In this document: one piece after another, positions 1 to 64,000 of the stretch | Layout: each line of letters opens with the position of its first letter | How positions within the stretch are numbered: the stretch's first letter is position 1 | From: Terriglobia bacterium | GTDB lineage: Bacteria; Acidobacteriota; Terriglobia; Terriglobales; Acidobacteriaceae | Assembly: GCA_020072845.1 (NCBI GenBank) | Contig: JAIQGF010000012.1 | Coordinates: 41,975-105,974, forward strand | Reading direction: 5' to 3' | DNA length: 64,000 bases | Notes under the pieces: generated by a model | The model's input: the letters and a program-made list of their open reading frames with translations, nothing else | Database searches by the model: none | What the model was told of the DNA's origin: nothing | Translations under genes and position numbers: made by a program

Positions 1-2
1 AT

Positions 3-1124
3 TCTGACCTGCTTGCCCTGGCCGTTGCTGCCGACGAATTGCGCCGCTCCATCGTCGGCGACGTCGTCACCTACGTCGTCAATCGCAATATTAATTTCAC
101 CAACGTCTGCTTCGTCGGCTGCAAGTTCTGCGCCTTCAGCCGCGGCCCGCGCGAACAAGACTCCTATTTTCTGACCCTCGAAGACGTCGCCCGCCGCACC
201 TGTGAAGCTCGCCAGCGCGGCGCCACCGAGGTCTGCATTCAGGGCGGGCTGCCGCGTGGCCTGCCGCCTTTCTACTATCGCGACATTCTCCGCGCCGTCA
301 AAAGCGCCGTGCCCGACATGCATACCCACGCCTTCTCGCCCATGGAGGTCTCCTACGGCATCGAGCTTACCGGCATGAGCACGCGCGATTACCTCACCAT
401 GCTGCGCGACAACGGCCTCGACACCCTGCCCGGCACCGCCGCCGAAATTCTCGACGACGACGTCCGCGCGCTCATCTCCCGCAACAAGCTTTCCACCGCG
501 CGCTGGCGCGAGATCATCACCACCGCGCATCAGTGCGGCATCCGCTCCACCTCAACCCTGATGTACGGCCACATCGAGACCACCGCACACTGGGTCAACC
601 AGTTGCTGCTGCTGCGCGACATTCAAGCTCAGACCGGCGGCTTCACCGAGTTTGTGCCGCTTGGCTTCATCCACCAGAACACGGTTTTGTTCCAGGAGGG
701 CATGGCGCGTCCCGGCCCCACGCTCGCCGAGCATTTGAAGATCCACGCCCTGGCCCGGGTGATGCTTGCCGGCGCCATCCGCAACGTGCAGGTGTCGTGG
801 GTGAAGCTCAGCCGCGAGACGGCGCAACTTTGCTTGCGCGCCGGCGCCAACGACTACGGCGGCACGCTGATGGAGGAAAGCATTTCGCGGCTGGCGGGCG
901 CCACCTCCGGCGAGTACCTCAGCCCGGAGCAGTTCCACGAGCGCATTCGCGAACTCGGCCGCACCCCCGCCGAGCGCAATACCACCTACACAAGATTGAA
1001 ATTGATGGATGACACAGCAGTCGGGAATGCCAATGTTTTCGGGAAGGGTACGGCTTTCGGGAAGGGCACGGCGGAACTTGTCCCGAGCGAAGTCGAGGGA
1101 GCCGTGCCGCACGAGCCCATTTAG
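3..1124 (+). CDS. cofH: CofH-like radical SAM enzyme (FO synthase subunit 2), 5' end outside window
   Basis: The frame is open from base 3, so the true start lies upstream. CofH joins the tyrosine-derived hydroxybenzyl group to the ribityl-diaminouracil to give the F420 precursor (established for the family). The radical SAM cluster motif CFVGCKFC (CX3CX2C) follows NRNINFTNV, a signature of CofH and of the second half of FbiC. The family blocks TLPGTAAEI and GFTEFVPLGF are present. The natural C-terminus should lie near base 1010. The last ~36 codons (GKGTAFGKGTAE...) are encoded by a dispersed repeat that also occurs at 36405, so they look acquired. The next gene is an F420-dependent reductase, which supports an F420 role. 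Confidence 0.9.
   Translation, partial: SDLLALAVAADELRRSIVGDVVTYVVNRNINFTNVCFVGCKFCAFSRGPREQDSYFLTLEDVARRTCEARQRGATEVCIQGGLPRGLPPFYYRDILRAVKSAVPDMHTHAFSPMEVSYGIELTGMSTRDYLTMLRDNGLDTLPGTAAEILDDDVRALISRNKLSTARWREIITTAHQCGIRSTSTLMYGHIETTAHWVNQLLLLRDIQAQTGGFTEFVPLGFIHQNTVLFQEGMARPGPTLAEHLKIHALARVMLAGAIRNVQVSWVKLSRETAQLCLRAGANDYGGTLMEESISRLAGATSGEYLSPEQFHERIRELGRTPAERNTTYTRLKLMDDTAVGNANVFGKGTAFGKGTAELVPSEVEGAVPHEPI
1057..1118. repeat. Dispersed palindromic element, copy 1
   Basis: GGCACGGC (1065-1072) pairs with GCCGTGCC (1101-1108) around a core CCCGAGCGAAGTCGAGGG. A near-identical copy lies at 36405-36462. The element supplies the C-terminal codons and the stop of the cofH frame. Confidence 0.75.
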
Positions 1125-1128
1125 TTTT

Positions 1129-1212
1129 GTCATTCCGAGGGGCTCGGTAGGTCACGGCTTCAGCCGTGACCGAGGCGCGAAGCGCCGAAGCCCCGAGGAA
1201 TCTCGGTTTTGC
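1129..1212. repeat. Dispersed TCATTCCGAGG...CCGAGGAATCTC repeat with nested hairpins
   Basis: The outer parts match the TCATTCCGAG / GAGGAATCT repeat also seen near 35254 and 59181. Nested inside are a perfect 10-bp hairpin (1150-1159 with 1162-1171) and a 5-bp hairpin GGCGC-GAA-GCGCC (1174-1186). It lies between cofH and the F420 reductase gene and could act as a transcription attenuator; that role is inference. Confidence 0.65.
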
Positions 1213-1241
1213 GTGTCGTCATGGCAAAGCTGGGAACTAAC

Positions 1242-1270
1242 AGCTGAAACTGAAACTGAAACTGAAACTC
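1242..1270. repeat. Short tandem array of CTGAAA
   Basis: Four to five copies of a CTGAAA unit end 2 bp before the ATG of the reductase gene and occupy the place where a ribosome binding site would be. The same unit family returns at 33074-33152 between metK and ahcY. Confidence 0.7.
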
Positions 1271-1272
1271 TC

Positions 1273-1968
1273 ATGCTTTCCACCGTTGCCATCGTCGGCG
1301 GTACCGGCCCCGAAGGACGCGGCCTGGCCTCGCGCTGGGCGCGCGCCGGGCTGCGCGTCATCATCGGCTCGCGCGACGAGAACCGCGCCCGCATGACTGC
1401 CCAGGACCTCTGCGGCCGCCTTGGACCGGACGCCGTCGTCGAAGGCATGGAAAATTCCGCCGCCGTCCGCGCCACCGATGTCGTGGTGCTGGCGGTTCCC
1501 TTCGAGGGTCAGGCAGCAATCCTCAAGCAGTTGCGCAATCACTTCCGCCCCGGCACGGTGCTGGTCTGCGCCACCGTACCGCTGGCCAGCGGCGTCGGCG
1601 ACCGCGGCTCGCGCGTGCTCGGCGTGTGGCAGGGCTCGGCGGCGCAGCAAGCCGCGGAAATGGTGCCGCAGGGCATCGCGGTCGTGGGCGCGTTTCAGAA
1701 CATCTCGGCCGCGCTGCTGGAAGCCGATTTGCCCGTTGAATGTGACGTCATTGTCTGCACCGACCACGAGAAGGCGAAAGAAGTCGCCTACGAGCTTGCC
1801 CGCAAGATTCCCGGCGCGCGCCCGCTCGACGGCGGCAAATTGGAGAACACGCGCATCGTGGAGCAGATCACCGCCCTGCTTATCACCCTCAACATCCGCC
1901 ACAAAGTGCATTCGGCGGGTTTGAGGATCACGGGAATCGAAGAAGATGTGCGATCTAGTGATTTGTGA
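1273..1968 (+). CDS. npdG: F420-dependent NADP reductase (NpdG/Fno family)
   Basis: The 231-residue product starts at the ATG after the CTGAAA array. It opens with the dinucleotide-binding segment VAIVGGTGPEGRGLA, followed by SRDENRA, typical of the enzymes that pass hydride between reduced F420 and NADP+. Length and the VLAVPFEG and GAFQNIS blocks fit the family. The reading frame extends upstream of this ATG, but that part is repeat sequence. The last residues (DVRSSDL) and the stop run into the GATTTAGTGATT repeat at 1957, so the C-terminus is partly repeat-encoded. With cofH upstream this forms a small F420 locus. Confidence 0.85.
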   Translation: MLSTVAIVGGTGPEGRGLASRWARAGLRVIIGSRDENRARMTAQDLCGRLGPDAVVEGMENSAAVRATDVVVLAVPFEGQAAILKQLRNHFRPGTVLVCATVPLASGVGDRGSRVLGVWQGSAAQQAAEMVPQGIAVVGAFQNISAALLEADLPVECDVIVCTDHEKAKEVAYELARKIPGARPLDGGKLENTRIVEQITALLITLNIRHKVHSAGLRITGIEEDVRSSDL

Positions 1969-2034
1969 TTTAGCGATTTCTGTTTGCCATCTACTGATCT
2001 ATCGAAATCACTAAATCACAAATCACTAAATCAC
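1957..2034. repeat. Inverted tandem array, unit GTGATTTA
   Basis: Degenerate copies of GTGATTTA/GCGATTTC (1957-1980) are followed after a 23-bp spacer by the reverse-complement array (2004-2034). The RNA would fold into a long hairpin between the reductase and ppiD genes. The left arm overlaps the reductase stop codon. Confidence 0.8.
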
Positions 2035-2115
2035 CAATGCCATCACCTCAGTCCCGCTCCGCTCTCTCGTTTATAATGAAATGATTGCGCACGTATTTCT
2101 GGAGCAACTAGACCC

Positions 2116-4107
2116 ATGATTCGATTTCTGCAAACCCCCGGCAAGGTGAAGAAGATTGTCCTTGGCGGGCTGCTGGTCGTCATCTGCGGCGCCATGGCCA
2201 TCACCCTCATCCCGGGCGGCATCCTCGGCGATGCCTTCGGTTTCGGCAACCCGCAGGGCAACATCATCGCCAAGGTCGGCGACCAGGAAGTCACCGTCAG
2301 CGAAGTGCAGGACGCCGCCCGTCAAATGGGCAAGCAGCAATTCCCGCGCGGTTTCCCGCAGCAGTTCATGCCGTTCCTGATGCAGCGCGCGGCGCAGCAG
2401 CTTATCGTCCAGAAGGCGATGGTCGCCGAGGCCCATCGCATGGGCTTCAAAGTCACCGACGCCGAGCTGCAGAGCGAATTGCAGCACGGCAGCTTCGCCT
2501 CGGCGCTGTTCCCCGGCGGCACCTTCGTCGGCCAGGAGAATTACGAGAACTTCATCCAGCAGAACTTCAACATGGGCGTGCAGAACTTCGAGGCGCTGCT
2601 CAAGAGCGACCTACTGATCCGCAAGCTTACCGCCGCGATCCAGGGCGGCGTCACCGTCTCCGATCAGGAACTGGCGCAGCAGTACCAGCGCGAGAACACC
2701 AAGGTCAAGTTCGACTACGCCATCGTTACCCTCGAAGACCTGATGAAGCAGGTCCACCCCACCGACGCCGAGCTGAAGGCTTACTTTGACCAGCACAAGC
2801 AGCAGTACGCCAACGCCATTCCCGAGAAGCGCCAGGCGCGCTACATCGTGATTGACACCAACCGGGTGCGGCAGCAGGTGCAGGTCACGCCCCAGGAGCT
2901 CCAGCAGTACTACAACTCGCATCGCGACCAATACCGTGTGCCCGAGCAGGTGAACGTCCGCCACATTCTGATCAAGACGCCGGCGCCCGGTCCTGACGGC
3001 AAGGTGGACGAGGCGGCGGTGAAGGCGGCGCGCGAGAAGGCCGAATCCGTCCTCAAGCAGGTGCAGGCCGGCGGCAATTTCGCGGAGCTGGCCAAGAAAT
3101 TTTCCGAAGATCCCGGCAGCAAGGACAACGGCGGTTCCATCGGATGGATCCAGCGCGGCCAGACCGTCCCCGAATTCGAGCAGTCGGCGTTCTCTATGCA
3201 GAAGGGCCAGACCAGCGGCATCGTGCGCTCCACCTTCGGCTTCCACATCATCCACGTGGATGACAAGCAGGACGCGCACGTCAAGCCGCTCGACGAGGTC
3301 AAGCCGCAGATCGAGCCGCAGCTCGCCTCCGACAAGGCGGCCAGCCGTGCCGACGCGCTCGCTTCCAAGGCCCAGAACGAAGCCCGCACCGCCGGCCTCG
3401 ACAAGGCGGCCAAGGACAATGGCTTCGAAGTCGTGGACACCGGCCTGTTCACACGCACCGATTCACTGCCCGGCGTCGGCAATGCGCCGGAGTTGATGTC
3501 CGCCATCTTCGGGGCGCGCGACAAGAGCGCGCCCGACCGTGTCCACATCCCGGCGGGATACGTCATCTACCAGGTCACCAAGGTCGAGCCGGCGCGCAGC
3601 CCCAGCTTCGAGGAAATCCGCGCCCGCGTCGAGCAGGAGTTCAAGGGCGACAAGTCGGCCCAGATGCTGCAGCAGAAAACCGCTGAGCTCTCGGAGAAAG
3701 CGCGCTCCCTGCACGACCTCAAGAAGGCCGCCAAGGAAGTCGGGGCCACGGTGAAGACCAGCGATCTGGTCGGACCGACTGGCCAGGTGCCCGACCTCGG
3801 TTCGCTCTCCGGTCCGGCGCAGGCCGTCTTTGAAATGAAGCCGGGCGAGATCAGCGCGCCCATCAACACCGGACGCAACGGCGTCGTCGTCGCCCTGCTG
3901 GAAAAACAGGAGCCGCCGCCGGCGCAGTTTGCCGCCTCCAAGGAGCGGCTGCGCGACCAGCTCCTGCAGAAAAAGCGCAACGAGTTCCTCGAGGTCTTTG
4001 CCACCAACCTCCAGAAGCAGATGGAGAAAAGCGGCAAGATCAAGATCAACCAGCAGGAGCTCAAACGGATTACGACGCCGACCCAGGGCTCCGAAACCGG
4101 CTACTAA
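2116..4107 (+). CDS. ppiD: PpiD/SurA-like peptidyl-prolyl isomerase
   Basis: The 663-residue protein has a short cytoplasmic N-terminus and one membrane segment (about residues 14-33), then a SurA_N-like helical chaperone region. A parvulin (PPIC) domain lies at about residues 276-385, with VRHILIKT, FSEDPGSKDNGGSIGW and FGFHIIHV. A second PPIase-like region follows. This is the plan of PpiD, an inner-membrane-anchored periplasmic foldase for outer-membrane and secreted proteins. The start is the ATG that gives the membrane anchor. It is flanked on both sides by inverted arrays, so it is probably transcribed alone. Confidence 0.85.
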   Translation: MIRFLQTPGKVKKIVLGGLLVVICGAMAITLIPGGILGDAFGFGNPQGNIIAKVGDQEVTVSEVQDAARQMGKQQFPRGFPQQFMPFLMQRAAQQLIVQKAMVAEAHRMGFKVTDAELQSELQHGSFASALFPGGTFVGQENYENFIQQNFNMGVQNFEALLKSDLLIRKLTAAIQGGVTVSDQELAQQYQRENTKVKFDYAIVTLEDLMKQVHPTDAELKAYFDQHKQQYANAIPEKRQARYIVIDTNRVRQQVQVTPQELQQYYNSHRDQYRVPEQVNVRHILIKTPAPGPDGKVDEAAVKAAREKAESVLKQVQAGGNFAELAKKFSEDPGSKDNGGSIGWIQRGQTVPEFEQSAFSMQKGQTSGIVRSTFGFHIIHVDDKQDAHVKPLDEVKPQIEPQLASDKAASRADALASKAQNEARTAGLDKAAKDNGFEVVDTGLFTRTDSLPGVGNAPELMSAIFGARDKSAPDRVHIPAGYVIYQVTKVEPARSPSFEEIRARVEQEFKGDKSAQMLQQKTAELSEKARSLHDLKKAAKEVGATVKTSDLVGPTGQVPDLGSLSGPAQAVFEMKPGEISAPINTGRNGVVVALLEKQEPPPAQFAASKERLRDQLLQKKRNEFLEVFATNLQKQMEKSGKIKINQQELKRITTPTQGSETGY

Positions 4108-4114
4108 CGCGAAG

Positions 4115-4275
4115 GCAGCTGTCAGCTATCAGCTATCAGCTCTCAAGCTGACCAGAGAGACACAAGCTTGGGACCGAAGTCGTGAGCGTTGTGGCTTGAC
4201 CCTTCGCAGGCATCTGACTCAATCGTTAAACTGACGCTGACGGCTGATAGCTGACAGCTGATAGCTGAGAGCTGA
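4115..4275. repeat. Inverted tandem array, unit CAGCTATCAGCTGT
   Basis: The left arm (4115-4150) holds repeated TCAGCTATCAGC-type units. The right arm (4232-4275) holds the reverse complement (GCTGATAGCTGACAGC). It fills most of the ppiD-malQ gap and ends 2 bp before the malQ start. Related units recur at 35822-35888 and 41543-41643. Confidence 0.85.
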
Positions 4276-4277
4276 AT

Positions 4278-5825
4278 TTGATCTCCGAACGCGCCTCCGG
4301 AATCCTGTTGCATCCCTCGTCGCTGCCCGCGCGCGGCGGCATCGGCGACCTCGGCCCGGCCGCCTATGAATTTCTTGACTTCCTCTCCGCCGCCCATCAG
4401 ACGCTGTGGCAGATCCTTCCTTTGGGGCCGATGGCGATCGGCAACTCTCCCTATTCTTCCATCTCCGCCTTTGCCGGAAATCCGCTGCTCGTCAGCCTGG
4501 AACGACTCGCCGATGCCGGCTGGATTGACCGCGGCCGCCTCGCGGTTTTGTCGGAACACCACGGAGCGATTGACTACGACCACGTGCGCGCCATCAAGTT
4601 GCCGCTGTTGCGGGAAGCGGCCGGCAACTTCCTGGCCAACGCCGGCGCTGCCGCGCGCAGCCGGTATGAAAAATTCTGTTCCGACAACGCCTTCTGGCTC
4701 GACGACTACGTCCTCTTCGTTCGCCTCCGCGACCGTTACCCGCGCGGCGCCTGGAACCAGTGGCCGCGCGACCTCGCTCGCCGCCAGCCGCAGGCGCTGG
4801 CCCGCGTGCGCCGGGAACTCGGCGCCGCCCTCGACGTTTCCCGCGTCACCCAGTTCGCATTTTTCGAGCAGTGGCGCGCCCTCCATCAGGCCGCACGCCG
4901 GCGCGGCATTCGCGTCATTGGCGATGTCGCCATCTTCGTGGATTACGACAGCGCCGATGTGTGGACGCATCCCGATCTCTTCCAGCTCGACGACCAACTG
5001 AATCCCACCGTCGTTTCCGGCGTGCCGCCCGATGCGTTCAGCGCCACCGGCCAGCGTTGGGGCAACCCCATTTATCGCTGGGACGTGTTGCAATCGCGCG
5101 GCTACGACTGGTGGGTGCAACGCATGAAGTGGGCGCTCGAGCTGTGCGACAACTTGCGTCTCGACCACTTCCGCGGCTTCGAGTCCTATTGGGAAATTCC
5201 GGCGCATGAGCCTACCGCGATTCATGGCCGCTGGGTGCGCGGTCCCAACGACGACATTTTCCAGGTATTGCGCCAGGCCCTCGGCGGCTTCCAGTTCATC
5301 GCCGAAGACCTCGGCATGATTACCCCCGAGGTCCACGCCCTCCGCGAGCGGCTCGGCGTCCCCGGCATGAAGGTGCTGCAATTCGGCTTCGGCAACCCCG
5401 GCGCGCACATCCACCTGCCCCACCGCTGCCCGCCCAACAGCGTCGTCTACACCGGCACGCACGATAACGACACCACCCTCGGCTGGTTCAACTCCATCTG
5501 GGGCGAGGAGCGCCGCGCTGCCCAAGACTACGTCGGCAGCGATCCCGCGGGCATACACTGGGCCTTCATTCGTGCTGCCATCACTTCGCCCGCGCGGCTC
5601 GCCGTCGTTCCTTTGCAGGATGTTCTCGGGCTGGGCAGCGAGGCGAGAATGAACGTTCCCAGCCGCCGCGACGGCAACTGGACCTGGCGTTATCGTCCGG
5701 GGGATTTGAAGGCGGAATACGCCGAACGTCTGGCGCGGCTTTCCGCGGTCAGCGACCGCAACTCCGCCGCTCCATCCGCCGATCAGCAGCGCCCCGGAGA
5801 AGCGAGCGAAGATTTCGCGGCATGA
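4278..5825 (+). CDS. malQ: 4-alpha-glucanotransferase (amylomaltase, GH77)
   Basis: The 515-residue product transfers alpha-1,4-glucan chains in maltodextrin and glycogen metabolism. The N-terminus GILLHPSSLPARGGIGDLG and the block LPLGPMAIGNSPYSS are diagnostic of GH77. Catalytic motifs are in order: RLDHFRGFESYW (nucleophile Asp near residue 296), AEDLGMI (acid/base Glu near 343) and GTHDND (Asp near 396). The start is a TTG placed just after a repeat array; no ATG fits better. Length is normal for bacterial MalQ. The downstream kinase gene converges on it. Confidence 0.93.
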   Translation: MISERASGILLHPSSLPARGGIGDLGPAAYEFLDFLSAAHQTLWQILPLGPMAIGNSPYSSISAFAGNPLLVSLERLADAGWIDRGRLAVLSEHHGAIDYDHVRAIKLPLLREAAGNFLANAGAAARSRYEKFCSDNAFWLDDYVLFVRLRDRYPRGAWNQWPRDLARRQPQALARVRRELGAALDVSRVTQFAFFEQWRALHQAARRRGIRVIGDVAIFVDYDSADVWTHPDLFQLDDQLNPTVVSGVPPDAFSATGQRWGNPIYRWDVLQSRGYDWWVQRMKWALELCDNLRLDHFRGFESYWEIPAHEPTAIHGRWVRGPNDDIFQVLRQALGGFQFIAEDLGMITPEVHALRERLGVPGMKVLQFGFGNPGAHIHLPHRCPPNSVVYTGTHDNDTTLGWFNSIWGEERRAAQDYVGSDPAGIHWAFIRAAITSPARLAVVPLQDVLGLGSEARMNVPSRRDGNWTWRYRPGDLKAEYAERLARLSAVSDRNSAAPSADQQRPGEASEDFAA

Positions 5826-5847
5826 CAGCGCGTGGTTGGCCCGTCCG

Positions 5848-7095
5848 TCATACCCTCAGCGTCGAGAGTACTCGTTGTCGTTTCTCTTCTTCCGCGACCC
5901 TGCGAGCAAGTTCGCGTCGCTTCGCGTCAGTTTCTTGTCGATGCTGCTCTTGAGCCCAAGCAGCATAAGCCGTGTTTGCCTGCTGCAGATACTGCTTGAA
6001 ATAGTCTACGGCCCGCTGAGTGTATCGTTCGTCGGCAATGCGGATGACCGCGCGAATACCGTGAAAGGCAAAAAGGTTGGGCTGCACCATTCCGTCAATG
6101 AAAGTGTAGCCGCCGCTCGGATTCTGGAAAAGCCGAATCCATTGCGGGTTGGGTGCACCGCTGAGCTTCAGCACCAGCTGGTCTTTATCGTAATCTTCTG
6201 GTGCGATCAGCGTAATTGGATTCCTGACCAAAGGATCGTCAATGTCTGTCTCAGGCACCACCTGTTTCTTCAGCGCATCGAGTTTCTGCTGGCTGATGAA
6301 TTCGTTGCCACGGGCGATCAGTTCCTCCTTCACCGCTGCAACAGTGGGCCTCCGCTCCGGAACCTGCTGTCTCATGGCGTCGACGAGCCCATCTAAGTAG
6401 GCAAAATCGGGCGCGACTGCCCCCACAGGTTTGAACCCGGCACCCTGCGGGATTTCAGCGGTGAACATTTCGTTAAGAATCAGTCCCGCTGCGTAGATGT
6501 CAGCCGGCTGCCCTACCACGCGGCCAGGGACGCGCTGCTCAGGTGCTGCATACATGAAATTTGCCAATCGCTCATGCTTGCCGGTTTCCACGAGAGTGTG
6601 CAGATCCGCCTCCCCGAACCTGGCAATTCCGAAATCCGCCAGAACATAAGTGTTTGATTTGGGGTCATGCAGGATGTTCTGGGGCTTCAAGTCGCGGTGG
6701 CACACGCCCATCAGATGGGCGGCTTCAAGTCCGCTGAGCAACTGGTCAAATACCGGTAACACATCAGCAGGTTTGATTCCAGCGGCCATGACCTTGTGCA
6801 GCGTGCTCGGGTACAGCGGCATAACGTAGAACGGCGATTCGTCTTCGGTGATGCCGGAGCCTAGAACGTGAATGATGTTGCGGTGCCGCTCGGTCGAACA
6901 GAAGTGAATCTCGTTCTCGAACCGCTTCCGCTTCTCGCGTGTCGCCTTGGTCTTGTCCAACACCTTTAGCGCGTAGTGCTCTCCGTCCGACGCGGTTACT
7001 TCAAACACGGCCCCGGTTCCACCAGCACCAACCTGCTGCACGAACTCGTAGGTCTCGAAGGCAGTCTTGAATTGACGAGGCGTTTGTTGCGCCAT
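5848..7095 (-). CDS. Soluble Ser/Thr protein kinase with unassigned C-terminal region
   Basis: The 415-residue protein has a Hanks-type kinase domain at about residues 15-275. It shows a glycine loop (VGAGGTGAV), the ATP-binding lysine in ALKVL (K44), the catalytic loop HRDLKPQN (133-140), DFG (154-156) and APE (184-186). No membrane segment is visible, unlike PknB-type sensors. Residues about 290-370 form a beta-rich stretch I do not recognise, and the end is a charged helical tail (about 380-410). The substrate is unknown. The base composition looks slightly less GC-rich than its neighbours. Confidence 0.88.
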   Translation of the reverse strand: MAQQTPRQFKTAFETYEFVQQVGAGGTGAVFEVTASDGEHYALKVLDKTKATREKRKRFENEIHFCSTERHRNIIHVLGSGITEDESPFYVMPLYPSTLHKVMAAGIKPADVLPVFDQLLSGLEAAHLMGVCHRDLKPQNILHDPKSNTYVLADFGIARFGEADLHTLVETGKHERLANFMYAAPEQRVPGRVVGQPADIYAAGLILNEMFTAEIPQGAGFKPVGAVAPDFAYLDGLVDAMRQQVPERRPTVAAVKEELIARGNEFISQQKLDALKKQVVPETDIDDPLVRNPITLIAPEDYDKDQLVLKLSGAPNPQWIRLFQNPSGGYTFIDGMVQPNLFAFHGIRAVIRIADERYTQRAVDYFKQYLQQANTAYAAWAQEQHRQETDAKRRELARRVAEEEKRQRVLSTLRV

Positions 7096-7141
7096 TACTT
7101 ACTCCAACACTACGTTTGCGAACTGCTCCATGGTAACGCTC

Positions 7142-7822
7142 TCAGCTCCAGTTAACCTTCATCTTCACCCTGACCAACGCCTCCGCTTTTTCCACGACCT
7201 CATCGATGCTGAGATGCGTCGAATCCAAGACCACAGCGTCCTGCGCCGCCACCAGCGGCGACGCCGCCCGCGTTCGGTCCCGCTGGTCGCGCTGCTGCAA
7301 CTCCGCCGCGACGTCTTTCTCCTCGCCGCTGCCCTGCTTCAGCCGCCGCTCCACTCGCACCTCGGGCGCCGCTTCCAGGAAGATCTTTACGTCGGCGTTG
7401 GGAAACACCACCGTCCCGATATCGCGCCCTTCCATCACCACCCCGCCGCGCGCGCCCATCTCCTGCTGCCGCGCCACCATGTAGGTACGCACCGCCGGGT
7501 GTACCGACACGCGCGACGCCGCTGCGGTCACATCCGTCTCGCGAATGCGTTCACTGACATCGCGTCCATCCAGCAGCACGCGGTTGCCGTCCACCCGCGG
7601 CTGCAGTTCGATGCGCGAATTGCGCGCCAGCTCCAGTAGCGCGCCTTCGTCGTCGAACGAGACATCGTTCTCGATCGCTTTCAGGCCCAGCGCGCGGTAC
7701 ATCGCTCCGCTTTCCAGGTTCACGTAGCCGAGCTTGCGCGCCAGCCGCGACGCAATCGTGCTCTTGCCCGCTCCCGCCGGCCCATCAATCGCGATCACCA
7801 GGTTCTTGCTCTCTTCCGCCAT
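7142..7822 (-). CDS. cmk: Cytidylate kinase
   Basis: The 226-residue product phosphorylates CMP and dCMP. The P-loop GPAGAGKST lies at residues 14-22, followed by GYVNLESGAMYRALGLKA as in Cmk. The lid-region motifs GRDIGTVVFP and EVRVERRLKQ are also present. Length is normal. It lies 46 bp upstream of the kinase gene on the same strand and may be cotranscribed with it. Confidence 0.93.
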   Translation of the reverse strand: MAEESKNLVIAIDGPAGAGKSTIASRLARKLGYVNLESGAMYRALGLKAIENDVSFDDEGALLELARNSRIELQPRVDGNRVLLDGRDVSERIRETDVTAAASRVSVHPAVRTYMVARQQEMGARGGVVMEGRDIGTVVFPNADVKIFLEAAPEVRVERRLKQGSGEEKDVAAELQQRDQRDRTRAASPLVAAQDAVVLDSTHLSIDEVVEKAEALVRVKMKVNWS

Positions 7823-7850
7823 TCCTCGATCTATCGATAACCCTTGAAGG

Positions 7851-7890
7851 CGTCATCCTGAGTGCGCCCGCTTTTGGCGCACTCAGGATC
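7851..7890. repeat. GTCATCCTGAG-type dispersed repeat forming a 12-bp hairpin
   Basis: CCTGAGTGCGCC (7857-7868) pairs perfectly with GGCGCACTCAGG (7876-7887) over loop CGCTTTT. The right arm contains the stop codon of the upstream minus-strand gene, so the repeat supplies that gene's 3' end. It may terminate transcription ahead of cmk. A related element lies at 50809-50880. Confidence 0.75.
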
Positions 7891-8785
7891 TATGCTTTCT
7901 TGGCCACTCGCTAACACGTTGCGCCGAACGTGCTTTCGCCACGAATGCCTCTCTTCTCTGCGCCACCTGCACCATCGACTTCTTCCCGACGTTGACGAAA
8001 CTCAACTCGCGCGCCGCCAGCAGCGCGTTGATCGCCTCCTTCACCCGCGATTTCGGCACCATGTGCCCGAAAAATTCCTCGACCTCCGACTGCTCCGCCG
8101 CCACCACCGCCTCCAGATATTTGGACACCAGCGCCGACAGCGCTTCCGGCAGCGAGGTATGCATTCCCGCCCGCACCCGGTCCGGCGCCCAGCGATACAG
8201 CGCGTCCCACTTCGCGCCCTCTTCCGGCGTGTAATCCACCCGCGTGATCCGCAGCCGCGACCACAACTCGTTCAGCGCCCGGTCCAGTGCCGGCGCCGAT
8301 GGTTCGCCGCCGAGCAGTTCGCGCAAGCGCGGCTTGGACATCGCACCATGCGTTCGGATCGCCTCAAACGCGTCGCGTGCCAGCGGCGAGTACTCCGAGT
8401 GCGCTCCCGGCTTCGGCGTCTGCCGGGGATTCTTGTCGCCGAAGGCGCCGTACAGGTACGGGAACACCGCCTCCGACACCAGAAACCCGGCTTCGCCGAA
8501 CACACTGCCCTCGAACGCCGCCTTCTCGCGCAGCAGGCGCACCATCAACTCGATCGCCTCATGTGCCCGCGCGTCGGCAAACGCGAGCTTCGCCGTCGGC
8601 AACCCCTCGTCGGTTCCCGCCAACGCCCCCAGAAACGTCGGCGCCAGCACCGCCGGCTTGGTGGGATACAGCAGGCACATGCCGACGCTTTCCATGAACT
8701 CGCGCGCCTCCTCCACCGTGCGCATGCCGCGCCCGTCCAGGCGCCATTTTTGACGTCGAGCTTGCTGCAATTCCTGTTCAGTCAT
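7883..8785 (-). CDS. AlkZ/YcaQ-like winged-helix protein (putative)
   Basis: The 300-residue protein resembles, in overall layout, the AlkZ/YcaQ superfamily of DNA glycosylase-like proteins: a helical N-terminus (ARRQKWRLDGRG) and winged-helix-like segments such as MSKPRLRELLGGE and LNELWSRLRITRVD. I cannot confirm the catalytic QxQ/QxD motif, so the activity is uncertain. No signal peptide or membrane segment is seen. Its position between cmk and mutL fits a DNA-repair role only loosely. The stop codon is provided by the repeat hairpin at 7857-7887. Confidence 0.5.
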   Translation of the reverse strand: MTEQELQQARRQKWRLDGRGMRTVEEAREFMESVGMCLLYPTKPAVLAPTFLGALAGTDEGLPTAKLAFADARAHEAIELMVRLLREKAAFEGSVFGEAGFLVSEAVFPYLYGAFGDKNPRQTPKPGAHSEYSPLARDAFEAIRTHGAMSKPRLRELLGGEPSAPALDRALNELWSRLRITRVDYTPEEGAKWDALYRWAPDRVRAGMHTSLPEALSALVSKYLEAVVAAEQSEVEEFFGHMVPKSRVKEAINALLAARELSFVNVGKKSMVQVAQRREAFVAKARSAQRVSEWPRKHRS

Positions 8786-8802
8786 GGCTGATGTAGTGCA
8801 TG

Positions 8803-8884
8803 CGCGATCGGGCGATTTGCGACAACCATGGGTGCGGGTTCAAGATCACCCGATCACCCGATCATCAGATCACCCGATCGTCAG
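8803..8884. repeat. Inverted tandem array, unit CCCGATCA
   Basis: A short left part with CGATCGGGCGAT (8803-8820) faces a longer array of GATCACCCGATCA units (8844-8884). The array runs into the mutL stop codon at 8881-8883. Confidence 0.75.
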
Positions 8885-10980
8885 ATCCTCTTAAACGCTT
8901 TCTGGATGTCGCGAACAGAATACCGCAACACCACCGGCCGCCCGTGGGGACATGAAAACGGGCACTCGGTCTTGGCCAATTCGCGCAGCAGCCATTCCAT
9001 CTTGTCCGCGGTCAGCGGCGTGTTGATCTTGATGGCCGCGTGACAAGCGATGGAAGCGGCGATGCGCGCCCGCGCGATCTCCAGGTTGAGCGCCTGCTCT
9101 TCGCGCTCGAACTGCGTCAGCAACTCGTGCAGCATGCGTTCCACGTCGCCGGCGTCCACGCCGGCGGGCGCGGTCTTCACCGCCACCGTGCGCGATCCGA
9201 AGGGCTCCGCGTCGAAGCCGTTGTGCCGCAACTCGTCGCAGATTTCGGCAAAGATCGCCTGCTGCTGCGGCGACAGCTCCACGATCAGCGGCATCAGCAG
9301 CCGCTGCGACTCCACCCGCTCGGCCGCGCGCTGCCGCAGTACTTTCTCAAACAGCACGCGCTCGTGCGCCACGTGTTGATCGATGATCCACAGCCCTTCT
9401 TCATTCACCGCCAGGATGAACGACTCGCGCACCTGCCCCAGCGGTTTCAGCGATTCGAACGGCGGCGCATCGCTGGGCGGCAGATCGGCAAGTTCGCGCC
9501 CGCATCCGCCGTCGGGCGCCACCGCCTGCGATGCAAAACGCGCGACCGGGACCGCCGCATTGCCCTCCACCTCAATCGAGCCCTGAAATTCCAGCCGCTG
9601 CGAAACCGGCGGCAGTGTCGGCGCGCGCAGCGCAAAATCCGCGTCCGCCTGCGTGATTCCGAGCTCACCCGGGTGGCCCACCCTTGTCGCGCCTGGGAGA
9701 GCCTGCCCAGAAGCGAAGCGAGGGGGCGCGACAGGGTGGGGGCTTTCGGGAAATCTCGCACCGGGCGTGAGACCCGGCGACGCCGTCGGCTGCGCCGTGA
9801 TCTCTCGGGTGAACTGCGGCACCGGGCGCGCCTTCATCAGCGCCGCTCTCACCGAGTCGCGCACAAAGTCGTGCACCACCGAACCCTGCCGAAACCTCAC
9901 CTCCACCTTCGATGGATGCACGTTCACGTCCACCTCGGTGCTCGGCAACTCCAGGAACAGCAGGACGACCGGGTACACCGTCGGCGGCAGGATGTTGCGG
10001 TAGGACTCGGTCAGGGCGTGCTGCACCACCTTGTCGCGGATCAGCCGCCCGTTGACGAACACGAACATCGAATTCCGGTTCAGCTTCTGAATTTCCGGCT
10101 TGGATACGAACCCGTGGAGCCGCAACTCGCCCGGCACGAACTTTTCCTGCGGTTCGTCTTCGTCGCGCTTTGCCCACGGTGGTGGTTGCGGCAGACCCAC
10201 GCGCGCCAGCGGCAGCACCGCCGCCAACGGCAGCAACTGATCGAGCGTCTCCCGCCCGAACACCTGGTAAATGCGCTCCTGGTGCGACCCCACCGGCGCC
10301 GCGATCAGCATCGCGTTCACCGACGAATGCAGCTCGAAATGCTTGTCCGGATGCGCCAGCGCGTAGTGCGTCACCAGGGAAGCGATCTGCGCCAGCTCGG
10401 TCGATTCGGAGCGCAGAAATTTCCGCCGCGCCGGCACATTGAAGAACAGGTCGCGCACCGTGATCGAGGTCCCCGCCGGCAGCCCCGCTTCCTCCACCCG
10501 CAGGATTTTTCCCCCCGCAATCTCGACCACCGTGCCAGACGGAACGAGAGTTGCCCCACCCTTATCGCTCCCGGTGGAGCCTGCCCCGAGCGCAGTCGAG
10601 GTGGAGCGATAGGGTGGGGATGGTTCTGAATCCGCCGCGCACGTCTCCAGCCTCAGTCTCGACACCGACGCAATCGACGGCAGCGCCTCGCCGCGGAACC
10701 CCAGGGTCGCGACCGTCAGTAAATCGTCGGCACTGCGGATCTTCGATGTCGCGTGCCGCTCAAACGCCAGCAGGGCATCGTCGCGCACCATGCCGCAGCC
10801 GTCATCGGTGACCTGGATCAGCTTCTTGCCGCCGCCTTCCACCTGCACCCGAATGCGCCGCGCCCCCGCGTCCAGCGCGTTTTCCAGCAGTTCCTTCACC
10901 ACCGAAGCCGGGCGCTCCACCACCTCGCCGGCGGCGATCTTGTTGGCAACGTGCTCGGGGAGAATGTGAATGCGGCCCAT
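8881..10980 (-). CDS. mutL: DNA mismatch repair protein MutL, endonuclease type
   Basis: The 699-residue MutL has a GHKL ATPase N-terminus: ELLENALDAGA, TDDGCGM and GFRGEALPSIASVSRL. The C-terminal domain carries DQHVAHERVLFE, which fits the endonuclease motif DQHA(X)2E(X)4E with Val for Ala, plus ACHAAIK and CPHGRP. It is therefore probably a nicking MutL. Two 66-bp palindromic elements are read in frame as residues about 121-142 (a variable loop of the ATPase domain) and 413-435 (linker). No frame is broken, so the protein is probably functional. Confidence 0.93.
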   Translation of the reverse strand: MGRIHILPEHVANKIAAGEVVERPASVVKELLENALDAGARRIRVQVEGGGKKLIQVTDDGCGMVRDDALLAFERHATSKIRSADDLLTVATLGFRGEALPSIASVSRLRLETCAADSEPSPPYRSTSTALGAGSTGSDKGGATLVPSGTVVEIAGGKILRVEEAGLPAGTSITVRDLFFNVPARRKFLRSESTELAQIASLVTHYALAHPDKHFELHSSVNAMLIAAPVGSHQERIYQVFGRETLDQLLPLAAVLPLARVGLPQPPPWAKRDEDEPQEKFVPGELRLHGFVSKPEIQKLNRNSMFVFVNGRLIRDKVVQHALTESYRNILPPTVYPVVLLFLELPSTEVDVNVHPSKVEVRFRQGSVVHDFVRDSVRAALMKARPVPQFTREITAQPTASPGLTPGARFPESPHPVAPPRFASGQALPGATRVGHPGELGITQADADFALRAPTLPPVSQRLEFQGSIEVEGNAAVPVARFASQAVAPDGGCGRELADLPPSDAPPFESLKPLGQVRESFILAVNEEGLWIIDQHVAHERVLFEKVLRQRAAERVESQRLLMPLIVELSPQQQAIFAEICDELRHNGFDAEPFGSRTVAVKTAPAGVDAGDVERMLHELLTQFEREEQALNLEIARARIAASIACHAAIKINTPLTADKMEWLLRELAKTECPFSCPHGRPVVLRYSVRDIQKAFKRI
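9676..9741. repeat. 66-bp palindromic element inside mutL, copy A
   Basis: The arms CCCACCCTTGTCGCGCC (9677-9693) and GGCGCGACAGGGTGGG (9725-9740) pair, with one unpaired T. The core GAGCCTGCCC resembles the dispersed repeats elsewhere. It encodes 22 in-frame residues of the MutL linker. Confidence 0.8.
10554..10619. repeat. 66-bp palindromic element inside mutL, copy B
   Basis: The arms CCCCACCCTTATCGCTCC (10554-10571) and GGAGCGATAGGGTGGGG (10603-10619) pair, again with one unpaired T at the same place as copy A. Length equals copy A (66 bp) and the core is GAGCCTGCCCCGAGCG. It encodes 22 in-frame residues in the MutL ATPase domain. Confidence 0.8.
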
Positions 10981-11019
10981 GGCAAGAGTGTGAGGTCAAT
11001 CGCAGTATACGAAAAACAG

Positions 11020-11296
11020 GTTGTCGGTCATTGGTTTTCGGTTCTCGGTCGTCAGTTCTTGCTTCCGTCGCAAAAGCATGAGCAGAAGTTCACCGCCTCC
11101 CGGAAGCTCGCCGCCTCCCTAAGGAGTGTCATCCCGAGCGCGCCTTTAGCCCTGAGCGAAGCCGAAGGGGAGGGATCTGCTTTCCAAATCGGCAATCGAC
11201 AATCGGCAATCGGCAATGGGTTTGATCCGCTAACCGCCAACCGAGAACCGATCCAGGTTTTCCCAATCGGCAATCGATAATCGACAATCGAGAATG
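11020..11296. repeat. Compound repeat region upstream of mutL
   Basis: This gap of about 365 bp has no gene. It holds a GGTTTTCGGTTCTCGGT array (11020-11056), a GTCATCCCGAGCG...GGGATCTGCTTTCC dispersed repeat (11126-11184), and arrays of AATCGGCAATCGACA, CCGAGAACCGAT and AATCGATAATCGACA (11185-11296). The GGTTCTCGGT units are inverse to the ACCGAGAACC units, so a large fold is possible. Confidence 0.8.
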
Positions 11297-11345
11297 GGCG
11301 GCTTACCTTGACACGGCCACTGCCGGTGGTACGATCCAGCATTCC

Positions 11346-11780
11346 ATGGAATGGGGTAGGTGGCTCTTGAGAAAACGCGCTGTTCTTCTCACGTTTTTCC
11401 TGGTGTGTTCTGCTGCGGCGGGGGACGTCGGCACCGTCACGATCTTCCGATTGGTGGATCATCACCGGGGCTGGAAGCCGATCGCGTTCTGCGATGGGCA
11501 ACGCATCGCAGCGGTGCAGGGCGGGAAGTACGTAAAAATGAACGTCGCCGCCGGCAAACACACGTTTACCTCGAATAACGCCAAGACCGGCATTGATCTG
11601 GAAGTGAAGCCTGGCGGGGACTACTTCCTTCGGGTCGTCGGCACGACAGGTCCGTTCAGTGAGAATGGAACGTTCGAGCTTGTCGATGCGGTGCAGGCGC
11701 GACAACAGATTGATCGCTTGGAACCACTCAAAGCCGACCAAGTCGCCGGCGTGTGTCGGAACCCAGCAGGCGGGCAATGA
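11346..11780 (+). CDS. Secreted DUF2846-like protein
   Basis: The 144-residue product has a positively charged N-terminus and hydrophobic signal segment (about residues 10-26). A beta-rich domain follows: GTVTIFRLVDHHRGW, then VAAGKHTFTS and the C-terminal strand GGDYFLRVV. This pattern (short envelope protein with Y/K-rich turn and PGKHTF-like motif) fits DUF2846, a family of unknown function often found as lipoproteins. No lipobox is clear here. It converges on aspS, with a BlaI-type operator pair between them. Confidence 0.6.
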   Translation: MEWGRWLLRKRAVLLTFFLVCSAAAGDVGTVTIFRLVDHHRGWKPIAFCDGQRIAAVQGGKYVKMNVAAGKHTFTSNNAKTGIDLEVKPGGDYFLRVVGTTGPFSENGTFELVDAVQARQQIDRLEPLKADQVAGVCRNPAGGQ

Positions 11781-11886
11781 TTGAGCAGATCGCCAGGCGC
11801 GATCTCGATCACCGTCCCGCTCTGGCCGGTGTGGCCCGGTATCCGGGGCAAGATCTGCAATCGCAGCCTCGGCACGGGTGCGATAT

Positions 11887-11934
11887 ATACTACTAAAGTA
11901 GTATTATTCGCCGTAATTACTACTACAGTAGTAA
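11887..11934. promoter_or_regulatory. Pair of BlaI/MecI-type operator palindromes
   Basis: TACTACTAAAGTAGTA (11888-11903) and TACTACTACAGTAGTA (11918-11933) are two perfect dyads with centres 30 bp apart (about three helical turns). The half-site TACTAC/GTAGTA is that of BlaI/MecI-family repressors (established). The surrounding 40 bp are AT-rich in an otherwise GC-rich region. On the minus strand a TATATA box overlaps the first dyad. Both neighbouring genes point toward this site, so no target gene is evident. Confidence 0.75.
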
Positions 11935-11944
11935 AAATGGCGAA

Positions 11945-13792
11945 TTACTCCCCCGCGCTTTCTTTCTTCGCCTTCACCTCGATGCTCAGCTCGCGCAACT
12001 GCTGATTGCTCACCGGCGTCGGCGCGTCCATCATCAGGTCCACCGCCCGGGCGGTCTTGGGGAAGGGAATCACCTCGCGCAGGGAATCCGCGCCCGCCAG
12101 GATCATCACGATCCGGTCCAGACCCAGAGCGATTCCGCCGTGGGGCGGCGTGCCGTAGGTCAGCGCCTCAAGAAAAAATCCAAACCGCGCCTGCGCCTCT
12201 TCCGGCGTCATGCCCAGCGCCTTGAAAATTTTCTGCTGGATGTCCTGCCGGTGAATACGGATCGAGCCGCTGCCCAACTCGGTGCCGTTGAGCACCACGT
12301 CGTACGCCAGCGCGCGCACCGACGCCGGATCGCTCTCCAGCTTGTCCATGTCCTGCTCGTGCGGCGAAGTGAAGGGATGATGCGCCGCGGCCCAGCGCTG
12401 GCCATCCTCGTCCCACTCGAACATGGGAAAATCGGTCACCCACAGGAACTGGTACGACGCGGCATCGTTGCGCGCGCCGGCGTACGCCTTGTGCCGCTCG
12501 GCATATTTCTGCCCCAGCGCCAGGCGCAGCGCGCCCGCCGCCGTGTACACCGGACGATCGTGCTGCTTGACCTCCGGTTTCACTCCGCCTTCGGACTTGT
12601 GCTCCGCCGGGCGCTCCGGACCCGCGACCAGCACGATCAAGTCATCCGCCACGGCCTCGGCGATGTGCCGCACTTTCTCCAGCGCCTCCGGCCACGATTT
12701 TTCCAGGCGCTTGAAATCCTCGAAAACCTTGGCCTCGGAGCGCTGGCCGAACAGTGGCTTGATTTCGTCGCGCTCTTTGCGGGAAAGCTCGCCTACCTTG
12801 GGAATGCGGATTGCCATCACCGGCGCGTCCGCCGCGACCTTCAATTGCGCGATCATCTCCGCCGGCAGCGCGTGGCCCACCTCGTACATCGGCGGCAGGC
12901 GCAGGTCGGGCTTGTCCGTGCCGTAGAAGCGGATCGCCTGGTCGTAGGTCATCTGCGGAAACGGCGTCGGGATCGTGACGCCCGCCGCCGCGAACGCCGC
13001 CTTCAGGAATCCCTCGGTGACCTCGAACACCCGCTCCTGCTGCGGGAAGCTCATCTCCAAATCGATCTGCGTGAACTCCAGTTGGCGGTCGGCGCGTAGA
13101 TCTTCGTCGCGGAAGCAGCGCACGATCTGGAAATACTGGTCGAAGCCCGAGATCATCAGGATCTGCTTGAACAACTGCGGCGACTGCGGCAGGGCATAGA
13201 AGCTGCCGGGTTGCACCCGGCTGGGGACCAGGAAATCGCGCGCGCCTTCGGGGGTGGAGCGCGTCAGGAACGGCGTTTCGATTTCCAGGAAACCTCGTGA
13301 GGCGAGATATTGCCGGATCGCCGCCGCGACATTGTGCCGCAGCTCGATGTTGGCCTGCATGGCCGCGCGCCGCAGGTCAATGTAGCGGTACTTGAGCCGC
13401 ACTTCTTCATTGGGCAGCGTCGGCTCGGAGGGCAGGAACGGCGGCGTCTTCGACTCGTTCAGCAGCAGCAGGTCTTCCGCCACCACCTCGATCTCGCCGG
13501 TCCCGATGTTGCGGTTCACCGTGCCCGGATCGCGCTGCTCGACTTTGCCGATCACCGCGATCACGAACTCCGAACGCAGCGAGGCCGCCTTGTCGTGCAG
13601 GCCTGGGCTGCGCTCGCGGTCGAACACCACCTGCGTGATCCCGGTGCGGTCGCGGACGTCAATGAAAATCAGGTTGCCGAGGTCGCGCCGGCGGTTCACC
13701 CATCCCATGAGCACGGCGCGCAATCCGGCATCGCCGGCGCGCAGCGCACCGCAGGTGTGAGTGCGTCGAAGATCACCTAAAAAGTCGAGCAT
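11945..13792 (-). CDS. aspS: Aspartyl-tRNA synthetase
   Basis: This is a 615-residue class II synthetase of bacterial type. An N-terminal OB-fold (VLMGWVNRRRDLGNLIFIDVRD) precedes the catalytic core, with RYIDLRR, FETPFLTRSTPEGARDF, the motif 2 region CFRDEDLRADRQLEFTQID (residues about 215-235), a GAD-type insertion, and motif 3 (GIALGLDRIVMIL) near the end. It attaches aspartate to tRNA(Asp), possibly also tRNA(Asn) if asparagine is made on tRNA. The methyltransferase gene ends 3 bp upstream, so the two are probably cotranscribed. Confidence 0.96.
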   Translation of the reverse strand: MLDFLGDLRRTHTCGALRAGDAGLRAVLMGWVNRRRDLGNLIFIDVRDRTGITQVVFDRERSPGLHDKAASLRSEFVIAVIGKVEQRDPGTVNRNIGTGEIEVVAEDLLLLNESKTPPFLPSEPTLPNEEVRLKYRYIDLRRAAMQANIELRHNVAAAIRQYLASRGFLEIETPFLTRSTPEGARDFLVPSRVQPGSFYALPQSPQLFKQILMISGFDQYFQIVRCFRDEDLRADRQLEFTQIDLEMSFPQQERVFEVTEGFLKAAFAAAGVTIPTPFPQMTYDQAIRFYGTDKPDLRLPPMYEVGHALPAEMIAQLKVAADAPVMAIRIPKVGELSRKERDEIKPLFGQRSEAKVFEDFKRLEKSWPEALEKVRHIAEAVADDLIVLVAGPERPAEHKSEGGVKPEVKQHDRPVYTAAGALRLALGQKYAERHKAYAGARNDAASYQFLWVTDFPMFEWDEDGQRWAAAHHPFTSPHEQDMDKLESDPASVRALAYDVVLNGTELGSGSIRIHRQDIQQKIFKALGMTPEEAQARFGFFLEALTYGTPPHGGIALGLDRIVMILAGADSLREVIPFPKTARAVDLMMDAPTPVSNQQLRELSIEVKAKKESAGE

Positions 13793-13795
13793 AAG

Positions 13796-14695
13796 TCAGC
13801 TCATCTTGCGGCCGATAAACAGGAAATGGTCCGAGTACGCCATGCCTTCCGGCCACTGGCCGGTGGCCTCCACGATGTCGAGCCAGCCGGCGGCCTCTTC
13901 CGGGGGCATCGACGCTAGCTTGTCCTGCCAGGGCGCGGTGAACGATTCCGTGCCCACCAGCGCAAGCTCCTCGAAGTGCGCCGTCAACAGCGCATGGAAT
14001 TTCGTCGCCGTGGTCAGATGCGCGTACCCGATGGGCGGCGCGTGCTCGGGATCGAGATTGCCGCTCTTGAGAAAGTCCGCAACGAACTGGCCGCGCAGGT
14101 CTTGACGCAATGTGCGGCTGGCTTCCTGGCTCTGCGCGTCGAAGAAGTCCTTGGTGAACGGGTCCGACATGTAGCGGAACATGTCCCGGAGAAACGAAAT
14201 GCGGTTGATGGCGGCGGCGGCGACCAGCCCGCCCGCTTTCAGTACTCGCGCCGCCTCCCACACTGACTGTTCCCGGTCTTGCGGGTCGCGCAGGTGGTAA
14301 AGCGGCCCCATCAACAGGACCGCGTCCATGCTGGCGTCGGCCAGCGGCAGATCCGTGCCGGAGGCGCGGTGGACCGAGCCGATGTTCTGTTCCAGCCCGG
14401 AGGAGCGCAGCCGATGACGCGCCGCCTGCAGCAGGCCCTCGGAAACGTCCACCAGGTGCAGCGTGCACCCGCGCCGCGCGAAAAATTCCGCGTAATGTCC
14501 GGTGCCAACGCCGACCTCGGCGATGGTGATTCCCGGCGGCAGCAGGCGGGAGAAGTAGCGCAACGTGATGGCGTACTCGACCGGTGAATACTTCTCCAGG
14601 CGCGCCGCTTCCGCGTCCACGCAGGAATCGTAATGCCTGCCGACCAGAGCGGCATCGCCCTGCAACGGCTTCGCTTGTGGCTTGGAAACAGACAT
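13796..14695 (-). CDS. Class I SAM-dependent methyltransferase
   Basis: The 299-residue product has SAM motif I EVGVGTGHYAEFF near residues 60-73, the acidic loop HLVDVSEGLL, and DAVLLMGPLYHL as motif IV. This fits the Methyltransf_11/25 group that acts on small molecules. The substrate cannot be told from sequence. No membrane segment is seen. It lies between hisS and aspS on the same strand and abuts aspS, which suggests a shared transcript but not a shared function. Confidence 0.8.
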   Translation of the reverse strand: MSVSKPQAKPLQGDAALVGRHYDSCVDAEAARLEKYSPVEYAITLRYFSRLLPPGITIAEVGVGTGHYAEFFARRGCTLHLVDVSEGLLQAARHRLRSSGLEQNIGSVHRASGTDLPLADASMDAVLLMGPLYHLRDPQDREQSVWEAARVLKAGGLVAAAAINRISFLRDMFRYMSDPFTKDFFDAQSQEASRTLRQDLRGQFVADFLKSGNLDPEHAPPIGYAHLTTATKFHALLTAHFEELALVGTESFTAPWQDKLASMPPEEAAGWLDIVEATGQWPEGMAYSDHFLFIGRKMS

Positions 14696-14741
14696 GATGG
14701 CCGCCCCTGCCGGGGCAATCCATCATTTTACACGCGGCATC

Positions 14742-16106
14742 CTACGCAGCTTGAATTCGCGCTGCGAGTTCCGTCCGCGGCACCGTCACCTGCTCGCCGC
14801 TGGCAAGGTTCTTCAGCGCGAAGGCGCCGGCTTTGACCTCGTTTTCTCCGACGATCACCACGTAGCGCGCGCCGATCTTGCTCGCCGTCTCCAGCGACTT
14901 CTTCAGCCGGAAGCTCTCATCGCCCAGTTCGACGATCAGATCGTGACGGCGCAGCTCGCGCGCCAGGTTCGCCGCCTCGGCATTCATGCCGGCGCCGAGC
15001 GGGGCGATGTACGCGTCCGGCTTTTTCGCCAGCGCTTCCGCGGTCTCTCGCAGCGACAGGATCAGCCGGTCCTCGCCAATCGCGAACCCGATTCCCGGCG
15101 CCCGCGGTCCCCCCAGCGTCTCCGACAATCCGTCGTACCTTCCTCCGCCCAGGATCGCGTTCTGCGCCCCCAGCGCTCCATGGGTGAACTCAAAAGCGGT
15201 TTTTTCGTAATAATCCAGGCCTCGGACCAGCCGATCGTTCAGCACGAATGGGATGTTGAGCCCGGAAAGGATGCGCTGGACTTCGCCGAAATGCACGCGG
15301 CAGGGCTCGTCGAGAAATTTGCCGATCGTGGGGAGCTTGGCGATAATGGGCTGGTCTTGCGGGACTTTGCAGTCGAAGACGCGCAGCGGGTTGGTGACTT
15401 CGCGGCGCTGACAGTCGGCGCACATTTTCGCGACCACGGGCGAAAGCGCGGCGCGCAGGGCTGCGTGGTAGCGCGGGCGGTCGTTGGCGCAGCCCACGGT
15501 ATTCAGTTCCAGCGTCCAGCCCTGGATGCCGGCCCGGTCAAGGAACGTGGCGAGCATTTCCAAAATTTCGGCGTCGCGCGCCGGCGATTCGCTGCCGGCG
15601 GCGGGCGGGCCGATGGCCTCAGCGCCGATCTGGTAGAACTGGCGATAGCGCCCCTTCTGCGGGCGCTCGCGGCGGAACTGCGGTCCGATGTAGAACAGCT
15701 TTTGCACCCCGGGGCGCTCCCACAGTTTGTGCTCGATGTAGGCGCGCACCACGCCGGCGGTGTTCTCAGGACGCAGCGCCAGCCATTGGCCCTTCACGGC
15801 GCGCATGAAACCCGCTGCTTTCTCGGCGTCAGTCTTCGCGTCTCGGAACTCCTCCACGACTGCCCGCCCAACTTCTTCACTCGTCCGGTGCCGCACGCGG
15901 TCTTCCCAGGCGAACATCTCCTTGGACACGATGTCGGTTTCCTCGCCGACGGAGCGCTGGAACAGCGACAGGTCCTCGAGGACGGGGGTGCGGATTTCCT
16001 GAAAGTTGTAGGCGCGGAAAACGTCGCGGGCGGCGGCCTCGACAAAATTCCACAGCGCCGTTTCCGGCGGCAGCAGGTCGCGGGTTCCTCGGACGGACTT
16101 AATCAT
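14742..16106 (-). CDS. hisS: Histidyl-tRNA synthetase
   Basis: This class II synthetase begins MIKSVRGTRDLLPPE at 16106. The frame is open further upstream, but those codons are GTCGACGG repeat, so I prefer this ATG. Motif 2 (FRRERPQKGRYRQFYQIGAE), the HisA/HisB blocks LVRGLDYYEKTAFEF and GGGRYDGL, and the C-terminal anticodon-binding domain (about residues 335-454) are all present. Length (about 454) is slightly above the usual 420-430. A CxxC-like pair (CADCQ) sits in the insertion domain. Confidence 0.95.
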   Translation of the reverse strand: MIKSVRGTRDLLPPETALWNFVEAAARDVFRAYNFQEIRTPVLEDLSLFQRSVGEETDIVSKEMFAWEDRVRHRTSEEVGRAVVEEFRDAKTDAEKAAGFMRAVKGQWLALRPENTAGVVRAYIEHKLWERPGVQKLFYIGPQFRRERPQKGRYRQFYQIGAEAIGPPAAGSESPARDAEILEMLATFLDRAGIQGWTLELNTVGCANDRPRYHAALRAALSPVVAKMCADCQRREVTNPLRVFDCKVPQDQPIIAKLPTIGKFLDEPCRVHFGEVQRILSGLNIPFVLNDRLVRGLDYYEKTAFEFTHGALGAQNAILGGGRYDGLSETLGGPRAPGIGFAIGEDRLILSLRETAEALAKKPDAYIAPLGAGMNAEAANLARELRRHDLIVELGDESFRLKKSLETASKIGARYVVIVGENEVKAGAFALKNLASGEQVTVPRTELAARIQAA

Positions 16107-16110
16107 GTCG

Positions 16111-16192
16111 TTGGTCGACGGTCGACGGTCGATGGTCGACGGCAAGAACACCGCTAACAGCTAACAGCTAACAGCTAATCGCTAATCGCTAC
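16111..16192. repeat. Tandem arrays GTCGACGG and CTAACAGCTAAT
   Basis: Four copies of a GGTCGACGG-type unit (16111-16141) are followed by a CTAACAGCTAATCGC array (16153-16192). They fill the gap between the hexapeptide protein gene and hisS. The first array encodes the spurious N-terminal extension of the hisS frame. Confidence 0.8.
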
Positions 16193-16704
16193 TTCCTCTC
16201 CCGCAGATAGCTTTCCTTGTACTCCAGGTATCGCTTGGCGTAGGCCATGATGGTCTGCTCGTCGTCGTGGCCGAGCTTCTTGCGGAAGCGGCCGGGGACG
16301 CCCATCCACAGTGACCCCGGCTCGACGTGCGTGCCCTCGGGGATGACCGTGCCGGCGGCGATGATTGAGCCCTTACCGATGCGCGCGCCGTTGAGGATGA
16401 TGGATCCCATGCCGATCAGGCAGCGGTCCTCAATCACGCAGCCGTGCAGGGTGACCGAGTGGCCGACCGTGACCCACTCGCCGAGTTCCACCGGCCACTC
16501 CTCCTTCATGCCGTGCAGCACGCTGTTGTCCTGGATGTTGGAGTGGGCGCCGACCTTGATGTAGTGCACGTCGCCGCGCAGCACGGTGTTCATCCAGATG
16601 CTGGCGTGCTCGCCCAGGGTGACGTCGCCGATCACTTGGGCGGAGTCGTCCACGAATGCGGTGGCGGGAACGCGCGGGGTGATGCCTTTATAGCTTCGGA
16701 TCAT
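16189..16704 (-). CDS. Gamma-carbonic anhydrase-like hexapeptide protein (YrdA/PaaY family)
   Basis: A 171-residue left-handed beta-helix protein starting MIRSYKG. Hexapeptide turns fill residues about 15-130. The metal-binding positions of the family are present: RGDVHYIKVG, then GHSVTLHGC with conserved histidines. The C-terminal helix (AKRYLEYKESYLRE) is typical of YrdA. Homologues are zinc or iron proteins, some with carbonic anhydrase activity and some with CoA thioesterase activity (PaaY). The activity here is not determined. I use the ATG at 16704 rather than an upstream one because homologues begin at this point. Confidence 0.85.
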   Translation of the reverse strand: MIRSYKGITPRVPATAFVDDSAQVIGDVTLGEHASIWMNTVLRGDVHYIKVGAHSNIQDNSVLHGMKEEWPVELGEWVTVGHSVTLHGCVIEDRCLIGMGSIILNGARIGKGSIIAAGTVIPEGTHVEPGSLWMGVPGRFRKKLGHDDEQTIMAYAKRYLEYKESYLRERK

Positions 16705-16741
16705 GGCGCGAAAGAAAAGAACATAGCACAAGCCGGGGGAT

Positions 16742-16846
16742 TAACCACAGAGGACACAGAGGACACCGAGGCAAGGCAGCGGATTTTCTGGTTCTTCCTT
16801 CTTCCGCTTTCTCTTTCTCTGTGTCCTCCGTGAACTCTGTGGTTGA
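16742..16846. repeat. CACAGAGGACACAGAGG inverted repeat
   Basis: ACCACAGAGGACACAGAGG near 16744 faces its imperfect reverse complement CTGTGTCCTCCGTGAACTC near 16819-16837. This is the widespread CACAGAGGACAC intergenic repeat type of environmental bacteria. The gap 16705-16996 contains no other feature. Confidence 0.75.
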
Positions 16847-16996
16847 TTCTGTGCTTCTGCTTTCTCTTCCTCTCTGTCCTCTGGGGCTGATTCCGCGTAC
16901 ATCCAGATTGGGAAGGGAACCAAAGCGGGCAGAGGCACCGGCAAAAATGCTGCGAATCGCTTGGGCCGGAGTGGTGGGCGCAGTACAACCGTAGCC

Positions 16997-17239
16997 ATGG
17001 ACCAGACGCTGATTGATCTCGGAATATTCTTTCTGGGCGCCGCCAGCGGCGCTGCGCTGAGCTACTTAAAGGACCGGCGGTTGCTGCACTTGTATGGCGA
17101 CCTGGTGCGGGAGTTGTCGGGTGCGTTGCAGGAGCAGGTGGAGCATATGCCCGCCGACGCCGACGCGCAGGCGCGCGGGTTGCGCAAGCAGCCGGAATCA
17201 GTCCGGGAGACGAGCGCGTCGTGTCCAACTGTAGTTTGA
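16997..17239 (+). CDS. Small protein with one N-terminal membrane segment, unknown function
   Basis: An 80-residue ORF starts MDQTLIDLGIFFLGAASG. A hydrophobic helix covers residues about 6-23, followed by a helical, mostly soluble tail (LVRELSGALQEQVEHM). The ATG is preceded by weak ribosome-binding sequence. It is not a family I recognise. Coding status rests on the clean membrane-helix pattern, so it is uncertain. Confidence 0.4.
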   Translation: MDQTLIDLGIFFLGAASGAALSYLKDRRLLHLYGDLVRELSGALQEQVEHMPADADAQARGLRKQPESVRETSASCPTVV

Positions 17240-17390
17240 GTTTGTAATCTGGAAATTTGCCGGAGCCGGTTGAGGGTGGGGAACCGGCTTCAAGACCTCT
17301 TGGTTCCAGTTCGGGAACAAGTCTAGATTGGAAAGACGATTTCGGCTCGGGGCGGTGCCGCGCGTGCTATAGAAACCTGTTTCCCCCACG

Positions 17391-20300
17391 GTGAACAGGT
17401 TGGCAGAGGCGGAAGCCAACTCGCACCCGGCGCAAGGCTGCGCTCGATCAACGGCATGGCCGATTGTGCGCACTCGAGGGCGACCGCGCTCCATCATTCT
17501 TCTTGCCTGCATCGCCATCCCCCTTCTATTGACCCCTACCACCGCGGCCCAGGACTCGGCCACCGGGGCGATTCGCGGCATGGTTGAAGACGCCGCCGGA
17601 GCGCGGGTGGCGGGCGCCAGGGTGCTGGTTACCGAAACCGCCAAGGGGCTGACGCGCGCCACCGTTACCGACGACGAAGGCGGCTTCAGCGTGCCCTTGC
17701 TCACGCCGGGGGAATACACCGTACGGGTGGCAGCCCCGGGGATGTCGCCGCTGCAGCAGGCCGCGCTGGTGGAGGTCGGGGGCACGGTCGAACTCACGCT
17801 GCGGCTGCGGCTGCCCACCGCGCAACAGACCGTGGAAGTCGCGGGCGAGGCGGGCATGGTCGCCGTCGAGACCAGCGCCATTTCCACCGTCCTGAGTGAA
17901 GAAGAAATCTCCGACCTGCCGCTGAACGGGCGGCGGTTTGCCGACCTGGCGCTGCTCACGCCGAACATGACCACGGATCCGCGCTCGCTCACCTCGGCCA
18001 CCAATGGTGATCTGGCGTATGGCGGCATTCGCGGCGTGTACTCCAGCTACCTGGTGGACGGCGCCGACAACAACAACGCCTTCTTCGCGCAGGCGCGAGG
18101 CCGCTATCGCGCGCCCTACCAGTTCAGCAACGAGGTGGTGCAGGAATTCCGGGTTTCCTCGAACACCTACGGCGCCGAGCTGGGACGGGCGGGCGGAGCG
18201 GTGATCAACGTGGTCACGCGCAGCGGTTCCAATTATTTTCACGGTACCGGGTTCTATTACCTGCGCGACAGCGGCTTCAATGCCACCCCGGATTACGTAG
18301 GCTTCAAGCCGCAGGACCGGCAGCACCAGTTCGGCGGAACGCTGAGCGGCCCGATCAAGAAGAACCGCGCGTTTTTCTTTGCCGGCTTCGACCAACACAT
18401 CTTCCAGGTGCCGACGGTGGTGCACTTCCTCAATGGCTACCCGGTACTGATGCCGACGGTGAACGACTTCGAGTACAGCGACTACTCGCTGGTGATGGCG
18501 ACCGCCGCGGCGCTGTCGAAAATGGGCGGCGAGTTCCGTTCGCGGCTGCTGGGCAACGCCGCCTTCGCCAAGCTGGACGTGGCGATCACGCCGCGGCATC
18601 ACCTGAGCGCGCGCGTGAACACCTCGCGCTATTACGGCGCGAACAACGTCTTCTTCGATCCGGCCAGCCCCATCACCACCTATGCGCTCAGCGAAAATGG
18701 CGAAGAGGACGTAGCCACCGAGACCGCTTCTGTGACGCTAGCCAGCGGCCTCACCAACAACCTTACCAGCCATTTACGGCTGCAGTTTTCGCGCGACCTT
18801 CAGCAGTCGTACCCCAATTCGGCTTTTCCGCTGACCCGCATTTACGGCGCCGTCGATGGATTCGGGCGCTCTTCCATCCTGCCGCGCGCAACCCGCGAGC
18901 ACCGCCTGCATGCCGCCGAGACGCTGGCGTTTTCCGGGCGGCGGCATTCGTTCAAGTTCGGCGGCGATCTCATCAGCACCTGGATTTACAACTTTTTCCC
19001 GTCGCTGTTCGGCGGAGAGTACATCTTCGACGACGTGACCGTGGACCCGTGGACGTTTGCCCCGCAGACCTACGGGATGCGGATCACGCCGCTGCGCGCG
19101 TACGCCCACATGGTGCCGCATTACTACATTCAGAATTTCGGCACGGCGGTGTCGCATCCCGATACCACCGAGTACGCCGCCTTCGTGCAGGACACCATCC
19201 GCGTCACCGGCCACTTTGGGCTGACGCTGGGCGTGCGCTACGATTTCCAGGCGTTCCGCACCGACAATCTGGTCTCGAACTACTACTTCCGTGATTCCGG
19301 CCGCGTGCCGGTGGACCGCAACAACGTTGCGCCGCGGGTGGGATTCGCGTACTCCATCGGCGAGCGCCATCCGCTCGTGATCCGCGGCGGGTACGGGCTG
19401 TTCTACACCCGCATTCCCTCGATGTACACCTCGGCGATCGAGACGGAGAACGGCGACCGGCGGATGAACCTGATGCTGAGCAACGCGCGCCAGGAGGACC
19501 GGCCGCTGTTCCCGGCGTATCCGGCCCCACTGGTTTCGTGCGCGACCTCGGCCACGGTATGCGCGCCGCCGCCGGAACTGCTCAGCCACATGACGACGGA
19601 GGTGTCGGCCTTCGCGCGCAATTTCCAGATCCCGGTGGTGCAGCAGACCAGCCTCAGCGTGGAGAAGGAGATCGGGACGCGTACCGCCGTCGGCGTGAAT
19701 TACCTGTACGTGCACGGCATGCACCTGATCCGCGCGCGCGACGTCAACCTGCCGCCACCCACGCCGGTGACCTATCCGTTGTATGACCAGTCGGGCGTGA
19801 ACCTGCTCGGCTACTACACCGTGGATTCCTTCGCCGCCTGGGACACAACGCAAACTCTGAGCTGCCCCTTTCCGCCGTGTCTGGGCGATGTGCAGCGCCC
19901 CATGCCGCAGTTGGGTTCGGTGAATGTCTTCGAGAGCAGCGCCACCAGCATCTATCACGGGCTGACGGTCTCACTGCGGCGGCGTATGCACCACGGCTTC
20001 GGAATACGGCTGGCGTACACCTGGGCGCGCGCGATGGACGACGGCCAGGACGCGCTGGTAGTGGGCAGGCCGGCGACGGTTCAGAACTCCTACTTGCCGA
20101 ACCTGGAATGGGGGCCGAGCACCACCGACCAGCGGCACCGCTTCGTGGCGGCGTGGACGGCGGAGCCGCGCCCGTTTCATCGCGAGCGCCCGGCGCTGCG
20201 CTGGTTGTTGAACGACTGGCGCTTCGCGGGCGTAGTTACCATCGGCAGCGGCCGGCCGGTGAGCGCCCGCATCGTGGGCGACGCCAACGCTGACGGCAAC

Positions 20301-20636
20301 ACCTACAACGATCGCCTGCCGGGGTATCGGCGTAATTCCTTTACCGGGCCGGATTACGCCACCACGGATTTGCGGGTGGCGCGCGTGTTTCTGGTGCGCG
20401 ATCGCTACAAGCTGCAGTTCCTGGCGGAGAGCTTCAATCTGTTGAACCGGGCGAATCGGCGGGTGGAGATTTCTGATGATGGGTTCTTGAATACGGCGGC
20501 CAGTTTTGTGCTGGGCGACGTCACCGTGGGCGGCAAGCAGTATCCAGCGTCGTTCCGGGCGACGCGGGGTTTCTTGTCGCCTACCAGCGCCTATGCCCCG
20601 CGGCAGGTGCAGTTTGGGGTGAGGATCAGCTTTTAG
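17391..20636 (+). CDS. Oar-like TonB-dependent outer-membrane receptor
   Basis: The product has up to 1081 residues. A signal segment (IILLACIAIPLLL) and an N-terminal carboxypeptidase-regulatory-like domain (about 57-145, GAIRGMVEDAAGARVAGA) are followed by a plug with LPLNGRRFADLALLTPN and YLVDGADNNN, then a 22-strand-type barrel ending in RQVQFGVRISF. The terminal Phe and aromatic pattern fit an outer-membrane barrel. This architecture is greatly expanded in Acidobacteriota; the substrate is unknown (often complex glycans or peptides). The GTG at 17391 gives the full frame, but GTG at 17466 would place the signal peptide closer to the start. Confidence 0.88.
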   Translation: MNRLAEAEANSHPAQGCARSTAWPIVRTRGRPRSIILLACIAIPLLLTPTTAAQDSATGAIRGMVEDAAGARVAGARVLVTETAKGLTRATVTDDEGGFSVPLLTPGEYTVRVAAPGMSPLQQAALVEVGGTVELTLRLRLPTAQQTVEVAGEAGMVAVETSAISTVLSEEEISDLPLNGRRFADLALLTPNMTTDPRSLTSATNGDLAYGGIRGVYSSYLVDGADNNNAFFAQARGRYRAPYQFSNEVVQEFRVSSNTYGAELGRAGGAVINVVTRSGSNYFHGTGFYYLRDSGFNATPDYVGFKPQDRQHQFGGTLSGPIKKNRAFFFAGFDQHIFQVPTVVHFLNGYPVLMPTVNDFEYSDYSLVMATAAALSKMGGEFRSRLLGNAAFAKLDVAITPRHHLSARVNTSRYYGANNVFFDPASPITTYALSENGEEDVATETASVTLASGLTNNLTSHLRLQFSRDLQQSYPNSAFPLTRIYGAVDGFGRSSILPRATREHRLHAAETLAFSGRRHSFKFGGDLISTWIYNFFPSLFGGEYIFDDVTVDPWTFAPQTYGMRITPLRAYAHMVPHYYIQNFGTAVSHPDTTEYAAFVQDTIRVTGHFGLTLGVRYDFQAFRTDNLVSNYYFRDSGRVPVDRNNVAPRVGFAYSIGERHPLVIRGGYGLFYTRIPSMYTSAIETENGDRRMNLMLSNARQEDRPLFPAYPAPLVSCATSATVCAPPPELLSHMTTEVSAFARNFQIPVVQQTSLSVEKEIGTRTAVGVNYLYVHGMHLIRARDVNLPPPTPVTYPLYDQSGVNLLGYYTVDSFAAWDTTQTLSCPFPPCLGDVQRPMPQLGSVNVFESSATSIYHGLTVSLRRRMHHGFGIRLAYTWARAMDDGQDALVVGRPATVQNSYLPNLEWGPSTTDQRHRFVAAWTAEPRPFHRERPALRWLLNDWRFAGVVTIGSGRPVSARIVGDANADGNTYNDRLPGYRRNSFTGPDYATTDLRVARVFLVRDRYKLQFLAESFNLLNRANRRVEISDDGFLNTAASFVLGDVTVGGKQYPASFRATRGFLSPTSAYAPRQVQFGVRISF

Positions 20637-20722
20637 CGATTAGCCAGTAGCGTTCAACCGGAAGGAAAGCGTAGGTCGCCCCGGGTGCTGCAAATTGCCA
20701 ATCGCTAACTGCTAATTGCTTG
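20634..20722. repeat. Inverted tandem array, unit AGCGATTAGC
   Basis: AGCGATTAGCCAGTAGCG (20635-20652) faces CAATCGCTAACTGCTAATTGC (about 20699-20719). It lies just after the receptor stop codon and before rpsU. Confidence 0.75.
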
Positions 20723-20830
20723 CTTTTGTTTCATTTTGAGCCGCTAACTTCAAATGGAGCTTGACTTTGACACCAAAAGCTTGGGATAAGTACCTTGGTC
20801 CAACTGGGCTGGTTTGGGGGTGTTTCGTTT

Positions 20831-21028
20831 TTGGCGGAAGTACGCTTGCAGGAAGGCGAATCGTTAGAAAACGCCCTACGCAGATTTAAGCGCAAGGTCC
20901 AGCAGGAGGACATCATCAAGGAGGTCAAGCGGCACTCCTTTTACCTCAAGCCGGGCGAAAAAAAACGCGCGAAGGAAGCGTTGGCACGCAAACGCAGCCG
21001 GAAGAAAGCGCGCAAGGAGCAAGACTAA
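20831..21028 (+). CDS. rpsU: Ribosomal protein bS21
   Basis: A 65-residue basic protein beginning AEVRLQEGESLENALRRFKRK after the start codon, closely matching bS21, which sits near the anti-Shine-Dalgarno region of the 30S subunit. I chose the TTG at 20831: homologues start here, and the purine-rich TTTGGGGG lies about 11 nt upstream. The frame is open upstream but the extra residues have no counterpart in the family. The C-terminus (RKRSRKKARKEQD) is typical. A terminator follows directly. Confidence 0.92.
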   Translation: MAEVRLQEGESLENALRRFKRKVQQEDIIKEVKRHSFYLKPGEKKRAKEALARKRSRKKARKEQD

Positions 21029-21037
21029 TCGAGTAAC

Positions 21038-21073
21038 GCGGGCCGCAGTATCCCCCCAAGCGGCCCGCTCTAT
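21038..21073 (+). terminator. Rho-independent terminator of rpsU
   Basis: GCGGGCCGC (21038-21046) pairs perfectly with GCGGCCCGC (21060-21068), loop 13 nt, followed by TCTATTTA. It starts 9 bp after the rpsU stop. Confidence 0.75.
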
Positions 21074-21276
21074 TTATAACCCGCTGCGTCATTGCGGGGG
21101 CCTTCGCATTCATACTCAGCACTGGCATTATTCGCTGTGTCGCAAGGGCCGCCGTACCTGGCGGCTCCGGCAAGGCCCCACGTGGAAGTCAGCAAGCTCG
21201 TGGGTGGGACCAAAGGCTGATCCTGTTTCGCGCAAGCAGGGGCGCGGGATGGGGACCCTGAAGGGAGCAAGGTTCG

Positions 21277-21588
21277 ATGGAATTCCAGGACAAGGTCTTG
21301 AAGTGCATCGACTGCGGCGCCGAGTTCGTGTTTACCGCGGGGGAGCAGCTGTTCTTCCACGACAAACAGTTCAAGAACGAGCCCAAGCGTTGCAAGCCGT
21401 GCAAAGCAAAGCGCGCCAGTATGCTGGGGACCGCCACCCCCGGCAGTTATCCCAAGGTGGAGACCCGGACCGTCTGTTCGCAGTGCGGAAAAGAAACCAC
21501 GGTGCCTTTTAAGCCGACGCAGGGACGCCCGGTATTTTGCCGGGAGTGTTTTCAGTCGTCGAAACGAAGTTCGGCCGCAAGCGCCTGA
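21277..21588 (+). CDS. Double zinc-ribbon protein
   Basis: A 103-residue protein with two zinc-ribbon halves. The N-terminal half has CIDCGAEFVFTAGEQ and CKPCKAKR, as in the zf-trcl family. The C-terminal half has CSQCGKETTVPF and GRPVFCRECF, as in the CxxC-x-CxxC ribbon of many Acidobacteriota and Chloroflexota proteins. All eight cysteines are present. The role is unknown; nucleic-acid or ribosome association is plausible given rpsU upstream. The stretch 21074-21276 between them holds no feature I can assign. Confidence 0.8.
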   Translation: MEFQDKVLKCIDCGAEFVFTAGEQLFFHDKQFKNEPKRCKPCKAKRASMLGTATPGSYPKVETRTVCSQCGKETTVPFKPTQGRPVFCRECFQSSKRSSAASA

Positions 21589-21728
21589 CTTTCTGACCAG
21601 TCTCTGACCGGGCCACTTAAGTAGGACACCAGACCTGTGTGTCCGAAATCGAAGAGGTGTGCTCGCGCGTGGTCGCGCGACCGCTCTTTCCCTCCCCAGC
21701 CATTTTTCCGGGAAAAACTTACGCCTGC

Positions 21729-22178
21729 TTATCCGGCCTTCTTGGCCTCGTGGCGCGTGGACCGCGAGCCGGAAACGGCTTTGTTGGCGGCGGCGGCGGC
21801 GGTGCGTTTCTGGTCTTCGTGCGCGATCAGCAGCGCCTCGATCTGCCGCAACAGGTCCTGGGTATTCACCGGCTTGACGAGCAGAGATTGCGCGCCCTTG
21901 CTTTTCCAGTCGCTGCCCAGCGACGGGTACGCGGTCAGAATGGAAGTGGCGGGATTGTAGGGCTGCTGTTTGGCCGCGCGGATGACGTCGTAGCCGGTGG
22001 TTTCGGTCTCCAGGCGCATGTCGGTGATGACCATGTGGAAGACGCCGGCGTCCAGCTTCTGCCGCGCTTCGCATCCGCTCAAGGCGGTTTCGACCTCGAA
22101 GCCGTTCATCTCGAGAATGGCTTTGAGGGTGAGCAGAATGGCGAGTTCGTCATCCACCAGAAGGATGCGGCGCTTCAT
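21729..22178 (-). CDS. Single-domain response regulator
   Basis: A 149-residue receiver protein starting MKRRILLVDDELA. Phosphorylation-site residues are present: acidic pair D9/D10, phosphoacceptor D53 in VITDMRLE, and K102 in LLVKPVN. There is no output domain; the tail (ADKRTAAAAANK-like, Ala/Lys rich) is short and low-complexity. The frame extends upstream, but the receiver fold starts at this ATG. It is divergent from mtaB; no partner histidine kinase is nearby. Confidence 0.85.
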   Translation of the reverse strand: MKRRILLVDDELAILLTLKAILEMNGFEVETALSGCEARQKLDAGVFHMVITDMRLETETTGYDVIRAAKQQPYNPATSILTAYPSLGSDWKSKGAQSLLVKPVNTQDLLRQIEALLIAHEDQKRTAAAAANKAVSGSRSTRHEAKKAG

Positions 22179-22281
22179 GTAATCGACCCCCACGGCCCGG
22201 CTTGCCGCAGCGTTGCGATGCACCAGGCGCCAGCGCTCGTTGCAAGCAGATGCCCGCAAATTTGGCGCGAAAACCTGCGCG

Positions 22282-22287
22282 TATAAT
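22282..22287 (+). promoter_or_regulatory. Perfect -10 box (TATAAT) close to the mtaB start
   Basis: TATAAT ends only 7 bp before the GTG start codon. Transcription would begin at or within a base or two of that codon, which implies a leaderless or nearly leaderless mRNA. A good -35 box is not evident. Confidence 0.5.
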
Positions 22288-22294
22288 ACCACTC

Positions 22295-23638
22295 GTGTCG
22301 AGCTTTTATGTGGAGAACTTCGGCTGTCGCGCGACCCAAGCCGACGGGGCGGCCATCGAACGCCAGCTTCGCGAGCGAGGATTGGAGCGCGCCCCGCAGC
22401 CGGAGGAAGCGCAGGTGGTTGTTCTCAACACCTGCACCGTAACCGCGTCGGCGGACCAGGACGTGCGCGCCGCCATCCGCAGGATTTATCGCGGCAATCC
22501 GGAATGCAAGATTCTTGTGACCGGCTGCTACGCACAGCGCGCGCCCCAGGAGTTGGCGGCCCTGCCCGGCGTGCGGTGGGTGATCGGGAACTCCCACAAA
22601 CAGCAGGTCGGAGACGTGGTGTGCGGAGGGGAGGGATTCGTTCCGTTAGGGATGATTTCTCCGGCCCAGGGCGGCCGCGCTACTCCTCCGCCGCAAGTCA
22701 TCGTCGGTGACATCTTCGCGCACACCGAATTGCTGGCGGCGCCGGTCTTCGATGGCGGCGCGGACAAGACGCGGCCGAATTTGAAGGTGCAAGACGGGTG
22801 TGACAACCGCTGCTCGTTCTGCATTATTCCTTCAGTGCGCGGCGCTAGCCGGTCGCTGCCGATGGCCGAAGTTCTGGCGCAAGTTGGCGCTCTGGTACGC
22901 GGCGGTTTTCGCGAGGTGGTGATCTCGGGAATTAATCTGGGTCGCTGGGGCCGGGATTTTGCCCAGCCGGACCGCTTCGTCAACCTGGTGCGCGCCATCA
23001 TGGAGCGCACCGAGCTGGAAAAGCTGCGCCTCAGCTCGGTGGAGCCGATGGACTGGACGCCGGAACTGATCGAACTGGCCGCCGGGTGCGAGCGCATCGC
23101 CAAGCACGCGCACGTGCCCATGCAGTCGGGCAGCGACCGCGTGCTGCGCGCCATGCACCGCAAGTACCGGCCGTGGCACTACGCGGAGAAGATCCGCCGC
23201 ATTCGCCAGGCCATGCCGGCGGCGGCCATCGGGGCCGACGTGATGGTCGGCTTCCCCGGAGAGACCGAGGCTGATTTTGCAGAAACGCGGCGCATGATCG
23301 AAGAATTGCCGCTCACCTATCTGCACGTGTTCACCTATTCCTCGCGGCCGGGGACGCGCTCGGCGGCGATGCCCAATCCGGTGCCGGTGCAGGTGGCGCG
23401 CGAGCGCAATCGCGTGCTGCGCGCGCTGGCGGCGGAGAAGAAGCGCGGGTTTATGAATTCATTCGTCGGGCGCGAACTGCCGGCGATCACGCTCAGCGTC
23501 GGCGACGATCATTCCACCGAAGCGCTGACCGATAATTATCTGAAAATGCGCCTGGCGGGACGGCACGCGGCGAACCAGTGGGTGGGGGCGCAGGTGCAGG
23601 GCGTGCGGGCGGAAGTGCTCTTCGCGACCGTGGTTTGA
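22295..23638 (+). CDS. mtaB: tRNA t6A37 methylthiotransferase (MtaB)
   Basis: The 447-residue enzyme converts t6A37 to ms2t6A in tRNAs reading ANN codons. The N-terminal MTTase domain has three cluster cysteines, in ENFGCRATQAD, LNTCTVT and VTGCYAQ. The radical SAM motif QDGCDNRCSFCIIPSVRG lies near residue 168. GTG at 22295 is chosen because homologues start with SSFYVENFGC; the upstream codons are non-homologous. Its last 7 codons and stop recur as a direct repeat at 24252-24272, beyond the next gene. Confidence 0.92.
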   Translation: MSSFYVENFGCRATQADGAAIERQLRERGLERAPQPEEAQVVVLNTCTVTASADQDVRAAIRRIYRGNPECKILVTGCYAQRAPQELAALPGVRWVIGNSHKQQVGDVVCGGEGFVPLGMISPAQGGRATPPPQVIVGDIFAHTELLAAPVFDGGADKTRPNLKVQDGCDNRCSFCIIPSVRGASRSLPMAEVLAQVGALVRGGFREVVISGINLGRWGRDFAQPDRFVNLVRAIMERTELEKLRLSSVEPMDWTPELIELAAGCERIAKHAHVPMQSGSDRVLRAMHRKYRPWHYAEKIRRIRQAMPAAAIGADVMVGFPGETEADFAETRRMIEELPLTYLHVFTYSSRPGTRSAAMPNPVPVQVARERNRVLRALAAEKKRGFMNSFVGRELPAITLSVGDDHSTEALTDNYLKMRLAGRHAANQWVGAQVQGVRAEVLFATVV

Positions 23639-23642
23639 AATT
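23609..23642 (+). repeat. Left copy of a direct repeat formed by the mtaB 3' end
   Basis: Bases 23618-23638 (21 bp, from CTCTTCGCGACC to GGTTTGA) recur without mismatch at 24252-24272. The similarity extends to 34 bp with four mismatches. The two copies bracket the HEAT-repeat gene. Confidence 0.85.
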
Positions 23643-23707
23643 TCGGCAATCAAGCTCGTTCCCGTAGTTGTCCTGTTTGCCGACTGTACAGCCAGGGGCT
23701 CCTCTCA

Positions 23708-24232
23708 ATGCTGCGAAAAGACATCCTTGCTCTCCTGGAAGGAGGGGATCGACGGACGATCGGCCGCTCTGACCAAGTGGCGGCAATGGTGTCCAACGAT
23801 CCAGAGCTTTTTTCTAGGCTGATCGCAGGTTTGTGGTCCGCAGATCAGCTCGTACGGATGCGGGCCGCAGACGCGACCGAGAAGGTCACGCGGAAGCATC
23901 CTGAACTCCTCCAGCCCTACAAGAAGGAACTGCTAGGCTTGATGACCGAGGCCCAGGAACAAGAATTGCGCTGGCACCTGGCGGTCATGATTCCACGGCT
24001 CCCGCTGAACGCCAAGGAGCGGCAAGTCGCGATATCTTCGTTGAACTGTTATCTGGAAGACCGCAGTTCCATTGTCAAGACTTTTGCTCTTCAGGGACTG
24101 GCTGACTTGGCGCAGGCTGAGCCAAGTATTCGACCCAGAGTGGCAGAGATTCTACGTGAGGCTACTCGGAACGGTACGCCTGCGATGAAAGCTCGCAGCC
24201 GTAAGTTGCTGATTCACCTGGAGCGTATTTGA
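23708..24232 (+). CDS. HEAT/armadillo-like helical repeat protein, unknown function
   Basis: A 174-residue, all-helical protein with repeated helix pairs (for example LWSADQLVRMRAADATEKV and SSIVKTFALQGLADLAQAE). These match HEAT-like units, suggesting a protein-binding scaffold. Base use is less GC-rich than in mtaB. It is bracketed by direct repeats of the mtaB 3' end, so it looks like an inserted one-gene cassette. It has no integrase or transposase. Similar small HEAT proteins occur sporadically in bacteria; the function is not known. Confidence 0.65.
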   Translation: MLRKDILALLEGGDRRTIGRSDQVAAMVSNDPELFSRLIAGLWSADQLVRMRAADATEKVTRKHPELLQPYKKELLGLMTEAQEQELRWHLAVMIPRLPLNAKERQVAISSLNCYLEDRSSIVKTFALQGLADLAQAEPSIRPRVAEILREATRNGTPAMKARSRKLLIHLERI

Positions 24233-24242
24233 TGGTCAGTGT

Positions 24243-24276
24243 GCCGAAGAACTCTTCGCGACCGTGGTTTGAGATT
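24243..24276 (+). repeat. Right copy of the mtaB 3'-end direct repeat
   Basis: It matches 23609-23642 with 30 of 34 bases identical, including a 21-bp perfect block (24252-24272). It lies 11 bp after the HEAT gene. Confidence 0.85.
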
Positions 24277-24381
24277 CCCTCCCTTCTTTGATCAGAGAAT
24301 CACTGATCGGATCGGCGATTCTTGGTTAGAATCTCCTCCGCTCCGAAATTCTGCCGGCATCTCTGGCCCCGTGGAGGACGC

Positions 24382-25788
24382 ATGCGCAACCGCGAGTTCC
24401 TAGCTGTCGCCGTCCTGACTCTGCTCTCGCTATCGGCTGCGGCCGATACCAAGATCAAAACTCGCAACACCATGATGGGCCATGGCACGGAAAGCACGGT
24501 GTACCTCAAAGGCGCCCGCGAGCGCAACGAGGCGGCGAGCATGGGCATGGCGCCCGGTCTCGTGACCCTGACCCAGTGTGACCAGAAGCGCATTATCACC
24601 ATCAACCCGCAGGCGAATACCTGCATGGTGATGCCGCTGGGCGGAGAATCCGGCGAAGGGGCTGCTGCTCCTGCAGCCGCAGCCGGGAGCAGCCGAAAAG
24701 GTGGCACGATCACCTTCAACGTCAATACCGTCGACACCGGCGAGCGGCAGAAGATGTTAGGGGTCAACGCGCGCCATTTCAAGAGCACGATGAACGCCGA
24801 ATCCAGCGCCGACGCCTGTTCCAAGACCAGCCTGCATACCGAGGCCGACGGCTGGTACGCCGACATCGCACCGGCTCTCCACTGCTCGATGGGTATGATG
24901 CCTCCGCCTTCGGGCGCCGGCGGCCGTTCCGCCTGCCAGGACACGGTGCGTTTCAAGCACACCGGCGGTGGCTTTCCCGGTTTTCCGTTGAAGGTGACAA
25001 CCACCATGCAAGCCGAGGGACACAGCTTCAGCACCGTCTCGGAGGTGGTCGAGCTGACCAACGCTCCGCTCGATGCTTCGCTGTTCGAAATGCCGGCAGG
25101 CTGCAAGGTGGTCAGCAACTATCAGGAGTTGCTGAACATCGGCGGCATGGCCGCGGGCATGATGGGCGGACGTCCGATGCCGCCTGCGGCAGCCCCTGCT
25201 CCGGAACCTGCTTCCCAGCCTGAACCGCCACCTCCTCCGACGCCATCTGCACCTGCTCCCACCGCTGCGCCGAAATCCAGCGGCGTGGTGCGCGTCGGGG
25301 TGGTGAAGATCAACGACAAGAGCGAGCAGAATCTACCCATCGAAAATCTCCGCATCAACCTGATGAGCGAGGTCACCCTGCGGCAGATGGAAGCGGTTCC
25401 GCTCGATGCCGACAGCGATTCGTCCATCGCCGCCGAAGCTAAGTCGAAAGACTGCGACTACATCCTCTACACCGATGCCAGCCAGGTGAAAGATCCGGAC
25501 TCAGGCGGAGTGGTGTTACCTGCTACGCTACGCGGCGTCTCGCTGGATAAAACAAAGTACCAGGCGTTGCTCGCGATTACGATCTATCGCGTCGGCAAGC
25601 CACTACCGGCAATGAAACAGGCGCCGCTGGCGGCCGATGGCGACCGGATGGGTGTCAATGCCGTCATGGCTGCTTTCGAGAAGGAGGCGGACAAAGTCGC
25701 CGAGCAAGTGAAGAAAGACCGCGAGCCCACGAGGAAGGCGACACCGGCGCCGGCGAAAAAGCCCGCGGCTCGCAAGAAGCCGGGATAA
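24382..25788 (+). CDS. Large secreted protein of unknown function
   Basis: A 468-residue product with a signal peptide (MRNREFLAVAVLTLLSLSAAA) at the ATG preceded by GTGGAGGAC, a good ribosome binding site. Residues about 20-260 are a Gly/Met-rich beta domain with several cysteines, resembling DUF4412-type outer-envelope proteins in pattern only. A Pro/Ala-rich linker (about 272-310) leads to a C-terminal alpha/beta domain (VRVGVVKINDKSEQ...CDYILYTDASQV), reminiscent of curli-assembly CsgG-like folds. It ends in a Lys/Pro/Ala tail. No function is assigned. Confidence 0.6.
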   Translation: MRNREFLAVAVLTLLSLSAAADTKIKTRNTMMGHGTESTVYLKGARERNEAASMGMAPGLVTLTQCDQKRIITINPQANTCMVMPLGGESGEGAAAPAAAAGSSRKGGTITFNVNTVDTGERQKMLGVNARHFKSTMNAESSADACSKTSLHTEADGWYADIAPALHCSMGMMPPPSGAGGRSACQDTVRFKHTGGGFPGFPLKVTTTMQAEGHSFSTVSEVVELTNAPLDASLFEMPAGCKVVSNYQELLNIGGMAAGMMGGRPMPPAAAPAPEPASQPEPPPPPTPSAPAPTAAPKSSGVVRVGVVKINDKSEQNLPIENLRINLMSEVTLRQMEAVPLDADSDSSIAAEAKSKDCDYILYTDASQVKDPDSGGVVLPATLRGVSLDKTKYQALLAITIYRVGKPLPAMKQAPLAADGDRMGVNAVMAAFEKEADKVAEQVKKDREPTRKATPAPAKKPAARKKPG

Positions 25789-25970
25789 TCTGGGAGCTTG
25801 GGAGATCGGGCCTATGCCGCAGAGAGCGTCTGTCGAGCGCTGGGTGTTCGTAACCGGATTCCGAAGCAGTGTTGTTGGTCGAGAGATTTCAGCGCTCCGG
25901 AAACTGGAACTTGGCCGATAACTTCTGTGTGGGCCGTTACTCGGGCGGAATCAGCAGCCTGCTAACATCC

Positions 25971-28718
25971 TTATCGCGGAGGCTTCTGACTGCCGCTCTT
26001 GCTGCACGGTCTCTCAATGCACTTGAGTAGAGCGTTCAGATTTACGCCGGCCTTCTGTAACCGCGCGATTAGCTCGCTATCCAGCACCTGCCCCTTCAGC
26101 AGGCATTCAAGCAATTGGCACCAGAACTGCGTTGCGTTCCCCGCTCCGCCAGTCTCTCCACCACCTGTCGAAGGGTTATCGCCGCCCGCGTACACCGCAG
26201 CCGTCAACGTCTGTTCCCTCTGGAATGCCACTCCTTGAAACGTCGACCCGACCGACCGTGCGCGCACCGTATACAACCCGGAGAGTGTAGTGACGAACTG
26301 TCCGCTGAACTGTCCCGGGTCTCCCTCCGGCATCGCTAGAGTGAAGGTACTTGCATCCGGCCGCATCACCTCTGCCCAGCACCACGCACGCTTCTCCACC
26401 GGAACCGCGTATTCCAGCAGGCTCGCATACACACTCACGGATGCTCCCGGCGTGAAGGCGCTCTGCACCGCGCGAGCGTTGAACACGAGGTTTGAATAGC
26501 AATGAACAACTAGGTCGTAGCTCACGCTCGCTGCCGCCGCGCCCCCAGCCACATAGCTCGACTGGATGCCACTGCCCCTCTTGCCTAGCCGCAGGACCGC
26601 GTTCCACCCACCAGCGTGGCTGCCCGTGGGGGTCGCTGGAATTCCCGGCAGCGATAGGCGGTAATACGCGACTCCTGCCGTCTGTACATACTGAATGTTC
26701 GTAAGCGTCGAAACCGAAGCCGGTGTTATCACCTCTCCGTCTGGTGTCTCCAACTCGAAATCGAGCGCCCATGGTGTCGGGGTGAGCACAAAGACATCCA
26801 GCCCAAACTCCGTCTCGGCAACTTGGAACGGAATTTTATGAACCGCGCTTCCTGTCAGCACTCCATGCGGGTCTAGTACGACGTTTGCGTTCGTCACCCC
26901 AGCCAGCACCTGCACGAAATACTTGTTCAGCCGCGCCGACTTGTCTGGCGTCAGCGTCCCGGTCACCAGCAGATACCCGTTGTGGTTCTGCGTCAGCGTG
27001 TTCAGCGCCGCCGTGCTGATGTTCTCCGGCTGCCCGAGTCCAATCGCGAACGTGTTTGCGGTGATACTGCTGCCAACATCGGCGAGCATCGGCGCCGTGT
27101 TCTCCTCTCCGTCGGTCAGCACCAGCATCGCCGTCACGTCATAGGGCGGCGAGGCACTCGCCTGGGCCGCATCCAGCGCTGCCTTCCCCGCCGCCACTCC
27201 CGCTCCAATCGAAGTATTCCCCGCCGGATCGAGTTCCGGCCCCGAGATGTGCCCGCTTGCCGATATGCGTCCGGCGCCCAGCACCGGAGGACCCACAGCC
27301 GTCACTCCCATCAGCGTCTGTGCCGTGTCGTCGAACCGCACGAGCGCCAAACCGTCGTTATCGAGCATTGTGTTGATGAAGATGTTGCACGCCTCGCGCA
27401 GCTTGCCCACCTTCGTGTTGCCATCACCCGCAGGATCGGCCATGCTGCCTGAGTGATCCAGAACCAGCGCCACCGCGCTCTTCGGTCTTGCCACCGTGTT
27501 AGCGTCGATGTTGATGGTCCAGCTCTGCCCTGTCTCCACACACCGGACCGTCACCGTTCCGTGGCTCGACGAGCCCGCGGTCGTTGACGTGTATGAGATC
27601 CAGATTCGCGCGTCTGCAATCGGATCGGCATCGTTCGCGCTGACCGCAACCTGAGTCCCCAGCGGCGTTCCAAACCCTCCACTAGGCCCCGCAGTAATCT
27701 GGAACGTCCTCGTCCCGCAGGTCACAACCTCAAACACAATCGCGCGATACGTCGTCACTCCCACGCCGCCCAGTCCCTCAGGAACATTAGTGAATGCAAT
27801 ACTGGGAGTCGTCAGGATCAGAGACTCTGCCGGCAGGAACGGCTGCAGCGTCGACCGAATCACCGCTTGGCACACCGCGCAGAACGGAACGCCCAGTTCG
27901 CGCATGCGGCAATCGAACGATGGCCGATAGCAGCCACAATGGAAGTAATCCGCTCCCTCGTAAGCACCTACATAATCTGCTGTCTTCGGATTCGCCTGCG
28001 TATCCCGCTTGGTACAGTCCGGATTGCTCGTCGTCGGCAGCGGATCGGTCGTCGAGGTAAGCTGGGCCTTCCACTTGATCGTATTGCGGTCCGTATTGGT
28101 TGTAACGTTCGGTTGTGACGGGTCGCCTCCCGAGAAGTTGTCATGCCCCGTCTCCGTGGATGTACAGGTCCTGCAGTCGTACTCATCGGCAAAGCTGAAT
28201 GCCAAGTGCCCCATCTCGTGAATCGCGATCTCGGCAGACGACGCGTTCGTCGAAAGCTTTGCCACCCTTCCGTCGCTCGAGCCTCCATACTCGCTCGTAT
28301 TCACAATCACCATCGTCACGTGATTCTCGGGGACATATGTATTCGCTACGTCCTGTGCCGTATCGTCGTTGCAACTCAGCAGCCGCCGCACGTTGCCGTC
28401 GCTACAGAAGGTTGAGTCGAAGTATGTCTTCGGTGTCGCGCCAGAGCCCGTCGATCCATCTCCACAAGTGCCCGGGTCATCCGCTCCACTATCGGTCGAA
28501 ACAACGTCGATGCGGAACACGTTGAACCCGCACCAAAGGTCCGGGTACGGATTCGTCGCGCGCAGAGTGTTGATAAAATTGTCCGTGTCCGTCGCAAACT
28601 GCGACAGCTCCGACGCCCTATAACCGTCCCCCATAATCACGAGGTTGAACCGCTGCGAGTTTGGTCCATGATCGACGAGCTTCGTCAATCCAACCACATA
28701 TCCGTCGGATGTGCTCAT
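25971..28718 (-). CDS. M64-family metallopeptidase fused to a von Willebrand A domain
   Basis: The 915-residue protein has an IgA-peptidase M64-like domain at about residues 10-295, with the zinc motif HEMGHLAFSFADEY (HExxH at 167-171) and CGCYRPSFDCRMRE, as in M64 proteins. A VWA domain begins near 415 with the MIDAS motif DHSGS (421-425) and LVLTDGEENT. The rest is beta-rich. No signal peptide is visible, which is odd for this peptidase class. It overlaps the upstream gene by 4 bp (ATGA), so they are translationally coupled. The substrate is unknown. Confidence 0.75.
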   Translation of the reverse strand: MSTSDGYVVGLTKLVDHGPNSQRFNLVIMGDGYRASELSQFATDTDNFINTLRATNPYPDLWCGFNVFRIDVVSTDSGADDPGTCGDGSTGSGATPKTYFDSTFCSDGNVRRLLSCNDDTAQDVANTYVPENHVTMVIVNTSEYGGSSDGRVAKLSTNASSAEIAIHEMGHLAFSFADEYDCRTCTSTETGHDNFSGGDPSQPNVTTNTDRNTIKWKAQLTSTTDPLPTTSNPDCTKRDTQANPKTADYVGAYEGADYFHCGCYRPSFDCRMRELGVPFCAVCQAVIRSTLQPFLPAESLILTTPSIAFTNVPEGLGGVGVTTYRAIVFEVVTCGTRTFQITAGPSGGFGTPLGTQVAVSANDADPIADARIWISYTSTTAGSSSHGTVTVRCVETGQSWTINIDANTVARPKSAVALVLDHSGSMADPAGDGNTKVGKLREACNIFINTMLDNDGLALVRFDDTAQTLMGVTAVGPPVLGAGRISASGHISGPELDPAGNTSIGAGVAAGKAALDAAQASASPPYDVTAMLVLTDGEENTAPMLADVGSSITANTFAIGLGQPENISTAALNTLTQNHNGYLLVTGTLTPDKSARLNKYFVQVLAGVTNANVVLDPHGVLTGSAVHKIPFQVAETEFGLDVFVLTPTPWALDFELETPDGEVITPASVSTLTNIQYVQTAGVAYYRLSLPGIPATPTGSHAGGWNAVLRLGKRGSGIQSSYVAGGAAAASVSYDLVVHCYSNLVFNARAVQSAFTPGASVSVYASLLEYAVPVEKRAWCWAEVMRPDASTFTLAMPEGDPGQFSGQFVTTLSGLYTVRARSVGSTFQGVAFQREQTLTAAVYAGGDNPSTGGGETGGAGNATQFWCQLLECLLKGQVLDSELIARLQKAGVNLNALLKCIERPCSKSGSQKPPR

Positions 28719-29209
28719 CTCGCACCTCCACGCTCGTGACTTGGCCCGCCGTCCGTTGCGGCCTTTCCCTGGGCCAGGCCACGCAGATGCTCCATCGGCA
28801 GCCGATTCAGAACGGCGCTTGGCTTCGTCCGGTCCGCTCGAATCTTTGGACCGTGCAGCGTAAACTCCGCGGCATCCGGAAAATCTGGAACGATCAACTC
28901 GATCTTTCGCTCAGGCTTCGTCGCGGGAATGCGCCGGATCGTTCCCCGCTTCTGGTCGTCGAAGACCTCGATGCTCTCCGGATCGCCGTGCGGGAGCGGA
29001 CGGTAATAGAGCAGCTTGCCGTTTTTGTCCCGAATCTCGAACCAATAGCCAGAACTATCCTCAGTCGGCGGCGACGGCGGCGGTGCCACCGCTCTCATCG
29101 CCACACGCATCGCCTTCAACACCTTTACCGTTCCCGAAGCAAGCGAGATCGTCACGCGCAGCGAATGCGTGTATCCCGCAGTTGAGGAAGCAATATGAAC
29201 CTTCGACAT
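28715..29209 (-). CDS. Protein coupled to the M64/VWA gene, unknown function
   Basis: A 164-residue protein with a Pro/Ser linker (about 43-52) and a beta-rich middle (YWFEIRDKNGKLLYYRPL). It overlaps the M64/VWA gene start by 4 bp, so the pair is an operon. There is no signal peptide or membrane helix. I do not recognise the family. The coupling suggests a complex or chaperone/inhibitor role with the peptidase (inference). Confidence 0.55.
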   Translation of the reverse strand: MSKVHIASSTAGYTHSLRVTISLASGTVKVLKAMRVAMRAVAPPPSPPTEDSSGYWFEIRDKNGKLLYYRPLPHGDPESIEVFDDQKRGTIRRIPATKPERKIELIVPDFPDAAEFTLHGPKIRADRTKPSAVLNRLPMEHLRGLAQGKAATDGGPSHERGGAR

Positions 29210-29592
29210 AGGACCGCCTTTATTGTATCCGCGGGGAGAGTTCCTGTGAGCGTGCAGACACGCGAGCTGGCAAGCACCTGGGAAGCGCGGATCGCGATTG
29301 TGCGCCAGAAGTTAGGGTGTCGTTCGGCTGTCGATTACTCATCGCGCAGCTACCCCTTTTAGCGACGCAGTCTGGCACGAGAACCTTTTCGTGTCAAGGC
29401 TGCGACGGTTACATGCTTTGCAGGCTCCTACTTGTAATGAGCTGAATGGTTAACTCATAGTTTCAGGTTTGTCGGCAACTCGGACACAATGTGACGCGGG
29501 TCCACAGGCTGGCTTATGGAACAATGAGTCGATTGCGAGGCTGGGGGGGTTGTTACAGACTCAAACCACAAATCATCAAATCACAAATGGAT
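29210..29592. other. Gene-free gap of 383 bp
   Basis: It lies upstream of the M64 operon and at the 3' side of the diguanylate cyclase gene. I see only a short TCACAAATCATCAAATCAC array near 29567-29586. No convincing ORF, RNA gene or operator is visible. Confidence 0.6.
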
Positions 29593-30705
29593 TTACTTCA
29601 TCATGCCGTGCTGCGCCACGGCGATGTTGTCGCGGCTGGTGTTCTTGACCTCGTACATCATCTCGTCGGCCTGGCGGATGATTTCGTGCGCGCTTTTGGC
29701 GTCTTCCGGATAGGAGGCAACGCCGATCGAAGCGCGGATGTTGAGGTTCAGGTTTTCGTCTTTGAGCAACTTACTCTTGCGGAATGAATCGAGCAGGCGG
29801 CGGGCGACGATCAGCCCGGAATCCTTCCCGGTCTGCGGCAGCAGGACGACGAACTCGTCGCCGCCATAGCGGAAGGCGTAGTCAATCAGGCGCAGGTGGC
29901 TCTTGATGGTATAGCCGATTTCCGCCAGCAGCTTGCTGCCTACCAGGTGTCCGTGCGTGTCGTTGACCTGCTTGAAATGGTCCAGGTCAATAAACAGCAC
30001 GGTGAACTCGTAGCCGAAGCGCGCCGAGCGATACACCTCGGATTCCAGCGTTTTGTACAGATGGCGCGCGTTGTACAGGCCGGTGCAGTCGTCGGTGATG
30101 GTGAGCTCTTGAATTCTCTCCACCGCGCGCGCGTTATCAATGGCGATGGCGGCGTAGTCGCAGATGGCGCGCAGGAAGAACATCTCGCTGTCGCTGAAGC
30201 TCGACATGGGCACATTGATGAGCTGGATCACCGCCAGCACGCGGTGTTTGGCCTTCAGCGGGATGCAGATGATGGAGCGCGTTTGCCACTTGGTCATTTC
30301 GTCGATGCGCTTGGCGAAACGCGGGTCGGTATAAACGTCGGGCACGATGAGCGGCTCTCCGTGCTTGGCCACCCATCCGGCGATGCCCTCGCCCATCTTC
30401 AGGCGCACGGTGCGCAGCGCGTCGGCGGCGTCGCCCACCGCGATGGCGAAGTACAGTTCGTCGGCGGACTCATCCACCATGAGCAGCGACCAGGTGTCGG
30501 GACGGAAGTACTCCGCCACTTTCTCCATGATGGTCTGCAGGATGGAATCCAGATTGAGCGAGGAGGTCAGGGCCTTGGCGACTTCATGGAAGATGGAAAG
30601 CTCCTGCACATGCCGTCTACGGTCGGTGGCAGCGGCCTCGCTCATAGGGGGAGTCCCAGCTTCGGTGAATTCGCTGGGCGCATTATAAGGTTTATTGGCC
30701 GCCAT
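29593..30705 (-). CDS. GAF-GGDEF diguanylate cyclase
   Basis: A 370-residue soluble protein. The GAF sensor domain covers about residues 50-195 and the GGDEF domain about 205-365, with the intact active site GGDEF at 281-285. An RxxD inhibitory site (R272-L-I-D275) stands five residues upstream, as in product-inhibited cyclases. It should make cyclic di-GMP in response to a signal sensed by GAF. The first 20 residues may be non-native; an alternative ATG is at 30645. It is divergent from the RodZ-like gene. Confidence 0.88.
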   Translation of the reverse strand: MAANKPYNAPSEFTEAGTPPMSEAAATDRRRHVQELSIFHEVAKALTSSLNLDSILQTIMEKVAEYFRPDTWSLLMVDESADELYFAIAVGDAADALRTVRLKMGEGIAGWVAKHGEPLIVPDVYTDPRFAKRIDEMTKWQTRSIICIPLKAKHRVLAVIQLINVPMSSFSDSEMFFLRAICDYAAIAIDNARAVERIQELTITDDCTGLYNARHLYKTLESEVYRSARFGYEFTVLFIDLDHFKQVNDTHGHLVGSKLLAEIGYTIKSHLRLIDYAFRYGGDEFVVLLPQTGKDSGLIVARRLLDSFRKSKLLKDENLNLNIRASIGVASYPEDAKSAHEIIRQADEMMYEVKNTSRDNIAVAQHGMMK

Positions 30706-30882
30706 TCAATCGCCAGAACGGTTACCCTGGTCACCCCTCGGCCGCGGGCCGCAGGCAGGCAAGCCGTTTCCAGGTGCGAGTTTACGGTTTTTTCTTTGAC
30801 ACTGCCAAGCGCCAAACCTATGATGGCGGCGCTTTCCTCCACCCATTTTGGGCGGCCGTTTCCCTGACTCGAGGATGTATTC

Positions 30883-31668
30883 GTGGGATCGTTTGGTGAT
30901 CGACTGCAGCGCGAGCGCGAGATGCGCGGCATCACGCTGGAAGAAATAGCCGAGGCGACCAAGATCGGGACCCGGTCGCTGCGGGCCCTCGAGGAGCAGG
31001 ATTTCGACAAGCTACCCGGCGGAATCTTCAACAAAGGATTCGTGCGCGCCTACGCGCGCTATCTCGGCCTCGACGAAGAACAGGCGGTCGCCGATTACCT
31101 GACGGCGCTCAGCGAAGCCCAGGCCGCCGGCAAGACCACGCGCCAGGAACCCGGCGCCAATGCCGTCGCCCCGGATCGTGACATCTTCCTTCCCGACGTC
31201 GAGGACAGCGAGCCCATGCGCCTGCCCCTCGGCCCGATCGCGGTGGTCGTGGTGGTCGCGGTCTTGCTGTTCAGCGGCTGGCGGTATTACACCAGGAACG
31301 GTCTGCCGAAATTGCGCCATGTGCGCGCGGCAGCGCAACAGCCCTCGCCGCCGGCAGCCAAGCCGGCAGCCTCTACCGATGCGTCACGCCCGGGGACGAA
31401 CCCGCTCCCGGCGAAAGATGGTTTTGTGGTGCGGGTGAAGGCCAAGGAAGATTCCTGGATTTCCATCGTGGCCGACGGCAAGCCGGTGATCTCGGCCGTA
31501 TTGCCGAAGGACTCCGAGAAGTCCGTGCACGCGCAGGAGAGCGTCGTGCTCAAGCTCGGCAAAGCCACTGGCTTCGATGTGTTCTACAACGACAAACTCC
31601 TACCACCCCTGATCCCGGACGGCAAGGTCAAGACCATGGAATTCACCTCCGCCGGGTTACGACCGTAA
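30883..31668 (+). CDS. RodZ-like protein (HTH_25, membrane segment, DUF4115)
   Basis: A 261-residue protein: an N-terminal Cro-like HTH domain (about 5-75, LEEIAEATKIGTRSLRALE), one membrane helix (about 112-128, AVVVVVAVLLFSG) and a periplasmic beta domain (about 175-261) of the DUF4115 type. This is the layout of RodZ, which links MreB to the elongation complex. It is shorter than E. coli RodZ. The start is a GTG at 30883. The gene is followed by a gap with possible leader structures and then metK. Confidence 0.8.
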   Translation: MGSFGDRLQREREMRGITLEEIAEATKIGTRSLRALEEQDFDKLPGGIFNKGFVRAYARYLGLDEEQAVADYLTALSEAQAAGKTTRQEPGANAVAPDRDIFLPDVEDSEPMRLPLGPIAVVVVVAVLLFSGWRYYTRNGLPKLRHVRAAAQQPSPPAAKPAASTDASRPGTNPLPAKDGFVVRVKAKEDSWISIVADGKPVISAVLPKDSEKSVHAQESVVLKLGKATGFDVFYNDKLLPPLIPDGKVKTMEFTSAGLRP

Positions 31669-31882
31669 CTAACCGCCTCCTGGATTGCGGTTGACCGCTC
31701 AAAACACACCGTTTACTGTGAAATTCGTGCGCAACTCCGCCCTCGGGTGGGTTAATGGACGTGTTCCCCGAGCGCAAAAAGCGTTGCGGCCACAGGAGCG
31801 CTCTGCTACTTTGGATAAGATTAAAATTCAGTTCCTGCGGTCCGTCCCCGCCCGTAGCGCCTAACACCAGCAGGAGGTTTGT
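31669..31882 (+). other. Candidate structured leader upstream of metK
   Basis: The 214-bp gap holds alternative stems: CTCGGG (31742-31747) with CCCGAG (31767-31772), and AGCGC (31771-31775) with GCGCT (31798-31802). They overlap by two bases, so they compete. The metK-ahcY context suggests a SAM- or SAH-sensing switch, but I cannot match a known riboswitch consensus. AGGAGG (31872-31877) is a clear ribosome binding site for the metK TTG. Confidence 0.35.
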
Positions 31883-33070
31883 TTGACGACCAAGAATCGT
31901 TTTTTGTTCACCTCGGAATCGGTCACCGAAGGCCATCCGGACAAGATCGCCGACCAGATTTCCGACGCCATCCTCGACGCCTGTTTTGAACAGGACCCCT
32001 ACAGCCGCGTGGCCTGCGAGACCCTCACCGCCACCGGCCTGGTGGTCATTGCCGGCGAGATTACCACCAAGGCGTACGTCGATTTCCAGACGCTGGTGCG
32101 CGGCGTGGTGGCCTCCATCGGCTACGACAACGCCCTGTACGGCTTCGATGCCAACACCTGCGCGGTGATCTCCAGCATCAACAAGCAGTCGGGCGATATC
32201 GCCATGGGCGTGGACACCGGCGGCGCCGGCGACCAGGGCATGATGTTCGGCTACGCCACCAACGAAACCCCCGAATTGATGCCACTCGCCATCTCTCTCG
32301 CCCACAAGCTCTGCCGCAAACTTTCCGAAGTACGCAAAAAGGGCACGCTGCCTTATCTGCGCCCCGACGGCAAGTCGCAGGTCACGGTCGAGTATGACGA
32401 TCACCACCGGCCGGTGCGGGTGGACGCGGTCGTGCTCTCCACCCAGCACGCGGAGAACGTGACCAATGAAGAACTGCGCGCCGACATTCTGAAGCACGTG
32501 ATCCAGGCCACCATTCCCGCCGAACTGCTCGATGCCGACACCAAGTACCACATCAATCCCACCGGGCGCTTCGTAATCGGCGGCCCCATGGGCGACACCG
32601 GACTCACCGGGCGCAAGATCATCGTGGACACCTACGGCGGCATGGGACGTCACGGCGGCGGCGCCTTCAGCGGCAAGGACCCGACCAAGGTGGACCGCTC
32701 CGCCGCCTACATGGCGCGCTACATCGCCAAGAACATCGTGGCCGCGGGGCTCGCCGACCGCTGCGAAGTCCAGCTCGCCTACGCCATCGGCGTCGCCAAT
32801 CCGGTCAGCGTTCTGGTGGATACCTTCGGCACCGGCAAAGTTGCGCATGAGAAGCTGCAGGAACTGGTGCGCGCCAACTTCCAGTTGACGCCGCGCGGAA
32901 TCATCGACTCGCTGAAGCTGCGCCGTCCCATCTACCGTAAGACGGCCGCCTACGGGCACTTCGGGCGCGACGACAAAGACTTTACTTGGGAAGCGACGGA
33001 TAAGGCGAAGGCGCTGCGCGAGCAGGCCGCCGGCGCGTCTCACGGGGCGATTCACGCCGCAAGGAAATAA
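31883..33070 (+). CDS. metK: S-adenosylmethionine synthetase
   Basis: A 395-residue enzyme making SAM from methionine and ATP. Signatures are [35 protein letters not shown], and the C-terminal [19 protein letters not shown]. Start: TTG at 31883, 5 bp after AGGAGG; homologues align from here. The next gene is ahcY in the same direction, so the two steps of the SAM cycle are adjacent. Confidence 0.97.
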
Positions 33071-34441
<1,371 letters not shown>

Positions 34442-34496
34442 AGGGCTTCAGGCGTCAGGCGTCAGGCTTCAGGAAAACAAACTCGCAACCAATGCA

Positions 34497-34528
34497 GCCC
34501 GGCCGCCCTTGGCCGGGCTTTTCTTTCT
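34497..34528 (+). terminator. Rho-independent terminator of ahcY
   Basis: GCCCGGCC (34497-34504) pairs with GGCCGGGC (34511-34518), loop GCCCTT, followed by TTTTCTTTCT. It lies 55 bp after the stop. A GGCTTCAGGCGTCAGGC array (34443-34473) precedes it. Confidence 0.85.
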
Positions 34529-34582
34529 CTCGCGATGAAGTTGTAGCCCGCTCGCCCTCGAGCGCGTTTTCTTCACACAATT

Positions 34583-35152
34583 TCACTTTCTCCTTTTGAC
34601 CGCGCTGAACGTCATCTCTTGCGCCGGACTGCCGGTGCGCGTCTTCCAATCGGCAAAGAGCTGTGCGTACGAGTCGGTGATGTACTGCGAGGGCGCAATG
34701 CCGAGCGCGCGCGCCGTCCGGTCAATCCAGCGCGGCGGGCCCTCGATCTCGCCGAAATTGCCGATCGGGGTTTCGTCCAAGACCACGTGTCCGGTGCCGT
34801 CGCTCCACTCGCTGCGGAATTTCTCGTACTGGAAGCTGGGCGCGAATCCCAGCGCGCTAAGGATTCCGTGCATGCGCTCGCCGTTCTCGACCCCAGTTTC
34901 GGTCTCGACGCGCGTTTTGTGACGCCCCGCGAGGCCGGGCGCCTTGTGTGTCAGCGTCCATCCGTCGCCGTACTTGCGCAACCTCAGCAGCTCGCCGCGC
35001 TGGCGCAGAACCGCGCCCGGCAGGTCGTACAGAGTGTTCATCTCGTGCGTGCGCGCGGTCTGGCGGCGGAAGCGCAGTGCGCGCAGCTTGCGCTCGAGGG
35101 CGCGCAGGTCATCGAGCGCGAACTTGATTTCCACTTCCTTCGGCGACGCCAT
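34583..35152 (-). CDS. CYTH-domain protein (class IV adenylate cyclase/thiamine triphosphatase-like)
   Basis: An about 189-residue protein of the CYTH superfamily. The signature EVEIKF (ExExK) opens the domain, followed by RLRKYGDGWTLTHKAP and a C-terminal GEIEGP segment with the conserved acidic residues. Such proteins bind triphosphates with two metal ions; class IV cyclases, ThTPase and inorganic triphosphatases share it. The substrate is unresolved. ATG at 35152 is chosen as the domain starts immediately after; an ATG 12 nt upstream is also possible. Confidence 0.8.
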   Translation of the reverse strand: MASPKEVEIKFALDDLRALERKLRALRFRRQTARTHEMNTLYDLPGAVLRQRGELLRLRKYGDGWTLTHKAPGLAGRHKTRVETETGVENGERMHGILSALGFAPSFQYEKFRSEWSDGTGHVVLDETPIGNFGEIEGPPRWIDRTARALGIAPSQYITDSYAQLFADWKTRTGSPAQEMTFSAVKRRK

Positions 35153-35212
35153 TGCCGGAAGCATACCATCCCGCTTTGCCGTAAGATGTCGGGCCGGGGA
35201 ACCAAGGACTTA

Positions 35213-35342
35213 GGGATTAGCAATTAGCGCAGGCCGGGTCCGGTCAGGCTTTGTCATTCCGAGCGCAGCGAGAGCCTGCCCTGAGGGAAGTCGAAGGGAA
35301 TCTGCTTTAGCTAATTGCTAATTGCTAATCGCTAATTGCTCG
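35213..35342. repeat. Inverted array TTAGCAATTAGC enclosing a dispersed repeat
   Basis: GATTAGCAATTAGCGCAGG (35215-35233) faces CTAATTGCTAATTGCTAATC (about 35310-35329). Enclosed at about 35253-35305 is a TCATTCCGAGCG ... GAATCTGCTTT element with the AGCCTGCCCTGAGG core. It lies between the CYTH gene and the RidA gene. Confidence 0.8.
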
Positions 35343-35357
35343 ACCAAGGAGCTCCAC

Positions 35358-35822
35358 ATGAAGAAAGCTTTTGTCCTGATCACGATCAGCGTCCTCGCAG
35401 CGACAGCCCTCTCCGCTCAAGCCGCGCCCAAGAAGGGCGGAGCGCAATCCGCCCGCCGCTACATCAATTTGCCGAAGCCGGTCCAGGCGCCCTTCAGCGA
35501 CGCTGTGCTGGCCGGCAACACCCTCTACATCGCGGGGCGCATCGGCGTCGATCCCAAGACCGGCAAGCCGCCCGACGACATCGAGCAGGAGGTCCGCATC
35601 CTGCTCGACGGCTTCAAGTCGGTGCTCGCCGAGACCGGCATGACCATGGACGACCTCGTCTTCGTCCAGGTCTTTTGTCCCGACCTCTCGCTCTATGGAA
35701 AATTCAACGACGTCTACAAAACTTATTTCGGAAAGGACTACCCGGCGCGCGCCTTCGTCGGTTCCGGCCCGCTGTTGCGCGGCGGACACTTCGAGATGAA
35801 TGGCATCGCGGTGAAAAAATAA
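35358..35822 (+). CDS. Secreted RidA/YjgF-family protein
   Basis: A 154-residue protein with a signal peptide (MKKAFVLITISVLAATALSAQA) and a RidA domain (about 32-150). The family arginine is in FVGSGPLLRGGHFEMNG-type context and YIAGRIGVDP matches the YjgF signature. Cytoplasmic RidA removes reactive enamines; an exported version is unusual and its substrate is unknown. A ribosome binding site (AAGGAG) precedes the ATG. Confidence 0.8.
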   Translation: MKKAFVLITISVLAATALSAQAAPKKGGAQSARRYINLPKPVQAPFSDAVLAGNTLYIAGRIGVDPKTGKPPDDIEQEVRILLDGFKSVLAETGMTMDDLVFVQVFCPDLSLYGKFNDVYKTYFGKDYPARAFVGSGPLLRGGHFEMNGIAVKK

Positions 35823-35888
35823 GCTCTCAGCTGTCAGCTCTCAGCTTCGATCAAAGCGCGGTTAGCTGACAGCCGATAGCTGAGAGAT
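35822..35888. repeat. Inverted array, unit CAGCTGTCAGCTCTCAG
   Basis: CTCTCAGCTGTCAGCTCTCAG (left part from 35824) faces GCTGACAGCCGATAGCTGAG (about 35867-35886). Same unit family as 4115-4275. Confidence 0.8.
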
Positions 35889-35911
35889 GAAGGCTTTACA
35901 ATAGAGCCACC

Positions 35912-36316
35912 ATGAAACGGTTCGCGTTCATCGCTGCACTGTTGTTTGCCCTCGCGCTCCACGCGGACGACAAAGTTGCAACCCTGAATTTTCTGGTGGT
36001 GAGGGCGGAGAACGGCAAGCCCATCCGCAATGCCTCGATCGTGCTGCATCCGGTTTCCAAGGATGGACGCCAGAAGCACGCCGGCTACCAACTCAAGACC
36101 GATCCTGACGGCAAGGCGAGCTTTGACGGCGCGCCCTTCGGCAAGTTACGCGTGCAGGTGCTGGTGCGCGGGTTTCAGACCTACGGCGAGGATTTCGAAA
36201 TCAACCAGCCGACACAGGAAATCACGATCAAGCTCAAACGCCCGCAGGGCCAGTATTCGATTTACGACGACAAGCCGAAGCAGGAAGAAAAAAAGCCGGC
36301 AGAGAAACCAAAATAG
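35912..36316 (+). CDS. Small secreted carboxypeptidase-regulatory-like protein
   Basis: A 134-residue product with a signal peptide (about 1-19) and one beta-sandwich domain (about 25-110: NFLVVRAENGKPIRNASI ... TDPDGKASFDG) of the carboxypeptidase-regulatory-like type. The tail is Lys/Glu/Pro-rich (KQEEKKPAEKPK). Such domains bind to surface or outer-membrane partners; here it stands alone, so its role is unknown. It lies 95 bp after the RidA gene, separated by a repeat. Confidence 0.65.
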   Translation: MKRFAFIAALLFALALHADDKVATLNFLVVRAENGKPIRNASIVLHPVSKDGRQKHAGYQLKTDPDGKASFDGAPFGKLRVQVLVRGFQTYGEDFEINQPTQEITIKLKRPQGQYSIYDDKPKQEEKKPAEKPK

Positions 36317-36640
36317 TACCCAGTACCGAGTACCCAGTACCGAGCAGCCTAGAATACGTTCCTACTGGGAACTCGCTATTCGAACTGTTTCAAAAGTCGT
36401 TCTTGGGAAGGGCACGGCGGAACCTGTCCCGAGCGAAGCCGAGGGAGCCATGCCGCCGAGCCCGCAAGAATGCTGGGCTTTAGCCCCTGAGGGACATTTT
36501 TCCTGAGGCGAAGATCTATTTTTTGAAACCAGTTCTAGTACGCAGTACCGAGCAGCCTACCTTACGTTCGTGCTGGAAACTCGGTACTCAGTACTCGGTA
36601 CTCGGTACTAGGTACTCGGTACTCGGTACTAGGTACTCGC
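36316..36640. repeat. Compound region: TACCGAGTACCCAG arrays and dispersed element copy 2
   Basis: AGTACCGAGTACCCAG units (36316-36349) and a short piece near 36537-36560 face arrays of TACTCGGTACTAGG (36574-36640). Between them, 36405-36462 is the second copy of the element found in the cofH tail (GGCACGGC ... GCCATGCC). It is followed by GCTGGGCTTTAGCCCC. No gene lies in this 325-bp gap. Confidence 0.85.
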
Positions 36641-36641
36641 T

Positions 36642-38243
36642 TCACAAAATCTTCCGCAACTCCCGCCGCAAGATTTTCCCCGACGGGTTGCGCGGGATCG
36701 CGGTGACGAAGCGCACCTCGCGCGGCTGTTTGTAGCCGGTCAGGCGCTCGCCCACGTAGCCGCAGATTTCTGCCTGCGTCTTCTCGCTGGACGGGAACCC
36801 CTCACGCAGCACGATAAACGCGCAGGGAATCTCGCCCGCCGCTTCGTCCTTCCTGCCGACCACGCCGCAGTCGCGCACCGCCGGATGCTCCAGCAGCACG
36901 CTCTCCACCTCCGCCGGCGCCACCGGAAATCCCTTGTACTTGATCATCTCCTTGCGCCGGTCCACGATGTAATACAGGCCCTGCTCGTCCATGCGCGCCA
37001 CGTCTCCGGAGTAGTACCAGCCGTCGCGCACCACGTCCGCGGTTGATTCCGGCGCGTTCCAATATCCCAGCATGAATTGCGGCCCGCGCATCACCAACTC
37101 GCCGATCTCACCGGCGCCGACCTCGGTTTCCAGTTCGCCGAGCAGGCGGCAATCGGTGAGCGCCACCGGCTGCCCGATGGAAATCGGGTTGTACAGCGGG
37201 CCGTGCTCGAATCCCACATGCGTCACCGGCGACGCCTCGGTCATGCCGTATCCTTGCGCGATCTTCACCCCGGTGAGCGCGGTGAAGCGCTTGGCCAGTT
37301 CCGGGGCCAGCGGCGCCGCGCCCGATTTCACCCACTTGATGCGGTGATCGCGGGGGAACTCGCCGCGCTCCGCCGCCTGGCAGAAGATGTTCAGCACCGG
37401 CGGCACCAGTGGCATAAACGTGATGCCTTCCTCGGCGATCAACTGCAGGGCGCGAACCGGATCGAAGCGCGGCATCAGCACCACCGTGCAACCCAGCATC
37501 AGGCACGGGTTCAGCACTACGTTCAGCCCATAGATGTGGTACAGCGGGAGAAAACACAGCCCGGTTTCCTGCCCGGTGAACGGCGCCGCATGGGGACCGA
37601 TCAGTTGGTAGACGTTGGTCACCAGGTTGGAATGCGTGAGCATGACGCCTTTGGGCAGGCCGGTGGTGCCGCTGGAGAAGGGAAGCGCGGCCAGGGTCAA
37701 CTCCGGCGGCTTCTCCGGCGAAGGCAGAGGCGCCGTGACCGGCCGCAGCAGCTCGGAAAAGTCGCTCGCGCCCGCCGCCGCGTGGCGCGCGGTGTACACC
37801 CGCGCCAGGCCCGGCAGTCCCTGAAGATTGATTTCCGCGATCAGAGCGCCGTCGGTAATCAGGACTTTGGCGCCGGAATTCTCCAGTTGATAGCGGACCT
37901 CGCGCTCTTTGTAGCTGGGATTCAGCGGCGACGGGATCGCGCCCGCCAGCGTCGTCGCATGATAGGTCGCGGCGAACTCCCAGGTATTCGGCAGAAAAAT
38001 GCCGACGCGATCCCCCGGCTTCACTCCCGCCGCCACCAGGCCGCGCGCCAGCCGCTCCACCGTCTCGCCGTACTCGCCGTAGGAAATCCGCCGCGCCGCC
38101 GTGTACGACGTGTCAAGGAACACCGTCTTGGCGGCGTATTTGCGGCACGCGCTCAGGATGGCGTTGTGCACGAACACGCCCGCCGGATCGGCGTACAACT
38201 CCGTCCGCAGCCTTTGAGGATTCAACTGCGATGAAGAAGACAT
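36642..38243 (-). CDS. Acyl-CoA synthetase (4-coumarate-CoA ligase-like, AMP-binding)
   Basis: A 533-residue adenylating enzyme with P-loop LPFSSGTTGLPKGV, GYGMTEASPVTH, and the C-terminal hinge and lysine loop (YIVDRRKEMIKYKGF; NPSGKILRREL with the catalytic Lys). It activates a fatty or aryl acid as AMP then CoA ester; the chain length is not predicted. Start: ATG at 38243. The codons before it are from a TTTGGTAATTTCG repeat, so they are excluded. Confidence 0.88.
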   Translation of the reverse strand: MSSSSQLNPQRLRTELYADPAGVFVHNAILSACRKYAAKTVFLDTSYTAARRISYGEYGETVERLARGLVAAGVKPGDRVGIFLPNTWEFAATYHATTLAGAIPSPLNPSYKEREVRYQLENSGAKVLITDGALIAEINLQGLPGLARVYTARHAAAGASDFSELLRPVTAPLPSPEKPPELTLAALPFSSGTTGLPKGVMLTHSNLVTNVYQLIGPHAAPFTGQETGLCFLPLYHIYGLNVVLNPCLMLGCTVVLMPRFDPVRALQLIAEEGITFMPLVPPVLNIFCQAAERGEFPRDHRIKWVKSGAAPLAPELAKRFTALTGVKIAQGYGMTEASPVTHVGFEHGPLYNPISIGQPVALTDCRLLGELETEVGAGEIGELVMRGPQFMLGYWNAPESTADVVRDGWYYSGDVARMDEQGLYYIVDRRKEMIKYKGFPVAPAEVESVLLEHPAVRDCGVVGRKDEAAGEIPCAFIVLREGFPSSEKTQAEICGYVGERLTGYKQPREVRFVTAIPRNPSGKILRRELRKIL

Positions 38244-38377
38244 TTGATTTGGCAATTTAGTAATTTCGTAATTTGGCAATTGAAGTCATACTCGCAGGTT
38301 GCGAGAGCCGCAGTACATCAGCAAACTACGAATTTACCAAATTACAAAATTACGAAATTACCAAATACAAGAATTAC
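38243..38377. repeat. Inverted array, unit TTTGGTAATTTAGTAATT
   Basis: TTTGGCAATTTAGTAATTTC (38248-38267) faces AATTACGAAATTACCAAATA (38348-38367). It lies between the glutaredoxin and ligase genes and codes for spurious N-terminal residues upstream of the ligase. Confidence 0.85.
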
Positions 38378-38619
38378 CGCGCTGCCAGCTTTTTCAAGAA
38401 CTCCTCTTCATCCATGCTGTACTTAAACGCCTTCCGCCCATTGATGAAGACGACGGGGACTTCGTCGTTATATTTCTGCCGCAGCTCCTCATCCTGGTCA
38501 ATGTCCACCTCGCGCCAGGTGAACCGAGCGCGATGGGTCAGCCCCTCCAGCGACTCCTTCACCACTTCGCACAGATGACAACCTTTGCGGGAATAGAGAA
38601 TGACCTCGTGCGTATCCAT
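38374..38619 (-). CDS. Glutaredoxin-family thiol protein
   Basis: An 81-residue thioredoxin-fold protein starting MDTHEVILYSRKGCHLC. The redox motif is CHLC (CxxC) and VPVVFINGRKAF gives the cis-Pro. It fits the glutaredoxin-like group found in many soil bacteria (NrdH/DUF836-like size). The frame is open upstream but without a fold match. Confidence 0.8.
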   Translation of the reverse strand: MDTHEVILYSRKGCHLCEVVKESLEGLTHRARFTWREVDIDQDEELRQKYNDEVPVVFINGRKAFKYSMDEEEFLKKLAAR

Positions 38620-38764
38620 GCGCTCAAGCCGAACAATAAGAAACTTGTTCTGTAGGCCCCGGCGCCCTCGCCGGGGCAGCACCTGACCAGCATCAAAGCT
38701 CTGCCGCGGCAGCCGCCCTCGGCTGCCGCAAGCGATCTGGCCACTGACCACTGACCACTAACCA

Positions 38765-40249
38765 CTAGCCACTGGTCTTCAACTCCGCCACCTTCTGCCG
38801 CACTTCTTCCGCGAACATGGGCTCTTCCGCCTGCAATGACTCGAGGTTGATCTCGACGTTGGCGATCGCACCCTCCATCGCCGCCCGCGCCAGCGCCTTC
38901 GATACGGTCAAATCCGATGCCATCCTCGGATTGGTGATCGCACCCAGGCTCTCCGCAATCCGCCCTACCTCGCGCGCGCGCTCCGCCACCGCCAGCGGCA
39001 CATTCGTTGCCTGCCGCAGAGCTTCATTGATCGCGCCATTTTTTCCGGCGGAATCCTTGGCCTGCTTGTAGGCCTTCACCACCGCGTCATACGACGCCGC
39101 GTCGGCATCAATCGCCGCCTTCATCTCTTCCCGCAACTGCGCCAGGCGCGCGATGGCTTCACTCAACTCGCGCTCGTGCTGGAGGTAATTCTTCTTGCCG
39201 CGCGACATGCCGGCCACCATGTGCGCCAGCGCCGCTGCCATGGCGCCCGCGGCAGCGGACGCGCTTCCGCCGCCCGGTGTGGCGGTGGGCGCTGCCAGTT
39301 GTTCGACGAACGGCTCCACGCCGGAGCGCAGCCCGCCGACGGATATCTTGCCGCCCATCACCGCCGCCAGCCGGTTTTCCAAGATCAGCGACGAATCAAA
39401 ATTCTCCACCTGGAGGAACCACTCGGCGGCGTCCTCCAGCGCCTTTTTCGGGATCAGCCCGACGATTTCGCTGAACGCCGGCAGCACGCCATAACGCGCC
39501 GCCTCGCGCTTCACGTACTCGAAGACGCGCGCGATCGGGGTCTGCTCGAAGTCGGTCAGGTTCATGGAAACCTGCGCCAGCCCGCGCACCGGAATCCCCA
39601 TGCCCTTCACGTAGCGCAACCCGCCATTGGAGAAGCGCACTGTCTTGGCGACTTTTTGCGCGATTTCCACGTCCGGCGTGTTGAGGTAAACGTTGTAAGC
39701 GATCAGGAATTTGCGTGCGCCCACCACGGTTGCGCCCGCCGTCGGGTGCACCCGCGGCTCGCCGAAATCGGGCTGGCGCGCCGGATTGGTCGCGATCTCG
39801 TCGCGGATGCCCTCGAACTGGCCGCGCCGTATGTATTCCAGGTTCTGCCGCTCGGGCCGGGTCGCGGCCGCTTCATAGAGATAGACGGGGATCTGGAACC
39901 GCCGCCAGATTTCTTCGCCCACCTTGCGCGCGATGGCCACGCAGTCTTCCAGCGTGACCCCGTCAATCGGAATGAAGGGAATGACATCGGCGGCGCCCAT
40001 GCGCGGATGCGCGCCCTGGTGTTGGGTGAGGTCAATCAGTTCGGCGGCCTTGCCGACGCCGCGAATGGCGGCCTCGCCGATGTGCTCGCGGTCGCCGGCC
40101 AGCGTGATCACGCAGCGGTTGTGGTCGGCGTCCATTTCCCGGTCCAGCAGGTAGACTCCGGGGACCTTCATGGCCTCGATGATGGCGTCAACCTTCGCCT
40201 GGTCGCGACCCTCGGAAAAGTTCGGTACACACTCAACCAGCGTGGACAT
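38765..40249 (-). CDS. ftcD: Bifunctional glutamate formimidoyltransferase-formiminotetrahydrofolate cyclodeaminase
   Basis: A 494-residue fusion. Residues about 1-285 are the formiminotransferase (LVECVPNFSEGRDQAKV, DHNRCVITLAGD, HQGAHPRMGAADVIPFIP). Residues about 310-490 are the cyclodeaminase (AAPTATPGGGSASAAAGAM). The enzyme passes the formimino group from histidine breakdown to tetrahydrofolate and closes it with loss of ammonia. Fused forms occur in vertebrates and some bacteria. No other hut genes are nearby. Confidence 0.93.
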   Translation of the reverse strand: MSTLVECVPNFSEGRDQAKVDAIIEAMKVPGVYLLDREMDADHNRCVITLAGDREHIGEAAIRGVGKAAELIDLTQHQGAHPRMGAADVIPFIPIDGVTLEDCVAIARKVGEEIWRRFQIPVYLYEAAATRPERQNLEYIRRGQFEGIRDEIATNPARQPDFGEPRVHPTAGATVVGARKFLIAYNVYLNTPDVEIAQKVAKTVRFSNGGLRYVKGMGIPVRGLAQVSMNLTDFEQTPIARVFEYVKREAARYGVLPAFSEIVGLIPKKALEDAAEWFLQVENFDSSLILENRLAAVMGGKISVGGLRSGVEPFVEQLAAPTATPGGGSASAAAGAMAAALAHMVAGMSRGKKNYLQHERELSEAIARLAQLREEMKAAIDADAASYDAVVKAYKQAKDSAGKNGAINEALRQATNVPLAVAERAREVGRIAESLGAITNPRMASDLTVSKALARAAMEGAIANVEINLESLQAEEPMFAEEVRQKVAELKTSG

Positions 40250-40267
40250 AGCCGATTAGGATACATC

Positions 40268-40361
40268 GTCGTCGGTTTTCGGTTATCGGTTTTCGGTTGC
40301 GCCGTAACCCGAGAACCGCAAACTGAAAACCGACAACCGTAAACCGTAAACCGAGAACCCG
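40268..40361. repeat. Inverted array, unit GGTTTTCGGTTATC
   Basis: GTCGGTTTTCGGTTATCGG (40270-40288) faces GAAAACCGACAACCGTAAAC (about 40326-40345), including ACCGTAAACCGAGAACC. It lies upstream of ftcD. Confidence 0.85.
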
Positions 40362-40511
40362 TCGCCCCTGTACTAAGGTGACTTCGTCACTTTGGGCTAA
40401 GGGAAGCAACCTGCCTGCCTGCCCCGAATTTCCGCTACAATGTCAGCAGAACCGGGTTCCAACCAAAAGCAGGAAAGCACCATCGGGATGGGACCATTCC
40501 CACGAGGTCGC

Positions 40512-41444
40512 ATGAAGCGGATTATTCTTTGTCTTTGCCTGTTGCTGCTGGCCGGATTGCCCTTGGTGGCGATGCCGCTGGGCACGTCGGCGCGCGTGGT
40601 CATTCCCGCCGACATCCAGCAGATCATCTCCGTCGATTACCGGGCGCTGAAAAATTCGCCCACCGCGCTGGCCCTGAAGGCGCGCGTGCTGCCCGACCAG
40701 CTCAAGGAGTTCGAAACTGCGCTGCGCGGGTTCGGCATCGATCCCGACAACGACGTCGAGCAGCTCACCTTCGCCTCGTTTCGCACCAAGAAAGAGGTCC
40801 AGATCATCGGACTGGCGCAGGGAACCTTTCCCACCAAGAAGATCCTGGCGCGCATGAAGGTCAAGAAGATCAAGCCATTGAAGTACCGCACCAGCGACCT
40901 GTATTCCATGCCCGGCGGGCAGGAGATGACCTTCCTCGACGACTTCACCATGCTGTTCGGGGAGCACGCCGCGGTGCAGGCGGCTCTCGACGCCCGCGAC
41001 GGTGAAGCCCCCGCCCTGGGCAGCAATTCCGCCGTCACCGACAACATCGCTGCCGTGGATTCCGGGCCGGTATGGAGCGTCCTGGACGCGCAGGGCACGC
41101 AGAACCTGCTGCACTCCACCCTCGGCGATGCCGCCAAGCTCGCCGACTACGAGATGGTGCGCAAGCGCCTGCTCGGCTCGCGCTACACCATGGAATTCAA
41201 CAACGGCGTGAACTTCAACCTGAGCGTGGTGACGTCCGATTCCATGACCGCCGCCACCCTGTCGTCGCTGGTCCAGGCCGGCGTCTTGTTCCGCAAGATG
41301 AACGCGCAGGGCGTGGAGAAGACCGCGCTGGACAGCGTCACCGTGAATTCCGACAGCGCCAACCTGAAGCTGAACTTCAAGTCCGACGAGAAAAAGTTCC
41401 AGTCGCTGGTGCAGTCCGACCTGTTCGCGTCGGTGATTAAGTAG
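40512..41444 (+). CDS. Secreted protein of unknown function
   Basis: A 310-residue protein with a signal peptide (MKRIILCLCLLLLAGLPLVA). Following is an alpha/beta domain without a recognised family. It contains DYRALKNSPTALALKARVLP and repeated beta segments (FEMDD-like), resembling lipid-binding or DUF3352-like folds only loosely. The ATG at 40512 is chosen for the signal peptide. It is probably periplasmic or outer-membrane associated. Confidence 0.6.
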   Translation: MKRIILCLCLLLLAGLPLVAMPLGTSARVVIPADIQQIISVDYRALKNSPTALALKARVLPDQLKEFETALRGFGIDPDNDVEQLTFASFRTKKEVQIIGLAQGTFPTKKILARMKVKKIKPLKYRTSDLYSMPGGQEMTFLDDFTMLFGEHAAVQAALDARDGEAPALGSNSAVTDNIAAVDSGPVWSVLDAQGTQNLLHSTLGDAAKLADYEMVRKRLLGSRYTMEFNNGVNFNLSVVTSDSMTAATLSSLVQAGVLFRKMNAQGVEKTALDSVTVNSDSANLKLNFKSDEKKFQSLVQSDLFASVIK

Positions 41445-41542
41445 AGAGCTGCGAGTTGTGGTTGTGGGTCTTGATGTCCGCGGTCTAACTCTGCTTCCGG
41501 GTTGATTCCGAAAACCTGAAGGGCGTCATCCTGAGAAGTAGC

Positions 41543-41643
41543 CGTCAGCCATCAGCTCTCAGCGGAAACGATGACACTCTGCCCCTCTCCGCCTGCAGAG
41601 TTGCAGGTGAACTCGTACAACTGAAAGCTGAGAGCTGACAGCT
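41543..41643. repeat. Inverted array, unit CAGCTCTCAG
   Basis: GCCGTCAGCCATCAGCTCTC (41543-41562) faces GAAAGCTGAGAGCTGACAGC (41623-41642). The right arm reaches the SPOR-gene stop codon. Confidence 0.75.
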
Positions 41644-42274
41644 ATTTCTTCAGGATCGGGTTATACCCGTCGGCGATCAGCTTGGAGCGGGTCGCTTCCG
41701 CCTGCTTCATCTCCGCAAACGGTCCCACTTGCACATGATAAAACTTGTCATTCGGCCCGCTGGTGGTAATGACGGGATAACTCTTCTTGCGCAGCGCTTG
41801 CACCAGCGCTTCGGCGTCGTCCTGCTTGGAGACCGCGGCCACCTGAACCATGTACCCGGAGCCGAGCATCCCCGAACGGTGCATTTCCGGCGTTACCGGC
41901 TTGGATTCCGCCGTTCGGGTGGTCACTCGCGCAGCCGCAGGCGGTGCCGGCGGCTCCAGCTTTGCCTTGGGCTCGTTCTGCTCCACCGCTTTATAGAAGG
42001 TCAGCTCGTCGGTGGTGGACTTGGGCGCCGTTTCCGGGCACGCGCCCGGAGTGGCGCAGTCGGGCTTGATTGTGGCCTCGGCCCGCGCCGACGATGGCTT
42101 CGCTTCGGCGCCCACGACGGCGGGGACGGTGGTGGACGCGGCCGCAACCGGTTCCGAGCGGCGTCCCAGCGTAAATCCCAGGCTGAAGAACAGCGCGCAA
42201 ACGATCACCAGGCCAAAAAACAGGCCCAGAAGGCGGCCTGTGCCGAGCGTGACTTCGTCATCCTGATTGGTCAT
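41642..42274 (-). CDS. SPOR-domain protein with one membrane helix
   Basis: A 210-residue protein starting MTNQDDEVTLGTGRLLG. Membrane helix at about 12-34 (LFFGLVIVCALFFSLGF). A Pro/Ala/Thr-rich periplasmic linker (about 40-130) leads to a C-terminal SPOR domain (about 135-210, YMVQVAAVSKQDDAEALVQAL). SPOR binds denuded peptidoglycan at septa, so this protein probably marks the division site. Such layout resembles FtsN/DedD in plan. Confidence 0.85.
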   Translation of the reverse strand: MTNQDDEVTLGTGRLLGLFFGLVIVCALFFSLGFTLGRRSEPVAAASTTVPAVVGAEAKPSSARAEATIKPDCATPGACPETAPKSTTDELTFYKAVEQNEPKAKLEPPAPPAAARVTTRTAESKPVTPEMHRSGMLGSGYMVQVAAVSKQDDAEALVQALRKKSYPVITTSGPNDKFYHVQVGPFAEMKQAEATRSKLIADGYNPILKK

Positions 42275-42353
42275 CTCCACTCCGAAAACTGGAACTCGAC
42301 TCGCCACGCCTTCCGTCTTATGTCCGCCACTAACACCTGAAGCCCGAAGCCTG

Positions 42354-43139
42354 CTACGCTCCCGCCGCGGGTTTAGGTTCCTTGGTGCGCTGATCCAGCA
42401 GCGCTTGCAAGCCTTTCAACAGGTCAATCGGCAGCGGGAAGACGATGGTGGTGTTCTTTTCCACGCCGATCTCGGTCAGCGTCTGCAGGTAGCGCAACTG
42501 GATGCTGGTCGGCTCGGTGGCGAGCAGGTGCGCCGCATCGACCAGGCGCTGCGCGGCGGAGAACTCGCCTTCGGCGTGGATGATCTTGCTGCGCTTCTCG
42601 CGTTCCGCCTCCGCCTGCTTGGCCATGGCGCGCAGCATGGATTCCGGCATGTCCACCTGCTTGACCTCGACGTTGGCCACCTTCACGCCCCAGGGCGCGG
42701 TGTGCTGGTCGAGAATGCTCTGGATGCGCAGGTTGAGCTTGTCGCGGTGGGAGAGCAGCTCGTCGAGTTCGACCTCGCCCAGCACCGAGCGCAGCGTGGT
42801 CTGCGCGAACTGCGAAGTCTGGTAGAGGTAGTTCTTCACCTCGACGATGGCTTTCCGCGGATCCACCACGCGCAGGAAGATAACGGCGTTCACCTTCAGG
42901 GTGACGTTATCGCGGGTGATGATGTCCTGCGGCGGGACCTCCAGCGCCTCCTGCTGCAGGGAGGTGCGGACCATCTTGTCCACGGGCGCAAAGACAAGAA
43001 AGATGCCGGGTCCCTTGGGCTCGGGCAGCAACCGCCCCAGGCGGAAGATGACGCCGCGCTCGTACTCGGGAAGGATTTTGATGGAGTTGAGGATGTAGAG
43101 AACAACGATGGCGATTGGAATGAATGTGAGCGGATTCAT
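42354..43139 (-). CDS. Slipin (stomatin/SPFH family)
   Basis: A 261-residue SPFH protein. One N-terminal membrane helix (about 3-20) is followed by the band-7 domain (about 25-205; [43 protein letters not shown]) and a coiled-coil-prone C-terminus. Slipins usually form an operon with an NfeD serine protease. Here the NfeD gene lies about 2.7 kb upstream, with accessory genes between. ATG at 43139 is the start of homology; the upstream in-frame codons have none. Confidence 0.92.
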
Positions 43140-43176
43140 ATCTTTGCTCCGCCTCCGCAGCGCGCAAACGATGAAG

Positions 43177-43743
43177 TCATCTGCGCGAATTGTAGCAGCA
43201 TTCGCCCGGCTGGATGTCGGCGATTCGCCGCCGTGCAACCTTGGGAGTAACGATGGCCGGTTGGATCGGCTTTCCGTCCGTCGCTGAGGGAATTGTGCTG
43301 TTAAACATGATGCGCCAGAACTTCCATTGGCCATCGGCTTGCCGTTTCACAATTCCAGGATTTCGCCAGGCCGGTCTTTCGACGCTGCCGCCGGCCTGAT
43401 CCAGCGGGCGCGGGCGGCGAGCCACTCCCTGCGGGACGAATTTCAGGATGCTCGCATTCTTGACTATTTTGGAACGCTCACCAAAACGGCACAACACCTC
43501 ATATCCAGGCATCCTTACTCCGCCCCTTCCCACTCGATGCGTGCTATCTCTCGTATGCCGTGCCGCGCTCTTCCACCACCGACTCAACCCCGCCGATTGG
43601 CCAAGGCAAGGCTGCAAGAACTGCGCCGTGGGTTTCTTTCTGCGCGCATAAGACAGATCTTGCCGGACAAGCGCATTCCACCTTGCGACCCGCTGCGAGT
43701 TCGGCCGCGAAACGTCTTGCGGTCCGTGGCCGGCCACTTGCAT
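43177..43743 (-). CDS. Uncertain ORF in the accessory block
   Basis: An open frame of 188 codons, or 77 codons fewer if an internal ATG at 43512 is used. Low-complexity and Arg-rich segments ([19 protein letters not shown]) alternate with [13 protein letters not shown] patches. There is no recognised domain. It could be a degraded gene or chance. It lies 37 bp upstream of slipin in the same direction, and back-to-back with the HipA-like gene. Confidence 0.25.
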
Positions 43744-43768
43744 CTCGTGTCCACCGGATATCTAGAAC

Positions 43769-44668
43769 ATGAAGCCACTGACGGCCGTGCAGCATGTGCG
43801 CAGAATGCGGGGCGGATCGCAAGCACAGCTTCTTCGAGCGAGCGATTCTCACCTTTATGTTGTGAAATTCACTAACAACCCACAGGGTGTGCGGATGCTG
43901 GCGAATGACTGGATCGCGTCTCGCTTAGCTCAGCGGATCGGCCTGCCGGTGCCGGAGGTCGCCGCAGTCGAAATTTCGCCCTGGTTGATCCGTTCGACTC
44001 CTGAACTGTCTTTCGAACTACCGAGCGGCCGGGCTGCGTGCCGCGAAGGCGTTCATTTCGGCTCGCGGTTCGCGGTGAATCCGCAGGAAGGCATGGTTAC
44101 CGATCTCCTTCCGGCTGCGTGCTTGCCACGAGTCAAGAACCTCGCCGCATTCATCGGCGCTGTGGCCTTCGACAAGTGGACATGCAATACCGATCGACGC
44201 CAGGCCGTCTTCGTTGCCACGCCTGAAAGCGCCTGGTACTCGGCAGTTTTTGTTGATCAAGGACACTGCTTCAACGCAACGCACTGGGATTTCCCTGACT
44301 CGCCGCGGTACGGCCTCTATGACTGGCGTGAGGTCTATTTGCAGGTAACCGGCTGGGAAAGCTTTGAACCGTGGCTTACGCGCGTGGAATCGCTGGACGC
44401 TCAGGAAATCTGGGAAATTGCTGACAGCACATCTCCTGTCTGGTATGACCAGGACGCACTTGGTCTTGCGCAACTGGTCAGTCAGTTGATACTCCGGCAG
44501 CGGCGTCTTCGTCGCATCATCGCCGACCTGAAACACTCAGCCGTCGACCCGTTTCGGAACTGGCGCCAATCCGCATCCAGCTACCCCGCCGCGCGTTCCC
44601 GCGCTCTGCCGAGCCCGGTCCCGCAGATTCGTTCGAAAACGGGGCCCATCAACCAGCCGAAACCATGA
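43769..44668 (+). CDS. HipA-like kinase-domain protein
   Basis: A 299-residue protein resembling the compact HipA-like kinase group (HipA_2). The N-terminal lobe has YVVKFTNNPQGVRMLANDWI with the likely ATP lysine; then RIGLPVPEV and GVHFGSRF. The catalytic region FDKWTCNTDRRQAVFV fits the D..N..DR pattern. These proteins are usually accompanied by a DUF3037 gene; none is seen here, so partner and target are unknown. It may be a toxin-like or regulatory kinase of the accessory block. Confidence 0.7.
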   Translation: MKPLTAVQHVRRMRGGSQAQLLRASDSHLYVVKFTNNPQGVRMLANDWIASRLAQRIGLPVPEVAAVEISPWLIRSTPELSFELPSGRAACREGVHFGSRFAVNPQEGMVTDLLPAACLPRVKNLAAFIGAVAFDKWTCNTDRRQAVFVATPESAWYSAVFVDQGHCFNATHWDFPDSPRYGLYDWREVYLQVTGWESFEPWLTRVESLDAQEIWEIADSTSPVWYDQDALGLAQLVSQLILRQRRLRRIIADLKHSAVDPFRNWRQSASSYPAARSRALPSPVPQIRSKTGPINQPKP

Positions 44669-44693
44669 AACCGGCCTTTGCCGCTGGTTGCAT

Positions 44694-44963
44694 TCATCGC
44701 CGGCGCTCCTTCAATTGGTGACTGTCGGACGCCTTTAAGTCGCACCCGTAAATCTTCTTGAATTCGCCGATCTGCCGGAGCGTTGCTCCGGAGAAGGGCG
44801 TCTTGCCCTCGAAAACGTGCAGCAGGATTCCTTCCAGCAGGTCGCCGACCGCCAAGTCTTTCAGTTCGGCGACGGCCTTGAGAACCTTCAAAAGCCGTTT
44901 CTCGATCCGGATCCCCGTTTGCACCCGCTGGATCTCGCGCGGCCGTTCCGGTTGTGTTACCAT
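44694..44963 (-). CDS. Small putative DNA-binding regulator
   Basis: An 89-residue protein, starting MVTQPERPREIQRVQTG. After a basic N-terminus (RIEKRLLKVLKAV) comes a helical body (ELKDLAVGDLLEGILLHVF), a pattern suggesting a ribbon-helix-helix or AbrB-like small regulator. This is weak evidence. It is divergent from the MerB-like selenoprotein gene and its start lies on a 16-bp palindrome, which favours regulation of that gene (inference). Confidence 0.45.
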   Translation of the reverse strand: MVTQPERPREIQRVQTGIRIEKRLLKVLKAVAELKDLAVGDLLEGILLHVFEGKTPFSGATLRQIGEFKKIYGCDLKASDSHQLKERRR

Positions 44964-44978
44964 GGTACATATGTACCA
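44963..44978. promoter_or_regulatory. Perfect 16-bp palindrome between divergent genes
   Basis: TGGTACATATGTACCA is a perfect dyad. It overlaps the start codon of the minus-strand regulator and contains an ATG for a 26-codon plus-strand frame (44971-45051) that ends in an ATGA overlap with the selenoprotein start at 45048. The dyad is a good candidate operator; the short frame may be a leader peptide, with low confidence. Confidence 0.45.
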
Positions 44979-45047
44979 CATCACTACAGCCGATGGCAAC
45001 CGCGCTTTCGTTGTCCGGAGCGCACCTGCCGGCAAAAAGGGGCGACG

Positions 45048-45815
45048 ATGAGCGCGCCAATCCTGCACGGCGTCGGCCGCGACATCCTCACCCTGCCGGA
45101 AGACGGATTCGTGCAAGCCATGCACAATCTTCCGGCGCGCATGACCGCGCGCCTGGCATTCATGACGCGCCGGCACCATCTGGTCCGCGACTTCGTGGTA
45201 CGCGAATTGCCGCGGCAACGCCGCCCCCTGCGCCCCGGCCGAATCGCGCAGACCACCGGCCTCGAGCTCCACGAAGTGACGCGGATTCTCGCCGACCTGG
45301 AACAGCATCTGTTCTTTCTGGTGCGCGATGCCGGCGGCAACGTGGGTTGGGCATTTCCGGTGACGACCTCGCGGACGCCACATCGGCTGACCTTCTCGAC
45401 CGGAGAAAAGACTTTTGGGGCTTGAGCGGAGGACGCGTTTGCCACGTCCTTCGTGCAAGGACGCCTGCGGGGAGAGCAACTGCGGGTCCGCATCGAGTCG
45501 AGTTGCCGTCATTGCTCGCTCCCGATCGCCATCGAAGTTGATGATGATCTGCGCTGGCGGGTCCTCTCGCCGGGCGCATCGCCCTTGTTGTTTGAACCCG
45601 ACATGAATTGGCAGAGCTTCCACGGCCCCAACATCATTCACGACTATTGAATGCAGACCGTATTCTTCTGGTCAGAAGAACACGCCAGAAAATTCCGGGC
45701 GAAACACCGGCAGCCGGACGGGCTCTATTTGACGATGGAACAGGCCGCGTTCTCCGAGCGCATTGCGCAGTCGGGCTTGTTCGCATTGGGCGACGACGGG
45801 CGGCTGCGGCGGTAA
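45048..45815 (+). CDS. MerB-like organomercurial lyase homologue, predicted to contain two selenocysteines
   Basis: One frame of 256 codons is interrupted only by TGA at 45423-45425 (residue 126) and 45648-45650 (residue 201). Both stops are in frame 0 with the ATG at 45048 and with the final TAA at 45813. Residues 45-110 resemble the MerB winged-helix domain. The first TGA reads A-U-A-E-D, matching C-A-L-D around catalytic Cys96 and Asp99 of MerB (Asp129 here). The second reads U-MQTV-FF-W-S, matching Cys159-(4 residues)-FF-x-S. Each TGA has a stem-loop in the SECIS position. A double Sec enzyme fits better than two chance nonsense mutations. The gene is followed immediately by nfeD, convergent. 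ATG at 45048 has an AAGGGG just upstream. Confidence 0.75.
45445..45463 (+). promoter_or_regulatory. Candidate SECIS stem-loop 1
   Basis: CGTCCTT (45445-45451) pairs perfectly with AAGGACG (45457-45463) around loop CGTGC. The apical loop starts 26 nt after the first TGA. It has G in the second loop position followed by U in RNA, fitting the known bacterial SECIS rule (loop G among the first two bases, 16-37 nt after UGA). Confidence 0.7.
45659..45684 (+). promoter_or_regulatory. Candidate SECIS stem-loop 2
   Basis: TTCTTCT (45663-45669) pairs with AGAAGAA (45674-45680) over loop GGTC; three more pairs (45659-45661 with 45682-45684) lie beyond a 1x1 mismatch. The loop starts 19 nt after the second TGA. 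GGUC is the apical loop sequence of E. coli formate dehydrogenase SECIS. Confidence 0.7.
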
Positions 45816-47120
45816 CTATTTTGCGGTCGTGACCCTCACCGGCTCGACTTCCAAATGCAGATCGGCCACGGCGCGGACGCGCACCTGCTCGCCGGCGTCG
45901 CACGGGGCGGAGGAAATGGCGTTCCACAGTTCGCCGTGGACGAAGACCCTTCCCTGCGGGGTCAGCGGGGTGCGGGCGACGGCGATTTCGCCGACCAGTC
46001 CCTGCGCGCCGGTGGTGATCTTGCCGCGGCGGGCCTTGAGCGCGATTCCCATCAGGAACGTCGTAATCAGGCCAAGTGGAACGGCGACGGCGAGCGCGGT
46101 CCAGAGACGCACGCGCATCTGCGGGATGGGCGCGTCCACCAGCAACAGCGCGCCGAAGACCAGCGACACGATGCCGGCGATGGTGAGAACGCCATGCGAG
46201 GCGAACTTCGCCTCCAGTGTGAAGAAGACGAACGACACCAGGATCAGCGCCAGCGCGGTATAGCGCACCGGCAGGATGTTCAAGGCGAAGACGGCAAGGA
46301 CAACGAAGAAGAATCCGACCACGCCGGGGACGATGGCGCCGGGATGGTTGAACTCGACGTAGAGCGCCAGCAGTCCGATGGCGAGAAGCACAAACGCCAT
46401 GTTGGGATCCATGAGGAAGGCGAGGATCTTCTGCTTGAGCGTCATTTCGAAATCGCGCACCGGCTTGTTCACCAGATGGAGCGTGACCTTGTCGCCGTTG
46501 AAGCGCGTGATCTCGCGGCCATCGAGTTGCTTCAACAGGTCTTCCTGGTTGGGGGCGACCACGTCAATCAGGTGGTCCTTGAGTGCTTCCTGGTCGGTGA
46601 AGGACTTGGACTGGCGCACGGCGCTTTCGGCGACCTCGACGTTGCGGCCGCGCTTGGCGACCACGGAGCGCATGAGGGCGGCGGAATCGTTCTCCATTTT
46701 TTCCGCCATGATCTTGTCGGGCTGGCCGCCGCCGAGCGTGACCGGATGGGCCGCGCCGGTGTTGGCGCCGGGCGCCATGGCGGCGACGTCGGCGGCCTCC
46801 AGGATGAAGAACCCGGCCGAGGCGGCGCGCGCGCCGCTGGGCGCGACGTAGATGATGACCGGCACGGGCGAAGCCACGATCTGCTGGATGATTTCGCGCG
46901 TCGATTCGGCCAGGCCGCCGGGCGTCGAAAGCCGGATCAGGATGGCGTCGGCGTGCTGCGCCTTGGCGGCTTCGATGCCGCGGGTGATGTATTCCAGCGT
47001 GATGGGGTGAATGGTGTCGTTGATGTCGAGGCGGAGAACTTCCGCGCGCGCGATAGGCGTCAGGAACAATAACGAAATCAGGATTGCGAACAGCGTCCTA
47101 AAACCATTTCTGATTGTCAA
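45816..47120 (-). CDS. NfeD-type membrane serine protease
   Basis: An about 434-residue protein. Signal segment (FAILISLLFLTPIARA); ClpP-like serine protease domain (about 25-235) with STPGGLAEST and PSGARAASAGFF (nucleophile Ser); four to five C-terminal membrane helices (about 245-370); C-terminal NfeD OB domain (about 380-434). It normally works with slipin in membrane quality control. I use TTG at 47120 as the start because the earlier codons are repeat-derived (RLPIFDCRLQS). Its stop is adjacent to the stop of the selenoprotein gene. Confidence 0.82.
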   Translation of the reverse strand: MTIRNGFRTLFAILISLLFLTPIARAEVLRLDINDTIHPITLEYITRGIEAAKAQHADAILIRLSTPGGLAESTREIIQQIVASPVPVIIYVAPSGARAASAGFFILEAADVAAMAPGANTGAAHPVTLGGGQPDKIMAEKMENDSAALMRSVVAKRGRNVEVAESAVRQSKSFTDQEALKDHLIDVVAPNQEDLLKQLDGREITRFNGDKVTLHLVNKPVRDFEMTLKQKILAFLMDPNMAFVLLAIGLLALYVEFNHPGAIVPGVVGFFFVVLAVFALNILPVRYTALALILVSFVFFTLEAKFASHGVLTIAGIVSLVFGALLLVDAPIPQMRVRLWTALAVAVPLGLITTFLMGIALKARRGKITTGAQGLVGEIAVARTPLTPQGRVFVHGELWNAISSAPCDAGEQVRVRAVADLHLEVEPVRVTTAK

Positions 47121-47189
47121 TTGTCGATTGTCGATTGGCGGAGAGAGGCGGCTTTGCAATCGGCAATCGAAAATCGGCAATCGGCAATG
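47111..47189. repeat. Inverted array, unit TTGTCGATTG
   Basis: GTCAATTGTCGATTGTCGAT (47116-47135) faces CAATCGGCAATCGAAAATCG (about 47156-47175). It covers the probable nfeD start region. Confidence 0.8.
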
Positions 47190-47206
47190 CAGTTTGGCGG
47201 TCATGG

Positions 47207-48811
47207 CTATCTAGTTCCGAGTTTATCCGAAATCGTTCGCTTCAGCGCTAATGCGGCCGAGTTGTTCGGTTCCAGCGCCAGCACGCGGTCCACGATCTGT
47301 TCGGCGGATTGCGCCTGGTTCGTTTTCAGATCAAGGCGCGCCAGCACCAGCAACGCGTCGGTGGAGATGGGCTGCAGGCGGAGCGCGGTCTGGGCTTCGG
47401 CGCGCGCGGAGGGCTCGTTGATGTCCTCCAGCACGCATGCCAGGCCGACATGCGCGTCGGCGTTGGTGGGATCAAGCTGAACCGCCTCCCGGAAGTCGCG
47501 TTCCGCCTCCACCTTGAATCCCTGCGCCAGGTATTCGCGCCCGCGAGTGACGTGGAATTCCGCGTGCGTGTGCGGGTCGGTCTGCGACAAGCGCAGCTCG
47601 GCAGCGTTTTGGATCTCCAGCGCCAGTTGCTGGAATGAAGTCTCGTCGTAGTTGCGCTTGATGCGTTGGAGAGGGACTTTGCCGGTCGCCGCGGGCCGGT
47701 CCGAGGTGCGCAACGCCGCCGCGGTCGCCAGCGGGGCGATCGATTCGAGCAGCGCCTTGGCTTCCGAATCGGCGGGACGCAGGGCCAGGGTTTCGCGCAA
47801 CTGGCGTGCAGCGCCGGCGAGGTCGCTTGCCTTGTAGAGCGCAATGCCGAGGTTGAAGTGATAGTCGGGATCGCTGGGATCGGCTTTGACTGCCTGCTGC
47901 AGGTATTCGATCTCGCTGTGCTTCCCGCGGCGCCCGGCGACCACGCCGAGGTTGTTGTACACCTCGGTGAGCGGCAGGCGGGAGGCAACGAAGGCGAACG
48001 CGTCTTCCGATTTGGCGAAGTCGCCCATGTAATAGCCGGCCAGGCCCAGATAGAAGCTGGCTTCGCGCGCCGCGGGATCGCTGCGGGGAACACGCGCGAA
48101 CCACGTCGCCGCCTGCTCGTAGTCGCGGCCGTCGAAGTAGGTGCGCCCGAGATGCAGCATGGCTTGCGTGTAGTCCGGGCTGAGGCGGATGGCTTCGCGG
48201 AAGAACTTGATCTTCACCGGACGCGAGGTGGCGACCACGCCGCGCACGTAGTTTTCGAATGCGTCAAGCCGGATGGAAGGCGCGGCGGTGATGAATTGGT
48301 TGCGCGAGGGCAGCAGTTCGGGATGCACCAGGCGCAGCAGGTCCCAGGCGAGCGCGGTCTGGACGTCAATCAGCTTCACCAGCGCGCCCGATTGCTTTTG
48401 CTCGGGCGAAAGGCGGAGCGCTTTCATGTCGAGCAATTGCGCGCGCGCGGTGAACGCCTGGCCGTCGAAGTTGTAGGCGCCGAGCACCACATAGTCGGCA
48501 TCCATTTGCTCGGCGATGCGGTAGAGCGTGGCGCGCGAAAGATGGACGTTGGCAGGGATGCCGGCGCGGTCGAAGCCGTAACTGCGGTCGTCACGCGAGA
48601 CGATGTAGAGCAGCGGCGAGGCCAGCCGCTGGCCGAGCACTTCGGGGAAGGATTCGCTAATCCACTCCAGGCCGGGCGCCTTAGACTCGTTTTCAAACGG
48701 CAGCACCAGCAGGGTCTGGGCCGAGGGATTGGCGGGACGCATCTGGGCGGCGGCGCCCAGGGCGGCCAGGACGAGAAGAAGCAGTGCGGAATATCGCGAA
48801 AGAGAGCTCAA
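47207..48811 (-). CDS. TPR-repeat protein with N-terminal signal/membrane segment
   Basis: A 534-residue protein. After a signal segment (SALLLLVLAALGAAA), residues about 35-190 form a TolB-N/curli-like alpha/beta domain (LLVLPFENES, ADYVVLGAYNFDG). TPR units fill about 200-530 (for example YTQAMLHLGRTYFDGRDYEQA). Such proteins act as periplasmic scaffolds. Start TTG at 48811 follows GGAGG (48820-48816). A TATAAT (minus strand; 48822-48827) lies just upstream. Confidence 0.75.
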   Translation of the reverse strand: MSSLSRYSALLLLVLAALGAAAQMRPANPSAQTLLVLPFENESKAPGLEWISESFPEVLGQRLASPLLYIVSRDDRSYGFDRAGIPANVHLSRATLYRIAEQMDADYVVLGAYNFDGQAFTARAQLLDMKALRLSPEQKQSGALVKLIDVQTALAWDLLRLVHPELLPSRNQFITAAPSIRLDAFENYVRGVVATSRPVKIKFFREAIRLSPDYTQAMLHLGRTYFDGRDYEQAATWFARVPRSDPAAREASFYLGLAGYYMGDFAKSEDAFAFVASRLPLTEVYNNLGVVAGRRGKHSEIEYLQQAVKADPSDPDYHFNLGIALYKASDLAGAARQLRETLALRPADSEAKALLESIAPLATAAALRTSDRPAATGKVPLQRIKRNYDETSFQQLALEIQNAAELRLSQTDPHTHAEFHVTRGREYLAQGFKVEAERDFREAVQLDPTNADAHVGLACVLEDINEPSARAEAQTALRLQPISTDALLVLARLDLKTNQAQSAEQIVDRVLALEPNNSAALALKRTISDKLGTR

Positions 48812-48996
48812 GACACCTCCGATTATAGCCGCAGCCGACCGGGTAAATCGGTGACCGGAGGACGCCGCAGAGCCCCATGCCGCAACTCTCGATTTGAACA
48901 CGGCTGCCGCAACCCCGCCACGACAGGGGAGGTCGAAACGCCAGCAGCGAGCGCGTACGCAGCGTCCCTGAGCGCTTAAGATTGGTTACAGCTCAA

Positions 48997-49626
48997 ATGA
49001 ACCCAACCTGGGGATGGAGCCAGATGGTCGTGGCCTACAGCCTGCTGGAGGCTTCGCTGTGGACCGAGGGCCCCACGCAGCGCATCTTTGCGCTGGCGGC
49101 CGCAGTGTGGATTGTGGTGGCGACGCTGCTCAACCGGCGGTCCCTGCGCCAACTCGGCCTGGGCACGCGGGGATTCGTGAATTCCCTGATCGCCATCCCG
49201 GTTGCCCTGGCTGCGGCCTCGGTCATTGTGCTGATCGGCTGGAAGGCAGGAACACTGCGCGGCTTATTCGGCACGCACCCTCTGTTGTGGCATTCCAGCG
49301 GCTACGCCATCTGGGCGCTGATGCAGCAGTTCATCCTGAATTCATTCTTCTTCCTGAACCTCGAGGAACTGCTCGGCGACAGCCGGCGCGCGCTGTGGGG
49401 AGCGGCTGCGCTGTTCTGCTTCGCGCACCTTCCCAACCCGGTGTTGATGGCGGGAACGCTGCTGGCGGCGGTGTTTTTTCTGTCGCTGTTCCGGCGGTAC
49501 CGCAACCTTTACCCGCTGGGAATCGCACACGCGTTGCTGGGATTGTCACTGGCAGTGACGGTGCCGGATGCTTGGCTACGGCACATGCGGGTGGGGATTT
49601 CGTATCTGCACTTTATGGTCCGGTAG
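48997..49626 (+). CDS. CPBP-family membrane protein, probably with altered catalytic site
   Basis: A 209-residue protein with about six hydrophobic segments. The later motifs fit CPBP intramembrane proteases (FAHLPNPVLMAG; PLGIAHALLG). The first motif, usually EExxxR, reads QQFILN in the corresponding place (ALMQQFILNSFFFL), so catalytic glutamates may be missing. It could be inactive or a variant subclass. It is divergent from the TPR gene. Homologues process or regulate membrane proteins. Confidence 0.65.
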   Translation: MNPTWGWSQMVVAYSLLEASLWTEGPTQRIFALAAAVWIVVATLLNRRSLRQLGLGTRGFVNSLIAIPVALAAASVIVLIGWKAGTLRGLFGTHPLLWHSSGYAIWALMQQFILNSFFFLNLEELLGDSRRALWGAAALFCFAHLPNPVLMAGTLLAAVFFLSLFRRYRNLYPLGIAHALLGLSLAVTVPDAWLRHMRVGISYLHFMVR

Positions 49627-49759
49627 CACCGGGGGGCCGCTCGCCGGCGCCTTTTCCCCCTGGTTGACCGTTACCTCCGGGCAACTTCCGATTACGCGCG
49701 ATATCTGGCTCTCCGCACCAAGCCACGATTCAATGGAGGCAGGTTCTGGGGGGACGAAC

Positions 49760-50017
49760 ATGATGTCCGACGACGACCGCGAGCAGCGCTGCGACGAAGG
49801 TCAGAAGTGGCGCGCGCAGATCCAATTGCCGGCCGAGATGGTGGAAAGCTTCCGCGAGTGGTGGGACTCGGAGGGATGGTGGAGCTTCCGCGCCTGGCAC
49901 CAGCGGACGTCGGGTGCAGATTCCGAATGGGAAAGCTTTATGCGCAAGTTGTGTGGCGAAGCGCCGGCCAAGAGACTCCCGGCAGTTTCCGACCCGACCG
50001 ATCCGAAGGTCGTCTGA
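49760..50017 (+). CDS. Small acidic protein, unknown function
   Basis: An 85-residue protein starting MMSDDDREQRCDEGQKW. It is rich in Trp and charged residues (FREWWDSEGWWSFRAW) and ends in a Pro/Asp-rich tail. No family recognised. Upstream GGGGGG lies about 7 bp before the ATG. It lies before a TetR gene; a shared role is not evident. Confidence 0.5.
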   Translation: MMSDDDREQRCDEGQKWRAQIQLPAEMVESFREWWDSEGWWSFRAWHQRTSGADSEWESFMRKLCGEAPAKRLPAVSDPTDPKVV

Positions 50018-50129
50018 TGCCTCCGAAGCGCCCTGCCCGACAACGGTGGCCCTCTCCGTTTGTGAGCTAACCCCGCTTTCCGATTGACTTCCCTGAGTAC
50101 CTCGGATAAATAGTAAGCGGGTACTTACA

Positions 50130-50738
50130 ATGTCGGCCTCCCAGGTCAGAATTCCGGCGGAGGAGCGACGTCAGCAGATCCTGGAACTGGCCACCGAGCT
50201 GTTCGCACGGCAGGGATACCAAGGGACGACAACGCGCCAGATCGCTCAGCAAGTGCACGTCAATGAGGCGATCATCTTTCGCCATTTTCCGACGAAGGAA
50301 GAGCTGTACTGGGCGGTGATCGAGAACCAGATCCGGGTGCGCGGCGGACGGGCGCGCCTGGAAACCAAGCTGGCGGCGGGCGGCAGCGACCGCGAGCTGC
50401 TGACGGCGATCGCCGAAGAAATGCTGAGCCGCGACGTCACCCTCAGCCGGTTGCTGCTCTACACCGCGCTCGAGAACCACGAGCTGACACACCGCTTTTT
50501 CCGCACCCATGTGGCGCAATATCTGGAACTGCTGGCCGATTACATCCGGCGCGGGATCGCGGCCGGTCGCTTCCGCGACGTGGACCCGCTGCTGGCCGCG
50601 CGCGGCTTCCTGGGCATGGTCTGGTATCACTTCCAGATTCAGGAGCTGTTCGGGGGCAAGCGGGTGCAGACCTTCGATCCGCAGCACGTCAGCGCAACCC
50701 TGGTGGACGTGTGGTTGCATGGGATGGAAAAGGATTGA
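50130..50738 (+). CDS. TetR/AcrR-family transcriptional regulator
   Basis: A 202-residue repressor. N-terminal HTH: ATELFARQGYQGTTTRQIAQ, NEAIIFRHFPTKEELYWAV. The ligand-binding domain fills the rest (about 70-195). It is immediately upstream of the RND pump genes and is likely their local repressor; drug or metabolite induction is expected. A repeat region (50738-50880) separates it from the pump operon. Confidence 0.9.
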   Translation: MSASQVRIPAEERRQQILELATELFARQGYQGTTTRQIAQQVHVNEAIIFRHFPTKEELYWAVIENQIRVRGGRARLETKLAAGGSDRELLTAIAEEMLSRDVTLSRLLLYTALENHELTHRFFRTHVAQYLELLADYIRRGIAAGRFRDVDPLLAARGFLGMVWYHFQIQELFGGKRVQTFDPQHVSATLVDVWLHGMEKD

Positions 50739-50880
50739 ATATTGCAGATTGACGATTGAAGATTGAAGACTTAAGGAGTGCGAGAGCGTAGGAATTGACT
50801 CCTAACGTGTGTCATCCTGAGCGAGGGCCAACGCGCCCCGCTTTTGAGCGCGTTGGGACCGAGCCGAAAGACCTCGCGTT
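50738..50880. repeat. GATTGAAGATTGA array and GTCATCCTGAG dispersed repeat with hairpin
   Basis: ATTGACGATTGAAGATTGA units (50749-50767) are followed by a GTCATCCTGAGCG repeat (50809-50880) with the hairpin CCAACGCGC (50828-50836) / GCGCGTTGG (50848-50856). It resembles the cmk-side element at 7851. It lies between the regulator and the pump. Confidence 0.75.
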
Positions 50881-50926
50881 TGCCGGGAGTCACCATGCTG
50901 TGTAAAGGCTTTTCAGGTTCTGAATC

Positions 50927-52102
50927 ATGAATTGTCTACTCATAACTAGAAATTCTCGGATCGCGGTGCTGGTCACATTTTCCGCTCTCGTGCTGCTGTC
51001 CGCGTGCGGCAAGACCAAGGCGGGACCGCCGGTGGATGCGGCCGCGCCGGTGGTGGTGGCGGCGGCGATGCAGCGCGACATTCCGCTGGAGGTCAAAGCG
51101 GTGGGCACGGTGGAGGCGTATTCCAACGTGCAGGTGAAGTCCATGATCGCCGGCGAAATCACCAAGGAGGGGTTCACCGAAGGGCAGGACGTGCGCCGCG
51201 GCGACCTGCTGTTCGTGATTGACCCGCGGCCCTACCAGGCGGCGCTGGCGCAGGCGCAGGGCAACCTGGCGCGCGATCTGGCGCAGGAGGCCAATGCGCA
51301 CGCGCAGGCGACGCGCTATGCCGCGCTGTTCAAAGAGGGGGTAGTATCGCGCGAGCAGTACGACCAGATCACGACTGCGGCCGACGCCTTGAAGCAGGCG
51401 GTGGAGGCCGATCGCGCGGCGGTGGAGACGGCCAAGGTCAACCTGACCTATACCACCATTTATTCGCCGATTGATGGGCGCACCGGCAACCTGCTGGTGC
51501 ACCGGGGCAACGTGGTCAAGGCGAACGACATTCCGATCCTCAGCATCAACCAGGTCGAGCCCATCTACGCTACCTTTGCGGTTCCGGAGATGTACCTGCC
51601 GGAGATCAAGAGGTCCCAGGCCAGCCGCAAGCTGGCGGTGATGGTGCGGGTGCCCAACGAACCCAAGCCCGCGGAGGGCATACTCACCTTCATTGACAAC
51701 ACCGTGGACCCGGCGACGGGCATGATCAAGCTGAAGGCGACCTTCGCCAACCATGATCGCCGGCTGTGGCCGGGACAATTCGCCGATGTCAGCCTGACGC
51801 TGAGCACCGACAAGAACGCCGTGCTGATTCCCAGCGCGGCGGTGCAGACGGGACAGAACGGGCAATACGTTTTCGTGGTCAAGCCGGACAACACCGCGGA
51901 ATTGCGCAACGTGACGGTGTCGCGAGTTGTCGGCAGCGATTCGGTGATTACTTCGGGCGTGCGCGCCGGCGAACAGGTGGTCACCGACGGCCAAGTACGG
52001 CTGACGCCCGGAAGGAAAGTGGCGTTGTCGAAACCGGCGAACGCGGCCAGCAATACGGAAGCGGCGACGCAGCCGGCAGCTCGGCAGGGTAACGGACTGT
52101 GA
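50927..52102 (+). CDS. RND efflux periplasmic adaptor (membrane fusion protein)
   Basis: A 391-residue lipoprotein adaptor. Lipobox LLSAC (Cys27). Beta-barrel and lipoyl-like segments (GEITKEGFTEGQDVRRGDLLF) and a coiled-coil hairpin (about 95-165) are followed by PIDGRTGNLLVHRGNVV. It connects the inner-membrane transporter to an outer-membrane channel. It overlaps the transporter start (GTGA), so the two are coupled. No TolC-type gene is in the window. Confidence 0.93.
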   Translation: MNCLLITRNSRIAVLVTFSALVLLSACGKTKAGPPVDAAAPVVVAAAMQRDIPLEVKAVGTVEAYSNVQVKSMIAGEITKEGFTEGQDVRRGDLLFVIDPRPYQAALAQAQGNLARDLAQEANAHAQATRYAALFKEGVVSREQYDQITTAADALKQAVEADRAAVETAKVNLTYTTIYSPIDGRTGNLLVHRGNVVKANDIPILSINQVEPIYATFAVPEMYLPEIKRSQASRKLAVMVRVPNEPKPAEGILTFIDNTVDPATGMIKLKATFANHDRRLWPGQFADVSLTLSTDKNAVLIPSAAVQTGQNGQYVFVVKPDNTAELRNVTVSRVVGSDSVITSGVRAGEQVVTDGQVRLTPGRKVALSKPANAASNTEAATQPAARQGNGL

Positions 52103-55100
52103 GCATCGCGGAACTTTTTATCCGGCGCCCGGTGATGACCACGCTGGTCATGCTGGCTATCCTTCTGTTCGGCATCATGGGCTATCGCGCGCTGCCGGTG
52201 AGCGATCTGCCCAACGTGGATTTCCCCACCATCCAGGTGAGCGTGGCGCTGCCCGGAGCAAGCCCGGACACGATGGCGTCGGCGGTGGCCATGCCGCTGG
52301 AGAAGCAGTTCTCCACCATCGCCGGGGTGGACCAGATGACGTCCACCAACATGCTGGGGACCTCGTCCATCACCCTGCAATTCAACCTGACCCGCAATAT
52401 CGACGCGGCGGCGCAGGACGTGCAGGCGATGATCGCCAAGGCGGGCCGTGACCTGCCGCAGGACCTGCCCGCCCCGCCGACGTACCAGAAGGTAAACCCG
52501 GCCGACCAGCCGGTACTGTATTTGTCGGTCAGCTCGCCGACATTGCGGCTCTCCGACGTGGACGAATATGCCGAGACCTTGATGGCGCAACGCATCTCCA
52601 TGGTCAGCGGCGTGGCGCAGGTGATGGTTTATGGTGCCCAGAAGTACGCGGTGCGGGCGCAGCTCGATCCCAAGAAGCTGGCGGCCCACCAGATCGGCAT
52701 TGACGAAGTGAACCTGGCCGTGCAGAGCGGCAACGTCAACCTGCCGACGGGCACGCTCTGGGGCAACCGGCAGGCATTCACCGTGCTGGCCAACGGGCAG
52801 CTCACCAATGCCGACCAGTACCGGCCGCTGATTGTTGCCTACCGCAACGGCAATCCGGTGCGCCTGGGCGAACTGGGCAACGTCTTCGACAGCGTGGAGA
52901 ATGACAAGACGGCGAGCTGGTACGCCGGTCCCGATCACAATCTCAACCGCGCCATCGTGCTCGCCATCCAGAAGCAGCCCGGGACGAATACGGTGGAGGT
53001 AGTGGACAGCATCCGGGCGCTGCTGCCGTCGTTCCGCTCGCAGATCCCGGCCTCGGTTTCCCTGGACACCCTGTACGACCGCTCGAAGACGATCCGCTCG
53101 TCCGTGGACGACGTGAAATTCACCCTCTTCCTGTCGCTCATTCTGGTGATCCTGGTCATCTTCCTGTTCCTGCGTAACCTGTCGGCGACCTTTATTCCCA
53201 GCCTGGCGTTGCCGTTCTCGCTGGTGGGAACGTTCGCGGTCATGTACGCGCTCAACTACTCGCTCGACAACCTGTCGCTGATGGCGATGACGCTCTCGGT
53301 GGGCTTCGTGGTGGACGACGCGATCGTGATGCTGGAAAACATCGTGCGCCACATGGAGCACGGCGAAAAGCCGATGCAGGCGGCCTTGCGCGGATCGCGC
53401 GAGATTGGATTCACCATTGTCTCCATGACGCTGTCGCTGGCGGCGGTGTTCATCCCGGTGCTGTTCATGGGCGGCATCGTGGGCCGCCTGCTGCACGAGT
53501 TCGCGGTGACCATCGGGGCGGCCATCCTGGTGTCGGGCGTCGTCTCGCTGAGCCTGACGCCGATGCTGTGCAGCCGCATCCTGCGGCCTTACGCCGAGAT
53601 CAAACATGGCAAGCTGTACCTGCTGTCGGAGAAATTCTTCGACGGCATGTTGCACCTGTACGACAAAACCCTGCAGGTGGTGCTGCGGCACAAGCTCACG
53701 GTCATGGCGGTTTCGGCGGCGGTGCTGGTCGCCACCGGCTACCTGTTCGTCACCATCCCCAAGGGCTTTCTCGCCAGCGAGGACCAGGGCCAGATCTACA
53801 TCATGACGGAGGCGGTGCAGGGCATTTCCTTCGAAGACATGAAGGCGCACCAGGTGGCGGTGGCGCGCGCCATCCTGGACTCGCCCGACGGCAAGTACGT
53901 GAGCACGTTTTTCGCGGCGGTGCCGCGCGGCGCCACCAACCAGGGATTCATGGTGGCGCGCTTTGTGCCGCTCGGCGAGCGCCCGGGCGTGGACGCCATG
54001 ATGCAGCGCTGGCGTCCGATCGTGGCGAAAATTCCCGGCATCCAGAGCTTCCTGCAGAATCCGCCGCTCATCCGCATCGGCGGCCAGCTCACCAAGAGCC
54101 AGTACCAGTACACCCTGCAGAGCCCCGACACCAAGGACTTGTACGACTACGCCCCCAAGCTGGAAGCCGAGCTGCGCAAGAGCCCCATCCTGCAGGACGT
54201 GACCAGCGACCTGCTGATGAAAAATCCGCAGGTGAACCTCGTGATCGATCGCGACAAGGCTGCCACCATGAACGTGACCGCCACGCAGATCGAGGACGCA
54301 CTCTACACCGCGTACAGCTCGCGCCAGATTTCCACCATCTACGCGCCCAACAATGCCTATCGCGTGGTCATGGAATTGAAGCCCGAATACCAGATGGATC
54401 CTTCGGCGCTGTCGCTGCTCTACGTGCGCTCTTGCCAAACCCAGACCGGCTGCACCCCGCAACTGGTTCCGCTGTCGGAGCTGGCCCACCTGCGGCGCGA
54501 CTTGGGGCCGATGGCGATCAATCACCTCGGGCAGTTGCCGGCGGTCACGGTTTCCTTCGACCTGAAGCCGGGCGTGGCGCTGGGCGACGCGGTCGATGAG
54601 ATCAACCGCGTTTCGCGCCGCGTGCTGCCCGACTCGATCACCACCAGTTTCCAGGGCGCGGCGCAGGCGTTTGAGTCGTCGTTCAAGGGCATGGGCATCC
54701 TGCTCATCATGGCCATCCTGGTCATCTACATCGTGCTGGGGATTTTGTACGAGAGCTTTATTCACCCGATCACGATTTTGTCCGGTCTGCCGGCGGCGGG
54801 CGTGGGCGCGCTGCTCACGCTCAAGCTCTTTCACCTCGACCTGAATCTGTACGGGTTTGTGGGAATCATCATGCTGGTGGGCATCGTGAAGAAGAACGCC
54901 ATCATGATGATCGACTTTGCGCTCGACGCGCAGCGCAATGCCGGCAAGACGGCGGCCGACGCCATCTACTATGGCTGCCTGGTGCGCTTCCGCCCGATCA
55001 TGATGACCACCATGGCCGCGCTCATGGGCACGTTGCCCATCGCGTTGGGTATCGGCGCGGGGGCGGAGTCGCGCCGGCCGCTGGGGCTGGCCGTGGTCGG

Positions 55101-55254
55101 CGGGCTGGTATTCTCGCAGTTGTTGACGCTGTACATCACGCCCGTGTTCTACATCTACCTCGACCGGGCGCAGCAGTGGTCGCGCAGGAAATTCAAGAAA
55201 CCGGAAGCGGAAGCGGCGGCCGACGAGCGCGAGGAACCGGTGATGGCGGATTAG
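52099..55254 (+). CDS. RND-family inner-membrane efflux transporter (HAE1-like)
   Basis: A 1051-residue proton-driven transporter with the AcrB plan: 12 membrane helices, two large periplasmic loops. Conserved charges in TM4 (FVVDDAIVMLENI) are present. The start is GTG at 52099, overlapping the adaptor stop. Drug or metabolite efflux is expected; the substrate is not predicted. A long antisense open frame on the other strand is a GC-codon shadow. Confidence 0.94.
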   Translation: MSIAELFIRRPVMTTLVMLAILLFGIMGYRALPVSDLPNVDFPTIQVSVALPGASPDTMASAVAMPLEKQFSTIAGVDQMTSTNMLGTSSITLQFNLTRNIDAAAQDVQAMIAKAGRDLPQDLPAPPTYQKVNPADQPVLYLSVSSPTLRLSDVDEYAETLMAQRISMVSGVAQVMVYGAQKYAVRAQLDPKKLAAHQIGIDEVNLAVQSGNVNLPTGTLWGNRQAFTVLANGQLTNADQYRPLIVAYRNGNPVRLGELGNVFDSVENDKTASWYAGPDHNLNRAIVLAIQKQPGTNTVEVVDSIRALLPSFRSQIPASVSLDTLYDRSKTIRSSVDDVKFTLFLSLILVILVIFLFLRNLSATFIPSLALPFSLVGTFAVMYALNYSLDNLSLMAMTLSVGFVVDDAIVMLENIVRHMEHGEKPMQAALRGSREIGFTIVSMTLSLAAVFIPVLFMGGIVGRLLHEFAVTIGAAILVSGVVSLSLTPMLCSRILRPYAEIKHGKLYLLSEKFFDGMLHLYDKTLQVVLRHKLTVMAVSAAVLVATGYLFVTIPKGFLASEDQGQIYIMTEAVQGISFEDMKAHQVAVARAILDSPDGKYVSTFFAAVPRGATNQGFMVARFVPLGERPGVDAMMQRWRPIVAKIPGIQSFLQNPPLIRIGGQLTKSQYQYTLQSPDTKDLYDYAPKLEAELRKSPILQDVTSDLLMKNPQVNLVIDRDKAATMNVTATQIEDALYTAYSSRQISTIYAPNNAYRVVMELKPEYQMDPSALSLLYVRSCQTQTGCTPQLVPLSELAHLRRDLGPMAINHLGQLPAVTVSFDLKPGVALGDAVDEINRVSRRVLPDSITTSFQGAAQAFESSFKGMGILLIMAILVIYIVLGILYESFIHPITILSGLPAAGVGALLTLKLFHLDLNLYGFVGIIMLVGIVKKNAIMMIDFALDAQRNAGKTAADAIYYGCLVRFRPIMMTTMAALMGTLPIALGIGAGAESRRPLGLAVVGGLVFSQLLTLYITPVFYIYLDRAQQWSRRKFKKPEAEAAADEREEPVMAD

Positions 55255-55256
55255 GC

Positions 55257-55445
55257 TCCAGGCTTCAGGCGTCAGGCTTCAGGAAAATCAGCGGCTGTGC
55301 TTTGGCTCTGGTTTTTCAAACTGAGGTCAAAGACTCGCCAGCCCCGCAGGGGCGAATGACAGTAGCCCGGCGCTTCAGCGCCGGGAACCATGCGGCTTCA
55401 GATCAGAGTCCCGTAGGGACGGCTGAAATCGCGAGCCGATTGGCC
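55257..55445. repeat. Intergenic repeats with strong hairpins after the RND pump
   Basis: GGCTTCAGGCGTCAGGC-type array (55260-55282), then AGCCCCGCAGGGGCG, CCCGGCGCTTCAGCGCCGGG (8-bp perfect stem, 4-nt loop; near 55367-55386) and GTCCCGTAGGGACGGCTGAA (about 55409-55428). They separate convergent genes and could terminate both. Confidence 0.75.
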
Positions 55446-55450
55446 AACGC

Positions 55451-56611
<1,161 letters not shown>

Positions 56612-56874
56612 TCACTAATTTGGGAATGGCGCCCCTTGCCGGTACCAAAGTAATGGCTGAAAACGGCGGCCGGGGGGAGTAAGCTAACCCTAGCCGGGTA
56701 CCTGTCCTGCAGCTTGGGATAGAAGTTCCCATGAGCACCATCTTTCAGCGCGATTGTCTCAGTTGCGCCATCTCCCGTAATCCTTGTGTGCTATGCGGGC
56801 CGCTTCTGCGGGTCCCGGTTCTGCTTTCTGCTGCCCGCTACGTGTGTGAACTCCCTGAACAGGAGGCAAGTGCC

Positions 56875-57261
56875 ATGCGCACGCAGAACAAGAAAATTCT
56901 CATCGTGGACAGTGATGAATCCGTACTCATCGCCCTGGAACGTGTACTGGAGGAACAAGGATATGAAACTACCACCGCATGGGAGCTGAACGAGGCCCTG
57001 AAATTGATGGACGCCAGCCGCTTTGATGTCCTGCTGGTGGGCGATCATCCGCCCGATCTGAACTGCGAGCGCTTGTTGAAGCTGCTGCGCCGAGGGCAGT
57101 TGTGGACGCCCTGCGTGGTGATGCATTCGGCGGCGCGGCATCCTTTCTCGGAGCAGTACCTGCAGTATCTGGGCGCGCACGGAGTGGCATGCAAGTGGAA
57201 CGACAAGGAGGTATTGGAGGAGGTCAGGAAGTGCGTGGCCGATCTTCACGTCGCAGCCTGA
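56875..57261 (+). CDS. Single-domain response regulator
   Basis: A 128-residue receiver domain. Starts MRTQNKKILIVDSDESV; AGGAGG 8 bp upstream. Phosphoacceptor Asp57 (LLVGDHPPD), acidic pocket D12/D14, and K107. The usual Lys-Pro is Lys-Trp here. No output domain. The partner kinase is unknown. It converges on ctpA. Confidence 0.8.
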   Translation: MRTQNKKILIVDSDESVLIALERVLEEQGYETTTAWELNEALKLMDASRFDVLLVGDHPPDLNCERLLKLLRRGQLWTPCVVMHSAARHPFSEQYLQYLGAHGVACKWNDKEVLEEVRKCVADLHVAA

Positions 57262-57306
57262 CCAGCATTTCACCACCGAGACGCGGAGAAAAAAACAGAA
57301 AAACGA

Positions 57307-57334
57307 AAAGGGCATGGATTTTTGCGTGCCCTTT
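57307..57334. terminator. Bidirectional terminator
   Basis: AAAGGGCA (57307-57314) pairs with TGCCCTTT (57327-57334), loop 12 nt, with CTTC on one side and GTTTTT-type complement on the other. It lies between the converging response-regulator and ctpA genes. Confidence 0.7.
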
Positions 57335-57390
57335 CTTCATTGATCTCGTTTTGCCTAACAACTAGAAACTAGCAACTGGCAACTGTTTTC

Positions 57391-58998
57391 CTACCGATTG
57401 CTGGGCGGATTGTTGCGCGCGCTGTTGCGTTCGGCGATGGTGCGGCGCGCGTTGTCGGCGAGTTCTTTTGCCCTGGGCAGCAGGTCGAGCGCTTTCTGCA
57501 CCTGCGGATCAGCTTCCGCGCGGACCTTCAGGCCCTCGACCTGGCCGAACTCGTCAATGAACATTTCGCTCTTGATGCCGGCGCGGATCCAATCGTTCAC
57601 CGGCGCCAGCTCCGCTTCCGACCAGGCAATTTTCTGGTCGGTGAGGAAGCTGCGGAATTCCAGCATCACCTGGTCATCCACTTCGAAGGTCTTGGGGATG
57701 TGGCGGTTGATGAGGTAGTGCTTGGCGAAATTGAAGAACGCGTAGTGCTGCAGCAGCGTGTCCTGGAAGTGATTGGTCTTGATGGCCGGGACCTTGACGT
57801 CGGGGGTGATGCCGCCGCCGCCGTACACCGCGCGGCCGCTGTCGGTCATCTTGACTTCGCGATTGGCGCTGCCGTTCTCGCCGTTGTCGCGGTTGTAGTA
57901 GTAGTCATACAGGGAGACGCTGCTGTAATCGCGCTGGATGAGCCGCCCGCTGGGGGTGTAGTACTTGGCGGTGGTCAGCGCCAGGCCGGTGTTCTCCGAC
58001 AGCGGATAAACGGTCTGCACCAGGCCCTTGCCGAAGGTGTTCTCGCCGACGACGAGCCCGCGGTCGTGGTCCTGAATGGCGCCGGCGACGATCTCGGCGG
58101 CCGACGCCGTGCCCTTGTTTACCAGCACGACGATCGGGTAGTTGCGTCCGCCGTTGCCGTGGCTGGCGCGATACACCTTCTCCGGCGACGAGCGCCCGTG
58201 GTGTGACACGATCACCGCGCCCTTGGGCAGGAACTTGTCGGCCACGCCGACGCCCTCGCTCAGCAGCCCGCCGGGGTTCTGGCGGAGATCGAGGATCAGG
58301 CCCTTCAACTCGCCGAATTGATCGAGTGCGTCCTGGACTTCCTTGTCGGTCGTCTCCTGGAAGCCGGTGACGTGCAGGTATCCGATGCCCGGGCGGATCA
58401 GGAAATGCAGGTCCACGCTGTAGCGCGGAATCTCGTCGCGCGTGACGGTGAACTCCATCGGCTTGGGGGCGCCCTCGCGCAGGATGGTGATGCGCACCTG
58501 CGTGCCCTTGGGTCCCTTGAGCAGGTCGGCGACTTCGCTGGTGCTCAGGTTGTCGGTGGGCTTGCCGTCCACGGCGGCGATCACGTCGCCGGGATGGATG
58601 CCGACTTTATATGCCGGCGTGCCCACGAACGGCATCAGCACGATGACTTTGTTGTTGCGCGGTCCCACCGACATGCCCACGCCGTAGTACTTGCCGCGCT
58701 GCTCTTCGCGCAGCAGCGAGTACGACTTGGGATCGAAGAAGTTGGAGTGCGGATCGAGCACCCGCAGCATGCCGGGAATGGCGCCGTTGAAGATGGCTTT
58801 GTCGGCGTTCACCGGCTCGGCGTAGTTCTGCTCGACCACGTCATAGACCTGGGAGAACGAGCGCAGGCTGTCGCGCACGTCGGTGTCGGAGGACGGCTGC
58901 GAGGGGCTGACACGCTGACCAAACAGCGCGCCCAGGAAGCCACATACCAGGATGACCAGGACGACCAGGAGAAGGGATCGGCGAGCGCCACGGAGCAT
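57391..58998 (-). CDS. ctpA: S41 C-terminal processing peptidase with PDZ domain
   Basis: A 535-residue periplasmic protease. N-terminal membrane anchor/signal (about 8-27, LLLVVLVILVCGFLGAL); PDZ domain (about 100-185); S41 catalytic core with Ser near 298 in GTASAAE and Lys near 323 in ENTFGKG. CtpA trims C-termini of periplasmic proteins. The C-terminus (about 430-535) is helical. No partner NlpI-like gene is adjacent. Confidence 0.92.
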   Translation of the reverse strand: MLRGARRSLLLVVLVILVCGFLGALFGQRVSPSQPSSDTDVRDSLRSFSQVYDVVEQNYAEPVNADKAIFNGAIPGMLRVLDPHSNFFDPKSYSLLREEQRGKYYGVGMSVGPRNNKVIVLMPFVGTPAYKVGIHPGDVIAAVDGKPTDNLSTSEVADLLKGPKGTQVRITILREGAPKPMEFTVTRDEIPRYSVDLHFLIRPGIGYLHVTGFQETTDKEVQDALDQFGELKGLILDLRQNPGGLLSEGVGVADKFLPKGAVIVSHHGRSSPEKVYRASHGNGGRNYPIVVLVNKGTASAAEIVAGAIQDHDRGLVVGENTFGKGLVQTVYPLSENTGLALTTAKYYTPSGRLIQRDYSSVSLYDYYYNRDNGENGSANREVKMTDSGRAVYGGGGITPDVKVPAIKTNHFQDTLLQHYAFFNFAKHYLINRHIPKTFEVDDQVMLEFRSFLTDQKIAWSEAELAPVNDWIRAGIKSEMFIDEFGQVEGLKVRAEADPQVQKALDLLPRAKELADNARRTIAERNSARNNPPSNR

Positions 58999-59180
58999 GT
59001 TGATAGAAATCCTTCCGGTGCGACGAAGACGCGAACGATGTCCTCACCGTGAGCTGTTCGCAGTATAACACGGGCTTTTCGGGGCATTTACGGGCATTTT
59101 GTCCCCCGAAAGGTACGAAAGTACCAGAGGCGCAAGGTTCCAGGCGGCAAGTTTCAGGCGCCAGGCACAACCGCAAAGGA

Positions 59181-59355
59181 GTGTCATTCCGAGCGGAGCG
59201 AGGAATCTGCTTTTTCAAGAGCTCATGCGTGCCACTGAAAAGCAGGTTCCTCGACTCGGACGCGCGGCGGCAGCCCGCGTCGCTCCTTCGCTGCGCTCAG
59301 GACAGGCTCCACCGGGCGCGCGGGCCTGCCGGCGCGTCCTCGCTCGGAATGACAC
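59181..59355. repeat. 175-bp composite element with 15-bp terminal inverted repeats (MITE-like)
   Basis: GTGTCATTCCGAGCG (59181-59195) faces CGCTCGGAATGACAC (59341-59355), perfect. A second nested pair is GAGGAATCTGCTTTT (about 59200-59214) with AAAAGCAGGTTCCTC (about 59239-59253). It contains the C-terminal coding end of the following minus-strand gene. Related fragments lie at 1129, 11126 and 35253. Confidence 0.75.
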
Positions 59356-59859
59356 GTCTCTAGAATTAGCGGTTGGTTGACCAGTGTCGCAGGCGCAGGC
59401 CTTGATGGTGTGGGTCTGAGACGACGGATTCTCACGCTCCTGCTCGGCGGCCGACTCTTCCGCCATGCGTTCGGCTTCGGTTTCCGGGATTTGCAATACC
59501 TCGAGTAATTCCTTCATTAGCGATTTTTCGCCGGCCATGTCGGCGGAGTTGGCGATTTCCTGCGTTTCCTCATGGAGGCGCTTGAGGTTGCAGGCAGCGA
59601 TCTGCAGGGCGTAGAGCATGAGGGCGACGCGCTTGGTGTCCACGGCCTTGTCGGTGAGGAGGCGCATGACCTGGAAGAGGGCGTATTGCAGGCTCATGGC
59701 GTCCTCGACCATGCGGAGGGTGTCGTCGGGCTGCTTGGCGTGGGCGGCGTCGTGGAAGACGCAATAGTTGCGTCCGCGGCGGGCAGGTGCGGCGCAGGGG
59801 GCGCCGTTGAGCTTGGTGTGCTGGCAGCGGGGAGCGTTATCGAGTTTGGCAACGGGCAT
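59215..59859 (-). CDS. Hypothetical protein with N-terminal Cys/His motif, repeat-derived C-terminus
   Basis: A 214-residue product. N-terminal CQHTKLNGAPCAAPARRG...YCVFH (C, C, C, H spacing) suggests a small zinc site typical of a multi-copy acidobacterial family. A helical middle (about 45-130) follows. The last ~45 residues (GACPERSEGATRA... ) are encoded by the 59181-59355 element, and its stop lies in the element. The natural end is probably near residue 165. Function unknown. Confidence 0.55.
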   Translation of the reverse strand: MPVAKLDNAPRCQHTKLNGAPCAAPARRGRNYCVFHDAAHAKQPDDTLRMVEDAMSLQYALFQVMRLLTDKAVDTKRVALMLYALQIAACNLKRLHEETQEIANSADMAGEKSLMKELLEVLQIPETEAERMAEESAAEQERENPSSQTHTIKACACDTGQPTANSRDVSFRARTRRQARAPGGACPERSEGATRAAAARPSRGTCFSVARMSS

Positions 59860-60246
59860 AGGTTATACCCCCCTCCCGGGGGATGGTGTGTGGAATCAAT
59901 GAGTTAGCTCCAGGTAACCTGGGGAATCGGCAGGTAACCTGGGGGAGCGGGTGGTCAGCGGCTGGTGCTTGGTGGTCGGCGATGGATGTGCGACCAACCT
60001 GCGGTGGAAGCCACGATGTCAAAGAGCCGGACATAGTAGTCCCTACTTTAAGCGTAGCAAATTGGGAGGGAAAACCCGCCACATACGGCGGCGATATTTC
60101 TCAGGCGTTTTCAATAGCTTGCGGGGAAACTTCGGGTTTTGGGGGCTTGACAAGAAAGCGGCGGATGAGTAAGAGAGCATCAAATCGGTGCGCACGGGAG
60201 ATTCTTGGGCGTAAGCTAAAGCTGACATAGCCTCTGGCTTCCTGCT
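59860..60246. other. 387-bp gap with two CAGGTAACCTGGGG boxes
   Basis: A 14-bp direct repeat CAGGTAACCTGGGG occurs at 59911-59924 and 59931-59944. The core CAGGT-A-ACCTG is a dyad with a single central base. GGTAACC fits the GGTNACC type of restriction site. The rest of the gap shows no gene. It lies upstream of the methyltransferase gene. Confidence 0.5.
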
Positions 60247-60267
60247 GTGTACTTAGGAAGTGCTAAA

Positions 60268-61335
60268 GTGGGTCAGCGCTCCCCCATGATCACGACCACG
60301 CCAATACACCCGCACGATTGTGGCGGCAGCGGCGCCCACGAAAGATTCCTCCCATTAGAACTGAACAACATCCGAGACCCGCAAACCGACCTCCCACGCA
60401 TTGCAAAAAATCCAAGGCTGACGGCCTTGATAGATTCCATCATTCCGCGAATTCCGACCGTTCACGATCTCCACCGGGGCGATGCACGCCGGCGACTTGC
60501 GGAGGTTGCGTCCGAGTCCGTGCACCTGGTCGTAACATCGCCTCCCTACTGGACGTTGAAGGAATACCGCCAGTCAGAAGGCCAGCTCGGTTTCATAAAC
60601 GACTACGAGAAGTTTGTTTTGGAACTCGACAAAGTCTGGCAGGAATGTCGGCGCGTACTCGTACCCGGCGGTCGGCTCATCGTAGTAGTTGGTGATGTTT
60701 GCTTGTCGCGCCGCAATAACGGCGGTCGTCATATGGTCGTGCCGCTGCATGCTTCCATTCAAGAGCATTGCCGTGCCATCGGCTTCGATAATCTCGCACC
60801 GATCTTCTGGTACAAGATCGCTAACGCCAAGCACGAGGTCGAGAATGGTTCCTCCGGGTTTCTGGGAAAACCGTATGAACCCAACGCTGTCGTGAAGAAT
60901 GATGTTGAGTTTGTACTCATGCAGCGGAAGTATGGCGCATACCGCAAACCGTCCGTCAGCACCAGGATACTAAGCGTCATCTCCGCCGCGAACCATCAGA
61001 AATGGTTCCAGCAGATATGGACAGACGTCACAGGCGCTTCGACTAGAGATCACCCTGCGCCGTTTCCGCTTGAGTTAGCGACTCGACTAGTCAGAATGTT
61101 CAGCTTTGTTGGTGACACGGTGCTCGACCCATTTCTTGGCACTGGAACAACCAGCCTTGCATCAGCTCTGACGGGCCGCAATAGCATCGGCGTCGAAGTG
61201 GACGAACATTATTTCGACATGGCCGTCACACGGCTGGCAAACGGTACCGACCGGCTGTTCGGGGCCGTTCAGGTCAACACCCACTTGCGAGGAAAATCAT
61301 CCTCGTCTAAGCGACGGGAACAGCCGACACACTGA
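60268..61335 (+). CDS. Type II DNA methyltransferase, beta-class N4-cytosine/N6-adenine
   Basis: A 355-residue enzyme. Motif IV TSPPYW (about residues 90-95) precedes the SAM motif I DPFLGTGTT (about 287-295), the order of beta-class methyltransferases; SPPYW is typical of N4-cytosine enzymes. Start: GTG at 60268 with AGGAAG 7 nt upstream; an upstream GTG (60247) or ATG (60286) is also possible. It converges on the endonuclease gene, with only 2 bp between stops. Confidence 0.9.
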   Translation: MGQRSPMITTTPIHPHDCGGSGAHERFLPLELNNIRDPQTDLPRIAKNPRLTALIDSIIPRIPTVHDLHRGDARRRLAEVASESVHLVVTSPPYWTLKEYRQSEGQLGFINDYEKFVLELDKVWQECRRVLVPGGRLIVVVGDVCLSRRNNGGRHMVVPLHASIQEHCRAIGFDNLAPIFWYKIANAKHEVENGSSGFLGKPYEPNAVVKNDVEFVLMQRKYGAYRKPSVSTRILSVISAANHQKWFQQIWTDVTGASTRDHPAPFPLELATRLVRMFSFVGDTVLDPFLGTGTTSLASALTGRNSIGVEVDEHYFDMAVTRLANGTDRLFGAVQVNTHLRGKSSSSKRREQPTH

Positions 61336-61337
61336 AA

Positions 61338-62033
61338 TTAGCGGCCCGTACCGAATCGCTTCCTATACAAACTGCAAAACGTTTGCAGAAATGCTTCGTA
61401 GCGAATTGGACTGTCCGGTTTCGGCGAGAGTTCGTCTGTTATGAGCTTGGCGGGGTTCTTTCCATCGTAGTTCACGACTATCACGGCCAGGGCTTCCGGT
61501 TGGTCATTCGGATCATCGGCCGATGAGCGGAGCGGAATGTCCGCAAATATCTTTATTGTGTCCTTCACCACCTTTTGCATGTCGAACCGCGGACGCACCA
61601 AGCCCTTCGCAGATGCATCGGGATTTTCATACACTGGGCAGCAGTTGACGATCACGATGGCGGCGGCAATGCAATCGGGCCGGTGATTGTGGACATGATT
61701 ACAGTAAGCGATTAAATCGCCGTAGCGATTCCATCTCGCCTTTCCGTGCGCCGTCATAATCGTCTTGTTCTCGACAGCGGCCCGAACGGTTCCCGGACCC
61801 AAACTCGGTTCAACAAATGTCAGATCGACGTTTCGTGACGCAACCCGAGTGCGGACATCGGCGTTCTTGACGGGCTTTAACTTTTCCGAAGCAAGGTCTT
61901 TTGCCAGTGCGCGGCACGATTCCCGGAGATCGGCAACGACGAAGTCGGCGAGGGCATTCGAGTGCCCCTGCGATCTCGGGTTGAAACCGAGATGCGCGTT
62001 CATCCACTCGACATATGCCTGCGGCGCGAGCAA
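61338..62033 (-). CDS. Putative type II restriction endonuclease
   Basis: A 231-residue protein. The core RNVDLTF ... AVENKT gives D70 - x17 - E88-N-K90, matching PD-(D/E)xK nucleases. Helices and strands around it (ADFVVADLRES, CIAAAIVIVNCC) fit a restriction-type fold. The recognition site is unknown. Pairing with a methyltransferase gene 2 bp away supports a type II system. Codon use and AT content differ from the neighbours, consistent with horizontal acquisition. Confidence 0.75.
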   Translation of the reverse strand: MLAPQAYVEWMNAHLGFNPRSQGHSNALADFVVADLRESCRALAKDLASEKLKPVKNADVRTRVASRNVDLTFVEPSLGPGTVRAAVENKTIMTAHGKARWNRYGDLIAYCNHVHNHRPDCIAAAIVIVNCCPVYENPDASAKGLVRPRFDMQKVVKDTIKIFADIPLRSSADDPNDQPEALAVIVVNYDGKNPAKLITDELSPKPDSPIRYEAFLQTFCSLYRKRFGTGR

Positions 62034-62197
62034 GTTGCGACAATGTTAAGCTGCCATCCCCTATCTCGATGTTTACTAAGAGGTTGACTTGTATTTAGCG
62101 CCAAGAGGCGGATTGGGCACGGATTGCCAACCGCCGACCGCCGAAACACCGACTGACCGATAGACCGAAAGACACAGCGCGCAGTATTATGTGAGCC

Positions 62198-62614
62198 ATG
62201 AACCTCGGCTTACCCGAAATGATTTTCATCTTCCTGCTGGCCCTGATTATCTTCGGGCCGCGGAAGCTGCCCGAAATCGGAAGGCAGATCGGGAAAGCCA
62301 TGGGCGAATTCAAGAAGGCCAGCAACGAGTTCAAGTCGCAAATCGAAGGCGAAATCAGGAATTTGGAGCTGGAAGAGACCGTGAAACGCGCGTCCGAGCC
62401 GCAGATCCTGCCGCCGCAAGGAAGCGTGGCCAACACCGCGCCCACGGTCGCCGCCGTCGCTCTGCACGACCCCGCGCCCGCGCTCGATGCCCCGACGACG
62501 CTCGACGCCGCTGTGACGCCCGCGCCCGATGCCGCCTCGGTGCACGATGCGGCCACTGCGCAGGGCGCTGCGCCTGCGCCCGCCGATCATCCCGCCAAGG
62601 CCGCCGATGTCTGA
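62198..62614 (+). CDS. tatA: Sec-independent translocase protein TatA/TatB
   Basis: A 138-residue protein: membrane helix (about 6-20), hinge FGPRKLPE, amphipathic helix (about 22-50), then a long Ala/Pro-rich acidic tail. The tail is longer than in classical TatA and might act like TatB. It overlaps tatC by 8 bp, so the two are an operon. Together they form the twin-arginine export pore. Confidence 0.92.
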   Translation: MNLGLPEMIFIFLLALIIFGPRKLPEIGRQIGKAMGEFKKASNEFKSQIEGEIRNLELEETVKRASEPQILPPQGSVANTAPTVAAVALHDPAPALDAPTTLDAAVTPAPDAASVHDAATAQGAAPAPADHPAKAADV

Positions 62615-63431
62615 GTTCGATCCCGCCGCCGCGGCGCGCAAGGCCGTCTCCGAAAAAATGGCGAGCATGAGCTTCCTCGATCACCTCGAGGAGCTGCGCC
62701 GGCGCATCATCTGGTCGCTGGTGTTCGTGGCCGCCGGCTTCGGCATCTGCTTCGGCTACGCCGAAAAGATTTACGGCTACATGCAGGTGCCGATCATGGA
62801 GGCGCTGCGCAACCATCATCTCGACCAGAAGCTGGTGTACCTGAATCCGACCGAGCCCTTCAACATGTACCTGAAGGTCGGCTTCATTGCCGGCGTGTTC
62901 CTCGCCTCGCCCTTCGTGCTCTACCAGGTGTGGGCGTTCATCGCGCCCGGCCTGTACCGGCACGAAAAGACCTACGTGACGCCCTTCATGATTTCGTCGG
63001 TGGGCCTGTTCATCGCCGGCGGATTGTTCGGCTACAAAATGGTGTACCCGGCGGCGCTGGATTTCCTGATCGGCTACGGCGCGCAATTCCAGCCGATGAT
63101 CACGATCGGCGAATATACCGACCTGTTCCTGACCATCATCCTCGGGCTGGGCATCATTTTCGAGATGCCGATCCTGGTGTTCTTCCTCTCGCTGATGGGC
63201 GTGATCAGCGCAGGGTGGATGTGGCGCAACCTGCGCTACTCGATCCTGGTGATCTTCATCATCGCGGCCATCGTGACGCCGACCACCGACATCCTGAACA
63301 TGTGCCTGTTCGCGGCGCCCATGGTGGTGCTCTATGTCGTGAGCATCCTGATCGCCTGGCTGGTGAGTCCGGCGCGGCGGAAAGCCCGCAAGGAAAAGGA
63401 AAAGGAAGCGGAAGCTGCCAGCAGCGAGTAG
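62607..63431 (+). CDS. tatC: Sec-independent translocase protein TatC
   Basis: A 274-residue, six-helix protein. It starts MSEFDPAAAARKAV in the overlap with tatA. Signature SFLDHLEELRRRIIWSL and helices of typical lengths; C-terminal Lys/Ala/Glu-rich tail. Folded cofactor-bearing proteins are its cargo. No third Tat subunit is seen nearby. Confidence 0.95.
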   Translation: MSEFDPAAAARKAVSEKMASMSFLDHLEELRRRIIWSLVFVAAGFGICFGYAEKIYGYMQVPIMEALRNHHLDQKLVYLNPTEPFNMYLKVGFIAGVFLASPFVLYQVWAFIAPGLYRHEKTYVTPFMISSVGLFIAGGLFGYKMVYPAALDFLIGYGAQFQPMITIGEYTDLFLTIILGLGIIFEMPILVFFLSLMGVISAGWMWRNLRYSILVIFIIAAIVTPTTDILNMCLFAAPMVVLYVVSILIAWLVSPARRKARKEKEKEAEAASSE

Positions 63432-63492
63432 GCAAGGCGCAAGGCTCAAGGAACAAGGCGCAGGAAGAGCTACGTTGTGGCTGAAGCCAGGA

Positions 63493-63526
63493 GGTCATTG
63501 ATATTGATAATAAACGTCCAATGACC
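63493..63526 (+). repeat. 8-bp inverted repeat upstream of the GAF gene
   Basis: GGTCATTG (63493-63500) and CAATGACC (63519-63526) are perfect inverted copies around an 18-bp AT-rich spacer, 14 bp before the GAF ATG. It could be an operator or the promoter's flanking dyad. Confidence 0.45.
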
Positions 63527-63539
63527 TACCCTGAGCCGC

Positions 63540-64000
63540 ATGGAAGCCGGTGGCGCCAAGGCGGAGGCCGCGGAAAGCTTGCAGGCTGAGCAAGACCGCA
63601 AGGCATTGCAGCTAATGCTGGAATACGTGTGTACGGCGACCCGTGCCGACGGATGTGCCGTCACCCTGAACCACGGCCGCGCCAATGTGTTGCAGGCCAG
63701 CGTCGGAAACACGCCGCCACCCGACAGCGCGCCTCACCCCGCTGCCGCGATCCGCGAGGAATGTCTGCGCAGCGGCGCGGTGGTGGATTGCGAAGACACT
63801 GCTTCCGATGCGCGCGGCATCATCAATGCCGAAGCCTGCGGGCGGGCGAAAATCGCTGCGGTGGTGGCCGCTCCGGTGTGCGTGGCAGGCAGACCGGTGG
63901 GCGTGCTGGAAATGCACTCCGCCCTAGCCTACAACTTCATGGAAGACGATGTTGAAGTGCTAAAGCGAGTGGCCGATGTAATCGGCGCCCTGATTTGCAG
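63540..64000 (+). CDS. GAF-domain protein, truncated by the window edge
   Basis: The frame begins MEAGGAKAEAAESLQ and is open to the last base. A GAF domain covers about residues 20-150 (AAIREECLRSGAVVDCEDTASD, AAVVAAPVCVAGRPVGVLEMHS). The output domain is outside the window, so its role (kinase, cyclase or regulator) is unknown. GTG or TTG starts further upstream are not favoured; the 8-bp inverted repeat lies just before the ATG. Confidence 0.8.
   Translation, partial: MEAGGAKAEAAESLQAEQDRKALQLMLEYVCTATRADGCAVTLNHGRANVLQASVGNTPPPDSAPHPAAAIREECLRSGAVVDCEDTASDARGIINAEACGRAKIAAVVAAPVCVAGRPVGVLEMHSALAYNFMEDDVEVLKRVADVIGALIC

What the first reader, a model, noticed from the sequence alone, without database searches (positions are those of the whole stretch)
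45048..45815. MerB-like gene read through two in-frame UGA codons at both catalytic cysteine positions
The frame is continuous from 45048 to 45815 except for UGA at 45423 and 45648. By my manual alignment with MerB (R831b, sequence recalled), UGA1 falls on catalytic Cys96 (C-A-L-D against U-A-E-D, keeping the Asp99 partner) and UGA2 falls on catalytic Cys159 (Cys, four residues, FF against U-MQTV-FF). The codons before, between and after the stops all match the MerB fold. Chance nonsense mutations would not hit both catalytic positions. I infer a double-selenocysteine organomercurial lyase or relative; selenium binds mercury strongly, which gives a chemical reason. I do not know of a described family of this kind.
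Basis: partly seen in the sequence, partly recalled or inferred. Interest (0 to 1): 0.95.

Follow-up and report, generated by a model that had tools for sequence, protein, structure and literature searches.

The report
Selenium version of mercury-cleaving enzyme MerB
A bacterial gene carries UGA codons, which normally mean stop, at exactly the two places where the mercury-detoxifying enzyme MerB has its catalytic cysteines, and dozens of relatives from many phyla keep both codons with conserved RNA hairpins behind them, so it likely makes an enzyme with two selenium atoms in its active site that would cut carbon-mercury bonds.

Summary
The frame 45048-45815 is open except for TGA at residues 126 and 201, which a profile alignment puts on MerB Cys96 and Cys159; Asp99 and Cys117 are kept. 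Of 86 distinct loci, 80 have TGA at both sites, 4 Cys then TGA, 2 are fragments with only the second site; site 201 is TGA in 86 of 86. Both TGAs are followed by hairpins that meet published bacterial SECIS rules. Among conserved residues, codon choice is near fixed inside the hairpins (0.97) and not outside (0.54); SECIS2 covaries in paralogues. The genome has selA, selB, selC and a selD with its own in-frame TGA. The one MerB-like entry in the selenoprotein inventory I read is SaoL (one Sec, motif CU); this protein misses SaoL's cut-off (37.8 against 140 bits). The same genome has a second MerB-like gene with TGA at the Cys159 position, and 118 of 120 database proteins listed for it end exactly there. 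Double selenocysteine is near certain; organomercurial lyase activity is inferred.

The parts
45048..45815 (+). MerB-like double-UGA gene, 255 codons plus TAA
   Evidence: Pfam MerB 51.9 bits against cut-off 27 with UGA read as U; AlphaFold2 model pLDDT 94.5, nearest PDB folds are MerB/MerB2 (first 11 Foldseek rows, first 8 VIA rows)
45423..45425 (+). UGA1, residue 126, predicted Sec at the MerB Cys96 position
   Evidence: TGA in 80 and Cys codon in 4 of 84 distinct loci that cover it; profile alignment to 1s6l
45432..45434 (+). Asp129, MerB Asp99 position
   Evidence: Asp codon in 84 of 84 covered rows of 86
45445..45463 (+). Predicted SECIS1 hairpin, 7 bp, loop CGUGC, 26 nt behind UGA1
   Evidence: -8.8 kcal/mol folded alone, z -2.66, 2 of 200 shuffles as good; inner five pairs possible in 405 of 405 cells of 81 U126 loci
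45504..45506 (+). Cys153, MerB Cys117 position
   Evidence: Cys codon in 84 of 85 covered rows of 86
45513..45515 (+). Cys156, second Cys of a CxxC that 1s6l MerB lacks in the alignment
   Evidence: Cys codon in 79 of 85 covered rows of 86; alignment
45648..45650 (+). UGA2, residue 201, predicted Sec at the MerB Cys159 position
   Evidence: TGA in 86 of 86 distinct loci
45663..45680 (+). Predicted SECIS2 hairpin, 7 bp, loop GGUC, 19 nt behind UGA2
   Evidence: -5.6 kcal/mol folded alone, z -1.97, 8 of 200 shuffles as good; 650 of 651 pair cells possible and loop GGUC in 93 of 93 sequences, six paralogues included
44694..44963 (-). Divergent ribbon-helix-helix-like protein, 89 aa, possible regulator
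   Evidence: homologue within about 1 kb of the gene in 6 other loci; Pfam RHH_4 only E 0.013, 16 bits, below its cut-off 25
44964..44977 (.). Perfect palindrome GGTACATATGTACC between the two divergent genes, possible operator
   Evidence: a similar palindrome TGTACCATGGTACA lies upstream of the gene in L047, not in the other five loci

Best explanation
The 255-codon gene at 45048-45815 likely encodes a double selenoprotein of the MerB (organomercurial lyase) fold, in which both in-frame UGA codons are predicted to be decoded as selenocysteine and so would put selenium at the positions of both catalytic cysteines of MerB, Cys96 and Cys159. Shown by sequence: both UGAs, their fixed positions, the hairpins behind them, the Sec machinery, low pN/pS after each UGA, and the predicted MerB fold. 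Inferred mechanism: SelB with Sec-tRNA reads each UGA by its own SECIS; in the folded protein the two selenolates (Sec126, Sec201) would bind the metal of an organomercurial or similar organometal, Asp129 would protonate the leaving carbon as Asp99 does in MerB, and Hg(II) would be left between the two seleniums. The conserved Cys153-x-x-Cys156 pair might take the metal over, since no MerA was found. The gene stands alone (no mer operon found) and may be under local control of a small RHH-like regulator here and of a MerR-type one in some other phyla.
Against: No direct proof of selenium or of lyase activity. NCBIfam MerB cut-offs are missed by far (35.1 against 200; 30.1 against 193). No MerA over cut-off in the genome: best hit 313.3 against 454.45 bits; its sequence reads to me like dihydrolipoamide dehydrogenase. 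None of ten neighbouring proteins scanned is a mer or sao protein. Neighbourhoods are mostly not conserved, so substrate cannot be read from context. A 45-nt fold starting at either UGA of the window itself prefers another pairing (-17.8 and -12.2 kcal/mol); over all loci such a fold holds the inner hairpin in 70 of 80 (SECIS1) and 72 of 86 (SECIS2). One of 120 homologues (P0019) has Ser at 126 and Cys at 201. In L106 (Cys126) SECIS1 is intact although no UGA needs it. SelB and tRNA-Sec are also in the same-genus genome without the gene, so co-occurrence says little. The codon test was drawn up after the hairpins had been seen, and its rows are related sequences.
Confidence: 0.72

Rival explanations
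1. It is a double selenoprotein of MerB fold, but its substrate is another organometal or organometalloid compound (tin, lead, arsenic) rather than organic mercury.
For: No mer protein among ten neighbours and no MerA over cut-off; MerB 99Ser variants have an expanded range according to PMC8261052 (passage seen); sequence identity to solved MerB/MerB2 is only 15-20%.
Against: The catalytic Asp99 equivalent is kept in 84 of 84 covered rows, as in mercury-cleaving MerB.
Confidence: 0.3
2. It is a double selenoprotein that works by redox chemistry or by tight metal sequestration or sensing (diselenide/selenolate site), not by carbon-metal bond cleavage.
Against: Asp99 and Cys117 equivalents are conserved with the MerB fold; no thioredoxin-type UxxC at the UGA sites.
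Confidence: 0.2
3. TGA is read as tryptophan here (altered genetic code).
For: 24 of 120 database homologues show Trp at both sites, which I read as gene calls made with code 4.
Against: Loci with DNA carry TGA or Cys codons at 126 and none has TGG; SECIS hairpins and near-fixed codons; the tRNA with TCA anticodon is called tRNA-Sec; selA, selB and selD are present.
Confidence: 0.01
4. It is a decaying gene with two nonsense mutations or sequencing errors.
For: A frame with two stops is what a young pseudogene looks like.
Against: The same two TGAs in 80 of 86 distinct loci and low pN/pS after both.
Confidence: 0.005

Closest known systems
MerB, organomercurial (alkylmercury) lyase, PF03243; structures 3f0o, 1s6l and MerB2 5c17
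   Different: UGA/predicted Sec instead of Cys at 96 and 159; 15-20% identity; CxxC around the Cys117 position; no mer operon found around it
SaoL (NF040728), MerB-like selenoprotein of the SAO system
   Same: MerB-like protein with selenocysteine; weak profile match (37.8 bits)
   Different: Listed with one Sec in a CU motif (PMC13188914 Table 1); cut-off 140 not met here; no CU motif; no SAO genes among ten neighbours scanned. The original paper is not held, so the place of SaoL's Sec on MerB could not be compared
Truncated database entries named alkylmercury lyase family protein (such as P0228) and the second gene L143 of this genome
   Same: MerB family; the entries stop, and L143 has TGA, exactly at the Cys159 position; L142 and L143, whose DNA I have, carry a GGUC hairpin behind it
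   Different: Cys at the Cys96 position, one UGA; apart from this family on the tree, though on long branches
Other double selenoproteins (for example MbdU NF045648, TsoB NF045694)
   Same: Two Sec in one chain (PMC13188914 Table 1)
   Different: Listed under other families and motifs; not compared here

Membership tests
Bacterial selenoproteins | In-frame UGA with a downstream bSECIS: loop 3-9 nt, stem 4-16 bp, G in first two loop positions, 16-37 nt from UGA | tested here: met
   SECIS1 7 bp, CGUGC, 26 nt; SECIS2 7 bp, GGUC, 19 nt (rules from PMC13188914); longer folds of the window's own stretch prefer other pairings
Bacterial selenoproteins | Genome encodes SelA, SelB, SelC and SelD | tested here: met
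   selB and tRNA-Sec over cut-off also in all 8 other genomes with a match, and in the same-genus genome without one
Bacterial selenoproteins | Cys homologues at the UGA position | tested here: met
   met for site 126; site 201 has Cys in 1 of 120 homologues only (P0019) and in distant MerB
Bacterial selenoproteins | Selenium in the protein | not testable with these tools
   needs 75Se label or mass spectrometry
MerB (PF03243) | Pfam gathering score | tested here: met
   51.9 against 27 bits with UGA read as U
MerB (PF03243) | MerB fold | tested here: met
MerB (PF03243) | Cys at 96 and 159 | tested here: not met
   UGA at both positions, predicted Sec
MerB (PF03243) | Asp99 and Cys117 | tested here: met
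   Asp129 and Cys153
MerB (PF03243) | NCBIfam MerB cut-off (NF033555, 200 bits) | tested here: not met
   35.1 bits
MerB (PF03243) | Cleavage of carbon-mercury bonds | not testable with these tools
   needs an assay
SaoL (NF040728) | Profile cut-off 140 bits | tested here: not met
   37.8 bits; 0 of 21 related genomes have a match over it
SaoL (NF040728) | CU motif with one Sec | tested here: not met
   motifs here are A-U-A and Y-U-M, two UGAs (motif)
SaoL (NF040728) | SAO operon neighbours | tested here: not met
   none among ten neighbouring window proteins at E 0.001

The most novel reading that the evidence does not exclude
The MerB superfamily is in large part a hidden selenoprotein superfamily: widespread soil and sediment bacteria carry mer-independent, selenium-based organometal lyases with Sec at the Cys159 position (and, in the family found here, at Cys96 too), which databases hold only as truncated alkylmercury lyase fragments and which mercury-gene surveys that require Cys159 leave out; they would be an uncounted route of methylmercury breakdown.
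Probability: 0.45. Interest if true: 0.95.

Novelty: new variant of a known kind. Interest (0 to 1): 0.88.

Why it matters
Selenium binds mercury far more strongly than sulphur (general knowledge), and here evolution appears to have placed it at both metal-binding catalytic positions of a mercury enzyme, with no Cys/Cys relative among the 120 homologues examined. If it is a lyase, soils and sediments hold a large set of organomercury-degrading genes that current annotation cuts short at the UGA. A survey that I saw in passages (PMC8261052) screened MerB by Cys96, Asp99, Cys117 and Cys159, so such genes would not pass; its table shows no MerB for Acidobacteria. The gene gives a clean test of what selenium adds to carbon-metal bond cleavage, with natural UGA/UGA and Cys/UGA versions at hand.

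Tried and rejected
Pseudogene, sequencing error and TGA=Trp were rejected (see rivals). Membership of the SAO system was tested and not supported. A mer operon context was sought and not found. A plasmid origin: tblastn of the protein in 72,556 plasmid records gave no match. A single-protein scan of genome contigs found no relative; the alignment-based scan found 99 and kept 80. Recurrent neighbours: of the three clusters seen in 5 or more loci, two (a MerR-type regulator, 7 loci; an RHH-like protein, 5 loci) lie near the gene in all their members; a direct search raised the RHH protein to 7 loci, window included. A shared operator for the RHH protein was looked for in the 7 loci; a related palindrome is seen in the window and L047 only. 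A MAFFT alignment of three SECIS stretches came out misregistered, so pairs were counted in register from the UGA. Searching more of the window's class for Cys126 loci gave 6 of 399 genomes with a match; only the own genome and two others belong to this family, both with TGA at both sites. VIA-align lists only folds that Foldseek ranks; other folds are not excluded by it.

Rows dropped before counts: L024 (other MerB subfamily) and duplicates L057, L059, L110 from the locus counts; L022 and L023 lack site 126. The tree used 47 Cys rows (ending between sites 195 and 201, under 215 aa) and 24 Trp/Trp rows of the 120 homologues; the rest were left out. Correction: one search labelled L022 and L023 as Cys although they lack the site, which gave 11 changes (6 forced); one search mends this to 9 (5 forced), or 6 (5 forced) without the Trp rows. 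The 10 codon sites inside the hairpins were chosen after the hairpins had been seen; the outside set holds site 126 itself, with only the four Cys rows. Examined: 80 of 99 relatives, 120 of 125 homologues, 120 of 1575 homologues of L143.

Literature: searches. PMC13188914: section 7 parts 1-2 of 3 (Table 1 complete) and passages. PMC9312934, PMC2398784, PMC12013277 and PMC8261052: passages. PMC5029168: a term search without a hit. Haft and Gwadz 2023 and Haft and Tolstoy 2025 are not held and were not read. In those searches I found no paper that describes a two-Sec MerB-like protein; for most listed papers I saw the listing only.

Full report

The two UGAs are a conserved trait. In a sample of 396 genomes of the phylum, 9 had a match, the own genome included and one of them (L024) of another MerB subfamily; every stop reported inside the matches is TGA, and the loci that cover the sites have them there. 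A scan of the collection of 84,980 species genomes found 99 relatives and kept 80; their record titles name 11 phyla, most often Chloroflexota 26, Acidobacteriota 15, Thermodesulfobacteriota 13 and Myxococcota 10 of 80, with 8 unclassified (names of metagenome bins are rough). After removal of duplicates and of L024, 86 distinct loci remain, the window included: 80 are TGA/TGA, 4 are Cys/TGA and 2 are fragments covering only the second site, which is TGA. Site 201 is TGA in 86 of 86. Among 120 homologous proteins, 40 end before site 126, 50 have Cys in that column and end before 201, 24 show Trp at both sites (I take these as code-4 gene calls), and 6 are other cases, one of which (P0019) has Ser at 126 and Cys at 201. 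On a tree of 167 rows the Sec/Cys label at site 126 needs 9 changes, 5 of them forced by well-supported branches; without the Trp rows it needs 6, 5 forced (which mends two wrong labels). Exchange of Sec with Cys is what selenoprotein searches look for (PMC13188914, passage).

Selection continues past both UGAs: pooled over 128 overlapping pairs more than 62% identical, pN/pS is 0.212/0.691 before UGA1, 0.193/0.615 between, and 0.186/0.675 after UGA2.

The RNA signals. Behind UGA1 lies a 7-bp hairpin with loop CGUGC, 26 nt away; behind UGA2 a 7-bp hairpin with loop GGUC, 19 nt away. Both meet the published bacterial SECIS rules (PMC13188914, passages). In 81 U126 loci the five inner pairs of SECIS1 can form in all 405 cells (531 of 567 with the two outer pairs); sliding the partner by 1-3 bases gives at most 340 of 567. 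In 87 loci SECIS2 can form in 608 of 609 cells; slid, at most 435 of 609. Folded locally the inner hairpin is the minimum-energy structure in 80 of 80 and 86 of 86 loci; folded as 45 nt from the UGA it is kept in 70 of 80 and 72 of 86, and the window's own two stretches are among those that prefer another pairing. Because conserved protein could cause the pairing, I tested codon choice. At residues conserved in 90% or more of rows, the commonest codon takes 0.97 on average at 10 sites inside the hairpins (lowest 0.93) and 0.54 at 35 sites outside (highest 0.79) (one-sided Mann-Whitney p 9e-7). The sites were chosen after the hairpins had been seen and the rows are related, so the p value is a guide only. 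In the 4 Cys126 loci two or three SECIS1 pairs are lost in three and none in L106, which fits a recent change there. Six paralogous genes keep the GGUC loop and replace pairs on both sides (U-A to C-G; in L143 C-G to G-C) while the amino acids change, so the RNA rather than the protein is what is kept.

The machinery. The own genome (4.23 Mb, 27 contigs, 100% complete) has SelB (364.7 bits, cut-off 242.25), a tRNA-Sec with TCA anticodon, SelA (563.7 bits) and SelD over cut-off with an in-frame TGA of its own, which reads AAG-U-ASK, the UxxK motif listed for SelD. The other 8 genomes with a match also have SelB and tRNA-Sec over cut-off, but so does the same-genus genome without the gene, so co-occurrence alone proves little.

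A wider pattern. The same genome has a second MerB-like gene (L143) with Cys at the Cys96 position, Asp at 99 and TGA at the Cys159 position. Of 120 proteins examined for it (1575 found; one is this genome's own), 118 end exactly one residue before that site and all 120 have the Cys96 and Asp99 equivalents; some carry the name alkylmercury lyase family protein. Four further paralogues (L137-L140) have TGA at both positions but Glu where Asp99 should be, and L142 has Cys/TGA. So predicted selenocysteine at the Cys159 position recurs across MerB-like subfamilies. For the 118, only protein ends were seen, not their DNA, apart from L143 itself.

What it likely does. MerB work has centred on Cys96, Asp99 and Cys159, described as strictly conserved and catalytic (PMC8261052, passages). 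The protein here keeps this triad with selenium predicted for sulphur at both metal ligands. I take a lyase on organomercurials or related organometals as most likely. The open step is release of Hg(II): no MerA over cut-off is present (best 313.3 of 454.45 bits) and no mer protein is among ten neighbours. The conserved Cys153-x-x-Cys156 could be the hand-over site; this is a guess. The gene stands alone; a divergent RHH-like gene with a palindrome between, and in some other phyla a MerR-type gene directly upstream, suggest local regulation.

Known or new. The most recent inventory of prokaryotic selenoproteins that I could read (119 families/subfamilies; PMC13188914, Table 1) lists one MerB-like entry, SaoL, with one Sec in a CU motif. 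This protein misses the SaoL cut-off, has no CU motif and no SAO neighbours among ten proteins, and none of 21 related genomes has a protein over the SaoL cut-off. It passes no NCBIfam release 20.0 cut-off. I therefore file it as a new variant of a known kind: a MerB-fold selenoprotein, the first I know of with Sec predicted at both catalytic positions. The SaoL paper itself could not be read.

Noticed in passing
L143:1204-1989 (own genome, contig C3): Second MerB-like gene with in-frame TGA at the Cys159 position and a covarying GGUC hairpin; 118 of 120 examined database proteins stop exactly there, so this large family is probably truncated in annotation.
   Followed up: partly
L137, L138, L139, L140: Shorter MerB-like genes with TGA at both catalytic positions but Glu at the Asp99 position.
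   Followed up: partly
window 44694-44963 and L033, L018, L047, L034, L084, L042: Small RHH-like protein beside the gene in Acidobacteriota and Chloroflexota loci, on varying sides and strands.
   Followed up: partly
L054, L060, L070, L086, L089, L099, L107 directly upstream of the gene: MerR-family regulator; the L054 copy has no cysteine, so it is unlikely to sense mercury as MerR of mer operons does.
   Followed up: partly
L027 (own genome selD): SelD is itself a predicted selenoprotein gene (AAG-U-ASK).
   Followed up: yes
window 43769-44668: HipA-like kinase gene (Pfam HipA_2, 54.6 bits) next to the RHH gene.
   Followed up: no
window 44971-45051: Short reading frame MYHITTADGNRAFVVRSAPAGKKGRR whose stop overlaps the start ATG of the gene (ATGA), which could couple translation.
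   Followed up: no
L106: Cys126 version that still carries an intact SECIS1 hairpin, as after a recent Sec/Cys exchange.
   Followed up: partly
P0019: Only homologue of 120 with Cys at site 201; it has Ser at 126.
   Followed up: no
window 55340-55385: Acido-Lenti-1 RNA (Rfam RF01687, 53.4 bits), in keeping with an acidobacterial genome.
   Followed up: no
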